Source of the DNA: Lachnospiraceae bacterium C7
Lineage (GTDB): Bacteria > Bacillota > Clostridia > Lachnospirales > Lachnospiraceae
Assembly (NCBI GenBank): GCA_900113385.1
Contig: FOPE01000022.1
Span: 1 to 48,505 of the forward strand
Direction of reading: 5' to 3'
DNA length: 48,505 nucleotides
Shown here: positions 1 through 48,505 of the stretch, piece after piece
Layout of the letters: the number at the start of each line of letters is the position of its first letter
How positions within the stretch are numbered: position 1 is the stretch's first letter
Notes under the pieces: generated by a model
What the model was told of the DNA's origin: nothing
Seen by the model: the letters and a program-made list of their open reading frames with translations, nothing else
Databases searched by the model: none
Program-made: the position numbers and the translations under genes

Positions 1-11
1 GGGGGAGTTCG

Positions 12-218
12 ATGGTTTCAAGATTTAGTAGAAAAAAATTGTTAGAAGAAAATTCTATGGTGGAAATAGATAGAATTACGGAAGCTCTAAGGGAACGTAA
101 GATTTCTTTTAAGGTAGAGAAAACGAGAAACCCCTTCGGGAAGAAAAAGGAAACGTTAAGCGCTTATGTAATTTATGTTGAGAATAAAGATTATTCTGAT
201 GCAAAAAACTTAATTTAA
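12..218 (+). CDS. small hypothetical protein
   Basis: This 68-residue, highly charged, soluble protein is not recognised. It has no signal peptide, membrane segment or Cys cluster. The start at 12 is chosen because GGGGGAG lies just upstream at the window edge. An internal Met at 57 (beginning MVEIDRIT) is a possible alternative. The pattern of an N-terminal helix rich in Glu and Arg, followed by a beta-like stretch (AYVIYVENKDY), suggests a compact alpha/beta domain of the kind seen in DUF2007-like small proteins, but that is a guess. It is followed by a strong terminator, so it is the last gene of its transcription unit. Confidence 0.55.
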   Translation: MVSRFSRKKLLEENSMVEIDRITEALRERKISFKVEKTRNPFGKKKETLSAYVIYVENKDYSDAKNLI

Positions 219-255
219 AAAGCGACTAAAAGTGTCAAGAATAGTAAAAGATTAA

Positions 256-319
256 AAGGCAATCAATCACGAGATTTAATCGTTGTCTCGTGGTAGATTG
301 CCTTGATTAATTTTTTTTG
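256..319 (+). terminator. intrinsic terminator
   Basis: The arms AAGGCAATC (256-264) and GATTGCCTT (296-304) pair. An inner TCACGAGA/TCTCGTG pairing extends the stem, and a run of eight T follows. It ends the transcript of the small upstream gene. Confidence 0.8.
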
Positions 320-320
320 A

Positions 321-331
321 GGGGGGGGGGG
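321..331. repeat. G11 homopolymer tract
   Basis: There are eleven consecutive G in an otherwise A+T-rich intergenic gap between the terminator and the 3' end of the convergent trmB gene. No coding frame crosses it. It may be a genuine slippage-prone tract or a length-uncertain assembly position. Confidence 0.7.
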
Positions 332-358
332 TGCACAAAAATAATAAAAATGTGCAAC

Positions 359-1009
359 TTATTTTACAATTCGTGAAGTAATTAACTTACAAATTTTATT
401 TCCTTTAGAAGAGAATTTTTCTTCGTATTCAGTCATAATATTGCCTTCATTCATTGAGGAATCATGGTGTAAATCAAAGGTGTGGGCGTCAAGATTCCAT
501 TTTTCAGATTCGTTTATTTCATCTAAAGAAAAATTAAATAAATCGATATTATCAGTTTTGAACTCGATATTACCGTCAGATTTCAAAAATTTCTCATAAA
601 CATCTAAAAATTGATGAGAAGTTAAACGTCTTTTTGCATGTCTATCTTTTGGCCATGGATCAGAAAAGTTTAGATAAATCTTTGAAACTTCATCTTTTTC
701 AAAAACTTCATCTAATGTTTTAGCATCAACACAAAGAAAATGTACATTAGGAAGTTGTAATTCATCCATTTTTTGTACAGCACGTAAGAGAACAGAAGTA
801 TATCTTTCGATTCCGATATAATTTATATCAGGATGAAGTGCTGCAAGGTCCATTAAAAAACGACCTTTTCCCATTCCTATTTCTAAATGAATAGGGTTAT
901 TATTTCCAAAAAATTCATTCCACTGACCTTTATACTCAGTAGGATTGTCTATACAAAAAGAGCTATTGGCTATTGCTTCAGTTGCTCCAGGTATGTTTCT
1001 TAATCTCAT
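359..1009 (-). CDS. trmB: tRNA (guanine-N7-)-methyltransferase
   Basis: TrmB uses SAM to methylate N7 of G46 in the variable loop of tRNAs in the cytoplasm. The 216-residue protein shows the SAM-binding motif EIGMGKGRFL followed by the acidic strand end IGIERY. It also has the TrmB-specific block NFSDPWPKDRHAKRRL, and the C-terminal TEYEEKF region typical of the family. Length is normal. The start is supported by AAGGAAAGGA about 8 bases upstream. It is transcribed divergently from the D,D-carboxypeptidase gene and is apparently monocistronic. Confidence 0.95.
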   Translation of the reverse strand: MRLRNIPGATEAIANSSFCIDNPTEYKGQWNEFFGNNNPIHLEIGMGKGRFLMDLAALHPDINYIGIERYTSVLLRAVQKMDELQLPNVHFLCVDAKTLDEVFEKDEVSKIYLNFSDPWPKDRHAKRRLTSHQFLDVYEKFLKSDGNIEFKTDNIDLFNFSLDEINESEKWNLDAHTFDLHHDSSMNEGNIMTEYEEKFSSKGNKICKLITSRIVK

Positions 1010-1194
1010 AAAAAATCCTTTCCTTTTATTTGAAATAAAATAAAATTTAAAATAAAAAATAAAATAAATTTTTGCAAAATCTAATGTCTGTAATCAGCAA
1101 AAAAAATGGCAAAGAAAACTGCCTAAACCATTTTAATATATTTTTGTTAAGAAAAAAAGAGAAAAAAAATAAAAAAATCTTAATTAAAAATGAC

Positions 1195-1223
1195 TTTTCA
1201 ACAGGGGGTATTATCAGTATAAT
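1195..1223 (+). promoter_or_regulatory. probable sigma-A promoter of the carboxypeptidase gene
   Basis: TTTTCA (1195-1200) is followed after 17 bases by a perfect TATAAT (1218-1223). The predicted start near 1230 gives a leader of about 130 bases. The rest of the 354-bp divergent gap (1010-1363) is A-rich and shows no gene. Confidence 0.55.
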
Positions 1224-1363
1224 AAAATAGTAAGTTTTTTAGGAGAGTACAGTAATATATTCAAATTATTTCAAATTAAATTGCATAAAATCTAATAATT
1301 GGTCAAGATAGGGTGATGATTGTTAGTTTTAGTAATAAATTATATAGAAAGAAAAGGGCTAAC

Positions 1364-2692
1364 ATGAAAATTAATAAAATTAAGAGATTAACTGCAGTAA
1401 TATTAGCAGTACTATTAGGAACGCTAACTTTAACGAACACTACGATTTTTGCAGAAGAAAAAAATAGTTCTATAGTAGATAGTACAACACAAAAAACGCA
1501 AAAATTAGCAGATGATGTGGCTGGCAAAACAAAAGAAAAAAGTTGGCCAGATGAGATTGAAATAACAGCACCAAACGCAATAGTCATGGAAGTTAACAGC
1601 GGAACAATATTATATGAGAAAAACTCACATGAAAAGCATTATCCAGCTAGTATTACAAAGATTATGACTACATATTTGGCTGTTGAAAATTCAAGTTTAG
1701 ATGAGGTTGTAAAATATTCTGCAGATGCAGTATTTAAAAATGAAGGAAATTCTTCTCATATAGCTAGAGATGAAGGTGAAGAAATGTCTTTAGAGCAAAG
1801 CCTTTATGCTGTAATGTTAGAGTCAGCAAATGAATGTGCATATGCAGTTGCAGAGCATGTTGGAGAGAAAAAAGGTGGAGATTATAAGACATTCATTCGT
1901 ATGATGAATTCAAAGGCAAAAGAGCTAGGATGTAAAGATACTCATTTTAATAATAGTAATGGGTTACCAGATGAGCAGCATTATACAACGGCTTACGATA
2001 TGGCACTTATCTCATGCGCGGCCTATAAAAATGCAGATTTTAGAAAAATTGCGACAACAAAAAAATACACAATTAGTCCAACAAACAAGCATCCAGAAGA
2101 AACATTTTTGCAAAATCATCACGCAATGATGTATCCAAGAAAAACTCGAAAGTATTTATATGATGGTTGCGTAGGAGGAAAAACAGGATACACAGTAGCG
2201 GCAAATAATACGCTAGTTACATATGCGAATAGAGGAAATATGACGTTATGTTGTGTAATTTTAAACGCACAAAGACCGGATCATTATACGAATACAGCAC
2301 AGCTATTTGATTATTGCTTTGATAAATTTGAAAATGTTAATATATATCAGAACTTGAAAGATAAGACAATTGCTGGTAAAAAAGCAAATATGTCTACACA
2401 AAAATATGTAACAGTACCAAAAGATGTTAAGTTATCTAATTGTCAAAGAGAACTTATAAAAGAGTCGAAAAATGGCAAAAATAAAAGAATGTATCTTCAA
2501 TTTTCCTATGGAAATCATATAGTAGGTAAAACGGAAATTACTTTTGATAAATCCAACAAAAATGAAGGACTTAAGGCTATTAATTTAAAAGGAAATAGGA
2601 AAAAAGTCATTGGAATTAGTGTTTTAGTTGCATTGATGCTAGGTGTAATTGTGGCAGCTAGAATAAGAAAAATAAAGAACAATAAAAGATAA
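1364..2692 (+). CDS. dacF: D-alanyl-D-alanine carboxypeptidase (peptidase S11)
   Basis: This penicillin-binding protein removes the terminal D-Ala of peptidoglycan stem peptides outside the membrane. All three active-site motifs are visible: SITK (residues 96-99, catalytic Ser and Lys), SAN (154-156) and KTG (273-275). Residues 1-30 form a signal peptide (basic MKINKIKR, then a hydrophobic core ending near TIFAEE). Residues about 415-433 form a C-terminal membrane anchor followed by a basic tail. An upstream in-frame ATG at 1313 exists. The start at 1364 is preferred because AAAAGGG is well spaced and the signal peptide then begins normally. The assignment as DacF rather than DacA or DacB is only family level. 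Confidence 0.9.
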   Translation: MKINKIKRLTAVILAVLLGTLTLTNTTIFAEEKNSSIVDSTTQKTQKLADDVAGKTKEKSWPDEIEITAPNAIVMEVNSGTILYEKNSHEKHYPASITKIMTTYLAVENSSLDEVVKYSADAVFKNEGNSSHIARDEGEEMSLEQSLYAVMLESANECAYAVAEHVGEKKGGDYKTFIRMMNSKAKELGCKDTHFNNSNGLPDEQHYTTAYDMALISCAAYKNADFRKIATTKKYTISPTNKHPEETFLQNHHAMMYPRKTRKYLYDGCVGGKTGYTVAANNTLVTYANRGNMTLCCVILNAQRPDHYTNTAQLFDYCFDKFENVNIYQNLKDKTIAGKKANMSTQKYVTVPKDVKLSNCQRELIKESKNGKNKRMYLQFSYGNHIVGKTEITFDKSNKNEGLKAINLKGNRKKVIGISVLVALMLGVIVAARIRKIKNNKR

Positions 2693-2736
2693 TCATAAAA
2701 ATATGATAAAAAATATTAAAATGAAATAATAATATA

Positions 2737-2789
2737 AAAGACTGAGAAAATTGATATAACTTTTAAAAGTTTAATTTTTCTCAGTCTTT
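2737..2789. terminator. bidirectional intrinsic terminator
   Basis: AAAGACTGAGAAAA (2737-2750) pairs with TTTTCTCAGTCTTT (2776-2789), with A/T runs on both sides. It sits between the convergent carboxypeptidase gene and the minus-strand ArgR-like gene and can serve both. Confidence 0.8.
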
Positions 2790-2793
2790 ATTA

Positions 2794-3300
2794 TTATATA
2801 TTAATTAGTTCATCGAGAGATGAGGTGAGACGTTCTTTGTTATCAGTTATGAAAAGAAGTCCATCAGAAGTCTCAATTATAGTGATGAATTTATCACGAA
2901 TGCTTTTAGTTTCGTTTAATAAGCTAGCTAAATATTTAGAATATTTAGGCGCTACTTTAAGAAAAACTAGTTCAGCCTTTGCTGTTCCAAGAGGATATGA
3001 ATTTTCTTTATGCAAAATAGAAGAAATTTCACATTCTTTTGCATATTGGGCCTTGGTTTTGTTGACGATAAAATAGCCGTCTTTATCTTTCGGCATGTCT
3101 AATGATTTTACAGCACGCTGTACTTGCTTGGAAAGTGCACCAGATGATGGGTATAAAGATTCAAAATATTTCATAAAATCTGCTGCTGTTTTGAAGTGTG
3201 TGTTTTTTCCACTCTGAGAAACTTCTGCGTTTAAAATACGTACAATTGCAGCTTCGCATGTTTCCCTAGAAGGATTTTTGCGTTCAATTGTTTCATCCAT
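2794..3300 (-). CDS. ArgR-like hypothetical protein
   Basis: The 168-residue protein is not a clear family member, but its layout resembles the arginine repressor ArgR. An N-terminal part (FKTAADFMKYFESLYP, then SKQVQRAVKSLDM and KDKDGYFIV) resembles a winged helix ending in a beta wing. The C-terminal half (AELVFLKVAPKYSKYLASLL through IIETSDGLLFITDN) resembles the ArgR oligomerisation and arginine-binding fold. The usual ArgR aspartate pair (GDD) is replaced by ETSDG. The start is supported by GGGAGGAAAA upstream. The gene has its own promoter and a terminator on each side. It is inferred, not shown, to be a DNA-binding regulator. Confidence 0.5.
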   Translation of the reverse strand: MDETIERKNPSRETCEAAIVRILNAEVSQSGKNTHFKTAADFMKYFESLYPSSGALSKQVQRAVKSLDMPKDKDGYFIVNKTKAQYAKECEISSILHKENSYPLGTAKAELVFLKVAPKYSKYLASLLNETKSIRDKFITIIETSDGLLFITDNKERLTSSLDELINI

Positions 3301-3360
3301 TTGTTTTCCTCCCTAAAATACATTTTCAAAATAATTTTCAAAAATACATCTCCTAAAAAA

Positions 3361-3389
3361 ATTATAGTTTATTTTGACTTTAAAAACAA
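3361..3389 (-). promoter_or_regulatory. probable promoter of the ArgR-like gene
   Basis: Read on the minus strand this is TTGTTT, 17 bases, then a perfect TATAAT. Between it and the start codon lie two copies of ATGTATTTT with TTTTGAAAAT between them, which could be a binding site. Confidence 0.45.
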
Positions 3390-3396
3390 TAGAGAC

Positions 3397-3448
3397 AAAA
3401 AAAGAACTACATTTTAATTAAAAGGACGAATCCATAAAATGTAGTTCT
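3397..3448 (-). terminator. intrinsic terminator of the DAHP synthase gene
   Basis: On the minus strand AGAACTACATTTTA pairs with TAAAATGTAGTTCT (plus-strand arms 3435-3448 and 3403-3416) and is followed by seven T. Confidence 0.85.
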
Positions 3449-3507
3449 AAGTAGAAGATAATTATATAATTTAAAATCTATAGCATAACCTGATTTAGAA
3501 AATTAGA

Positions 3508-4542
3508 CTAAACTAAATCTGCTAAATCATAGATTAAGCGCTCGGTTTTTTCCCAACCTAAGCATGGATCTGTTATAGATTTACCATAACATCCATCACC
3601 AATTTTCTGGGAACCATCTTCAATATAACTTTCGATCATAAGGCCTTTTACAATATCATGTAAATCAGAAGAAATATTTCTACTATGCATAACATCTTTG
3701 CTAATTCGAATTTGCTCAAGATATTGCTTTCCAGAGTTTGCATGATTGCAATCGACAATTATTGCAGGATTTGAAAGGTCTTTTTCTTTATAAAGGTCAG
3801 AAACATTCATAAGATCTTCGTAGTGATAATTAGGAATACTACGTCCAAATTTATCAACATAACCTCGCATAATAGCGTGGGCAAATGGATTGCCGTCTGT
3901 TTCTACTTCCCAACCTCTGTAAAGGAATTTTGAGCCGTTTTGTGCTGCTATAATGGAATTCATCATAACAGTAAGATCTCCGCCAGTTGGATTTTTCATA
4001 CCAGCAGGGATTCCTACGCCACCAGCAACAAGTCGGTGGGCTTGATCTTCTACAGAACGAGCACCGATAGCAACGTATGATAAAAGATCAGATAAATATC
4101 TATGGTTACTAGGATAAAGCATTTCTTCTGCACAAGTAAAACCTGTTTCTTTTACTACGCGAGTATGCATGTCTCGAATAGCAATGATACCTTTAAGCAT
4201 ATCCTCATCTTTTTCAGGATCAGGTTGGTGTAGCATTCCCTTATAGCCCACACCAATAGTACGTGGTTTGTTTGTATAGACACGAGGAACCATAAAAATT
4301 TTGTCTTTTACCTTGTCTTGGACAGCTGCAAGACGAGTCATGTAGTCGAGAACAGCATCCTCATTGTCAGCGGAACAAGGTCCAATAATTAAAATAAATT
4401 TATCGGATTTGCCAGAAAAAATATCAAAAAGTTCATTGTCTCTGTCTTCTTTGAGTTTCTTAATTTCATCACCTATAGGATATTGTTCCTTGAGCTCCTT
4501 TGGTGTAGGAAGCTTACGGATGAAGTTCATTTGCATTTCCAT
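3508..4542 (-). CDS. aroF: 3-deoxy-7-phosphoheptulonate (DAHP) synthase, class I
   Basis: The enzyme condenses phosphoenolpyruvate and erythrose 4-phosphate, the first step of the shikimate pathway. Family motifs of the AroF/G/H group are all present: LIIGPCSAD near residue 55, PRVYTNKPRT, GARSVEDQAHR, IPAGMKNPTGGD, VDCNHANSGKQ and GLMIESYIEDG near the C-terminus. The length of 344 residues is normal. AGGAGA eight bases before the ATG supports the start. The gene stands alone, with a 3' terminator. Which aromatic amino acid, if any, inhibits it cannot be read from the sequence, so the symbol stands for the family. Confidence 0.93.
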   Translation of the reverse strand: MEMQMNFIRKLPTPKELKEQYPIGDEIKKLKEDRDNELFDIFSGKSDKFILIIGPCSADNEDAVLDYMTRLAAVQDKVKDKIFMVPRVYTNKPRTIGVGYKGMLHQPDPEKDEDMLKGIIAIRDMHTRVVKETGFTCAEEMLYPSNHRYLSDLLSYVAIGARSVEDQAHRLVAGGVGIPAGMKNPTGGDLTVMMNSIIAAQNGSKFLYRGWEVETDGNPFAHAIMRGYVDKFGRSIPNYHYEDLMNVSDLYKEKDLSNPAIIVDCNHANSGKQYLEQIRISKDVMHSRNISSDLHDIVKGLMIESYIEDGSQKIGDGCYGKSITDPCLGWEKTERLIYDLADLV

Positions 4543-4591
4543 AAAAATAATCTCCTATCTATAAAATTTATAACAAAATGATTGTAATAAT

Positions 4592-4620
4592 ATAATATGC
4601 TATTTAATAAAAAAATACAA
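4592..4620 (-). promoter_or_regulatory. possible promoter of the DAHP synthase gene
   Basis: On the minus strand TTGTAT, a 17-base spacer and TATTAT lie 50 bases before the start codon. The match is weak at -35. Just upstream, GCTTTTTT/AAAAAAGC (4621-4646) forms a small hairpin of unknown role. The remainder of 4650-4800 is A-rich with no gene. Confidence 0.3.
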
Positions 4621-4810
4621 GCTTTTTTGCTTTAATGTAAAAAAGCATATTGCGTTGAAATTTTGAGACCTAAAATATAAAAAATATTTCAAAAATAGGT
4701 AATAGCAATTATTGTATAAACCCCCATAATCTCTAAAGCTTTAATACATAAAACTATTAAAACATCACTAAAAACACAAAAAATTAACAAAAAATTAACA
4801 AAATATAAGA

Positions 4811-4839
4811 TTGACAATAGAAAAAATCTCATATAAAAT
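4811..4839 (+). promoter_or_regulatory. promoter of the mgtE leader transcript
   Basis: A perfect TTGACA (4811-4816), a 17-base spacer and TAAAAT (4834-4839) predict a transcript start near 4846. That is about 240 bases before the mgtE start and just upstream of the leader open frame. Confidence 0.7.
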
Positions 4840-4884
4840 TTAAATGTTGACTATAATTTTTATTTTTGAAAGGAGGATAAACGC

Positions 4885-4995
4885 ATGAGCGAAGTTCCAA
4901 GTCGAAGTATCGATGATCCTGTTCCGTTATGTATCCAGGGATTTAGGAAATATGCAAAATGTGGAGATTCTCCTTTTTTCTTATTTCTATTCTGA
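4885..4995 (+). CDS. 36-codon leader open reading frame upstream of mgtE
   Basis: An ideal AGGAGG (4871-4876) precedes an ATG at 4885. The frame runs 36 codons to TGA and contains the acidic and proline stretch SIDDPVPL at residues 8-15, ending in FFLFLF. It lies between the mgtE promoter and mgtE. Acid/proline-rich leader peptides (MgtL type) are known in enterobacteria to sense low Mg2+ by destabilising ribosomes. A comparable role here is inferred from context and composition only. A short GGAG-ATT-CTCC stem followed by six T overlaps the last codons (about 4967-4983), which could act as an attenuator. The frame could instead encode nothing functional. Confidence 0.5.
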   Translation: MSEVPSRSIDDPVPLCIQGFRKYAKCGDSPFFLFLF

Positions 4996-5034
4996 AACAT
5001 ATACCAATAGAGTTATCGAATACAACTTAATAAT

Positions 5035-5056
5035 GGAGTAGGGTCATAGATACTCC
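5035..5056 (+). promoter_or_regulatory. leader hairpin before mgtE
   Basis: GGAGTA (5035-5040) pairs with TACTCC (5051-5056) around a 10-base loop. It lies 28 bases before the mgtE start and after the leader frame. It could shelter or expose the weak mgtE ribosome binding site. Confidence 0.35.
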
Positions 5057-5084
5057 TCAGATTTCGAAGCGTTAGAAGAGAGTC

Positions 5085-6431
5085 ATGATGAGTATTAACA
5101 AAGAAAGATTCATGGAGTTGATTAAACAGCATGAATATAATGTGATCAAAAAAGAGTTGCAAAATATAAATGAAATTGATATTGCAACTTATTTAGAAGA
5201 ATTGCCTACAGAAGAGATGATAATAGTATTTAGAATGTTGTCTAAAGACCAGGCTTGCGACGTTTTTGCTGAGTTAGAGCAGTCGATTCAACACAAAATG
5301 ATTGAAACTATGTCTGATCAAGAATTATGCGCTGTAGTTAATGATTTAGCTATTGATGATGCAGTTGATATGCTTGAGGAGATGCCTGCGTTTTTAGTGC
5401 AAAGAGTTTTAAAAGCAGCTGATTCAGATATGAGGGATACTATTAATCAATTTATGAATTATCCAGAAGATTCTGCTGGTAGTGTAATGACACCAGAATT
5501 CGTTGGATTAAAAGAATCAATGACAGTAAAAGAGGCAATTGAACATATTAGAAAAAATGGTGAAGATAGTGAAACTATTTACACTTGCTATGTAATGGAT
5601 GCCACAAGAATTCTTTATGGAATTGTTTCTGTTAGAACACTATTAGTATCAAAAGATGATACTTTAATTTCTGAAATAATGGAAAAAAATGTTATTTCAG
5701 TTAGAACAGACGAAGATCAAGAAGCAGCAGCAAATTTATTAAAAAAATATGATTTTATGTCACTTCCAGTAGTAGATAAAGAAAATCGTCTAGTCGGAAT
5801 CATTACATATGATGATGCGATGGATGTAATTGAGGAAGAGACAACAGAAGATATAGAGCGAATGGGTGCAGTAGAACCATCCGAAAAACCATATCTAAAA
5901 ACATCAGTTGTAGAGCTTTCAAAAAACCGTATAGTTTGGCTTTTGGTTTTAATGATTACAGATATGATAAGTGGTGGAATTTTGTCAAAATGGCAAGATG
6001 CATTTACAGCCATGCCAGTACTTATAGCATTTATTCCAATGCTAACTGATACAGGCGGAAACGCCGGTGGCCAATCATCAACACTTATTATTAGATCTCT
6101 TGCAATGGGTGAAATTACACCTGCAGATTGGTTTAAAGTATGGTGGAAAGAAGCACGAGTTGCTGCAATTTGTGGATTTATATTAGCATTATTTGATGTT
6201 ATTAGAATATGGATTATGTACCCAGGACAGGGATTAGTGGCCATAACAATAGGAATTGCATTATTCTGTACAGTTATTATGGCAAAATCAGTTGGTGGAA
6301 TTTTACCATTAATAGCATCAAAATTAAAATTAGATCCAGCTGTAATGGCATCACCTGTTATTACAACAATCGTGGATGCAGGAAGTTTACTTATATATTT
6401 AAATACAGCATCAATTCTTTTACATATATAG
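5085..6431 (+). CDS. mgtE: magnesium transporter MgtE
   Basis: MgtE is a Mg2+-gated membrane channel that imports Mg2+. The 448-residue protein has the standard order: an N-terminal superhelical domain (about 1-130), tandem CBS domains (about 135-255), a connecting plug helix and five membrane segments from about residue 280. The signature GGNAGGQSST lies in the second half of the membrane domain. Length is normal. The ATGATG start has only a modest AGAAGAGAG site, so either ATG may be used. Long-leader control is likely because a 36-codon frame and hairpins lie between its promoter and start. A terminator follows. Confidence 0.93.
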   Translation: MMSINKERFMELIKQHEYNVIKKELQNINEIDIATYLEELPTEEMIIVFRMLSKDQACDVFAELEQSIQHKMIETMSDQELCAVVNDLAIDDAVDMLEEMPAFLVQRVLKAADSDMRDTINQFMNYPEDSAGSVMTPEFVGLKESMTVKEAIEHIRKNGEDSETIYTCYVMDATRILYGIVSVRTLLVSKDDTLISEIMEKNVISVRTDEDQEAAANLLKKYDFMSLPVVDKENRLVGIITYDDAMDVIEEETTEDIERMGAVEPSEKPYLKTSVVELSKNRIVWLLVLMITDMISGGILSKWQDAFTAMPVLIAFIPMLTDTGGNAGGQSSTLIIRSLAMGEITPADWFKVWWKEARVAAICGFILALFDVIRIWIMYPGQGLVAITIGIALFCTVIMAKSVGGILPLIASKLKLDPAVMASPVITTIVDAGSLLIYLNTASILLHI

Positions 6432-6492
6432 AAGTAAAAAACGTATCAAATAATGTTGTGTTATAGAAAATTTTAAAAAACTAGTGATAATA

Positions 6493-6537
6493 AAAGCTTT
6501 ACAAGGTAAAAATAATTGCCTCTGTAAAGCTTTTTTT
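6493..6537 (+). terminator. intrinsic terminator after mgtE
   Basis: AAAGCTTTACA (6493-6503) pairs with TGTAAAGCTTT (6523-6533) and is followed by a T run. Confidence 0.85.
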
Positions 6538-6541
6538 GTAA

Positions 6542-6570
6542 TTGACTATATAACTTAAAAAAGTTATTAT
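6542..6570 (+). promoter_or_regulatory. AbiE promoter with internal palindrome (probable operator)
   Basis: TTGACT (6542-6547), a 17-base spacer and TATTAT (6565-6570) form a good promoter. A perfect inverted repeat, ATAACTT (6550-6556) AAAA AAGTTAT (6561-6567), fills the spacer and runs into the -10 box. AbiEi antitoxins are known to repress their own promoters through inverted repeats, so this is the obvious operator candidate. Confidence 0.6.
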
Positions 6571-6601
6571 TAAAGAAAAGACAGTGGGGGAGCGGAAGAA
6601 A

Positions 6602-7228
6602 ATGTCAAAAACAGTAAACGTAGAAAAAAGAAGGGAATCCTTAGAAAAAGTTAAAACATTTATTAATAAAAAAGGCGGAATAGTAAAAAAAGAAGATTTA
6701 GAAACACTAAATATTGATTACAGAGTTATTTTAGATTTTGTAAATTTAGGTGAAATAGTAAGAATAAAAAATGGTTATTATACAGATAGAATTGATAGAT
6801 TCTCAGAAGATGAATTAGTAGCAAAACTTTTCCCAGATGCAAAATTGTGCATGGAAAGCGCATTGTATGCATATGGATACATTTCTCAAAAACCATTTGG
6901 ATGGAGAATAGCCATTGATAAAAATACATCCAAATCAAGATTTAAATTAGATTATCCCAAAGTAATACCATATTATACAGAACCAGAAGTCCTTGAAATA
7001 GGGGCTAGTGAAATAGAAATAGATGGAATAAAATTCCAAATATATAATAAAGAAAGAGTAATTTGCGACTGCTTAAAATATGAAAATAAAATGGAAAGAC
7101 AAGATTTTAAAGAAGCTTTGCAGTCCTATATAGGAGATGAGGACAAAGACATAAGTCTTTTGATGGAATACGCCAAAGAGAGAAAAGTTCTCAAAAAAGT
7201 ACAAAGTACGTTAGGAGTGTGGATTTAG
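6602..7228 (+). CDS. abiEi: AbiEi-type antitoxin / transcriptional regulator
   Basis: AbiEi proteins are antitoxins of type IV toxin-antitoxin or phage-abortive systems. They have an N-terminal winged helix that represses the operon and a C-terminal antitoxin domain. The 208-residue protein shows the expected winged helix at about residues 12-60 (GIVKKEDLETLNI through IVRIKNGYYTD) and then the SALYAYGY core. ATG 6602 is chosen over GTG 6584 because GGGGGAG is spaced nine bases before it. It overlaps the following gene by one base, a typical two-gene antitoxin-toxin arrangement. Family assignment is from pattern and context. Confidence 0.75.
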   Translation: MSKTVNVEKRRESLEKVKTFINKKGGIVKKEDLETLNIDYRVILDFVNLGEIVRIKNGYYTDRIDRFSEDELVAKLFPDAKLCMESALYAYGYISQKPFGWRIAIDKNTSKSRFKLDYPKVIPYYTEPEVLEIGASEIEIDGIKFQIYNKERVICDCLKYENKMERQDFKEALQSYIGDEDKDISLLMEYAKERKVLKKVQSTLGVWI

Positions 7229-8145
7229 TGCAAATAGGAATTGAAAAAAATACTAGGTTAAAAAGGATAAGTGAAGAGCTAGAAATACCATATGCAGACG
7301 CATTAAAAGGAATGATGATAGAAGAAATTTTAAAGAGGATATATACTTCACCATATAAAAATAATCTGTTTATGGTAAATAGTGAAAATTTATCCTTAAA
7401 TGGATATACAAAAAGAAATCAATCCAGCTTAGAATTATATTATATAAAAACAATTCCTAAAAAAAACGAAGAAGTAAATCCATTGTGCACTATGGATTTA
7501 GACCAAAAATTAGCTAGAAAAATGATATTAGACATAATGAAAAATAACAAGAATAGTAGTATCAAGTGGACAGCAGATATTTTTTATTCTGAAAATGAAG
7601 TGCAGTGGAATTTACAAGGGGAATACAAACAAATGGAAGTTCCAATTATGTTGCACATACACCAACTATTTGAAAATGTCGCAGTACAGGAAAAAGAGAC
7701 ATATGATTTTTTGTTTTTACCTAATGAAATGACAATAGATTATGTCGCTTATTCAAGGGAACGATTAGTTGTAGATAAGATGTTTGAAATGTTAGAAAAA
7801 TTAGAATTAATTGATACATTAAAGTCCTATGCAGATGTAAATAAGATTTTAAAAGAAGATACATTAAGTGGAAAACATATAATGGAATATGTTTATGATT
7901 TAGGAGAAAAGAAACCTCGTTTAAAAAAGCTAACACCATTATATCAAATAGAAAATTATAAAGACTATACATATATGAGAAGACGATGGGAAAGTTATGA
8001 AAAGAATCATGGATTAAAGCACGAGGAATGGAATGATGTATTAAAAAGAATTTTAAATTTTGTGGGACCTATTTGGAAATCATATTGTAATGATGAAATT
8101 TTCGTGGCTGATTGGATGCCAGGTTTAGAGAGATTTTTAGTATAA
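7228..8145 (+). CDS. abiEii: AbiEii-like protein with altered nucleotidyltransferase motifs
   Basis: AbiEii (DUF1814) toxins are nucleotidyltransferase-like proteins. The fold is suggested by ALKGMMIEEILKRIYTSPYK at residues 25-44, matching the helix before the catalytic site, and by a Trp-rich C-terminal segment. At the place where family members have LKGGTAL this protein reads VNSENL (50-55). Where they have RxSxDID it reads RNQSSLE (63-69). The catalytic Gly-Ser and Asp pair are therefore missing. GTG 7228 is preferred to GTG 7219 because AGGAG is ten bases upstream and the start then overlaps the abiEi stop (TAGTG). It may be an inactive or repurposed toxin. Confidence 0.65.
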   Translation: MQIGIEKNTRLKRISEELEIPYADALKGMMIEEILKRIYTSPYKNNLFMVNSENLSLNGYTKRNQSSLELYYIKTIPKKNEEVNPLCTMDLDQKLARKMILDIMKNNKNSSIKWTADIFYSENEVQWNLQGEYKQMEVPIMLHIHQLFENVAVQEKETYDFLFLPNEMTIDYVAYSRERLVVDKMFEMLEKLELIDTLKSYADVNKILKEDTLSGKHIMEYVYDLGEKKPRLKKLTPLYQIENYKDYTYMRRRWESYEKNHGLKHEEWNDVLKRILNFVGPIWKSYCNDEIFVADWMPGLERFLV

Positions 8146-8215
8146 ATAATGTTATAATAATAGGGTGTATCCTGTTAGATACATAAGTTTTTATAGATTT
8201 GAGAGGAAAATAATT

Positions 8216-9631
8216 TTGCTATACAATAAATTAGTTTCATACAAAAATAGTGATTATTACCCTTTTCATATGCCAGGACATAAGCGAAGAAATCTTGAAT
8301 TTGCTAATCCATATGGCATAGATATTACAGAGATTGATGGTTTTGATAACTTGCACCATGCCACAGAGGTAATTAAAGAATCTCAAGATATGGCAGCAGA
8401 ATTATATGGGGCAAAGGAATCTTTTTACCTTATAAATGGAAGTACATGTGGACTATTGGCTGCCATTTCCGCAGTTACTAAAAAAGGTGATGATATCTTA
8501 GTTGCTAGAAACTGTCATAAAGCAGTGTATCACGGAATTTTTTTGAAGGAATTAAAAGCAACCTACGTATTCCCAGAGATTACTAGAAGTGGGATACAGG
8601 GACTTATTTCCCCAGAAAAAATAGATAAAGCCCTAAATAATAATCCAAAAATCAAGACAGTGGTAATTACTTCACCAACGTATGACGGAGTAGTTTCAGA
8701 TGTGAAAACTATTGCAGAAGTTGTTCATAAACATGGTGGAATTTTGATAGTAGATGAAGCTCATGGAGCGCACTTTGGTTTTTCAAAGGGATTCCCAGAA
8801 AATGCAGTAAAACAAGGTGCAGATATAGTTATTGTAAGTGTTCATAAAACATTAGCTGCATTTACACAAACAGCATTGTTGCATGTTTGCTCTGATAGAA
8901 TTTCAATTCCACAAATAAAAAAATATTTAGGAATCTACGAAACGAGTTCACCATCTTATATATTAATGTCAGGAATTGAGAGAAGTCTTTTAATGATAAA
9001 AGAGCAAGGTGAGAAGCTTTTTGATAATTATGAAAAACAACTAGATTTATTTTATAATGAAGCTAGAAAATTAAAAAACATAGAAGTGGCCACAGGAGAA
9101 AAATTTACAAAAAAAGAAGCGTTTGATTTTGACTATGGTAAAATCCTTATCTTTACAGGTAAAACTTCACTTTCAGGACAAGAATTACATGACATTTTAT
9201 TAGATGAGTATCATTTACAAATGGAGATGTGTTCTGGAAACTATGTGACAGCTATAACATCTTTTATGGATACAAAAGAAGGCTTTGAAAGATTGTTGAA
9301 AGCACTTCAAGAAATTGATGCAAAATATAAAGGTGACAAGAGGAAAGAAAATCAAAGCAATTTTGTTAAAAAAGTATATATTCCAAACGAGAAACAGTTA
9401 GAAATATATGATGCAGAAGAAAAGGAAAAGGATACTGTTGACCTTGAAACTGCTATTGGCAAGGTCTCAGGTGACTATGTCTTTTTATATCCACCAGGAA
9501 TTCCTATAATTGTTCCAGGTGAAGTTATTTCTAAAGAGTTTGTAGAAAATGTTAAATTATGTATTAAATTATCATTAAATATTGATGGAATATGGGATTT
9601 GACAAGGATTAACATTGTCAGAGAAGATTAA
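8216..9631 (+). CDS. Orn/Lys/Arg decarboxylase-family PLP enzyme
   Basis: This is the short, wingless form of the basic amino acid decarboxylases, as in Bacillus SpeA and YaaO. Motifs present are PFHMPGHKRR near the start, GSTCGLLAAI, HKAVYHG, SPTYDG, VDEAHGAHFGF, and the PLP-lysine motif SVHK (Lys211). It likely decarboxylates arginine, lysine or ornithine to a polyamine precursor; the substrate is not predictable. TTG 8216 is chosen because GAGAGG is nine bases upstream and the protein then begins LLYNKLVSYKN, as in relatives. A GTG at 8165 would add 17 atypical residues. It leads the conserved yaaO-to-rsmI gene run. Confidence 0.85.
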   Translation: MLYNKLVSYKNSDYYPFHMPGHKRRNLEFANPYGIDITEIDGFDNLHHATEVIKESQDMAAELYGAKESFYLINGSTCGLLAAISAVTKKGDDILVARNCHKAVYHGIFLKELKATYVFPEITRSGIQGLISPEKIDKALNNNPKIKTVVITSPTYDGVVSDVKTIAEVVHKHGGILIVDEAHGAHFGFSKGFPENAVKQGADIVIVSVHKTLAAFTQTALLHVCSDRISIPQIKKYLGIYETSSPSYILMSGIERSLLMIKEQGEKLFDNYEKQLDLFYNEARKLKNIEVATGEKFTKKEAFDFDYGKILIFTGKTSLSGQELHDILLDEYHLQMEMCSGNYVTAITSFMDTKEGFERLLKALQEIDAKYKGDKRKENQSNFVKKVYIPNEKQLEIYDAEEKEKDTVDLETAIGKVSGDYVFLYPPGIPIIVPGEVISKEFVENVKLCIKLSLNIDGIWDLTRINIVRED

Positions 9632-9658
9632 CTATATTATACTTAAAAGGTAAGAAAA

Positions 9659-10246
9659 ATGAATAAAATATTTTGTTTAATGGGTAAAAGTTCTACAGGA
9701 AAGGATACTATTTACCAAGAGTTATTAAAAAAATCGGATTTGTCTATTAAAAATATTGTGCCATATACTACTAGACCCATACGAGCTAATGAAAAAAACG
9801 GCCGTGAATATTTTTTTTGCAATGAAGATAAAGTAAAAGAATTAGAAGAAGCGGGTAAAATTATTGAGCTTAGATCTTATAACACAGTTAAAGGTCTATG
9901 GAAATATTTTACAGCAGATGATGGTCAGATTGACCTAGAAAAATCCAATTATCTTTTAATAGGAACTTTGGAAACTTTTATCTCTGTACGTAATTATTAT
10001 GGAGAGGAGACAGTTTTTCCGATATATATAGAAGTAGAAGATGGCGAAAGGTTGACTCGTGCTCTAAACAGAGAAAAAATCCAAAAAATTCCTCAATATG
10101 AAGAGATGTGTAGAAGGTTTTTAGCAGATCAGAAGGATTTTTCGGAAGAGAATCTTATTAAAGCTAATATTAAAAAGCGTTTTGTTAATAATGATTTGAA
10201 AGAGACAATAGAACAGATTACGTCATACATTAATTTAAATAAGTAA
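9659..10246 (+). CDS. gmk: guanylate kinase-family protein
   Basis: Guanylate kinase phosphorylates GMP to GDP with ATP. The 195-residue protein has a P-loop MGKSSTGKDT at residues 8-17 and the GMP-binding block YTTRPIRANEKNGREYFF. The later REKIQKIPQYEEMCRRF segment fits the lid and the arginine-rich region. The P-loop has Asp after Lys instead of the usual Ser or Thr, and overall similarity to canonical Gmk looks moderate, so it could be a paralogue. It sits exactly where Bacillus has thymidylate kinase (tmk) in the same cluster, between the decarboxylase and yaaR. AAAAGG precedes the ATG. Confidence 0.8.
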   Translation: MNKIFCLMGKSSTGKDTIYQELLKKSDLSIKNIVPYTTRPIRANEKNGREYFFCNEDKVKELEEAGKIIELRSYNTVKGLWKYFTADDGQIDLEKSNYLLIGTLETFISVRNYYGEETVFPIYIEVEDGERLTRALNREKIQKIPQYEEMCRRFLADQKDFSEENLIKANIKKRFVNNDLKETIEQITSYINLNK

Positions 10247-10264
10247 ATTTGAATAGGTGAGGTG

Positions 10265-10714
10265 ATGGCTTTGGATATCAATAAAGTTAGTAATATTCAA
10301 GAAGTTTCACAAGTCCCAGATACTGTTAAAACAGATACAGGAGATGGAACTTTTAAATTTACATTATCAAGTGCAATTGATGATGCTGAGTTACAAGCTA
10401 AAGTAGAAACACTTCTTAATGATATAACAGCGCAGGGCAATCGAATTGCTCAGCACATGGATATTAGAGATATGAAAAAATATAGGGGATTGGTACGCGA
10501 TTTTTTAAACGAAGTTGTGTATAGATCTCATAAATTTTCAAGAGAAAACTTTCTTGATAGAAAAGGTCGTCATAGGGTTTATGGAATTATTAAATTAATT
10601 GATCAAAACCTAGATGAACTTGCAGAAGAATTAGTCAAAGACGAAAGTGATCATATCAAGATACTAGATAAAATAGGCGAGATAGAAGGAATGTTGCTAG
10701 ATGTCTTGACATAA
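10265..10714 (+). CDS. yaaR: YaaR family protein (DUF327)
   Basis: This is a conserved Firmicutes protein of unknown function. The diagnostic region runs from RIAQHMDIRDMKKYRGLVRD through FLNEVVYRSHK to DRKGRHRVYGIIKLIDQNL, all helical, with an acidic tail. The start is uncertain: GTG 10262, ATG 10265 and TTG 10271 lie together behind AGGTGAGGTG, and TTG 10271 has the best spacing. Its place directly before holB matches Bacillus. A short hairpin ACTCC-TTT-GGAGT follows at 10735-10747, before holB. Confidence 0.85.
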   Translation: MALDINKVSNIQEVSQVPDTVKTDTGDGTFKFTLSSAIDDAELQAKVETLLNDITAQGNRIAQHMDIRDMKKYRGLVRDFLNEVVYRSHKFSRENFLDRKGRHRVYGIIKLIDQNLDELAEELVKDESDHIKILDKIGEIEGMLLDVLT

Positions 10715-10790
10715 TTTAGACTATAAAAAGAATACTCCTTTGGAGTTTAAATTAAGTAACAAGAAGTAAAGTAAGATAGGTGGTATTATT

Positions 10791-11780
10791 ATGGCTGGTT
10801 TTAAAAGTATTATTGGACATGAACAGATTATAGAACATTTACAAAATGCAATAAAAATGGACAAAATTTCTCATGCGTATATATTTAATGGTCCAGATAA
10901 ATCTGGAAAAATGATGTTGGCAGAATCTTTTGCAACAGCACTTATGTGTGAAAAAAATCAAGTTGAAGGTTGTATGGAATGTCATTCTTGCAAACGAGCA
11001 TTAAGTCATAATCATCCAGATATTATATATGTTAATCATGAAAAACCTAATACGTTAAGTGTTGATGATATTAGAACTCAGCTTAATAATACAATTGATG
11101 TAAAACCTTATGAAGGAGAATACAAAATCTATATTGTTGATGAAGCAGAAAAAATGAATCAACAAGCACAGAATGCTCTTTTAAAAACAATAGAAGAGCC
11201 ACCAGCTTATGCGATTATTTTGCTTCTTACAACAAATGCAGATTTGTTTTTACCAACAATATTATCAAGATGTATTAAACTTGATTTAAAAGTTGTAAAC
11301 AAGGATTTGATAATTAATCATTTAATGAAAGATTATCAAATTCCTGATTATAAAGCAGAAGTTTGCGCGGCTTTTTCACAAGGAAATGTGGGAAAAGCTA
11401 TTCAACTTGCATCTTCTCAAGAATTTAATGAATTAAAGGAATCAGCTATCAAACTTATTAAAAAAATCGATGACATTGATTTATATGAAATGGGTCAAAC
11501 TGTAAAAAAAGTTACAGAATATAAATTAGAAATCAATGATTATTTAGATTTATTAATGATATGGTTTAGGGATGTATTGTATTTTAAAGCAACAGGAGAT
11601 GTAAATGACTTGGTATTCAAGGAAGAGGTTTACGACATTAAAAAGCAAGCTATAAGGCATACATATCAAGGTATAGAGACTATATTAGATGCCTTAGATA
11701 AAGCTAAACTTAGAATTAAATCGAATGTAAACTTTGACCTAGTTATTGAATTACTGTTGTTTACAATTAAGGAGAATTAA
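10791..11780 (+). CDS. holB: DNA polymerase III subunit delta prime
   Basis: Delta prime is a clamp-loader subunit that helps load the sliding clamp at replication forks. Visible features are a P-loop-like GPDKSGKMM near residue 36, a zinc module with CEKNQVEGCMECHSC, and the DEAEKMNQQAQNALLKTIEEPP region characteristic of the DnaX/HolB family. The 329 residues are normal. AGGTGG precedes the start. The stop codon is one base before the ricT ATG, so the two are probably translationally coupled. Confidence 0.92.
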   Translation: MAGFKSIIGHEQIIEHLQNAIKMDKISHAYIFNGPDKSGKMMLAESFATALMCEKNQVEGCMECHSCKRALSHNHPDIIYVNHEKPNTLSVDDIRTQLNNTIDVKPYEGEYKIYIVDEAEKMNQQAQNALLKTIEEPPAYAIILLLTTNADLFLPTILSRCIKLDLKVVNKDLIINHLMKDYQIPDYKAEVCAAFSQGNVGKAIQLASSQEFNELKESAIKLIKKIDDIDLYEMGQTVKKVTEYKLEINDYLDLLMIWFRDVLYFKATGDVNDLVFKEEVYDIKKQAIRHTYQGIETILDALDKAKLRIKSNVNFDLVIELLLFTIKEN

Positions 11781-11781
11781 A

Positions 11782-13215
11782 ATGACAGAAATAGTAGGAA
11801 TTAGGTTTAGAAATGCAGGAAAAATATATTATTTTTCAACAGCAGGATTTCAATTAGAGCCACCAATGCATGTAATTGTTGAGACAGCTCGAGGAATTGA
11901 AATGGGTACGGTTTTACTTGGAAACAGAGAGGTTGAAGATGATAAGGTTGTACAGCCACTGAAACCTGTTATCCGCATTGCAACAGAGGAAGACGATATT
12001 ATCGTTGAAAAAAATAAGGAAAAAGAAAAAGAAGCATTTAAGATTTGCAAAGAAAAAATCGCAAAACACGGGTTAGAAATGAAGCTTGTAGATGCAGAAT
12101 ATACTTTTGATAACAATAAACTTCTTTTCTATTTCACTGCAGATGGAAGAATTGACTTCAGAGAGTTAGTAAAAGATCTTGCAGCTGTATTTAGAACTAG
12201 AATCGAACTTCGCCAGATTGGGGTAAGAGATGAAGCCAAAATTATGGGTGGAGTAGGTATCTGTGGAAGAGAACTTTGCTGTAAAACATTCTTGTTTGAT
12301 TTTGCGCCAGTTTCAATTAAAATGGCAAAAGAACAAAATTTGTCGCTTAATCCAGCAAAAATTTCAGGTGTTTGTGGTAGACTTATGTGTTGTCTAAAAA
12401 ATGAGCAAGAGACTTATGAACATTTAAATAGTATGCTTCCAAATGTAGGAGATACTGTAAAAACTGTAGATGGCTTAACAGGTGAAGTTACAGGAATGAG
12501 TGTTTTAAGACAGCAAATTAAGGTACTTGTAGATACCGGAGATGTAAAAGAGCTAAGAGAGTATCATGTAAAAGAACTTGAATTTAAGCCTCGTAAAAAG
12601 AAAGATGTTAAGGTTACGGCTGAAGAACTAAAAGAAGTAGCAGAGCTTGAAGAATTAGAGAAGACAGAGCAGGCTGAACTTTCAGAAAAGCCAAAGAATA
12701 ATAAGCCAAAACAGAAGAAAAAGCCAAATAACAATAATGGCAACAGTAACAACAATAATAATAACAATAGTAATAACAACAATAGTAACAACAATAATAA
12801 TAACAATAGTAATAACAACAATAATAATAACAGCAACAACAGTAATAACAGCAATAACAGCAATAATAACGGAAACAAGAATTTTAATAGAAATAATAAG
12901 CCAAATAACAATGGCCCAAAAGAAAAAGATGAAAACCGTAAGTCTAACGACTTTAAGGATAATGGTTCACAGCAAAATAAATTTAATGGTGGATCTAATA
13001 ATGGCGGATATTCTAATTCTTGGAATAAAAACAGAAATAAATCAAAAGGTAATCGTTATAACAAAAATGGCTCACAGCAAAATAGTAGAAGAAATTCAGA
13101 AGGTTATAATGAAAATCGCAATGATAACAAGAAAAACAATGGTAATCATGGAAAATATCATGATTTTCATGGAAAAAACAAGAAAAATTACCGTGGAAAC
13201 AAACGAGAGGATTAA
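11782..13215 (+). CDS. ricT: RicT/YaaT, PSP1-domain iron-sulfur protein with long Asn-rich tail
   Basis: RicT is part of the RicA-F-T complex, which in Bacillus carries [4Fe-4S] clusters and controls RNase Y-dependent mRNA processing. The PSP1 core has the Cys motifs GICGRELCC (Cys161, 166, 167) and GVCGRLMCC (Cys198, 203, 204). Bacillus RicT is about 275 residues; this protein is 477. Residues from about 280 on are first acidic/Lys-rich, then Asn-rich, then rich in Asn, Gly, Lys and Arg with several short GSQQN/NNGG-like motifs. This tail is almost surely disordered and may bind RNA. ATG 11782 is chosen because AAGGAG precedes it; an earlier in-frame ATG lies inside holB. Confidence 0.9.
   Translation: MTEIVGIRFRNAGKIYYFSTAGFQLEPPMHVIVETARGIEMGTVLLGNREVEDDKVVQPLKPVIRIATEEDDIIVEKNKEKEKEAFKICKEKIAKHGLEMKLVDAEYTFDNNKLLFYFTADGRIDFRELVKDLAAVFRTRIELRQIGVRDEAKIMGGVGICGRELCCKTFLFDFAPVSIKMAKEQNLSLNPAKISGVCGRLMCCLKNEQETYEHLNSMLPNVGDTVKTVDGLTGEVTGMSVLRQQIKVLVDTGDVKELREYHVKELEFKPRKKKDVKVTAEELKEVAELEELEKTEQAELSEKPKNNKPKQKKKPNNNNGNSNNNNNNNSNNNNSNNNNNNNSNNNNNNNSNNSNNSNNSNNNGNKNFNRNNKPNNNGPKEKDENRKSNDFKDNGSQQNKFNGGSNNGGYSNSWNKNRNKSKGNRYNKNGSQQNSRRNSEGYNENRNDNKKNNGNHGKYHDFHGKNKKNYRGNKRED
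12727..12870 (+). repeat. AAC/AAT codon repeat encoding Asn/Ser tract
   Basis: Within ricT this stretch is a near-uninterrupted run of AAC and AAT codons with scattered AGT/AGC Ser codons. The antisense frame is consequently an almost pure Leu open frame, which is a shadow. Such simple-sequence DNA is prone to length change. Confidence 0.85.
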
Positions 13216-13223
13216 TTTATAGT

Positions 13224-13967
13224 ATGTCAGATAATAGTTTAATCCATGATAACGAAAGACTTGATGACTTAGAAAGAAATGGATATAAAATAATCCAAGA
13301 TAAAAATAGATTTTGCTTTGGAATGGATGCAGTTTTACTTTCTGCATTCGCCAAGGCAAAGCCTACAGATAAAGTTATAGATCTTGGAACAGGAACAGGT
13401 ATTATTCCAATTTTAATGGAAGCAAGAGGGTTTGGAGGAGAGCTATATGGCCTCGAAATCCAAAAAGAAAGTGCTGACATGGCGGATAGAAGCGTGAGAT
13501 ACAATAAATTAGAAGATAAAATCTCCATAGTAGAAGGAGATATCAAAGATGTTTCAACTAGATTTGGAGCATCTTCTTTTAATGTAGTAACAACAAATCC
13601 ACCATATATGATAGGACAGCATGGATTGCAAAATTCTAATATGGAAAAAACAATTGCACGTCACGAAGTTTATTGTACTTTGGACGATATTTTAAGAGAA
13701 AGTGCACGATTATTAAAGCCCAAGGGCCATTTTTACATGGTTCATAGACCTTTTAGATTAGCAGAAATAATGAGTAAAATGGTCGATTATCGTATTGAAC
13801 CTAAAAGAATGCGTTTAGTTTATCCATATGCAGATAAAGAACCAAATATGATTTTGATAGAAGGTATCCGTGGAGCAAAAAGTAGGATGACAGTGGAACC
13901 ACCACTTATTGTCTACGAAAAAAATGGAGAATATACAGAAGAAATCAAACATATTTACTATGATTAA
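13224..13967 (+). CDS. trmN6: tRNA1(Val) adenine-37 N6-methyltransferase
   Basis: This SAM-dependent enzyme methylates A37 of tRNA-Val; it corresponds to Bacillus YabB. The N-terminal ERLDDLERNGYKIIQ through RFCFGMDAVLLS is diagnostic. The SAM motif is DLGTGTGIIPILM, and the N6-adenine catalytic motif is TTNPPYM. The 247 residues are normal. GAGAGG lies 12 bases upstream of the ATG at 13224, eight bases after the end of ricT. Position between ricT and rsmI is as in Bacillus. Confidence 0.9.
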   Translation: MSDNSLIHDNERLDDLERNGYKIIQDKNRFCFGMDAVLLSAFAKAKPTDKVIDLGTGTGIIPILMEARGFGGELYGLEIQKESADMADRSVRYNKLEDKISIVEGDIKDVSTRFGASSFNVVTTNPPYMIGQHGLQNSNMEKTIARHEVYCTLDDILRESARLLKPKGHFYMVHRPFRLAEIMSKMVDYRIEPKRMRLVYPYADKEPNMILIEGIRGAKSRMTVEPPLIVYEKNGEYTEEIKHIYYD

Positions 13968-14002
13968 AACAAGATTTAATTTAAATAGAAAAGAGAAAAA
14001 TT

Positions 14003-14851
14003 ATGACAGGAACATTATATTTATGTGCAACACCAATTGGTAATTTAGAGGATATAACATATAGAGTTCTTAGAACTTTAAAAGAAGTAGATTTAATTGC
14101 AGCAGAAGATACTCGTAATTCTATCAAGCTTTTAAATCATTTTGAAATAAAAACACCAATGACAAGTTACCATGAATTTAACAAAATAGATAAAGCATAT
14201 TATCTTGTGGAAAAATTAAAAGAAGGTAAAAATATTGCCCTTATTACAGATGCAGGAACACCTGGAATTTCTGATCCAGGAGAAGATATCGTAAGGATAT
14301 GTTATGAACAAGGAGTTCCTGTTACATCTTTACCAGGAGCAGCAGCATGTATTACAGCACTTACAATGTCAGGACAACCAACTAGAAGATTTGTCTTTGA
14401 AGCATTTTTGCCAAGGGATAAAAAAGAAAGATTGGCAGTTCTAGAAGAGCTACGCAATGAAACAAGAACAATAATAATTTATGAAGCACCACACCACTTA
14501 GTAAAAACATTAGAGCTTCTAAAAGAGTATCTTGGTGGAGATAGAGAACTTACAATAAGTAAAGAACTTACAAAAAAACATGAGACAAAAATGCAATCAA
14601 CTATAGACGGATTACTTAATTATTACGAAGCAAATGATCCAAGAGGAGAATATGTTATGGTAATAAAAGGACGTGATCGTCAAGAATTGATAAAAGAGTC
14701 TCAAGATTCCTGGAAAGAGATGTCTTTAGAAGAACACATGAATTATTATGAATCACAAGGCATTGATCATAAGGAAGCAATGAAAAAAGTTGCAAAAGAT
14801 AGAGGAATTAAAAAGCGTGATGTATACCAAGCATTACTTGAAAATAAATAA
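14003..14851 (+). CDS. rsmI: 16S rRNA 2'-O-ribose C1402 methyltransferase
   Basis: RsmI methylates the ribose of C1402 in the decoding centre of 16S rRNA. The protein begins GTLYLCATPIGNLEDIT. It has the tetrapyrrole-methylase fold motifs AAEDTRNSIKLL, ITDAGTPGISDPG and PGAAACITAL, and ends in a helical domain with GIKKRDVYQALL. The 282 residues are the usual length. It closes the speA-like-to-rsmI run. No terminator precedes the tRNA promoter that begins 13 bases after its stop. Confidence 0.95.
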   Translation: MTGTLYLCATPIGNLEDITYRVLRTLKEVDLIAAEDTRNSIKLLNHFEIKTPMTSYHEFNKIDKAYYLVEKLKEGKNIALITDAGTPGISDPGEDIVRICYEQGVPVTSLPGAAACITALTMSGQPTRRFVFEAFLPRDKKERLAVLEELRNETRTIIIYEAPHHLVKTLELLKEYLGGDRELTISKELTKKHETKMQSTIDGLLNYYEANDPRGEYVMVIKGRDRQELIKESQDSWKEMSLEEHMNYYESQGIDHKEAMKKVAKDRGIKKRDVYQALLENK

Positions 14852-14864
14852 AATAGTTATCGAT

Positions 14865-14893
14865 TTGACATAATGAAAAAAATATAGTATAAT
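14865..14893 (+). promoter_or_regulatory. consensus promoter of the initiator tRNA
   Basis: Perfect TTGACA (14865-14870), 17 bases, perfect TATAAT (14888-14893). It is placed 20 bases before the tRNA, as expected for a strong stable-RNA promoter. Confidence 0.85.
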
Positions 14894-14913
14894 CATCTTG
14901 TTGAGATTGATGA

Positions 14914-14986
14914 CGCGGGATGGAGCAATTGGAAGCTCGTCGGGCTCATAACCCGAAGGTTATAGGTTCAAGTCCTATTCCCGCAA
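14914..14986 (+). tRNA. initiator tRNA-fMet (CAT)
   Basis: The cloverleaf reads CGCGGGA acceptor, D arm, anticodon stem TCGGG-CTCATAA-CCCGA with anticodon CAT, and T arm TATAGG-TTCAAGT-CCTATT. The C1:A72 mismatch and three consecutive G:C pairs in the anticodon stem mark it as the initiator. The encoded 3' end continues A-CTA, so a genomic CCA is not present and must be added by CCA-adding enzyme. It is monocistronic, with its own promoter and terminator. Confidence 0.95.
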
Positions 14987-14993
14987 CTAAAGA

Positions 14994-15019
14994 AGTGGCT
15001 GAAACGAGCCACTTTTTTT
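14994..15019 (+). terminator. terminator of the initiator tRNA
   Basis: AGTGGCT (14994-15000), loop GAAACG, AGCCACT (15007-15013), then seven T. Confidence 0.9.
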
Positions 15020-15073
15020 CTGCGCAAAAATAGGAAAAGTGGGAATTATAAAACATAGAATTGGAGAAACAAT

Positions 15074-15721
15074 ATGAAAAATTTACTGATTATAGGTATG
15101 GGGCGTTTTGGTCACCATCTCTGTAATAATTTAATAGAACTAGATAATAACGTAACAATAGTGGATAAAGTGGAAGTTAATGTAACAGATATGATGTACA
15201 AGGTAGGAAATGTACAAATAGGGGATTGTACAAATCCCAAAGTAGTCAAATCTCTTGGATTAGAAAAGTTTGACATAGTGTTTGTATGCATTGGAACTGA
15301 TTTCCAAAACAGCTTAGAAGTTACTTCTCTCGTAAAAGAAATGGGAGCAAAGCACGTAATAAGTAAAGCTAATAGAGATGTTCAAGCTAAGTTCTTACTA
15401 AAAAATGGTGCTGATGAAGTAATATATCCAGATAGAGATTTAGCATCTAATTTAGCAAAGAGATGCAGTACAAATCATGTGTTTGATTATATGGAACTTA
15501 CAGATGATTATTCATTGTATGAAATTGAACCACTTCAAGAATGGCTCGGACATACAATCAAAGAGGTAGGAATTCGCCAGAACTATCATATTACAATTAT
15601 TGGAATTCGTAATGAAAATGGAACAGATATTTTACCATCGGCAGAATATAGATTTGATATAAAAGATCATCTTATTGTTATTGGTAGACAAAACGATGTA
15701 GAGCCGATGTTAGAAGGATAA
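15074..15721 (+). CDS. ktrA: KtrA/TrkA-type RCK potassium uptake regulatory protein
   Basis: RCK proteins form cytoplasmic gating rings on K+ channels such as KtrB and bind ATP/ADP or NAD(H). The Rossmann motif IIGMGRFGHHL opens the protein (TrkA-N, about 1-125), and a TrkA-C domain occupies about 135-215 (LQEWLGHTIKEVGIRQ and DHLIVIGRQ). The 215 residues match KtrA. GGAG precedes the start. No ktrB membrane subunit is adjacent, so the partner must be elsewhere. A terminator follows immediately, so it is monocistronic. Confidence 0.88.
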   Translation: MKNLLIIGMGRFGHHLCNNLIELDNNVTIVDKVEVNVTDMMYKVGNVQIGDCTNPKVVKSLGLEKFDIVFVCIGTDFQNSLEVTSLVKEMGAKHVISKANRDVQAKFLLKNGADEVIYPDRDLASNLAKRCSTNHVFDYMELTDDYSLYEIEPLQEWLGHTIKEVGIRQNYHITIIGIRNENGTDILPSAEYRFDIKDHLIVIGRQNDVEPMLEG

Positions 15722-15747
15722 TAAACTTATAAAAAAATTAATAAAAA

Positions 15748-15787
15748 AGAGACAATGAAGAGGTAAGAATTCATTGTCTCTTTTTTT
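15748..15787 (+). terminator. intrinsic terminator after ktrA
   Basis: AGAGACAATGAA (15748-15759) pairs with TTCATTGTCTCT (15770-15781), followed by a T run. Confidence 0.9.
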
Positions 15788-15850
15788 AGTTTCCATATAA
15801 AAAATAAAATAAATGGATTTAATAAAGTAAATGTAAATTTAATAAAAAGG

Positions 15851-16042
15851 TTAAGCCTCTTTATGCCTAAGGCCTCGTGTGTTTTTTGCGACTATTTTAC
15901 GGTCAATCATAACCTGATGACCACAGCCTAGACATTTTAGTCTAAAATCAGCACCTATACGAAGAATTTCCCATTCATTACTACCGCAAGGATGCTTCTT
16001 TTTTAGTTTTACGATATCGCCAATTTCATAATTATATGCCAT
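15851..16042 (-). CDS. DUF951 family protein
   Basis: This is a small Firmicutes protein of unknown function. MAYNYEIGDIVKLKKKHPCG, then SNEWEILRIGADFRLKCLGC, is the family core. One Cys near residue 19 and two in CLGC could bind a metal. The ATG at 16042 is chosen over 16054 because GGAGGG is right before it and the protein then starts as in relatives. It lies 11 bases after the sirtuin stop on the same strand, so the two are an operon. Confidence 0.85.
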   Translation of the reverse strand: MAYNYEIGDIVKLKKKHPCGSNEWEILRIGADFRLKCLGCGHQVMIDRKIVAKNTRGLRHKEA

Positions 16043-16053
16043 AAGTCCCTCCA

Positions 16054-16782
16054 TTAATCTAGCTCTATGTTTTTGAAGACATTGCCAAGTCCATCTTGGA
16101 TAAACAAATCTGCGCGACTATCCATAGGTGTAGTGCTTTTATTGATTAAAACAAGTCTGTTGCCTTGGTAGTAGTCAATAAGTCCAGCAGCAGGATAAAC
16201 AGATAAACTTGTTCCACCGATTATAAGCATATCGGCCTGAGTTAGCTGATAGATAGCATTTTTTACAGTTGAATTATCAAGACCTTCTTCGTATAAGACA
16301 ACGTCAGGTTTAATAATTCCGCCACATTTTTCGCAACGTGGAACATCTTTTGAAGATATAATGGTCTCTACTGGATAGAATTGATGACACTTTTCACAGT
16401 AGTTACGAAGAGTGCTACCATGAAGCTCATATACAGCTTTGCTACCTGCTTTTTGATGAAGACCATCAATGTTTTGAGTTATTATTCCTGTAAGCTTTCC
16501 ACAAGCCTCAAGTTCAGCTAATTTAATGTGTGTAATGTTAGGTTTAGCATCAGTGCAAATCATTTTGTCTCTATAAAATTTATAGAACTCCTTAGCGTGA
16601 GAGCGGAAAAAAGTGTGAGACAAAATAGTTTCAGGTGGATAATCGTATTTTTGGTTGTAAAGTCCATCTACACTTCTAAAATCAGGAATACCACTTTCGG
16701 TCGAAACACCTGCCCCACCGAAAAAAACAATTCTATTTGAAGTCTTAATCCATTCTAAAAAAGTTTCAATTTTTTTATCCAT
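16054..16782 (-). CDS. cobB: NAD-dependent protein deacylase, sirtuin family
   Basis: Sirtuins remove acyl groups from lysines, consuming NAD+. The NAD-binding motif GAGVSTESGIPDFRS is at residues 23-37. TQNIDGLH and the catalytic ELHG follow, then a structural zinc with two Cys pairs (CEKC and CEKC). The C-terminal Rossmann part contains IIGGTSLSVYPAAGL. ATG 16782 is preferred to an upstream in-frame ATG at 16815 because AAGGAGG is seven bases before it. The 242 residues are typical. It is the first gene of a two-gene operon with DUF951. Confidence 0.93.
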   Translation of the reverse strand: MDKKIETFLEWIKTSNRIVFFGGAGVSTESGIPDFRSVDGLYNQKYDYPPETILSHTFFRSHAKEFYKFYRDKMICTDAKPNITHIKLAELEACGKLTGIITQNIDGLHQKAGSKAVYELHGSTLRNYCEKCHQFYPVETIISSKDVPRCEKCGGIIKPDVVLYEEGLDNSTVKNAIYQLTQADMLIIGGTSLSVYPAAGLIDYYQGNRLVLINKSTTPMDSRADLFIQDGLGNVFKNIELD

Positions 16783-16947
16783 AATATCCTCCTTAAAAAT
16801 TGCCGCTAAAAGCAATAAATTGTGCCAATTATTTTTGAAATATGCATAGAAGATAAAAAGGCGAAAGCCTTGATTTTCATAGCATTAAAAATATTTTATA
16901 AGTATATATTACACCAAAAATAAAAAAAATAAAATTGAAAAAAATCA

Positions 16948-16976
16948 TTGCAAAAAAGACTAAAACATGGTATCAT
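16948..16976 (+). promoter_or_regulatory. probable promoter of rpsF-ssb-rpsR
   Basis: TTGCAA (16948-16953), 17 bases, TATCAT (16971-16976). The leader then carries a hairpin TCACGA-AAAT-TCGTGA (about 17010-17025) shortly before the rpsF ribosome binding site, a place where S6/S18 autoregulation could act. Confidence 0.6.
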
Positions 16977-17055
16977 TTATTCTCGTGGTATATTAAAATT
17001 TTTCCTTGTTCACGAAAATTCGTGAGCCAGAGACCAAAAGGAGGTAAACAATCGC

Positions 17056-17346
17056 ATGAATAAATATGAATTAGCACTCGTTGTAAGTGCAAAGATCGAA
17101 GATGATGCGAGAACAGCTACTGTAGAAAAAGCAAAAGAGTACATCACACGTGCAGGCGGAGCTGTTACAGAAGTAGAAGAATGGGGCAAAAAGAAATTAG
17201 CTTATGACGTTCAGAAAATGAGCGAAGGTTTCTACTACTTCATCCAATTTGATGCAGAATCAAATGTTCCAGCTATTTTAGAGCAGGATGTTCGTATCAT
17301 GGATAATGTCCTTCGTTTCTTATGCGTTAGAAAAGACGAGGCATAA
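17056..17346 (+). CDS. rpsF: 30S ribosomal protein S6
   Basis: S6 binds the central domain of 16S rRNA together with S18. The protein starts MNKYELALVVSAKIED and contains the family core VEEWGKKKLAYDVQKMSEGFY, ending in DNVLRFLCVRKDE. Its 96 residues are normal. It has a strong AGGAGG site. It is first in the classic rpsF-ssb-rpsR operon, 12 bases before ssb. Confidence 0.97.
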   Translation: MNKYELALVVSAKIEDDARTATVEKAKEYITRAGGAVTEVEEWGKKKLAYDVQKMSEGFYYFIQFDAESNVPAILEQDVRIMDNVLRFLCVRKDEA

Positions 17347-17358
17347 AAAGGAGATTAT

Positions 17359-17814
17359 ATGAATAAAGTAATTCTTATGGGACGCTTAACCAGAGATGCA
17401 GAGATTCGTTATTCTCAGGGTGAGAGCTCTAGTGCAGTTGCAAGATATACTCTTGCAGTTGATCGTAGATTTAAAAGAAATAATGATGAGCAGACAGCAG
17501 ATTTCATAAGTTGTGTTTCTTTCGGAAAGACAGCAGAATTTATGGAAAGATTCGGACGCAAAGGCGTTAAGTTTGTTGCAGAAGGCCGAATCCAAACTGG
17601 AAGCTATACCAATAAAGATGGCCAGAAGGTTTATACAACTGACGTTGTTGTAGAACAAGTCGAATTTGCAGAAAGCAAAAGCGTAAGTGATAGTAACAAC
17701 GGTGGTGGATATAGCCAACAGCCAGCAACAAGACCATCACCAAGCCAAGCAGCTCCAAGTGAAGGTTTTATGGAGATTCCAGATGGAATCGATGAAGAAT
17801 TACCATTTAACTAA
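17359..17814 (+). CDS. ssb: single-stranded DNA-binding protein
   Basis: SSB coats single-stranded DNA during replication and repair. An OB fold occupies about residues 1-107 (MNKVILMGRLTRDAEIRYSQ, FISCVSFGKTAEF, FVAEGRIQTGSYTNKDG). A short Gly/Ser/Gln/Pro linker follows, and the acidic tip IDEELPFN recruits partner proteins. The 151 residues and the tip are as expected for the replicative SSB. Cotranscribed with rpsF and rpsR. Confidence 0.97.
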   Translation: MNKVILMGRLTRDAEIRYSQGESSSAVARYTLAVDRRFKRNNDEQTADFISCVSFGKTAEFMERFGRKGVKFVAEGRIQTGSYTNKDGQKVYTTDVVVEQVEFAESKSVSDSNNGGGYSQQPATRPSPSQAAPSEGFMEIPDGIDEELPFN

Positions 17815-17846
17815 TTAGATTTAAAATTAAATAGGAGGTAACTAAG

Positions 17847-18098
17847 ATGGCTTACAATAAAGGCGAAGGTTCTTCAAAGAGAAGACCAATGCGTAGAAGA
17901 AAAAAAGTTTGTGTTTTCTGTGGTAAAGACAATGTCATTGATTACAAAGATACAAACAAATTAAAGAGATACATCTCTGAGAGAGGAAAAATTCTTCCTC
18001 GTCGTATCACAGGTAACTGTGCTAAACACCAGAGAGCTCTTACAGTAGCAATCAAGAGAGCACGTCATTTAGCAATGATGCCATACGTTTGCGACTAA
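17847..18098 (+). CDS. rpsR: 30S ribosomal protein S18
   Basis: S18 forms a heterodimer with S6 on the 16S rRNA platform. The 83-residue basic protein has [20 protein letters not shown], then [20 protein letters not shown]. It has a Cys pair (CVFC) plus a third Cys, typical of zinc-capable S18 forms. AGGAGG precedes the ATG. It is the last gene of the operon, followed by a UUCG-loop terminator. Confidence 0.97.
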
Positions 18099-18131
18099 TA
18101 TTTGAGTAAGAACGTTTTAGACGTATAATAT

Positions 18132-18163
18132 AAACACCATAACTTCGGTTATGGTGTTTTTTT
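18132..18163 (+). terminator. terminator of rpsF-ssb-rpsR
   Basis: AAACACCATAAC (18132-18143), tetraloop TTCG, GTTATGGTGTTT (18148-18159), then T to 18163. Confidence 0.95.
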
Positions 18164-18283
18164 ATTGAGATAGTATGTATTTTGAATACAATTGGGACGT
18201 AAAACTAAAGTAAAAAATATAGAAGGACGAAAAACACAATATATAGTATAAATTGTGCGAAAATTAACAAAAAACATAAAAAA

Positions 18284-18500
18284 ATATCCTCAACTATGTA
18301 CTGAGGATATAAAAAAACAAAAATATTTTTTAGAAATTGTTTATGATAAAATTGTAAAAATATAGAGCTGATTGTTAAGTGGATCTTTAAGAAAAGCATT
18401 CCTAAAAAAGGAAGAGGGGGACTACTCTTAAAGAATAGTCCCCTTATATATTAGGAATTATATTATGAAAAAAGCTTTTTTATTAGCTTCCCAAGGAAGC
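18284..18500. other. hairpin-rich intergenic region before the pucR-type gene
   Basis: The 698-bp gap 18099-18796 has no convincing gene but contains several structures. ATATCCTCA (18284-18292) pairs with TGAGGATAT (18302-18310), with a T run on the minus-strand side. ATTCCTAA (18398-18405) pairs with TTAGGAAT (18451-18458), enclosing GGGGACTA (18417-18424) paired with TAGTCCCC (18436-18443). GCTTCC-CAA-GGAAGC lies at 18486-18500. Function is unknown; a small RNA or decayed element is possible. Confidence 0.4.
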
Positions 18501-18626
18501 GTACGTAAGGAGTACTCCAAACGTTGTATCAAAAAGTTTTTCGTGTTGTTTTTCTTACAAGAAATATAATATCATAAATTGGAATTTTACCAATGGTATA
18601 AGAAAATAAAATAATTCTATAAAATA

Positions 18627-18655
18627 TGTACTCATAGCACAAAAAGTGGTATAAT
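18627..18655 (+). promoter_or_regulatory. probable extended -10 promoter of the PucR-type gene
   Basis: TGGTATAAT (18647-18655) is a perfect extended -10. The -35 (TGTACT) is poor. The leader would be about 135 bases. Confidence 0.45.
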
Positions 18656-18796
18656 AAGGACAGATGTATTTCATGGACGGAATATATGCAAAAATTGTCT
18701 TTTTACAAGTACAAATGGTATGGTTTAATGGTAGAAAAACAATATTTTTGTTACAATGGAATACGATATTTTAAATTAAATTGAAAGAGGTAGCAA

Positions 18797-19948
18797 ATGG
18801 GATTTACAATTGAAGACATGATGCTTGTATCGAAAACAAGATACAGTGTAAAAATGATAGCGGGAAAAAATGGATGGTCCAATTCAATAAGTTGGATACA
18901 TATGTTAGAGGATACAGTTACTGTACAAAATTTTTGGGGGAAAGAACTTGCAGTAACAACTGGGTTAGGATTTAGAACACCGGAAGCACTTATGGAGCTA
19001 GCAAAAGAAATGGTAAGACATCATGGAGCTGGATTGGTATTAAATGTTGGTCATTATATCAAAGAAGTGCCACAGGAATTAATGGATTATTGCAACGAAA
19101 ATGATTTCCCACTTCTAACAGTTCCATGGGAAGTCCACATGGGAGATATGGCAAAAGATATTAATATTCGAATATTTTTGCAAGATGGAGCAGATGAGCA
19201 AATTTCTAATGCGATGATTAAAGCAATTGAAGCTCCTGCAAATCAAGACGAATATAGAAAAGTCTTATTGCCACATTTTGATGTGGATGGAACTTTCCAA
19301 GTTGTGTTAATTACTACAAAGGGCCTTGACACAATGGATACCGTAGAACGAAAAAAACTTTCTTATAGAATACAAATGTACCTAGAGCAGATAACTCATA
19401 ACGGAAATTTCTTTTATTATGATTCATTTTTTGTACTTGTGGTTAATAATGTATCAAAAGAAGATTTAGAAGAAATCGTTAGTGGAATGCTTCAGAGAGC
19501 AAAAAAAAGAATGGTACAATTTCCACTTCACGTAGGAGTAGGTAGTGAAGTCACTGATATTTCTCAATTATATATAAGTTATATGAGAGCTAAAGGCGCA
19601 GTAAGAATGTCATTGAAACACGAAGAAAATCTTAAGTATTTTGATGACTTAGGCTTATACAGACTCCTATATTCAGTCAATGATCAAAAACTTCTTGATG
19701 ATATGAAATATACACCACTAAAACCATTAATAGAATATGATGAAAAACACCACGGTAATTATGTAGATACTTTAGAATCATATTTGAGACATAACGGAAG
19801 TATACAAGCAGTAGCCGAGGAAATGTTTACACATAGGAATACAGTCATTTATAGGATATCTAACATTAAAAAACTATTAGGTAATGATTTATCAACACCA
19901 GATGAGAGATTACCATATCAAATGGCATATTATATTAGAAAAATGTAA
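18797..19948 (+). CDS. PucR family transcriptional regulator
   Basis: PucR-type proteins are transcription factors named after the Bacillus purine-catabolism activator. The order is right: an N-terminal PucR sensor domain (about 1-125; FTIEDMMLVSKTRY, TTGLGF, HHGAGLVLNVGHYI, LLTVPWEVH), a degenerate GGDEF-like middle (about 150-290), and a C-terminal helix-turn-helix (about 315-380; LESYLRHNGSIQAVAEEMF, THRNTVIYRISNIKKLLG). The 383 residues are typical of short members. AGAGG lies before the ATG. No catabolic genes are adjacent, so the regulon and ligand are unknown. It stands alone. Confidence 0.88.
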   Translation: MGFTIEDMMLVSKTRYSVKMIAGKNGWSNSISWIHMLEDTVTVQNFWGKELAVTTGLGFRTPEALMELAKEMVRHHGAGLVLNVGHYIKEVPQELMDYCNENDFPLLTVPWEVHMGDMAKDINIRIFLQDGADEQISNAMIKAIEAPANQDEYRKVLLPHFDVDGTFQVVLITTKGLDTMDTVERKKLSYRIQMYLEQITHNGNFFYYDSFFVLVVNNVSKEDLEEIVSGMLQRAKKRMVQFPLHVGVGSEVTDISQLYISYMRAKGAVRMSLKHEENLKYFDDLGLYRLLYSVNDQKLLDDMKYTPLKPLIEYDEKHHGNYVDTLESYLRHNGSIQAVAEEMFTHRNTVIYRISNIKKLLGNDLSTPDERLPYQMAYYIRKM

Positions 19949-20090
19949 ACAAGTCAGAATACTATTGTTTTTTAAAGGAAAAAATAGTACAATTCTATTA
20001 AAATATTTTCCTAAATAAATTTATTTAAATGATGGATAGGAAAAGTTGGAAACATAGTTCTATCTTATAATATAGAAAAGGGGTGAGATT

Positions 20091-20558
20091 ATGGGACAAA
20101 TTGTTGATGCATTTGGAACGCAAGTTATTTTTTGGTTAGCATTAATGATAATTTTTATAGTTGTCGAAATATTAACTATTGGCTTAACATCAATTTGGTT
20201 TGCGTTAGGAGCGATGGTTGCTGCAATTGCAGCAGGTTGCAACTTGAATATATTTATTCAGATTGCTTTATTTATCGTAGTATCGATTGTTTTATTGATA
20301 CTTACAAAACCATTCTTTGAAAAGTATGTCATTAAACATCGCGTAAAAACCAACATAGATAGCGCAGTTGGAGAAAAAATTGTGATGGAAGAGGCAATAA
20401 ATGATTACGAAGGAATAGGAACTGCAAAATGGCAGGGAAAAGAGTGGTCGATTAAAGCAATTAATCCAACAGATACCTTATCAAAAGGAGAAATAGTTGA
20501 GATAGTAAAGGTTGAAGGGGTTAAGCTTATCGTTAAAAAATTAGAGGGTCAACAATAA
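20091..20558 (+). CDS. NfeD-like membrane protein
   Basis: NfeD-like proteins pair with SPFH proteins and have an OB-fold domain. This 155-residue short form lacks a protease domain. Three hydrophobic segments (about residues 9-30, 33-50 and 54-75) are followed by a soluble domain beginning IDSAVGEKIVMEEAIN, with GTAKWQGKEWSIKA and KVEGVKLIVKKL as in NfeD OB folds. It lies 105 bases before the SPFH gene on the same strand, the standard pairing. AAAGGGGTGAG precedes the ATG, and a TATAAT at about 20068-20073 could be its promoter. Confidence 0.85.
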   Translation: MGQIVDAFGTQVIFWLALMIIFIVVEILTIGLTSIWFALGAMVAAIAAGCNLNIFIQIALFIVVSIVLLILTKPFFEKYVIKHRVKTNIDSAVGEKIVMEEAINDYEGIGTAKWQGKEWSIKAINPTDTLSKGEIVEIVKVEGVKLIVKKLEGQQ

Positions 20559-20663
20559 ATCTACATTTAAATTTTTGAAGGCAGGATTTACAAAACAATA
20601 AATTTAATGTAGAATTAACAAAAACATTAACCACATAAAATGGGGAAAAGGAGAAAGAGACAT

Positions 20664-21635
20664 ATGGATTTATTTATTACACTAGCAATTATTTTAATAA
20701 TTGTAATTATCATAATTGTTTCAAATATCAAGTTCGTTCCACAAGCAAACGCTATGGTAATCGAACGACTTGGTGCTTATAGAGAAACTTGGGGTGTTGG
20801 ACCACATGTAAAAGTCCCAATTATTGATAGAATTGCTAAAAAAGTACCATTAAAAGAACAGGTTGTAGATTTCCCACCACAGCCAGTTATTACAAAAGAT
20901 AACGTTACAATGCAGATTGATACAGTAGTATATTTCCAGATTACTGATCCAAAATTATATGCATACGGTGTTGAAAACCCAATCTTAGCTATCGAAAATT
21001 TAACAGCAACAACACTTAGAAACGTAATTGGTGATCTTGAATTAGATGAAACACTTACATCAAGAGAAACAATTAATACAAAGCTTCGTGCTACATTAGA
21101 TGAGGCTACAGATCCTTGGGGAATCAAAGTTAACAGAGTAGAATTAAAGAACATTATTCCACCAAGAGCTATCCAAGAAGCAATGGAGAAACAGATGAAA
21201 GCAGAACGTGAAAAACGTGAATCTATTCTTATTGCAGAAGGTCATAAGAAATCTACAATTCTTGATGCAGAAGGTAATAAGGAAAAAGCAATTCTTGATG
21301 CGGAAGCAGAAAAACAGGCAGCAATCCTTAGAGCAGAAGCAGAAAAACAAGCAGCAATTCTTAGAGCTGAAGCTACAAAAGAAGCAACAGTTAAAGAAGC
21401 AGAAGGTAAAGCAACTGCCATCCTTAAGATTCAAGAAGCAACTGCAGATGGTTTAAAGATGATTAAAGAATCTGAACCAGACGAGCAAGTAATTAAGTTA
21501 AAGAGCTTAGAAGCATTTACAAAAGCTGCTGATGGAAAAGCTACTAAAATTATTATTCCATCAGAAATCCAAGGCCTTGCAGGTCTTGCAAAATCTGTTG
21601 TTGAAGTTTCAAAAGATGAAAAGAGTGCAAAGTAA
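20664..21635 (+). CDS. SPFH/Band 7 domain membrane protein (QmcA/stomatin type)
   Basis: SPFH proteins assemble into membrane microdomain scaffolds. A single N-terminal membrane helix (about 2-20, DLFITLAIILIIVIIIIVSN) precedes the SPFH domain (about 20-190: NAMVIERLGAYRETWGVGPH, TKDNVTMQIDTVVYFQITDP, ENLTATTLRNVIG, WGIKVNRVELKNIIPP). A coiled coil with three near-perfect AILDAEAEKQA-type repeats (about 205-255) follows, then a conserved tail. ATG 20664 is chosen over 20640 because AAAGGAGA precedes it. It is partnered with the NfeD-like gene upstream. Confidence 0.92.
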   Translation: MDLFITLAIILIIVIIIIVSNIKFVPQANAMVIERLGAYRETWGVGPHVKVPIIDRIAKKVPLKEQVVDFPPQPVITKDNVTMQIDTVVYFQITDPKLYAYGVENPILAIENLTATTLRNVIGDLELDETLTSRETINTKLRATLDEATDPWGIKVNRVELKNIIPPRAIQEAMEKQMKAEREKRESILIAEGHKKSTILDAEGNKEKAILDAEAEKQAAILRAEAEKQAAILRAEATKEATVKEAEGKATAILKIQEATADGLKMIKESEPDEQVIKLKSLEAFTKAADGKATKIIIPSEIQGLAGLAKSVVEVSKDEKSAK

Positions 21636-21668
21636 AAAATAAATTAAATACTTGTAAAGTAATAACCG

Positions 21669-21716
21669 AAAAAGAGTTTGAAGGCCCATTTTATATAGGC
21701 GTTTAGACTCTTTTTT
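21669..21716 (+). terminator. terminator after the SPFH gene
   Basis: AAAAAGAGT (21669-21677) pairs with ACTCTTTTT (21707-21715), with inner GGCC/GGC pairing and a T run. Confidence 0.8.
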
Positions 21717-21730
21717 AATTGCCTGAAAAA

Positions 21731-21739
21731 TGATATAAT
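21731..21739 (+). promoter_or_regulatory. probable extended -10 promoter of gdpP-rplI-dnaB
   Basis: TGATATAAT is a perfect extended -10 element placed directly after the upstream terminator and about 45 bases before gdpP. No good -35 is seen. Confidence 0.45.
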
Positions 21740-21786
21740 GTAAAAAAGTTTATGTATAGACTTAGTATAGAAAAGGGAGAGCTAAA

Positions 21787-23838
21787 ATGAAAGGAAAAAT
21801 TAAGTTCAAGGGCGGAATACAATCGTATTTAATAACCCCTTTTTTAGTTACTTTTGTATTATTTGGGATAGACATCCCATTGTATTTTATTGATAAAAGA
21901 GCAGGAGCATTAGTGACAGTATGCGCTATTGTTTACTTCGGAATGACATTGGTAAGATACAAAAATTCCAAATCAAGAGTAATGACGGAACTTGTAGATT
22001 TTGCCACGGAGTTTGCAACTGTTCAAAAAAGGCTGTTAGATGAATTTGATGTACCGTACGCATTATTAGATTTTAATGGCAAAATTTTGTGGGTTAATCA
22101 AAAATTCGGAGATATTGCAGGCATAGACAAAAAATATCATAAATCTATCACAACTATTTTCCCTACTATAACGAAAGAATTTCTCCAAAAGGCAGAAAAA
22201 TCAGGAGAAGTAAAAGTAGATAAGGAAGATAGAAAACTAAAAATCACACTAGACAGAATTTATTTTAACCAGATTACTGAAAAAAGCGAATTTGTAGATG
22301 CTAGCGACAGCGCAGAATTTTTGACAGCAGTATATGTATATGATGAAACAGAACTACAGCATTACAAAAATGAAAATGTAGAACAAAAATTAGTTTCAGC
22401 TCTTGTATATATTGATAATTATGAAGAAGCCTTAGAAAGTATAGAGGATGTTCAAAGATCACTTTTAACTGCATTAATAGATAGAAAAGTTAACAATTAC
22501 TTTAGAGAATATGATGCATTAGTTAGAAAAATTGAAAAAGATAAGTATTTTCTCGTATTTAAGTATAAATATTTGAAAAAACTTGAAGAAGATAAGTTTA
22601 GTGTAATAGAAGATGTAAAAACTATTAAAGTAGGAAATGAAATGGCAGTTACTCTTAGTATAGGTGTAGGTATGAGAGATAATAATTATAATCATAACTA
22701 TGAATACGCGAGAGCAGCTATAGATTTAGCTTTAGGCCGAGGCGGAGATCAAGTTGTAGTCAAAGAAGGAGAAAATATTTCTTACTACGGAGGAAAACGC
22801 CAGCAGGTTGAGAAAAACACAAGAGTAAAAGCAAGAGTTAAAGCCCACGCACTTAGAGAAATAATGGAAGGCGTTAATAATATAGTTATTATGGGACATA
22901 GCCTAACAGATATTGATTCACTAGGTGCTGGTATTGGTATTTATTGTGCAGCTAAAGCAATTGGAAAAAAAGCGCAGATTTGTATTAATTCGCCATCTAC
23001 TTCTGTACGACCTCTTATGGATACTTTCAAACCAGACTATGGTTATCCAGATGATTTGTTTATAGATAGCGAAGCAGCTATAGATGCAACTAATGAAAAC
23101 ACAATGGTAATGGTTGTAGATACAAACAAACCAAGTTATGTAGAATGTCCAGAGATTCTTAAGATGACTAATACTATAGTTGTATTTGATCATCATAGAC
23201 AGGGAAAAGAAGTAATTACTAATCCACTCCTTTCATATATAGAACCATATGCATCAAGTGCTTGCGAGATGGTAGCGGAAGTTCTTCAGTATTTCGCAGA
23301 AGGACTCAAACTTACATCAGTAGAGGCTGAATGTATATATGCAGGAATCATAATTGATACTAACAACTTTATGACAAAAGCCGGCGTAAAAACATTTGAA
23401 GCAGCGGCATATTTAAAGAGAAGTGGTGTAGAAGTTGCCCATGTAAGAAAAATGCTTAGAAATGACATGGAAGCATACAAAGCAAGGGCAGAGTCAGTAA
23501 GACAAGCAGAGGTTTATAGAGATGTATTTGCCATTTCAATATGCCCATCAGAAAACTTAGAAAGCCCTACAGTAGTTGCAGCCCAGGCAGCAAATGAATT
23601 GTTAAATATCATAGGTATAAAAGCAACATTTGTACTTACTGCATACAAAGATAAGATATATATCAGTGCACGCTCAATAGATGAGATAAATGTGCAATTA
23701 ATAATGGAAAAACTTGGCGGAGGTGGACATCTTAACGTTGCAGGAGCACAACTCGCAGAAGTAAGTATCATTGACGCCAAAAAAATCATACTTAAAACTA
23801 TAGACGAAATGCTAAAAGAAGGAGAAATTAATTCATGA
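21787..23838 (+). CDS. gdpP: GdpP-type cyclic-di-AMP phosphodiesterase
   Basis: GdpP hydrolyses c-di-AMP to pApA and so controls K+ balance and wall stress. The 683-residue protein has the whole order: two N-terminal membrane helices (about 13-34 and 39-56), a PAS domain (about 80-180), a degenerate GGDEF domain (about 190-330), a DHH phosphoesterase and DHHA1. Metal-site motifs are [28 protein letters not shown] and IIDTNNF. The DHHA1 motif is [10 protein letters not shown]. It overlaps rplI by four bases (ATGA), and the order gdpP-rplI-dnaB is conserved in Firmicutes. GGGAG lies before the ATG. Confidence 0.93.
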
Positions 23839-24281
23839 AAGTAATATTACTACAAGACGTACCAAAAGTTGGAAAAAAAGGTGAAGTTGTCAAAGTTAAT
23901 GATGGCTATGCCAGAAATGTTTTAATTTCAAAAAAACTTGGAATTGAGGCAACTAGCAAAAATCTTAATGACTTAAAATTAAAAAATAAACATGATGAAA
24001 AAGTTGCAGAAGAGAATTTAGAAAAAGCAAAAGAATTAGCAAAAGAGCTTGAAACAAAAAAAGTAGAAGTAAAGTTGAAAGTTGGTAAGGATGGAAGAAC
24101 TTTTGGCTCTGTATCTACAAAAGAGATTGCTCAAGCGGCAAAATCTCAGTTGGGATATGATTTAGATAAAAAGAAAATGCATTTAGATGTACCTATCAAA
24201 AGTTTAGGAACATATAACATTGAAGTTAAAGTTCATCCAAAGGTTACAGCAAAACTTGCTGTACATGTTTCAGAAGGGTAA
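23835..24281 (+). CDS. rplI: 50S ribosomal protein L9
   Basis: L9 is an elongated protein on the L1-stalk side of the large subunit. The N domain [20 protein letters not shown], then [11 protein letters not shown], is diagnostic. A long Lys/Glu-rich connecting helix and a C domain with [14 protein letters not shown] follow. The 148 residues are normal. Its ATG overlaps the gdpP stop codon. Confidence 0.97.
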
Positions 24282-24295
24282 GGTAAAAAAACAAG

Positions 24296-25636
24296 GTGGC
24301 AGATATAGAAGAAACAGTTGTAAAAAGAATAATGCCTCATAGCACAGAGGCAGAACAATCAGTTATCGGTTCTATGATTATGGATAAAGATGCCATAATT
24401 ACAGCTATGGAGATTTTGAATAAAGAGGATTTTTATGAAAAGCAATATGGTGAAGTCTTCCAGGCGATGATAGATCTGAATTCTGAGGGAGAACCTGTAG
24501 ACCTTATTACTTTACAAAACAAGTTGAAAGAGAAGGATGTTCCAGATGAAATATCAAGTCTTGGTTTTGTGGGAGACTTACTTGCGCAGGTTCCAACTTC
24601 AGCCAATGTTAAGTATTATGCAGAAATCGTAAAAGATAATGCAATAAAAAGAAGACTTATTCGTGTAAACGAAGGAATTGCAAACGAATGTTATGCAGGA
24701 AAAGCTTCAGTAGATGAAATATTTGATAAGACAGAAAAAGATGTTTTTGAAGTATTATCTACAAGAACAGGTGGCGAATTTGTACCAATTAGAACAGTTG
24801 TAATGAATGCCCTAGAAAAAATTGAAAAGGCATCAAAACAAACAGGTACAGTAACAGGTATTCCAACAGGATTCATTGACTTAGATTATAGAACAGCTGG
24901 ACTTCAACCATCAGACTTAGTACTTGTTGCGGCTAGACCATCAATGGGTAAAACAGCCTTTGTACTTAATTTGGCTCAGCACATTGCATTTCACGAGCAT
25001 ATGTGTACAGCGATATTCTCCTTAGAGATGTCAAAAGAGCAATTGGTTAACCGTCTGTTTTCATTGGAATCTCACGTAGATGCTCAAGCCCTTAGAACAG
25101 GTAATTTATCAGATTCAGATTGGGAAAGATTGATAGAAGGTGCAGGAATCATTGGTGATTCTAATCTTATTATAGATGATACACCAGGTATTAGTATTTC
25201 TGAATTAAGAAGTAAGTGCCGTAAGTACAAATTAGAGCATGATTTAAAAATAGTCATAATCGATTACTTGCAGTTAATGTCAGGATCAGGTAGAAGTAGT
25301 GATTCAAGACAACAAGAAATTTCTGATATTTCAAGATCGTTGAAAGCATTAGCAAGAGAGTTAAATGTGCCAGTTATTGCACTTTCACAGTTGTCTCGAG
25401 CAGTCGAACAAAGACCGGATCACAGACCTATGTTATCGGATTTACGTGAATCTGGAGCTATCGAGCAGGATGCCGATGTGGTAATGTTTATTTATAGAGA
25501 CGATTACTACAACAAGGATACTGAACTTAAAGGAATTTCAGAAATCATTATAGCAAAACAACGTAATGGTCCAATTGGAACAGTAAACCTAGCGTGGTTA
25601 CCAGAACTTACAAAATTTGCAAACTTAGAGCATTAA
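24296..25636 (+). CDS. dnaB: replicative DNA helicase DnaB
   Basis: This hexameric helicase unwinds DNA at replication forks (called DnaC in Bacillus). The N-terminal primase-binding domain begins MPHSTEAEQSVIGSMI. The RecA-like C domain shows Walker A ARPSMGKTAF, the EMSKEQLVNR segment, Walker B IVIIDYLQLM and LRESGAIEQDADVVMFIYR. The 446 residues are standard. The start is GTG, 14 bases after rplI, with AAGG somewhat far upstream, so translation may be coupled. A strong terminator follows. Confidence 0.96.
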   Translation: MADIEETVVKRIMPHSTEAEQSVIGSMIMDKDAIITAMEILNKEDFYEKQYGEVFQAMIDLNSEGEPVDLITLQNKLKEKDVPDEISSLGFVGDLLAQVPTSANVKYYAEIVKDNAIKRRLIRVNEGIANECYAGKASVDEIFDKTEKDVFEVLSTRTGGEFVPIRTVVMNALEKIEKASKQTGTVTGIPTGFIDLDYRTAGLQPSDLVLVAARPSMGKTAFVLNLAQHIAFHEHMCTAIFSLEMSKEQLVNRLFSLESHVDAQALRTGNLSDSDWERLIEGAGIIGDSNLIIDDTPGISISELRSKCRKYKLEHDLKIVIIDYLQLMSGSGRSSDSRQQEISDISRSLKALARELNVPVIALSQLSRAVEQRPDHRPMLSDLRESGAIEQDADVVMFIYRDDYYNKDTELKGISEIIIAKQRNGPIGTVNLAWLPELTKFANLEH

Positions 25637-25660
25637 TATTTTTAATTATAAAATATTAAA

Positions 25661-25695
25661 AAAAAGACCTTTGGAAAAATCCAAAGGTCTTTTTT
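25661..25695 (+). terminator. terminator of gdpP-rplI-dnaB
   Basis: AGACCTTTGGA (25665-25675), loop AAAA, TCCAAAGGTCT (25680-25690), then T. Confidence 0.95.
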
Positions 25696-25716
25696 CGTTC
25701 ATCACGAACTGTGTTT

Positions 25717-25732
25717 TTCAATACGTATTGAA
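25717..25732. repeat. perfect 16-bp palindrome
   Basis: TTCAATACGTATTGAA is a perfect dyad between the dnaB terminator and the 3' end of the convergent ferredoxin gene. No T run follows on either strand, so it is not an obvious terminator. A protein-binding site or a remnant is possible. Confidence 0.5.
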
Positions 25733-25794
25733 GAACAAGCTTATGAAATAACAAAATTTCAAAATGTTCTAAATGTATGCGAAGTAGGTGTTAA

Positions 25795-25965
25795 TTACTC
25801 TTCAGAAATAGCTCCTGTTGGGCAAACACCAGCGCATGTTCCACAGCTAATGCATGAATCTGCATCGATATTGTACTGTGTATCTCCAGCAGAGATTGCA
25901 CCAACTGGGCACTCTCCAGCGCATGTTCCGCAGCTTACGCATGAATCAGAAATTACATATGCCAT
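25795..25965 (-). CDS. 2[4Fe-4S] ferredoxin, clostridial type
   Basis: This small cytoplasmic electron carrier serves anaerobic redox enzymes. The 56-residue protein has two exact CxxCxxCxxxCP motifs: Cys9, 12, 15, 19 and Cys38, 41, 44, 48, each ligating a [4Fe-4S] cluster. The internal repeat (SCVSCGTCAGECPVGAIS and SCISCGTCAGVCPTGAIS) is clear. ATG 25965 is chosen because AAGGAGG precedes it; a longer frame back to 26040 is an artefact. It is monocistronic. Confidence 0.96.
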   Translation of the reverse strand: MAYVISDSCVSCGTCAGECPVGAISAGDTQYNIDADSCISCGTCAGVCPTGAISEE

Positions 25966-26028
25966 ATTAAGTTCCTCCTTATTAAAATAAAATTTGTAAA
26001 TTAGTGTATCGTCATATTGACTAATTTC

Positions 26029-26088
26029 ATTGTAACACAAAAAAAATTAAAAACAATACTTGCAAAATTTGTACTAATTTTTGTACAA
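26029..26088 (-). promoter_or_regulatory. ferredoxin promoter with upstream inverted repeat
   Basis: On the minus strand TTGTTT, 16 bases, TACAAT (plus-strand 26051-26056 and 26029-26034) forms a promoter about 65 bases before the start. Just upstream an inverted repeat TTGTAC (26069-26074) N8 GTACAA (26083-26088) could bind a regulator. Confidence 0.45.
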
Positions 26089-26177
26089 TGTGAAAAAAGT
26101 AACAAACTTTAAGTAGTTTTGTCTAACATTATTGTGCTTATGGGATAAAAATTGTTAAAAAAATATAAAATACTCTG

Positions 26178-26206
26178 TGGCTAATAGCTAATAATGGTGA
26201 TATACT
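26178..26206 (+). promoter_or_regulatory. possible extended -10 promoter of the Ser-rich protein gene
   Basis: TGATATACT (26198-26206) is an extended -10. The -35 at 26178 (TGGCTA) is weak. The rest of the gap 25966-26265 holds the divergent ferredoxin promoter region. Confidence 0.4.
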
Positions 26207-26265
26207 GATATGGGTAATTTGTAAGAAAAAATATTAAAATGAATAAGTTTCCAAAAGGAGGAACA

Positions 26266-27039
26266 ATGAAAGAGTTTAAAAGCAACAGTTTAACAAAAAG
26301 GATATTAAATTGTGCCATAAAGAGTGCAATTTTTTTAATGTGTTTAATAACTTTGATGTGGGCTACACCAAATGATGTAAATGCCGGTTTTAGAAGTCAT
26401 TCTAGAAGTAGTTTTCATAGTTCATATGGTCATTCTAGTGGTTCAAGTAGCTCTAGCAGAAGCCATAGCTTTTTTGGAGGTTCAAGAAAAAATAACCATA
26501 GCTCATACTGGGGTTCAAGTAATTCAGGGAGTTCAAGTAGTTCAAGCTCATCAAAGAAAGGATGGAGTAGTTTCTTTGGTGGATCAAAAAAATCAAATGG
26601 TTCAACTAGTTATAATGGCTCAAGTAGCTCAGGAAGTTCAAGCAGTTCAGGAAGTTCAAATGATTCAGGAAGTTCAAGCAGCTCAGAAAGTTCAAATGAT
26701 TCAGGAAGCTTAAGTGGTTCAGGAAGCTCAAGTAATCCATATGATTCATATAGTTACGGTAGCTCAAGTAATCCATATGATTCAGATAGCTACGGTAGAT
26801 CACGTGATTCAGATAATTTAGATGAATTAGATGATTTAGATGATTCAGATAGTTACGGCAGTTCAAGTGATTCATATGACACTGGAAAAACAAAAAAAGG
26901 TCATAAATATAAATCAAAAGGACATTATCATGGCTATAACAATGATTTACGTTCTAACTATGGTTGGCTTATTTTTTTAATAGTAGCCATAATAGCAGTG
27001 ATTGTAATAACAAAATATCGCCAATCTAAGAAAAAATAG
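26266..27039 (+). CDS. exported Ser-rich low-complexity membrane-anchored protein
   Basis: This is not a recognised family. Residues 1 to about 41 form a signal peptide or N-terminal membrane segment (KRILNCAIKSAIFLMCLITL, then MWATPNDVNAG). Residues about 42-200 are dominated by Ser, Gly, Tyr and His (RSHSRSSFHSSYGHSSG, repeated FFGGS, repeated SSNPYDSYSYG). They end in an acidic stretch NLDELDDLDDSD and a basic KTKKGHKYKSKG segment. A membrane helix near the C-terminus (WLIFLIVAIIAVIVIT) is followed by KYRQSKKK. ATG 26266 is chosen for the AAAAGGAGG site. Ser codon usage (TCA, AGT, AGC mixed) suggests protein-level rather than DNA-level repeats. It is probably exposed at the envelope. Confidence 0.6.
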   Translation: MKEFKSNSLTKRILNCAIKSAIFLMCLITLMWATPNDVNAGFRSHSRSSFHSSYGHSSGSSSSSRSHSFFGGSRKNNHSSYWGSSNSGSSSSSSSSKKGWSSFFGGSKKSNGSTSYNGSSSSGSSSSSGSSNDSGSSSSSESSNDSGSLSGSGSSSNPYDSYSYGSSSNPYDSDSYGRSRDSDNLDELDDLDDSDSYGSSSDSYDTGKTKKGHKYKSKGHYHGYNNDLRSNYGWLIFLIVAIIAVIVITKYRQSKKK

Positions 27040-27087
27040 TTAAGAAATTTACTGGTCTACAGTTCTAAAAAGGCAAGAATCTTGCAT

Positions 27088-27115
27088 TTGATATAATATT
27101 TTTATATGTTATAAT
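27088..27115 (+). promoter_or_regulatory. probable promoter of tsaC operon
   Basis: TTGATA (27088-27093), 16 bases, perfect TATAAT (27110-27115), with a start near 27122, 30 bases before the tsaC ATG. Confidence 0.55.
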
Positions 27116-27150
27116 AGAATGGACTATGGAATAAAAAAGAAGGTAGTACC

Positions 27151-28203
27151 ATGAATACTAAAGTAATAAAAATAGATTCAGATAATATAGATGAAAAATC
27201 TATGCAGGAAGCTGGTGATTTGATCGCAGCTGGAGAGTTAGTAGCTTTTCCAACTGAGACAGTTTATGGATTAGGTGGAGATGCCTTAGATCCAAAAGCA
27301 GCAGAAAAAATTTACAAAGCAAAGGGTCGTCCATCAGATAATCCTTTGATTGTGCATATTTCTAAGTTTGAAGATTTAGAATATATTGCAAAAGATGTTC
27401 CAGCTTCAGCTAGAAAATTAGCAGATAAATTTTGGCCAGGTCCATTAACCATGATTGTACAAAAAAATGAAAAAGTTCCATATGCCACAACAGGTGGAAT
27501 GGAGACGGTTGCAATCAGAATGCCAAATAGTAAAATTGCACTTGATCTTATTAGAAAAAGTGGAAAGCTTATAGCAGCACCAAGTGCAAATACATCAGGA
27601 AGACCAAGTCCAACAGAAGCACATCATGTAGCAGAAGATTTAGATGGTAAAATTGCTATGATAGTAGATGGCGGCTCTGTAGGTATAGGTATAGAGTCAA
27701 CTATTGTTGATTTAACAGAGAAAAAACCAATGATTTTAAGACCAGGTTATATTACACCAGAGATGTTGTCAGAGGTTTTAGGAGAAGAAGTAGTAATTGA
27801 TCCTGGAATTATAGCTGCGGATGACACTAAAAAACCAAAAGCGCCAGGAATGAAATACAAACATTATGCACCAAAAGCCAGTATGATTCTTGTAGAAGGA
27901 GAGCAAAGCAAAGTAATTAATAAGATTAATGAGCTTGCAGATGAGAAATCAAAAGATGGCAAAAAAGTAGCAGTGATTGCAACAGAAGAGACTAAAAGTA
28001 TGTATCGCACAGATGTTATTTTAAGTATTGGAAGTCGACAAGATGAAGATTCAATAGCAAGACATCTATACAAGATTTTAAGAGAATGCGACGACATGGA
28101 TGTAGAAGCAATCTATTCAGAAAGCTTTAAAACTCCAAGAATCGGTAATGCAATTATGAATCGATTATTAAAGGCAGCAGGACATCAAGTGATACACGTG
28201 TAG
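27151..28203 (+). CDS. tsaC: L-threonylcarbamoyladenylate synthase, Sua5 type
   Basis: The enzyme makes threonylcarbamoyl-AMP from Thr, bicarbonate and ATP for the universal t6A37 tRNA modification. The YrdC domain (about 1-210) shows FPTETVYGLGGDAL, KAKGRPSDNPLIVHI, FWPGPLTMI, VAIRMPN and APSANTSGRPSPT. The extra Sua5 domain (about 225-350) makes it the long form, like Bacillus YwlC. AAGGTAG lies before the ATG. It is 22 bases upstream of the phosphatase-like gene, an operon conserved with Bacillus ywlC-ywlE-upp. Confidence 0.95.
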   Translation: MNTKVIKIDSDNIDEKSMQEAGDLIAAGELVAFPTETVYGLGGDALDPKAAEKIYKAKGRPSDNPLIVHISKFEDLEYIAKDVPASARKLADKFWPGPLTMIVQKNEKVPYATTGGMETVAIRMPNSKIALDLIRKSGKLIAAPSANTSGRPSPTEAHHVAEDLDGKIAMIVDGGSVGIGIESTIVDLTEKKPMILRPGYITPEMLSEVLGEEVVIDPGIIAADDTKKPKAPGMKYKHYAPKASMILVEGEQSKVINKINELADEKSKDGKKVAVIATEETKSMYRTDVILSIGSRQDEDSIARHLYKILRECDDMDVEAIYSESFKTPRIGNAIMNRLLKAAGHQVIHV

Positions 28204-28225
28204 TTACAAAGTAAGGAGAGGGCAT

Positions 28226-28699
28226 ATGAAAGCTTATAGAAAGGTGATTTTTGTTGGAAAAAGCGGAACCTGTAGAGCACCAATGGCTGAAGGTATAATG
28301 CGAGACATCCTTGTGACAGATCCAATAGAAATTGTGTCTAGAGGGTTAGTAGTACTTTTTCCAGAACCAATCAATCAAAAAGCAGAAGCTGTTTTGATTA
28401 GTAACGGAATTAATTTCACAAAAAACTATATGTCAGTACAGTTGACCGACGAAGATATTACAGAATACACGCTTGTACTTACAATGGAAGAAACAATGAA
28501 AAATCGTATTTTAGAGCAATTCGATAATGCAAACGAAGAAAACACTTTTGTGTTATCTAGTTACGTTGGAGATGAGCTTGAAATAATAAATCCATATGGA
28601 GCACCACTCCAGACTTATGGGTTGTGTTATGAAGCACTTCGTAACACAATGAAAAAATTAGTAAAAATATTAGAGTTAGATAAAGGAGAAACACATTAA
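28226..28699 (+). CDS. low-molecular-weight phosphatase-like protein lacking catalytic residues
   Basis: By position and fold this is the counterpart of YwlE, the protein-arginine phosphatase of Bacillus. Active relatives carry a P-loop of the form VCxxNxCRSP with a nucleophilic Cys, and a DPF/DPY general acid. Here the loop reads [15 protein letters not shown], so the nucleophile position is Gly11 while Arg17 is kept. The general-acid site reads [11 protein letters not shown], with Asn122 instead of Asp. The rest of the fold is well preserved over 157 residues (SRGL, QLTDEDI, VLTMEE). It is probably a non-catalytic binding protein. AGGAGAG precedes the ATG, and the stop overlaps the upp start by one base. 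Confidence 0.8.
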
Positions 28700-29328
28700 T
28701 GTCTAAAGTAGTAGTAATGGACCACCCATTGATTCAACACAAAATCGGTATTTTAAGAAGAAAGGATACAGGATCTAAAGAATTCAGAACATTAGTAAGT
28801 GAAGTAGCAGCACTTGAATGTTTTGAAGCAACAAGAGATCTTGAATTACAAGATGTTGAAATTGAAACACCAATTTGCAAAACAACAGTAAAAGAATTAA
28901 AGGGAAAGAAACTTGCTGTAGTTCCAATCTTAAGAGCAGGTCTTGGAATGGTAGAAGGTATGCTTGAACTTATTCCAGCAGCAAAAGTTGGCCACATTGG
29001 ATTATATAGAGACCCAGAAACAGCAGAACCAGTTGAATACTATTGTAAACTTCCAGAAGATTGTGCAAATCGTGAAGTATTTGTAGTAGATCCAATGCTT
29101 GCAACTGGTGGTTCATCAGTAGCAGCACTTCAGATGTTAAAAGATCACGGAGTAAAAAATATTCACTTCATGTGTATTATTGCAGCTCCAGAAGGTGTTA
29201 AGAGAATGACAGAAGCACATCCAGATGTTGATTTATATATCGGAGCATTAGATGATCATTTAGATGAAAATAGATATATTGTACCAGGCCTTGGTGATGC
29301 AGGAGATAGAATTTTTGGTACAAAATAA
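28699..29328 (+). CDS. upp: uracil phosphoribosyltransferase
   Basis: Upp converts uracil and PRPP to UMP for pyrimidine salvage. The 209-residue protein begins with [16 protein letters not shown] and contains [15 protein letters not shown]. The PRPP-binding loop is [11 protein letters not shown], and it ends [17 protein letters not shown], all diagnostic. AAAGGAG lies upstream within the preceding gene, and the start overlaps its stop codon (TAATG), so translation is coupled. Confidence 0.97.
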
Positions 29329-29380
29329 TCAAAATATTAAAAATATATAGCAAATTTATACATAATCAAAAGTTTGTGTA

Positions 29381-29410
29381 TTGAAATTGTACATAAATCC
29401 ATGATATGAT
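29381..29410 (+). promoter_or_regulatory. probable promoter of the dCMP deaminase gene
   Basis: TTGAAA (29381-29386), 18 bases, TATGAT (29405-29410). The leader is about 95 bases. Confidence 0.5.
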
Positions 29411-29511
29411 AAAAACACTTTATATGATACAAGAAACTCTAAAGCATTGAGTCTTAAGTCGTTTTGGAACAAATTAAGACAAGATATAACATTACAGATT
29501 GGAGGTATCGA

Positions 29512-29997
29512 ATGAGTCAACCAACTAAGAGAACTAATTATATTAGCTGGGATGAGTATTTTATGGGGGTAGCACTTTTGTCAGCTATGCGATCCAAAGA
29601 TCCTAACACGCAAGTGGGAGCATGTATTGTAAGCTCAGATAATAAGATATTATCTATGGGATATAATGGATTTCCATTAGGATGTTCAGATGATGAATAT
29701 CCCTGGACTAGAGAAGGCGAGGATAACAAATACTTCTATAGTACACATAGTGAATTAAATGCTATACTTAATTACAGAGGTGGGAGCCTCGAAGGCGCAA
29801 AGATGTATGTAACTTTGTTTCCATGTAATGAATGTGCAAAAGCAATTATACAATCGGGAATACGAGAAGTTATCTATTATGACGACAAATATCAGCATAC
29901 ACCATCTGTCATTGCGTCAAAAAGAATGCTAAAATCAGCTGGAGTTGTGACTCGCAGATACGGACGAACAGGACGAGACGTGGAAGTTCATATGTAA
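29512..29997 (+). CDS. comEB: deoxycytidylate deaminase (ComEB-like)
   Basis: The enzyme deaminates dCMP to dUMP for dTMP synthesis. The zinc site is visible: HSE at His79-Glu81 and PCNEC at residues 104-108. The flanking ISWDEYFMGVALLSAMRSKD and IVSSDNKILSMGYNGFP are typical. ATG 29512 is chosen for GGAGG eight bases before it; an earlier in-frame ATG at 29464 lacks a site. The 161 residues are normal. Apart from its name it is not necessarily tied to competence. Confidence 0.93.
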   Translation: MSQPTKRTNYISWDEYFMGVALLSAMRSKDPNTQVGACIVSSDNKILSMGYNGFPLGCSDDEYPWTREGEDNKYFYSTHSELNAILNYRGGSLEGAKMYVTLFPCNECAKAIIQSGIREVIYYDDKYQHTPSVIASKRMLKSAGVVTRRYGRTGRDVEVHM

Positions 29998-30028
29998 GAC
30001 TTGATTTATTGACTTTTTTTTGATAGAT

Positions 30029-30170
30029 AGGTGAGCCTTTACGGGGACCTAGAATTAAATATTATGATAGAGGTTATTAAAAAAATTGATGTGAAAGATA
30101 AGCACATTGATTTATGGTAATTTTTAAATGTAATTTTAATTTTTAGAACTCCGTAAACGCCACCTTTTTT
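30029..30170 (+). ncRNA. candidate structured RNA or long-loop hairpin before the atp operon
   Basis: AGGTG-A-GC-C-TTTACGG (30029-30044) pairs with CCGTAAA-C-GC-CACCT (30151-30165), 14 pairs with one bulge and one mismatch. The helix continues inward with CTA, AA and TTAAA pairing to TTTAATT and TAG. A central arm TTGATGTG/CACATTGA around 30094-30118 caps it. Six T follow the outer arm. The shape is a rod of about 140 bases ending like an intrinsic terminator. It may be an independent small RNA, an atp leader element, or simply the terminator of the dCMP deaminase gene. I know no named family that fits. Confidence 0.45.
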
Positions 30171-30314
30171 ATTGCTTAATTTTATTAGCCGATTTCAGAA
30201 AAATATATAAAACAAAATTATAAATTATTTATAAGATTTGAAGAAAATGTGGCGATAAATACATATGACAAAGTATAAATTTGCAAGCAAAGAATGGACA
30301 AGGAGGTAGGTGAC

Positions 30315-30635
30315 ATGAGAAGAAAGAGGAGAAGTTCTAATGTTGTAGGAGAAAGTTTCGTTTTATTATTAGAATTTAGTCTAGATATGATAGTTCCCAT
30401 AGTATTATGTACCTTAGCCGGAGTTTGGCTAGGAAAAAAATTCGATATCATGTGGCTTACAGTAGTCTTTTTCTTTGTAGGAGCTATTGCAGGTGGACAA
30501 AACATTTACAAAACATCAAAAAAAATGATGCGTGATATGGATAAAAGCGATAAGAATAATCGTGACATTCAATTAGAGGAGTTTAAAAAAAGAAATTCTA
30601 AAATTGATAAAGAGTTACAAAATAAAGAAAAATAA
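30315..30635 (+). CDS. atpZ: AtpZ/AtpI-family membrane protein
   Basis: This small two-helix membrane protein at the head of many ATP synthase operons has been linked to c-ring assembly and Mg2+/Ca2+ supply. The 106-residue protein has a basic start (MRRKRRSS), two membrane helices (about 20-43 and 49-68, with GVWLGKKFDIMWLTVVFFFV between and across them) and a charged C-terminal tail. ATG 30315 is chosen because AGGAGGTAGGTGAC precedes it. It is the first gene of the atp operon. Confidence 0.8.
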   Translation: MRRKRRSSNVVGESFVLLLEFSLDMIVPIVLCTLAGVWLGKKFDIMWLTVVFFFVGAIAGGQNIYKTSKKMMRDMDKSDKNNRDIQLEEFKKRNSKIDKELQNKEK

Positions 30636-30747
30636 GTCATTATTAATGAGAGATAAATTAATAATAAATTAGTTGATGAAACTAAGAATTTATTGTTAAA
30701 AGACGATAAAAAGAATATGAATGGGCGTTTAAAGCAAGGAGATAATT

Positions 30748-31200
30748 ATGTTAAGAAGATTAAATGATTCTTTGCCAGGTCTAATATCTGGAATAATTGT
30801 TTATGGAGTTATCATACAGTTAATAGGTGTATGGTTTGTTGAAGATAAAGTTTCATACAGCATAGGGCTATGGTATGGAGCCGTGATAGCATCATGGCTT
30901 GCAATTAATATAGCACAAGTTATTAGAGATGCTGTAGATTTACAAAATTCTGATAAAGCCAATCGCAAAATTATAGCAAAAAGTTTAATGCGTTATATAG
31001 TTGTTGTAATTTTGTTTAGTATATTGGGCTATTTTAAATTTGGAAATTTGTTTATGGCATTCGTAGGAGTTATGGGCCTTAAAATATCGGCCTATGCTCA
31101 ACCCATCACGAAAAAGCTTATAAACAAATTGCTTGGCAGAAGTGATGCATCTGTTGAGGAAGAAAATAGCGAAAAATTGGATAAGGAGGTGACTTTGTGA
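30748..31200 (+). CDS. atpI: ATP synthase subunit I
   Basis: AtpI is a small membrane protein that helps assemble the c ring, especially in Na+-translocating enzymes. The 150 residues have four predicted membrane helices (about 10-30, 38-57, 78-95 and 98-115) and an acidic, soluble C-terminus (ASVEEENSEKLDKEV). AAGGAG precedes the ATG. Its stop overlaps the GTG start of atpB, so the two are coupled. The identification rests on topology, size and position. Confidence 0.8.
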   Translation: MLRRLNDSLPGLISGIIVYGVIIQLIGVWFVEDKVSYSIGLWYGAVIASWLAINIAQVIRDAVDLQNSDKANRKIIAKSLMRYIVVVILFSILGYFKFGNLFMAFVGVMGLKISAYAQPITKKLINKLLGRSDASVEEENSEKLDKEVTL

Positions 31201-31934
31201 ATCAAGCAATACTTTTGTCGTCAGGAGCCGAAAATATTGACTTTATGATACATGGACTATATAAGTTTCAATTATTCGGACAAACCGTTTATATTACGAC
31301 GACGCATGTTTGTACGTTCATAATAATGGCATTTCTTGTCATTTTTTCATTTGTTGTTCGTGCAAAAATGAAGCATGCTACAGAAGTCCCAAAAGGATTC
31401 CAAAATGTTATGGAGATGATGGTCGATGCGCTAGATGGCATGGTAGAAAGCTCCATGGGACGTTGGGCTCCAAAATTCGTTAACTACATCAGTACAATCT
31501 TTGTATTTATACTGTTGAGTAACATTTCAGGTTTGTTGGGCCTTAGACCACCAACAGCAGATTATGGTGTAACATTTCCACTAGGTGTAATGACATTTAT
31601 TCTGATTCACTTTAACCAGTTTAAGCATCAAAGCGGTAAGAAGATATGGACAGATATGTGTTCCCCATTACCACCATGGTTACCAATTTGGTTACCAATT
31701 AACTTAATCAGTGAGATTGCGGTTCCAATTTCATTGTCTTTGCGTTTATTTGCAAATATTTTGTCAGGAACAGTAATGATGGCACTGATTTATGGATTGC
31801 TAGGAAAAATCGCAGTTATTTGGCCAGCAGCACTCCATGTTTATTTTGACTTGTTCTCAGGAGCAATTCAAACATATGTATTCTGTATGTTAACTATGAC
31901 ATACATTACTCAGGCTTGTGAGTCTGATGATTAA
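31197..31934 (+). CDS. atpB: ATP synthase subunit a
   Basis: Subunit a forms the two half-channels that bring Na+ or H+ to the c ring. The essential Arg lies in SLSLRLFANILSGTVM, and YVFCMLTMTYITQA is the last helix. The upstream helices include FVNYISTIFVFILLSNISGL. The 245 residues are normal. The start is GTG behind AAGGAGGTGACTTT and overlaps the atpI stop. Confidence 0.95.
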   Translation: MNQAILLSSGAENIDFMIHGLYKFQLFGQTVYITTTHVCTFIIMAFLVIFSFVVRAKMKHATEVPKGFQNVMEMMVDALDGMVESSMGRWAPKFVNYISTIFVFILLSNISGLLGLRPPTADYGVTFPLGVMTFILIHFNQFKHQSGKKIWTDMCSPLPPWLPIWLPINLISEIAVPISLSLRLFANILSGTVMMALIYGLLGKIAVIWPAALHVYFDLFSGAIQTYVFCMLTMTYITQACESDD

Positions 31935-31954
31935 AAATTTGTTCAAACAAGTAA

Positions 31955-32236
<282 letters not shown>

Positions 32237-32284
32237 TTAAGGAATGATTGGAAGTGAAAATCCAATAGAAAGGAGAGTTTAAGA

Positions 32285-32818
32285 TTGCTCATAGCAGAAG
32301 GATTTACAAGATTGTTTGGCTTAGATATACAACTTCTTTTTGATGCTGCTTTAATTTGTATCTCAGTTATTGTATTGTCTTTCGTTATGTCTTACAACTT
32401 GTTCAACCCTGTAAGAAAAATCTTAAAGGATAGACAAGAAAGAATTGCGAATGATATTAATGATGCAGAGACAGATAAAGAGCAAGCTGCAAAATTAAAA
32501 GCTGAATATGAAGCTAAACTTAAAAATATTGATAAAGAAGCTGAGACAATTTTATCTGAGGCTCGTCAAAAAGCCCTCAAACAAGAAGCTAAAATTGTTG
32601 AAGAAGCAAAAGAAGAAGCCTTCCGTATCACAAAAAGAGCTCAGCAAGAAGCTGAACTTGAGAAAAACCGTGCTATGGATGAGATGAAGCAAGAAGTTAT
32701 TCAGATTGCTTCACTTATGGCTAGTAAAGTTGTAGCTGCAAATATTGATACATCTATCCAAGAACAATTGATAGATGAAACATTAAGAGAGATGGGTGAT
32801 TCAACATGGCAAAGCTAG
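32285..32818 (+). CDS. atpF: ATP synthase subunit b
   Basis: Subunit b is the peripheral stalk linking the membrane part to F1. One N-terminal membrane helix (about 12-36) is followed by FNPVRKILKDRQERIANDI and a long Ala/Glu/Lys-rich coiled coil. It ends with MASKVVAANIDTSIQEQLID, which contacts delta. The start is TTG at 32285 with AAGGAGAG nine bases upstream; no better ATG exists. It overlaps atpH by 13 bases. Confidence 0.94.
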   Translation: MLIAEGFTRLFGLDIQLLFDAALICISVIVLSFVMSYNLFNPVRKILKDRQERIANDINDAETDKEQAAKLKAEYEAKLKNIDKEAETILSEARQKALKQEAKIVEEAKEEAFRITKRAQQEAELEKNRAMDEMKQEVIQIASLMASKVVAANIDTSIQEQLIDETLREMGDSTWQS

Positions 32819-33372
32819 TGTCAAAAACATATGGTGATGCATTGTTTGAAGTAGCTGTTGAAGAAAATCGTCTCGACGATATTTACGAAGAAGTAAATAC
32901 AGTTATTGCAGCTTTACAGGATAATCCAGACCTGAACAAACTTATGAATCATCCAAAAATTGATAAGGAAGAAAAAATTAAAGTAGTAGAAAACGTCTTT
33001 AGTTCATTTGCTTCTAAAGAAGTAGTTGGATTAATTCGTATGCTTGTAGAAAAAGGTCGTTATAATGACCTTGACAAGGTACTTGAGTATTTTGTTGAAA
33101 GAGTAAAAGAATTCAAGCACATTGGTGTGTGCTATGTAACTTCAGCCATGGAGTTGTCTGATACTCAAAAAGCAAATGTTGAGAAGAAACTTCTTGACAC
33201 AACAAAATATGTGCATTTTGAAATGCACTATACAGTAGATTCTTCCATTATAGGAGGAATGGTCATTCGTATAGGAGATAGAGTTGTTGACAGCAGTGTT
33301 AAAACAAAATTATACGATTTGACAAGAGAATTATCAAAAATACAGTTGAAGGTAGGTGACAACACTCCATGA
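32806..33372 (+). CDS. atpH: ATP synthase subunit delta
   Basis: Delta joins the b stalk to the top of F1. The 188-residue protein has the N-terminal helical bundle ([40 protein letters not shown]) and the C-terminal [20 protein letters not shown] motif diagnostic of the family. It starts inside atpF and overlaps atpA by four bases (ATGA), so it is translationally coupled on both sides. Confidence 0.95.
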
Positions 33373-34874
33373 ATTTAAAACCAGAAGAAATCAGCTCAGT
33401 AATCAAAGAGCAGATCAAAAGATATGCATCTGACCTTGAGGTGGCTGATGTTGGAACAGTTATACAGGTAGCCGATGGTATTGCTCGTATCCACGGTTTG
33501 GAAAACGCAATGCAGGACGAGTTGCTTGAATTCCCAGGCGAAGTTTATGGAATGGTATTGAACCTTGAAGAAGATAACGTAGGTGCCGTATTATTAGGCT
33601 CTAGTAAAAATATCAATGAAGGCGATACCGTAAAAACTACAGGTAAAGTAGTTGAGGTCCCAGTTGGTGACGCTTTATTAGGACGTGTAGTAAATGCGTT
33701 AGGTCAACCAATCGATGGAAAAGGACCTATTGAATCAAATAAATTCCGTCAGATTGAAAGAGTAGCATCTGGTGTAATTTCAAGAAAATCAGTTGATACT
33801 CCATTACAAACAGGTATTAAAGCTATCGATTCCATGGTACCAATCGGACGTGGACAGCGTGAGCTTATTATCGGTGATAGACAGACAGGTAAAACTGCTA
33901 TCGCAATTGATACAATCATTAACCAAAAAGGAAAAGGCGTAAAATGTATTTATGTAGCAATTGGACAGAAAGCTTCTACAGTTGCTTCATTAGTTAAAAC
34001 ATTTGAAGAAGCTGGTGCAATGGCATATACAACAGTTGTTGCAGCTACAGCTAGTGAGCTTGCTCCATTACAGTACATCGCTCCATATGCAGGATGTGCT
34101 ATTGGTGAAGAGTGGATGGAAAACGGTGAAGACGTTTTAGTTATCTACGATGATTTATCAAAACATGCAGCAGCTTACCGTACATTATCATTACTTCTTA
34201 AGAGAGCTCCAGGACGTGAAGCTTACCCTGGTGATGTATTCTACTTACATTCTAGACTTCTTGAAAGAGCAGCTAGACTTTCTGATGAATTAGGTGGAGG
34301 TTCACTTACAGCCTTACCAATCATTGAAACACAAGCAGGTGACGTATCAGCATACATCCCTACAAACGTAATTTCAATTACTGATGGTCAGATTTACCTT
34401 GAAACAGAGATGTTTAATGCAGGATTTAGACCAGCTATCAATGCTGGACTTTCAGTATCCCGTGTAGGTGGTTCTGCTCAGATTAAGGCTATGAAAAAAA
34501 TTGCTGCACCTATCCGTGTTGAGTTAGCACAGTATAGAGAGCTTGCATCATTTGCTCAATTTGGATCTGAACTTGATGCTGATACAGCAGAGCGTTTAGC
34601 ACAAGGTGAAAGAATCAAAGAGATTCTTAAACAGCCACAGTACAAACCTATGGCAGTTGAAAAACAGATCATCATCATTTATGCAGCTACAAATAAATAT
34701 CTTTTAGATATCAAAGTTGAAGATATTTTAAGATTCCAGGATGAATTATTCGATTATATCGATACAAAATATCCTGAAGTACCAGAAGCTATTTCTACTA
34801 AAAAGGTACTTGATGAAGATATCGAGAAGAAGCTTGTTAAAGCTATTGAAGAGTGCAAAGCACAGTTTAAATAA
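33369..34874 (+). CDS. atpA: ATP synthase subunit alpha
   Basis: Alpha makes the non-catalytic nucleotide sites of the F1 hexamer. It begins with RPEEISS-like [17 protein letters not shown]. It carries the Walker A motif GDRQTGKTA, the [11 protein letters not shown] strand and the family signature in [17 protein letters not shown]. The 501 residues are normal. The start overlaps atpH. Confidence 0.97.
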
Positions 34875-34900
34875 AACGGTAGGAAAGTAGGTGGTAAGAA

Positions 34901-35764
34901 ATGGCCTCAATGAGAGACATTAAGCGAAGAAAAAGCAGTATAGAGAGTACTCAGCAAATCACTAAAGCCATGAAGCTTGTTTCTACCGTAAAATTGCAAA
35001 AAGCTAGAAACCGTGCAGAACAAACAAATCCATACTTTAACTATATGTATAAAACTGTATCAAGTATGTTAGCAAAAAGTAAAAATATTAATCATCCATA
35101 CTTAACAGCATCTGAATCAAAAAGAAAAGCTGTTGTAGTTATAACTTCTAATAGAGGTTTAGCAGGTGGTTATAATTCAAATATTGTTAAACTTGTTACA
35201 GCTAATGAAGAGTTAAAGGCAGAAGATTTAGATATATATGCAATTGGAAATAAAGGTGCAGAAAGCTTAGAAAGAAAAGGCTACAAAATCGTAGAGAGTT
35301 CTCCTGAAATAATTGAGTCTCCTTCATACGATGAAGCAGCAGCACTTTGTAAAAGAGTATTAGATTCTTTTGCAAAAGGCGAAGTAGGCGAAATCTATAT
35401 GGTTTATACACACTTTAAGAATACAGTTAGTCAGGTACCAACACTTATGAAGTTACTTCCAGTAGATGTTAGTGAACTTGAAGCAGAGGAAGATGACAAC
35501 GACGTTCTTATGAATTATGAGCCAGTAGAAGAAGAAGCACTTGATCTTATTATTCCAAAATATGTAACAAGTCTTTTTTATGGCGCTTTGGTTGAAGCGG
35601 TTGCCAGTGAGAATGGCGCAAGAATGACAGCTATGGATTCTGCAACAAGTAACGCAGAAGACATTATTAGCGATTTGTCGTTGAAGTACAATCGTGCACG
35701 ACAAGGATCAATTACGCAAGAGTTAACAGAGATTATTGCTGGTGCAAATGCAGTTGATCAATAA
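34901..35764 (+). CDS. atpG: ATP synthase subunit gamma
   Basis: Gamma is the rotating central shaft. Both terminal helices are typical: MASMRDIKRRKSSIESTQQI with TKAMKLVSTVKLQKAR at the N-terminus, and AMDSATSNAEDIISDLSLKY with NRARQGSITQELTEIIAGA at the C-terminus. The 287 residues are normal. AGGTGG precedes the ATG. Confidence 0.97.
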   Translation: MASMRDIKRRKSSIESTQQITKAMKLVSTVKLQKARNRAEQTNPYFNYMYKTVSSMLAKSKNINHPYLTASESKRKAVVVITSNRGLAGGYNSNIVKLVTANEELKAEDLDIYAIGNKGAESLERKGYKIVESSPEIIESPSYDEAAALCKRVLDSFAKGEVGEIYMVYTHFKNTVSQVPTLMKLLPVDVSELEAEEDDNDVLMNYEPVEEEALDLIIPKYVTSLFYGALVEAVASENGARMTAMDSATSNAEDIISDLSLKYNRARQGSITQELTEIIAGANAVDQ

Positions 35765-37192
<1,428 letters not shown>

Positions 37193-37202
37193 GGGGGAGC
37201 TT

Positions 37203-37619
37203 ATGGCAGATAATAACTTCAAAGTAGAAATCATTACACCAGATCGTGTATTTTATACAGGAGAGGCTGAAATGATAGAGTTGACAACTGTTGAAGGAGA
37301 TATGGGTATTTATAAAAATCATATTCCACTAACAGCAGTTTTAGCACCAGGTAAAGTAACTATTCATCAAGATGAAGATTTAAAAATCGCTGCAGTTCAT
37401 GCAGGATTTGTAGAGATTCTTCAAGATAAAGTTACATTACTTGCAGAAGTAGCAGAATGGCCAGGCGAGATTGATTTAAATCGAGCACAGGCTGCTAAAG
37501 ATAGAGCAGAAGAACGTTTGAAAGATCATTTAAATGAGACTGATGTTAAACGTGCTGAATATGCTTTAAGAAAAGCGTTGACACGTATTGATGTATCAGA
37601 TTATAGAGATGATAGATAA
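37203..37619 (+). CDS. atpC: ATP synthase subunit epsilon
   Basis: Epsilon binds gamma and the c ring and can inhibit ATP hydrolysis. The N-terminal beta sandwich contains EMIELTTVEGDMGIYKNHIP and AVHAGFVEI. The C-terminal two-helix domain (about 90-138) is present. The 138 residues are normal. It is the last gene of the operon. Confidence 0.95.
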   Translation: MADNNFKVEIITPDRVFYTGEAEMIELTTVEGDMGIYKNHIPLTAVLAPGKVTIHQDEDLKIAAVHAGFVEILQDKVTLLAEVAEWPGEIDLNRAQAAKDRAEERLKDHLNETDVKRAEYALRKALTRIDVSDYRDDR

Positions 37620-37643
37620 ACGACTCTTGAAATATAGTAGTAG

Positions 37644-37729
37644 ATTGCTCTAGAACTGATACGTAATATATCGGATAAGAGCGATTTACATAAATGGGTG
37701 TCTACCAGTTTGGGAGACATCCATTTTTT
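37644..37729 (+). terminator. atp operon terminator with a preceding hairpin
   Basis: A first hairpin pairs ATTGCTCT (37644-37651) with AGAGCGAT (37678-37685), with an inner CTGATA/TATCGG stem. The terminator proper pairs AAATGGGTGTCTACC (37692-37706) with GGGAGACATCCATTT (37712-37726) and ends in T. Confidence 0.8.
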
Positions 37730-37836
37730 ATTAGAAAGAAAAGTATAATTCAATAATAATATTAAGCCGGATGTTTTAAAATAATTAGAAAATAGTATAA
37801 TTATAATAAAGGATGTAATGCTAAGGAGGGAAAAAT

Positions 37837-39903
37837 ATGAAGTATTATGTAAATGGAAATGTAAAAAGAACAGGAATTGGGGATGAATACGCACCTTTTA
37901 TGACAATTCAGGAAGCTGCAGATGTAGCAAAACCAGGAGATGAAATATATGTCTATCCTGGAGTTTATCGTGAGTCTGTTAATCCAGTTTATTCAGGAGA
38001 AGAAAATAAACCAATAAAATATATTAGCGTTGAAAAACATAAGGCTATTATTACGGGTGCAGAAAGAGTTAAAGGCTGGAAGGCGCTTGGGAATGGTGTT
38101 TGGGAAAGAAGGATAAACTGCGAAATTTTTGGAGATTATAATCCTTACACAACGAGAGTTTCTGGGGATTGGTTTATTGCGGATTTTGTTGCACATACAG
38201 GAGATGTTTATTTGAATCATAAATCTATGTATGAAGTAACATCTGAAGAAGATGTAAAAAATCCTAAATTAAATCCAAATTCATGGGATAAAGAATTTTC
38301 AAAATATGTTTGGTATGCCAAAGAGGATAAAAAAAATAATCAGATAGTATTCCTTTGTAATTTTGATAAAGTAGATCCAAATGAGGAAATAGTTGAGATA
38401 AGCGTAAGAAAAAATTGCTTTTTCCCAAAACAAATAGGGAAAAATTATATACATCTAAGCGGTTTTGTTATAAGAGAAGCAGCAACTCAATGGGCGCCAC
38501 CTACAGCTTTTCAAGATGGAATGATTGGCCCACATTGGTCAAAAGGTTGGATGATAGAAGATTGTGATGTATATGAAAGCAAATGTGTTGGAATATCTTT
38601 GGGAAAGTACAAACAAGAGGATAATGACAACAAATGGCTGAATTGGAAATACAAAGATGGAGCACAAACTGAACGAGAATGTATCTGTGAAGCAGTTGTA
38701 AATGGATGGAACAAAGATAATATAGGTAGTCATATTGTTAGAAATTGTAAGATTCACGATTGCGGACAAGCCGGAATAGTGGGACATTTAGGCGCGGTAT
38801 TTAGTATAATTGAGGATAATGAAATCTACAATATTAATAATAAGCAGAATCTTGCAGGTGCTGAAATTGGAGGAATTAAATTACATGCTGCAATAGATAC
38901 AATTATCAGAAGAAATCATATTTATAATTGTACACGAGGATTGTGGTTAGACTGGCAGGCACAAGGAACAAGGGTTTCTCAAAATTTGTTCCATCATAAT
39001 ACGTTGCCAAAACTTGAAAAAGTTGAAAAATTAGATGCAGCAGCTTTTCAGGGGATGGGAGAAGATATTTTTGTAGAAGTGTCACATGGACCAACACTGA
39101 TAGATAATAATGTTCTTTTATCAGATCGAGCTATTAAACTTGCAAGTCAGGGTGTGGCGGTTGTTCACAATTTAATTGCAGGAGGATTAGTATCAATTGG
39201 GATAGGCACAGATAATGGTGGAGTGAAACTTAAAGATAAAACAGTTAGGTATACACCATATCATATGGCACATAGTACAGATATAATGGGATTTATGACT
39301 ATCTTACATGGAGATGATAAGTTCTATAATAACATTTTTATTCAGCAAGAAAAAAGAGCAGTTATGAAAAATGTTATGGAAGAGATATCAAAGGACGGCA
39401 ATAGATGGGATGATGGAAATATAAATGTTGGAACAGATGTATTTGATGATGGATTTTTGTCATTTGACGAGTGGAAACATGAGTTTGAAGGATATTGTGG
39501 AATGGGTTCGCCAGATACAGATAGATATTATATGCCTCTTCCTGTGTGGACAAATGGAAATGTATTTTTAAATGGAGCTAAACCTTGGAAAAAAGAAAAA
39601 AATTATAAGGTGGATTCTGATAAAAAATACAAGCTTAAACTTGTTTCTGACGAAAATGGTTGGTATTTAGATACTGATATATATGACTTTGTAGCAGAAG
39701 TAAAGAGTAATTTAGTAACAACAAAAACTCTTGGAATAGCATTCGAACCAGAAGAACAATTTGAAAATCCAAATGGTGAGCCATTAATTTTAGACAGAGA
39801 TTTTTATGGTAACATGAGAGAAATGTCAACAATTCCAGGACCATTTGCTTTTGAAAAAAGTGGAAAAACAAAAATTAAGATTTATTTAGATAAAAACTCA
39901 TAA
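37837..39903 (+). CDS. GH120-type beta-xylosidase (right-handed beta-helix)
   Basis: The sequence matches the GH120 family, known from XylC of Thermoanaerobacterium saccharolyticum, which hydrolyses xylo-oligosaccharides. Shared blocks are GDVYLN, KYVWYA, DPNEEIVEISVRKNCFFP, AATQWAPPTA, IGPHWSKGWMIED, IGSHIVRN, IVGHLGAVFS, GIKLHAAID, LWLDWQAQGTRVS and DIFVEVSHGP. The catalytic pair of the family corresponds to Asp372 (LWLDW) and Glu414 (FVEVSHGP). About 19 extra residues (LPKLEKVEKLDAAAFQGMG) lie between them compared with XylC. The 688-residue protein has no signal peptide, so it acts on imported sugars. AAGGAGGG precedes the ATG. It is a single gene, with TATAAT at 37796-37801 as a possible -10. 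Confidence 0.88.
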   Translation: MKYYVNGNVKRTGIGDEYAPFMTIQEAADVAKPGDEIYVYPGVYRESVNPVYSGEENKPIKYISVEKHKAIITGAERVKGWKALGNGVWERRINCEIFGDYNPYTTRVSGDWFIADFVAHTGDVYLNHKSMYEVTSEEDVKNPKLNPNSWDKEFSKYVWYAKEDKKNNQIVFLCNFDKVDPNEEIVEISVRKNCFFPKQIGKNYIHLSGFVIREAATQWAPPTAFQDGMIGPHWSKGWMIEDCDVYESKCVGISLGKYKQEDNDNKWLNWKYKDGAQTERECICEAVVNGWNKDNIGSHIVRNCKIHDCGQAGIVGHLGAVFSIIEDNEIYNINNKQNLAGAEIGGIKLHAAIDTIIRRNHIYNCTRGLWLDWQAQGTRVSQNLFHHNTLPKLEKVEKLDAAAFQGMGEDIFVEVSHGPTLIDNNVLLSDRAIKLASQGVAVVHNLIAGGLVSIGIGTDNGGVKLKDKTVRYTPYHMAHSTDIMGFMTILHGDDKFYNNIFIQQEKRAVMKNVMEEISKDGNRWDDGNINVGTDVFDDGFLSFDEWKHEFEGYCGMGSPDTDRYYMPLPVWTNGNVFLNGAKPWKKEKNYKVDSDKKYKLKLVSDENGWYLDTDIYDFVAEVKSNLVTTKTLGIAFEPEEQFENPNGEPLILDRDFYGNMREMSTIPGPFAFEKSGKTKIKIYLDKNS

Positions 39904-40129
39904 ACTAGTAATTTTTAATAAATTATTCTACACAAAAAACAATTTGCTATGTGATAGGCAAATATTTCAACGAGTTCTTCTTAAACGCTAAAAAAGAAAC
40001 TAATAAGTAGAATTATGCTGAAAGGTTTCCGATTCAAAAAGTGGCGAATTTTAAATAATAAGAAAAATTAATTAATATTATGTGAAAAGCAATGAAAATT
40101 CTGTGTATGCAAAAAAAACAATGTTAAAC

Positions 40130-40158
40130 TTGACAAATAAAATTGCAATTGATACCAT
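40130..40158 (+). promoter_or_regulatory. promoter of the bacteriocin-type ABC transporter genes
   Basis: Perfect TTGACA (40130-40135), 17 bases, TACCAT (40153-40158), about 65 bases before the permease start. The remaining gap after the xylosidase (39904-40129) is A+T-rich. It has a small imperfect hairpin TTTGCTAT/ATAGGCAAA near 39943-39961 and no convincing gene. Confidence 0.6.
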
Positions 40159-40222
40159 AAAAATGTAAACAGTTTATAAAATTTGGCATCATGATGGTAA
40201 GGAAAACAAAGAGGTAAAAGGA

Positions 40223-42427
40223 ATGAAGAAGAAAATAACTTCTACATATGTCTTAATCAGTTTATTAATTATGCAAGGTGCTATATGCGCCTTGCTTGTT
40301 TTAAATTGTTTGAGTAATATGTATAATGATAAATGGAGAAATTATGGCGAGAATGAGCAAAAAACTCATAAACTCTATATTAAAGATATATCAAATGACA
40401 AACAAGAACAGATTAGAAGTTTACTATTAGAAGAAGTAGATAGGGAACACGCTTTTATTTTTAAAAAAGTAAGTCTTAACCAGGGAGAATCCATAAGAGG
40501 AATGAAGATGGGGGTATACGGATATGTAAATAGTATGCCAGAGTTTGACTTCCTTGGTCGTGATATTGTAAATAAGAAATCAGTCGAAAAATTGTTAAAG
40601 TCAGAGAAAGATGAAAATACTTTAGGAGTTCTAAATGGTAGTGCAAATTCAATTGGAAATATTCCCCTTTTTAACTTTGGAGATAACTTTGTTATAGAAA
40701 AATTAAAACAGACAACTAAGGAAACTGTAAATGGACAATATTACATATCGGGATTAGATACTGCAAAATTTGACAGTTTAGTAAATGATTTAGCAAAAGC
40801 AACAAAACAAAATAGAGATAATTTCTTGATATCAAATCGTCAAGAAAGTGTGACAGCGCCATTAAGGGATATGTTTATAATAGGATTTGTAATAGGAAGC
40901 GTTATACTTAATGCAGTAGCCAATATGATACTTTATTTGTTAAGAATGAAGGATGAAGGAAAATATATATTAATGGGATGGTCTAGAAAATCTTTTTTCG
41001 CTATGTGCTATCAAGAGATTATTAATGCTGCATTTATTTTGATTCCAATAGTTGCAGTAGCGTTATTTGTTTTTTCGGGATGGAATAATAGTTCTATAAG
41101 TTTTATTAGCTATTGTATTTTGGCAGGTTTGATAAATGTGATTTTAATGTTTATCGAACTAATTCCAGTTGCATTAACATGTTTTAGTGTAAAACCTATT
41201 AATGCTATTCATGGTAGGGTACCGAAAAAAATGTTGTATATTTCTATGTCAGTTGTATACTTGATTGCTGTAGGAATGTTGCAAGGATCATGTTGGTACG
41301 TAGATGGTTTGAAAAAAAGTATAGATGAAAATTCAAAATTGCTAAGTCGTTGGGAAAAGGTGTCAGATTATAATGTATTGTATGACATTTTACCAGGTGA
41401 TGACCAAGAATCATTTGCGAATAATTCTAATAAATTAAGTATGGATGTGCTTGATTGGTATAAGAGCATGGAAGATAAAAAAGGTGTATATATAATTAAT
41501 ACTTCCGAGTATAGTAGCAGTGTAATACAGGGGTGGAAAGATTACAAGTCTTATAAAAATATACCAGATAAGCCATTTTGGTATTTTTATTATTCACCTA
41601 ATTATGCTAAAAAAGAGATTCCAGATTTAGATTCGAAACTGTTAGATGAGGCAAGAAATGGAGTGAGAGTATATCTTTTACCAGATACACTATCAAAAAA
41701 AGAAAAAATCAAGGTTGAAAAATGGATTAAGGAAGACACAGAAAGCAACATATCTGATGATGATATTAAAACTTCATTTGAAAGAAACAAAGAGTATAAG
41801 TTTGTATACTACAAACCAAAGAAAAAATTCTTTACATGGGGAACTAAATCTAAAGAAAAAATCGAAACAGATTCACCTTATATTTTGTTGACAACGTCTG
41901 AAAATATAAATTCTGTCGAATGTGATAATTTAAGGGCGGAAACACTTGAAAATACTATGATTAAACTTGAAAATACAAAACTTGCTGACAAGTACACTGA
42001 TATAAAGTATTTAAAGAAATATCATTTGGATGATAATAAAATTAAATTTATTGCAGTAAGAGAATATATAAATGGAATACAAAAAAGCCTAAGAACATCA
42101 ATATGTTGGTTTGGAGTTGTTATTGGTATTTTATCCGTTATAGTAACAGGAAATTTATTGGCAATAGCAGTACTTTATAAAAAGACTAATATCAAGAAAA
42201 ACAGTATAAAGAAATTTTTAGGTTATAGTAATTTACAAATGCATGGAAAAATTTCGGCTGTAGTTATTGTGGCTGTAATAATAGAAATTTTAATTGCAAA
42301 ATTGTTACAGTGCAGAATTGGTATGCTTATGACAACATTGTTAGGAATAGTGCAATTGGTTGTGCTTAAAGTGTACTTGTCAAAAAATGCAGTAGAAAGT
42401 ATAATCACAGAATTTAAGGAGAATTAA
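40223..42427 (+). CDS. bacteriocin-associated ABC transporter permease (DUF1430-like)
   Basis: The 734-residue protein resembles the seven-helix integral membrane proteins that accompany lactococcin-972-group bacteriocins and act in immunity or export. One N-terminal helix (about 8-30) is followed by an external domain (about 31-215). Four helices occupy about 218-365 (MFIIGFVIGSVILNAVANMI and on), then comes a second external domain (about 370-615) and three C-terminal helices (about 630-725). AGAGGTAAAAGGA precedes the ATG. It ends three bases before its ATPase gene. No lactococcin-972-like precursor lies upstream; the nearest bacteriocin gene is the circular type 1.2 kb downstream. Confidence 0.75.
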   Translation: MKKKITSTYVLISLLIMQGAICALLVLNCLSNMYNDKWRNYGENEQKTHKLYIKDISNDKQEQIRSLLLEEVDREHAFIFKKVSLNQGESIRGMKMGVYGYVNSMPEFDFLGRDIVNKKSVEKLLKSEKDENTLGVLNGSANSIGNIPLFNFGDNFVIEKLKQTTKETVNGQYYISGLDTAKFDSLVNDLAKATKQNRDNFLISNRQESVTAPLRDMFIIGFVIGSVILNAVANMILYLLRMKDEGKYILMGWSRKSFFAMCYQEIINAAFILIPIVAVALFVFSGWNNSSISFISYCILAGLINVILMFIELIPVALTCFSVKPINAIHGRVPKKMLYISMSVVYLIAVGMLQGSCWYVDGLKKSIDENSKLLSRWEKVSDYNVLYDILPGDDQESFANNSNKLSMDVLDWYKSMEDKKGVYIINTSEYSSSVIQGWKDYKSYKNIPDKPFWYFYYSPNYAKKEIPDLDSKLLDEARNGVRVYLLPDTLSKKEKIKVEKWIKEDTESNISDDDIKTSFERNKEYKFVYYKPKKKFFTWGTKSKEKIETDSPYILLTTSENINSVECDNLRAETLENTMIKLENTKLADKYTDIKYLKKYHLDDNKIKFIAVREYINGIQKSLRTSICWFGVVIGILSVIVTGNLLAIAVLYKKTNIKKNSIKKFLGYSNLQMHGKISAVVIVAVIIEILIAKLLQCRIGMLMTTLLGIVQLVVLKVYLSKNAVESIITEFKEN

Positions 42428-42430
42428 AAA

Positions 42431-43090
42431 ATGAAACAAAATGCCATAGAAGTAACTGGTTTAAATAAAAAGTTTGGGAATAGACATATTATAGAAAATT
42501 TTAATATTGAAATAGAAAAAGGAGAGTTTGTAGCAATTGTAGGGCCTAGTGGATGTGGAAAATCTACACTTCTTAATATTTTGGGAATGTTAGAAAATTA
42601 CGACGGAGGAAAAATTAAAATAAATGGGAAAAAGTTGCCAGAAATTAATTCCAAAGCAGCAACAATGGTTAGGAGAAAGGTAATTAATTATCTTTTTCAA
42701 AATTATGCATTAATAGATAATGAGACTGTAGAGAAAAATTTGCTTATAGCAATGGAATTTGTAAATAAATCTCATAAAGAAAAGATAAATATGATTTCAA
42801 AAACGTTAGATTATGTGGGATTAAAACATTTACAAAAGGAAGTTGTAAATACTTTATCAGGTGGAGAGCAACAGAGAGTGGCTTTAGCAAGAACTATATT
42901 AAAACCAGGAAACATTGTATTAGCCGATGAACCAACAGGTTCGTTAGATCCAAAATCCTCAGATAATGCATTTGGTTTGATTAAACAATTGTGTAAGGAA
43001 AATGGTAAAACAGTGGTAATGGTAACTCATAATATGGAATTAGCAAAAAGAGCAGATAGAATTGTTGAGATGCCACTGATTAGAAAATAA
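42431..43090 (+). CDS. bacteriocin-group ABC transporter ATP-binding protein
   Basis: This MacB/lactococcin-972-group ATPase energises the permease just upstream. The 219 residues contain Walker A GPSGCGKST, Q-loop LFQNYAL, signature TLSGGEQQRVALART, Walker B IVLADEPTGSLDP and H-loop VTHN. All catalytic residues are intact. AAGGAG lies ten bases before the ATG. A strong terminator follows, so permease and ATPase form a closed two-gene unit separate from the bacteriocin genes. Confidence 0.9.
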   Translation: MKQNAIEVTGLNKKFGNRHIIENFNIEIEKGEFVAIVGPSGCGKSTLLNILGMLENYDGGKIKINGKKLPEINSKAATMVRRKVINYLFQNYALIDNETVEKNLLIAMEFVNKSHKEKINMISKTLDYVGLKHLQKEVVNTLSGGEQQRVALARTILKPGNIVLADEPTGSLDPKSSDNAFGLIKQLCKENGKTVVMVTHNMELAKRADRIVEMPLIRK

Positions 43091-43106
43091 AAATTTAAAT
43101 GAACGT

Positions 43107-43145
43107 AAAAAGCGATGCACCTACCCCTAAGTGCATCGCTTTTTT
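43107..43145 (+). terminator. terminator of the ABC transporter pair
   Basis: AAAAAGCGATGCAC (43107-43120) pairs with GTGCATCGCTTTTT (43131-43144) and ends in T. Confidence 0.95.
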
Positions 43146-43185
43146 CGACTAGATTTTTTGATTTGTATAAATCAATACCTTATAA

Positions 43186-43272
43186 ATTATTATATACTCC
43201 TAAAAAGTTATACCTAAAATGATTAATTATTTAATACTCCTCAAGATTGCAATTAATTATTTGATACACTCC
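43186..43272 (+). repeat. degenerate direct repeats in the bacteriocin upstream region
   Basis: Three related A+T-rich units end in ATACTCC or ATACACTCC (at about 43194-43200, 43234-43240 and 43264-43272), the last two preceded by ATTAATTATTT. They lie between the transporter terminator and the bacteriocin genes. Role unknown; possibly regulator sites or decayed sequence. Confidence 0.35.
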
Positions 43273-43324
43273 CCAGTCGTACCAATCATCTGAAAAGAAA
43301 TCCCCATTTCCTAATCAGAATCAA

Positions 43325-43352
43325 TTGCCGTCTCTCTTTATGTTTATATAAT
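43325..43352 (+). promoter_or_regulatory. possible promoter of the circular bacteriocin operon
   Basis: TTGCCG (43325-43330), 16 bases, perfect TATAAT (43347-43352), giving a leader of about 245 bases. A second candidate nearer the gene is TTGACA at 43550-43555, followed by an AT dinucleotide run. Its spacing to the nearest -10-like boxes (9 or 23 bases) is wrong unless the run changes length. Confidence 0.4.
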
Positions 43353-43477
43353 AGCATGAATTTGAGACTGTGACTATTTAAGTCGCCAAAGTGTCGTTTT
43401 TTGTCTTAAAAATGCATTTTTATACATTGAGTACAATTATAATGATGTTTATGTAACTTATAAACAAGGTCACTTTG

Positions 43478-43508
43478 AAGAAGTATTTACACAAACTTCT
43501 TTACACAA
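43478..43508. promoter_or_regulatory. direct and inverted repeats upstream of the bacteriocin genes
   Basis: TTTACACAA occurs at 43486-43494 and again at 43500-43508. The first copy lies inside an inverted repeat AAGAAGT (43478-43484) / ACTTCTT (43495-43501). The layout suggests a regulator binding site; it does not match the spacing of LytTR-type boxes. Confidence 0.35.
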
Positions 43509-43603
43509 TCTTAAGGAAATATATATATAAAAAAATTTAGAAAAAAATATTGACAATATATATATATAATACTCCATGTATAAAATATAAAAAAGGAGAT
43601 AGT

Positions 43604-43633
43604 ATGATGGAAAGAAAAAAAATAAAATTTTAA
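43604..43633 (+). CDS. 9-codon frame at the start of the bacteriocin message (possible frameshift leader)
   Basis: AAAAGGAG (43591-43598) is the best ribosome binding site in the operon, and it serves ATGATG at 43604. The frame reads MMERKKIKF and stops at TAA 43631. Codons AAA AAA preceded by A (43615-43621) make the heptamer A-AAA-AAA inside an A8 run. A -1 shift there continues as NKILREGHVVSSM into the bacteriocin frame, giving a 100-residue precursor with a basic 36-residue leader. Alternatives are an indel in the A8 run (sequencing error or phase variation) or a true minicistron that couples translation. Confidence 0.45.
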   Translation: MMERKKIKF

Positions 43634-43644
43634 GAGAAGGTCAT

Positions 43645-43905
43645 GTGGTGAGTAGTATGATATTATGTATGCTGATAATAACAGGCATAAATTGTTGTAC
43701 AAATAGTAATTTGATAGCAACTTTGGGTATTTCAGCATACGCATCAAAAAAAATAATTGATATTATATCAACAGCTGGAACTGTTTGGAGTGTTGTAGGA
43801 ATAGTTGCGACTATTGCAGGATCAGGTGGAATTGGAGTAGGAGTATTGGCAACAGCAAAGCTTTTGGCGAAAAAATACGGAAGAAAATATGCTGCAAGAT
43901 GGTAA
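43645..43905 (+). CDS. circular bacteriocin precursor (amylocyclicin-like)
   Basis: The 86-residue frame has a hydrophobic, Cys-containing leader and a predicted 64-residue core from Leu23 (nucleotide 43711) to the terminal Trp86. The core begins LIATLGIS, then has KKIIDII, a Gly/Ala/Val-rich middle (VVGIVATIAGSGGIGVG), LATAK and the cationic end KKYGRKYAARW. As I recall it, amylocyclicin (64 residues) shares LGIS, KK.IDII, ATAK and KKYGKKYAA.W at the same places. Leu1 would be joined to Trp64 by a peptide bond. Start choice is unsure: GTG 43645, GTG 43648 (best spaced from GAGAAGG) or ATG 43657, or fusion to the upstream 9-codon frame by -1 shift. The mature peptide would permeabilise membranes of related bacteria. 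Confidence 0.85.
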   Translation: MVSSMILCMLIITGINCCTNSNLIATLGISAYASKKIIDIISTAGTVWSVVGIVATIAGSGGIGVGVLATAKLLAKKYGRKYAARW

Positions 43906-44440
43906 AATAGATAGGAGACGATATCAAAGGAAAAAATTGAAATCTAATCTTAGTGCTGAAATAAAATGGTTTGCTTGGTCGTTAGTTATATACATAATTG
44001 CCAATTTATTGTTTTACAGTTTTATAACAATAGTATTTAAAACACCTAAGTGCACCATTAGTAATCAAACAGCAGGAATAAGTTTTGTTGAAAAAATTGC
44101 AATAAATAATATGAAGAATTTATTTATGTATATTTTATTAGCACCTATTATGCCGATTTTATATTGTTGTGATATTTTTATTACTGATTACAATTTATTT
44201 AGTTTTATAAACAATTATGGATTGATACCATGTTTGTCAAAGATGGACAAACATGGTATATTAGAAAGCATAAATATCGCGTTTTATACAGCAATATCAT
44301 ATAGGCTTATGGTCTATTTTTATAAATGCGAATATAGGATGAAATCATATTTAAAAAAAATGTATCAATTTAGATATCATATTTTGCTAAGTATTATAAT
44401 GTTATTGATTTCTGCAATTCTGGAGGGTTTACTATATTGA
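43889..44440 (+). CDS. SpoIIM/DUF95-like membrane protein of the circular bacteriocin cluster
   Basis: Circular bacteriocin clusters always include a DUF95/SpoIIM-type membrane protein needed for maturation or secretion. The 183-residue protein has about four to five hydrophobic segments. It also has the family pattern: an INNMKNLFMYILLAPIMP helix, then GLIPCLSKMDKHGILESINI with the HGILE block, and AFYTAISYRL. Sequence identity to known members appears low. It overlaps the precursor gene by 17 bases. The ATG at 43889 has a weak site, and TTG 43937 behind AAAGG is an alternative start that would remove 16 charged residues. Confidence 0.7.
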   Translation: MLQDGKIDRRRYQRKKLKSNLSAEIKWFAWSLVIYIIANLLFYSFITIVFKTPKCTISNQTAGISFVEKIAINNMKNLFMYILLAPIMPILYCCDIFITDYNLFSFINNYGLIPCLSKMDKHGILESINIAFYTAISYRLMVYFYKCEYRMKSYLKKMYQFRYHILLSIIMLLISAILEGLLY

Positions 44441-45069
44441 ATTTACTTGCAAAAAATATTAATAAAGCTTATGAAAACCTCGAAGTTATAATGGATTTTT
44501 CGTATGAATTTGTAGGCGGAAATGTATATAAAATAGAAGGAAGAAATGGAACAGGTAAATCTACGTTATTAAGAATTTTAAGCGGTTTAGAACAATGTGA
44601 AAGTGGAACTATATTGGTTCAAAATCAAAAAAAATTGATTAGCATAGAAGAATATTCCAAAGCCAATAAAATTTTATATCTACCAGACATTGATTTATGT
44701 CAAGAATGGCTTACGATAGAAGAAAATATCGAATGGTTACATGTTATGAGTGGGGTTAAAATGGACGAGACAGTAGAGTTGTATAGAGAATTAAATATTC
44801 TTGAGGAAGATTACAAAAAAGTTGCTGTAGAGTGTTCGTTAGGAACTAGAATGAAAGTTGGATTATCCTTGTTGTATTCACTATATGATTACAAATTAAT
44901 TTTTATAGATGAAACATTAGCACATTTAGATACAATTTTCAGAGAAAAATATCTAAAAAAATTAAAAAATTACGCAAAAAACAAAAACGCAGTTATTTTT
45001 TTGATTGACCACGAAGATATAGATGATAGCAGTATAAAAACAATTAAGTTAGTCAAAGGAGATATATAG
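44437..45069 (+). CDS. ABC-type ATPase of the circular bacteriocin cluster
   Basis: A dedicated ATPase is the third constant component of circular bacteriocin loci and probably powers export and/or immunity together with the DUF95 protein. The 210 residues show Walker A EGRNGTGKST near residue 34, Walker B LIFIDETLAHLD and a His in LIDHED. The signature is degenerate (ECSLGTRMKVGLS instead of LSGGQ), as is frequent in this subgroup. The start is TTG 44437 with GGAGGG nine bases upstream, overlapping the previous stop. Confidence 0.85.
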   Translation: MNLLAKNINKAYENLEVIMDFSYEFVGGNVYKIEGRNGTGKSTLLRILSGLEQCESGTILVQNQKKLISIEEYSKANKILYLPDIDLCQEWLTIEENIEWLHVMSGVKMDETVELYRELNILEEDYKKVAVECSLGTRMKVGLSLLYSLYDYKLIFIDETLAHLDTIFREKYLKKLKNYAKNKNAVIFLIDHEDIDDSSIKTIKLVKGDI

Positions 45070-45080
45070 GGGTCATGAAT

Positions 45081-45539
45081 ATGGAAAGCACTAATAAAAA
45101 AGAATGCAAGAAAAAAGATTTTAATATATGGTTTACTACATTAAACTTTATTATATATTTAGGGTTATATTTAGGGTTATATTTGTGGTGTAATTATACA
45201 ATTATTTTTAATAATAAAAAAATGCATGGGAAAATAGAAGAAGCGTTAAACTTGATTAAAGATGATTTAAAAAATCCAATGTTTTTTGTTATAAGTATAA
45301 TTATCATTCAAGCCATTTGTGTGGTAATCTTAAATTATTTATTATTAAGAGTTGTGATAGGTTTATGCAGATCAAATCATATTAGTCGAGCTAAATCTTT
45401 AAATGTAATTTTCTTAGCTAAATTTGAAAGCTTATTATTTGCTATAATTGTGTCTAATTTATTTAGAAATTCGACAAATTTTAATTTTGATACCTACAAT
45501 TCTTTAACACCTAATTCGTATTTTAAGGTGTTACTATAA
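45081..45539 (+). CDS. small membrane protein of the circular bacteriocin cluster
   Basis: This is not a recognised family. The 152 residues start with a Lys-rich cytoplasmic stretch (NKKECKKKDF). They have a first membrane segment containing the repeat YLGLYLGLYLW, a second (MFFVISIIIIQAICVVIL, continuing NYLLLRVVIGL) and a third (NVIFLAKFESLLFAIIVSNL). It is last in the operon, a place where circular bacteriocin loci carry immunity or accessory membrane proteins, so an immunity role is a reasonable guess. It is larger than the classical 50-60-residue cationic immunity peptides. ATG 45081 is preferred to 45075 because AGGGG is eight bases before it. Confidence 0.6.
   Translation: MESTNKKECKKKDFNIWFTTLNFIIYLGLYLGLYLWCNYTIIFNNKKMHGKIEEALNLIKDDLKNPMFFVISIIIIQAICVVILNYLLLRVVIGLCRSNHISRAKSLNVIFLAKFESLLFAIIVSNLFRNSTNFNFDTYNSLTPNSYFKVLL
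45154..45184 (+). repeat. 12-bp tandem repeat within the membrane protein gene
   Basis: TTATATTTAGGG is repeated about 2.6 times in frame and encodes the repeated YLGL in the first membrane segment. A change in copy number would alter the helix by four residues without breaking the frame. Confidence 0.7.
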
Positions 45540-45582
45540 AAACCGCAATGCCTTGATTTTACTACAGTTTTGGTAAGTGAGG

Positions 45583-45658
45583 TTTCCCTTAGACTTTCCC
45601 TTATGTTATATCCTTTTCCCTTGTGTTACGACACCTCATAAGGGCAAAAATAAGGGAA
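45583..45658. repeat. cluster of TTTCCCTT direct and inverted repeats
   Basis: TTTCCCTTA occurs at 45583-45591 and 45595-45603, TTTCCCTTG at 45615-45623, and the inverse TAAGGG at 45639-45644 and TAAGGGAA at 45651-45658. The sequence just before (CCTTGATTTTACTACAG, then TTTTGGTAAG) resembles the DNA next to integration sites of tyrosine-recombinase elements. It may be an attachment region or old element end; no integrase is present. Confidence 0.45.
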
Positions 45659-45764
45659 GTAAAATCTGGTAACAGCTAATAACATTATATAAATCACATA
45701 ATCGGCTGGAACTGGTTGAGATGCTTCTAAGACTAAAACAGATAAAAGAAAGGACTTTGCAAAT

Positions 45765-46007
45765 ATGAATATCGTACACGCTGAATATAACAAATATCAC
45801 AATACCATAGACATTAATTATTATAATGGCTACATTCTTCGAATTGATTGCGGCAGGGCAGAAGCAGGACTGATTACCACACCAAACTCTCAAAGGATGT
45901 TGGATGCTCTTGCGATTGATAATCCATTAGAATATGTCTGTTTGTATCTTAATTCAGAAATGCAAGATTGGGTAAATGCAGCTGATATGGAATGGTATAA
46001 CACCTAA
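45765..46007 (+). CDS. DUF6061-like small protein
   Basis: The 80-residue acidic protein looks like the DUF6061 family, small proteins of unknown function that I associate with mobile elements of Firmicutes. The pattern HAEYNKYHNTIDINYYNGYI, an Arg-Ile-Asp-Cys strand, then ALAIDNPLEYVCLYLNSEMQ, fits. AAAGGAC lies about ten bases before the ATG. It stands among element remnants. Confidence 0.5.
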   Translation: MNIVHAEYNKYHNTIDINYYNGYILRIDCGRAEAGLITTPNSQRMLDALAIDNPLEYVCLYLNSEMQDWVNAADMEWYNT

Positions 46008-46009
46008 TA

Positions 46010-46111
46010 ATAGAACATCAAAAAGAATTAGGAATTAATACCAACGGTAAGAAGGAAATTCTGAGTATCAATGTAGATGATAACGAAAGTGCTAAATACT
46101 GTCTTTCATAA
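46010..46111 (+). pseudogene. fragment of an IS256-family (Mutator-type) transposase
   Basis: In one frame the sequence reads LGINTNGKKEILSINV, then DDNESAKYCLS and a stop. This matches the internal block of Mutator-type transposases (LGINTDGKKEILG.., DNESAKYWL) next to a catalytic Asp strand. Nothing before or after continues the match, so only about 30 codons remain of a transposase of roughly 400 codons. The element is dead. Confidence 0.75.
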
Positions 46112-46119
46112 AAATGAGC

Positions 46120-46151
46120 AAAGAAAAGCGACCAACATTTCTGTTGATCGC
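46120..46151 (-). terminator. probable terminator of the minus-strand gene pair
   Basis: On the minus strand GCGATCAACA-GAAA-TGTTGGTCGC (one mismatch) is followed by a T-rich TTTTCTTT. It ends transcription coming from the gene at 46284-47042. Confidence 0.6.
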
Positions 46152-46283
46152 CAATTGCTTATTTCAAGAGTTTTTTCGAACTAAGAAGATCATAACCTTC
46201 ATTGTATCAGACAGAAAGCGTAACACATCCTGTTTTCTTAAACTTCAAGTCACTATAGAATATCTCATCCTTTTATCCCCCAA

Positions 46284-47042
46284 TTATTGTTGAGGAAAAA
46301 AGCGAGCATGTGACATTATGTTATGGGTTTCATTAATAAAATAACTATTACTATTCATAATTTCAGATAAAATGCTTATTGACGCTCCAGTTTTATAATT
46401 AGGAGATGTTCTCAATTTAAATAGTCTTTCCCTTGCTTTTTCAAGGATTTTTTGAGATGTATCAATGTAACGATTTGTATTCTGTTCTTCTTCATCAGAA
46501 TGAATTCCAGCAAAGAATTCGTCTCCATTACTCGTTTTTAAGCACCATATATAGCCTTTTATCATACTAACTTCTCTGTCATATGCTCTATTTAGCCCAT
46601 CTAAATCTTGCTCTAATGTAAGCGATGCTTCACCTGCCAAATCATATGAAACTTTCCGATCTCCACTTTCATGAGCTTTCATAATTTCGTTGTATCGATT
46701 TTCGTATGCACTTACTATGGATTTCATAACATCTTCCATACTATATTGTCCTTTTTTGTCCTCAAGAAGTGTATGTCTATTCGCCCTCATTGCAAAAAAA
46801 TGTTCCATTTCAAGCTCATTGGTATCATCAATCGTCACTTCATAAAGTGGTGTATCATCTTTCACTGTATTTTTCTGAACATAAGACTTGTAAGCTGCTA
46901 TTCCTTCTTTCGAAATATCTACTTTTACTGGCACTTGTGGAGAATCACCATTCGTTAGCCCTAAATTTACCTTTTTAGAGTAACGCTGGTCACTATCAAA
47001 TAAATTTATCTTATCATATGATGATGGCGTACATATTTTCAT
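46284..47042 (-). CDS. hypothetical protein
   Basis: The 252-residue soluble protein is not recognised. It is charged, without signal peptide or membrane segment. It has VPVKVDISKEGIAAYKSYVQ near residue 40, an acidic strand (LYEVTIDDTNELEMEHFFAM), then a largely helical region (YSMEDVMKSIVSAYENRYNE, KILEKARERLFKLRTS) that could form coiled coils. ATG 47042 is chosen because GGAGGTGATTGT precedes it; an upstream in-frame ATG at 47087 lies inside the preceding gene. It follows the truncated secreted-protein gene by 16 bases and is probably cotranscribed with it. Confidence 0.6.
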   Translation of the reverse strand: MKICTPSSYDKINLFDSDQRYSKKVNLGLTNGDSPQVPVKVDISKEGIAAYKSYVQKNTVKDDTPLYEVTIDDTNELEMEHFFAMRANRHTLLEDKKGQYSMEDVMKSIVSAYENRYNEIMKAHESGDRKVSYDLAGEASLTLEQDLDGLNRAYDREVSMIKGYIWCLKTSNGDEFFAGIHSDEEEQNTNRYIDTSQKILEKARERLFKLRTSPNYKTGASISILSEIMNSNSYFINETHNIMSHARFFPQQ

Positions 47043-47058
47043 ACAATCACCTCCGAGA

Positions 47059-48168
47059 CTACCAAGTAGTTGGTTCATTTCCATCATAATATGGATAGTA
47101 ATATTTGGTAGCCGTACTGTAAGGTCTGGTAAATGTCATAGAATTACTTCCCGTTGCATATTCATAAAAATAATTAATATGTTCGATGTCGACTAATTTT
47201 CCAGTATTAGGATCTATGAAAACGGTCACAAAATTTAAATCCTTATAGTAATTATTTGCTGCATATGAACCAGTACATCTACAATGTAACTTATAAAACT
47301 TTTCATTAGCCGAATATACAGATAATTCCAATACATTTCCAGATGCTCCAACACCTTTTGAACCTTTCATATAATAAACTGTATCAGGCATTGTCATCCC
47401 ATAATAAATTGCCGTCTCCGCATCCTCAAACATAAACTGATTTTGAAATATTTTTGCCTTTAAATCAGATGCATTATTCATAGAAATATCATATATCTGT
47501 GTACCGGCAGAATTAGAAGCATTAACATTATAGGAATAGCTTATATCTATTGGATTTCCATTAACATACATGCTTCCGCCTGTTGAATCAGTTTGAAATA
47601 TGATACCAGCTTTATCATTAATCATATAGTAGAATGACTTACTATCATTTGCAATTGATGAAATCTTATTCACGTTCAATGTATATGTATTCGTCAAACT
47701 ATAAGTACCATCATTACTATACATATCAATATAATATGTACCTGCATCAAATTGGTATAAGTGTTCCGCTTCTGAGATTTTATAAATACTAGTGGCACTA
47801 TTTTCCTTAGCTACTCCCCAGTTATATGAACCACTGGTAGTTATTTTAAGTATTGCAGGTTTGTCAAGTGTAAACGTATAATAATCATTATCATATGGAT
47901 TATCGATTATGCCTTTTTGGCTAGTTCCCAATACAATTGGTGTAGCTGTTTCTTTAGTATCATTAGATTCGTTGGTTACATCATTAGTCGCATAATATGC
48001 AAACGCAAACTTTCCATTTCCTTCATAGGCACTAATTGCAAAATAGTAAATCCCATTTTGCACTACATCAGTACAAAATTCGCTAACACCTAAGCCAGCC
48101 GTTGCACTTCCCGATATCAATTCAAGAGAAGATGTTTCCTCATTTAACTTAAATAGATATATATCCAC
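47059..48168 (-). CDS. 5'-truncated extracellular protein with PPC-like beta domains
   Basis: The remaining 369 residues resemble repeated prepeptidase-C-terminal (PPC)-type beta-sandwich modules. A partial first unit (DIYLFKLNEETSSLELISGS through GIYYFAISAYEG) is followed by a complete second one (NDTKETATPIVLGTSQKGII, NPYDNDYYTFTLDKPAILKI, DAGTYYIDMYSNDG). A Tyr/Asn-rich C-terminal domain of unknown type completes it. There is no signal peptide. The GTG at 48168 has no ribosome binding site. Upstream in frame the coding sense continues for only three or four codons (QVDV) before a TAA. The 5' part was therefore probably lost at an insertion junction near 48177, making this a likely pseudogene. 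Confidence 0.6.
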   Translation of the reverse strand: MDIYLFKLNEETSSLELISGSATAGLGVSEFCTDVVQNGIYYFAISAYEGNGKFAFAYYATNDVTNESNDTKETATPIVLGTSQKGIIDNPYDNDYYTFTLDKPAILKITTSGSYNWGVAKENSATSIYKISEAEHLYQFDAGTYYIDMYSNDGTYSLTNTYTLNVNKISSIANDSKSFYYMINDKAGIIFQTDSTGGSMYVNGNPIDISYSYNVNASNSAGTQIYDISMNNASDLKAKIFQNQFMFEDAETAIYYGMTMPDTVYYMKGSKGVGASGNVLELSVYSANEKFYKLHCRCTGSYAANNYYKDLNFVTVFIDPNTGKLVDIEHINYFYEYATGSNSMTFTRPYSTATKYYYPYYDGNEPTTW

Positions 48169-48242
48169 ATCAACCTGTTATGAAGTGACCTTTGTCAAGT
48201 GTAAATTGCAAAAATCACCACATTTCCTTTCTTTTAAATTTT

Positions 48243-48457
48243 AACACTGGGTACAGAGGTAGAACCTCAGACTAACAGTCCCCGGCCTTGGCCACTCTGT
48301 TATACGTGGATTGATTACCAACAGGTCAATGGTCCGCCGTGAATCTTGCCGTCTCCTAGCGTGAATCAAAATATATATAATATAATGTCAACAGAGGTTG
48401 ATCGCAAATAATTCGGACCTTAGAATGCTCCAAGGCTCTACCTCTGTATCCAGTGTT
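48243..48457. mobile_element. 215-bp element with 24-bp terminal inverted repeats (MITE-like or structured RNA)
   Basis: The left end AACACTGGGTACAGAGGTAG (48243 on, 24 bases) and the right end (48434-48457), read on the other strand as AACACTGGATACAGAGGTAG, are inverted copies with two mismatches. Inside are small dyads (GAGG-TAGAA-CCTC, GACT-AAC-AGTC, GGCCTTGGCC), and its GC content is visibly above the surroundings. No open frame of useful length is present. Target duplications are not obvious. It lies just outside the truncated gene, so it belongs to the sequence that disrupted it. The bases 48169-48242 hold no gene I can support. Confidence 0.55.
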
Positions 48458-48505
48458 GATTAGTTATTTTTAGCAGATAAAATCTGACAAAGTCAGTTTC
48501 TTCTG

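Follow-up and report, generated by a model that had tools for sequence, protein, structure and literature searches.

Circular bacteriocins have cores of 58-70 residues that are hydrophobic overall, with a hydrophobic N-terminal and an aromatic C-terminal residue, and the head-to-tail ring has a saposin-like fold of four or five helices; group i members are cationic with a pI >9, and production and immunity together require a minimal set of five to seven genes. The genes considered here are denoted A (precursor), B (large membrane protein), C (SpoIIM/DUF95 membrane protein), D (ABC ATPase) and E (small membrane protein). By analogy with the studied systems, a short leader would be cut off in intact loci and the core joined head to tail between Leu1 and Trp64, the membrane machinery encoded by B, C and D would mature and export the ring, and the exported cationic helical ring would harm the membranes of rival Gram-positive bacteria. 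Well-described examples include enterocin NKR-5-3B (PDB 2mp8; enkB-B1-B2-B3-B4), which has a 23-residue leader (PMC6131525), and circularin A (cirABCDE), with a core of 69 residues (PMC7132975). According to passages of PMC6131525, the precursor is followed in both clusters by a large membrane protein, and the membrane protein EnkB1 and the ATPase EnkB3 confer partial immunity to NKR-5-3B. The passages on gene function in PMC6131525 and PMC10028692 describe that the loss of a single gene blocks production in the studied clusters, and those on leaders in PMC10028692 that truncation disables NKR-5-3B and that a Met-only leader is enough for circularin A. Several mined circular clusters are said to look incomplete or vestigial in the relevant part of PMC7132975. 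From the rumen, butyrivibriocin AR10 of Butyrivibrio fibrisolvens is described as a circular but acidic group ii peptide of 58 residues (PMC10028692, PMC6131525). A survey of Hungate1000 rumen isolates (PMC13289728; 2026), which calls a circular bacteriocin where a cluster combines a SpoIIM gene with a short core gene, reports ten circular bacteriocins, nine of them from Lachnospiraceae, and its passages on these peptides name Lachnobacterium C7 (55% to NKR-5-3B), L. bovis (75.7% to circularin A) and [Clostridium] polysaccharolyticum. Here, we describe a related locus on a contig of Lachnospiraceae bacterium C7 (FOPE01000022.1; all 48,505 nucleotides analysed are referred to as the window), which belongs by sequence to the group-i circular bacteriocin loci (circularin A/uberolysin family) and is probably a decaying, non-producing copy.

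The original prediction proposed a new amylocyclicin-like locus, and its four frames (43645-43905, 43889-44440, 44437-45069 and 45075-45539) and an upstream ABC pair are all present. The precursor frame A (43645-43905, plus strand, 86 aa) contains a core of 64 residues at 43711-43902, which runs, as predicted, from Leu1, encoded by a TTG codon, to the terminal Trp64; the alignment behind our genome scan took residue 1 as Met, later alignments as Leu. The profile search that had been suggested as a check of the core placed the precursor above the curated cut-offs of both TIGR03651 (45.8 bits, cut-off 30.7) and PF09221 (45.5 bits, cut-off 23.6). The core aligns with NKR-5-3B (PDB 2mp8) without gaps over 64/64 positions (E 2.7e-15), with 35/64 residues identical (54.7%); both have the same core length and Leu1/Trp64 ends and are accompanied by SpoIIM, ATPase and membrane-protein genes, and NKR-5-3B is the nearest characterised member that we found. 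With circularin A, the locus has the TIGR03651 family and the kinds of partner gene in common, the circularin A core being five residues longer. Ranked by identity among 17 related cores, those of Marinilactibacillus kalidii (45/64), an Enterococcus faecalis plasmid (44), Marinilactibacillus psychrotolerans (43) and Sporolactobacillus (40) come first; the row of Heyndrickxia is misaligned (out of register) and its count is not usable. The Bacillus siamensis and Bacillus velezensis cores (L037, L038), which we take to be amylocyclicin, share the length and motifs of the window core and are identical to it at 32/64 positions; the Bacillus loci differ in having D ahead of C, and their identity to the window core lies below that of the M. 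kalidii and E. faecalis cores. All 12 residues that are invariant in 14 other aligned cores are kept. With a GRAVY of 0.81, a pI of 10.29, eight K/R and one D/E, the core is, unlike AR10, strongly basic; its computed average mass is 6473.65 Da as a circle and 6491.66 Da in linear form. As judged by sequence, A is a precursor of the circularin A/uberolysin family, near the amylocyclicin and NKR-5-3B subgroup, with a core of predicted group i type that is a plausible candidate for an antibacterial ring. It may be the Lachnobacterium C7 peptide of PMC13289728, the two being matched by reported identity to NKR-5-3B (55% there, 54.7% here) and not by sequence, which weakens the claim that the locus is new; the survey passages on that peptide do not mention a disrupted cluster, whereas the cluster in the window is split. 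The agreement in identity, together with a circularin-like peptide in a genome of the same genus, makes it likely that the window comes from that Lachnobacterium.

Three partner genes follow A. The 183-aa C (43889-44440, plus strand) begins inside the end of A, and an alternative TTG start at 43937 would bring its length closer to that of its relatives. The proposed DUF95 assignment of this protein falls slightly short in PF01944 (SpoIIM; 26.5 bits, cut-off 26.9) but is borne out by a model built on the SpoIIM sequences of seven circular-bacteriocin loci, against which it scores 102 bits (top of 300 self-shuffles, 7.0) and which identifies it as the SpoIIM/DUF95 gene of the cluster. The 210-aa ABC ATPase D (44437-45069, plus strand; 154 bits) has an intact Walker A motif and a non-standard signature, CSLGTRMKVGL, with S-x-G-x-x-x-K where LSGGQ is expected. 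The degeneracy noted in the original prediction is real, yet it belongs to the family itself, since 7/7 related ATPases compared have the same kind of signature; these relatives were picked with a pattern of this form. Both C and D are open across the full or nearly full length of their models. The 5' part of E (45075-45475, plus strand) was recognised by alignment to the corresponding protein of a genome of the same genus, G443, and by a model against which it scores 18.2 bits (G443, 24.0; top shuffle of any protein, 8.7). C, D and E are, by their similarity, the usual partner genes of such precursors; the predicted partner set is thus of the expected kinds but incomplete, B being absent from the window and E split.

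The interruption of E coincides with foreign DNA. The frame at 45075-45539 encodes 154 aa, and its tail past 45475 lies in foreign sequence. With the 177-aa E of G443 as reference, residues 1-134 are found at 45075-45488 of the window contig (C80) and residues 129-177 at 7000-7146 of C68, another contig of the same 91-contig draft genome, each half occurring once. The window-G443 alignment ends at 45487, and E resumes on C68 at ~7002. From 45476, 552 bp recur at another site in genome G423 with 89.5% identity and the same end base, and C68 1-7001 encodes an integrase (PF00589, 96.8 bits), a Tn916-type excisionase (PF09035, 36.6 bits, cut-off 22.9) and a MobA/MobL relaxase (29.7 bits, cut-off 26.7), giving the combination of tyrosine integrase and Tn916-type excisionase near the element end by which Tn916-like elements are recognised. 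Because the G443 alignment stops here, the element end starts at 45476 as in G423 and E resumes beyond the integrase on C68, we conclude that a Tn916-like integrative element is inserted in E, its left end being 45476-48505 of the window. The final ~21 residues of the 154-aa frame are consequently element-encoded and do not belong to the original gene. Among seven frames scanned, two of them in the window and five on C68, the relaxase is the sole sign of transfer functions, and the element is spread over the two contigs. That these contigs are neighbours is supported by G443, where the atp genes found on the window side and the tyrosyl-tRNA synthetase gene tyrS found on the C68 side (named by eye) share one contig. 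A secreted protein spanning the ends of C80 and C68 was considered and dropped for want of support.

The window has no gene for the large membrane protein B. A B-like gene is present on C68 in two frames of 169 and 196 aa and differs from that of G443 by one base in length, at a site outside any homopolymer. The two pieces score 18.2 and 13.2 bits against a 10-sequence B model (0/1000 shuffles each; local shuffles, 0 and 1 of 500) and no other stretch of the genome matches B; a seven-sequence B model found no match there. A match to B in G901 (E 8e-5) was rejected, as no bacteriocin gene was found in the surrounding 16 kb. With B frame-broken and E split, the genome does not hold the complete minimal set for production and immunity.

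The order of the genes also sets the locus apart. We surveyed 19 related loci (L011 and L013 were left out) on the plus strand with models of A to E, seven loci having trained the B model. B adjoins A in 12/19 loci (as fragments only in L041 and L044), including that of E. thailandicus (L036), whose core is identical to NKR-5-3B, whereas we infer the order A-C-D-E-B for the window. Five Bacillus/Heyndrickxia loci of the 19 have the order A..D..C, L049 has A..C-D-E with B not detected, and in L016 only A was found. C was detected in 15/19 loci and directly follows A in 0/15, unlike in the window, where its match begins 62 bp past the core end; the next nearest distance is 1158 bp (L049). Among the loci examined, five from Lachnospiraceae hold such a core or its remains: in Petralouisia muris (L046), A to E are open and in the usual order, and among the other four G443 has lost the precursor, L041 and L044 have a short B and a transposase, and the window locus is split. 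In L041 (6312-8217; Lachnospiraceae bacterium 3-1) and L044 (6326-7090; [Clostridium] polysaccharolyticum), the short B is followed by a transposase gene (DDE_5/DDE_Tnp_1 and rve). On an Enterococcus faecium plasmid, L016 (4858-6195; NZ_OR095733.1), an NKR-5-3B-like precursor adjoins an IS30 transposase, and models and tblastn over 12.2 kb found no partner gene.

The syntenic locus of G443 has C-D-E-B uninterrupted, with long blocks of 96-99% DNA identity to the window island, and is without this precursor and most of C; the stretch absent from it corresponds to 43177-44187 of the plus strand, that is, the upstream intergenic region, A and the first half of C. Its D and E are 99% and 95% identical to those of the window and both are open despite the loss of A. 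The background of the two genomes is less similar, with 83.2% identity in the atp stretch and 85.4% on the tyrS side, and the G+C content of the island is 29.3% compared with 37.3% in the atp stretch; the simplest explanation would be that the island has recently passed between species. Positions 40223-45539 have matches in 26 of 62 genomes of the genus at E <=0.001, and only the genome of the window and G443 give long, near-identical ones, the remaining 24 being short or distant and mainly to the ABC ATPase gene. These comparisons point to an ancestral order A-C-D-E-B that is decaying in both genomes. Another gene of the island (37837-39903), 96% identical in G443 at the DNA level, encodes a beta-helix product that includes a GH120 insertion domain (PF21258, 110 bits). 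About 8.6 kb from its relic, G443 carries a separate circularin A-like cluster (L064 5913-9911; G443:C38 ~71912-75910), with a 73-aa precursor (77.1 bits), a regulator that by eye resembles LytTR, three proteins of 543, 176 and 213 aa and a frame of 53 aa; against the C and D models, a SpoIIM-like and an ATPase neighbour score 9.7 and 48.2 bits, respectively, and the cluster looks complete by size and order. In L010 (9357-12327) and L055 (8400-10929), a second ABC pair on the minus strand adjoins B, its permease weakly matching TIGR01654 in G443. A 119-aa secreted-looking frame follows this pair in G443, and C68 lacks most of it; a lactococcin-972-like identity of this frame, suggested by eye and by its neighbours, was set aside, as Pfam and NCBIfam gave no match of that kind.

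The ABC pair upstream of A (40223-43090, plus strand) consists of a 734-aa permease (40223-42427) and a 219-aa ATPase (42431-43090), which at 260 bits passes the cut-off (254.85) of TIGR03608, a model for lactococcin-972-type exporters; against Pfam and NCBIfam, the permease gave no match to the bacteriocin-associated TIGR01654 at E up to 5. The pair, described in the original prediction as an upstream exporter/immunity pair, is present but probably a separate unit, a 17-pair hairpin at 43107-43144 (called a minus-strand terminator by the tool) lying between it and the precursor. Parts of the intergenic region 43107-43567 recur in the same genome, on C33 (322 bp, 76% identity), C62 (124 bp, 85%) and C19 (67 bp, 98.5%). 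A promoter scan gave 22 hits against a shuffle mean of 20.8 and hence no excess.

The start of the precursor is doubtful. The original prediction implied a start at 43604, where an ATG with a strong Shine-Dalgarno site (AAAAAAGGAGATAGT) opens a frame of nine codons, MMERKKIKF, in a different frame from the precursor and with its stop at 43633 (43604-43633, plus strand). The precursor frame is open since 43603 and its earliest start is 43645, with GTG/ATG choices at 43645-43657; AGAGAAGGTCAT alone precedes GTG 43645, and an SD-like AGAAGG lies ahead of GTG 43648. Translation may begin at one of these codons, the leader frame may be broken beside the A run at 43615-43622, which lies between ATG 43604 and the precursor frame, or slippage may join both. 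G443 is without the start region and so offers no comparison.

Taken together, these observations favour a strain in which the integrative element splits E, B is frame-broken and the best ribosome site leads to an early stop; given that single-gene knockouts abolish production in the studied clusters, no mature peptide would be expected from it. Selection of C, D and E for protection against producers, with the production genes decaying, appears rather unlikely: EnkB1 and EnkB3 provide a precedent for partial immunity and D and E are open in G443 after the loss of A and most of C, but E is itself split in the window, and a recent exchange could yield the high identity without selection. We consider it unlikely that the locus is a working new one, starting at GTG 43645 or 43648, in which C and D suffice with B supplied from elsewhere or after excision of the element. 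The preserved invariant residues, the open C and D and the SD-like motif ahead of GTG 43648 would be consistent with this, whereas B and E are broken in the assembly, the genome has no B match beyond the C68 pieces (the seven-sequence model giving none) and single-gene losses stop production in the clusters covered by PMC6131525 and PMC10028692. Assembly errors at the junctions of E and element or at the B frame break are very improbable; they would fit a 91-contig draft with the element flanks on two contigs and a precursor frame break adjoining an A run, but the element ends at the identical base in G423, the E halves occur once each with an integrase beside one of them, and the length difference in B lies outside a homopolymer. 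We attach similarly little probability to a divergent clostridial A-C-D-E-B branch with a strongly diverged B, exchanged at one atp/tyrS site and with an unusual start in intact relatives, which the integrative element would have silenced here and might reinstate on excision. Very improbable, too, is slippage at the A run linking the ribosome site of 43604 to the precursor frame. That frame is indeed open from 43603 and the leaders of relatives open with a Lys-rich stretch (in L015, Lys/Arg somewhat later), but the run is one of 14 of at least eight A in the window and so nothing special, the relatives examined have no comparable arrangement and a plain frame break accounts for the start equally well.

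TIGR03651 matched in three of 397 genomes of the family Lachnospiraceae (the window's own, G278 and G283, the last a false match of 23.4 bits, below the cut-off and inside an ABC permease gene); the core of G278 is the same as that of [Clostridium] polysaccharolyticum DSM 1801 (L044), a species of this family. Of 391 genomes of the class, three matched, namely that of the window, G574 and, with two matches, G483. On plasmids, 111 records match the core at E <=0.01, 110/111 of them from Enterococcus, and no relatives of the precursor were found in phage records or in viral contigs (0/41 stretches).

Compared with NKR-5-3B, the locus thus combines a well-preserved core with an uncertain leader start, a broken B and a split E. 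Its family assignment, drawn from sequence, is sound and its function doubtful; what is left is probably a remnant and not the functional source of a new antibiotic. With its core and SpoIIM genes, it would nevertheless be counted under the criterion of the rumen survey as given in the corresponding part of PMC13289728, while probably being non-functional. As Lachnospiraceae loci of this kind include broken ones as well as one with A to E open, with the circularin-like cluster of G443 counting against general decay, how many predicted clusters yield a peptide becomes a testable question.
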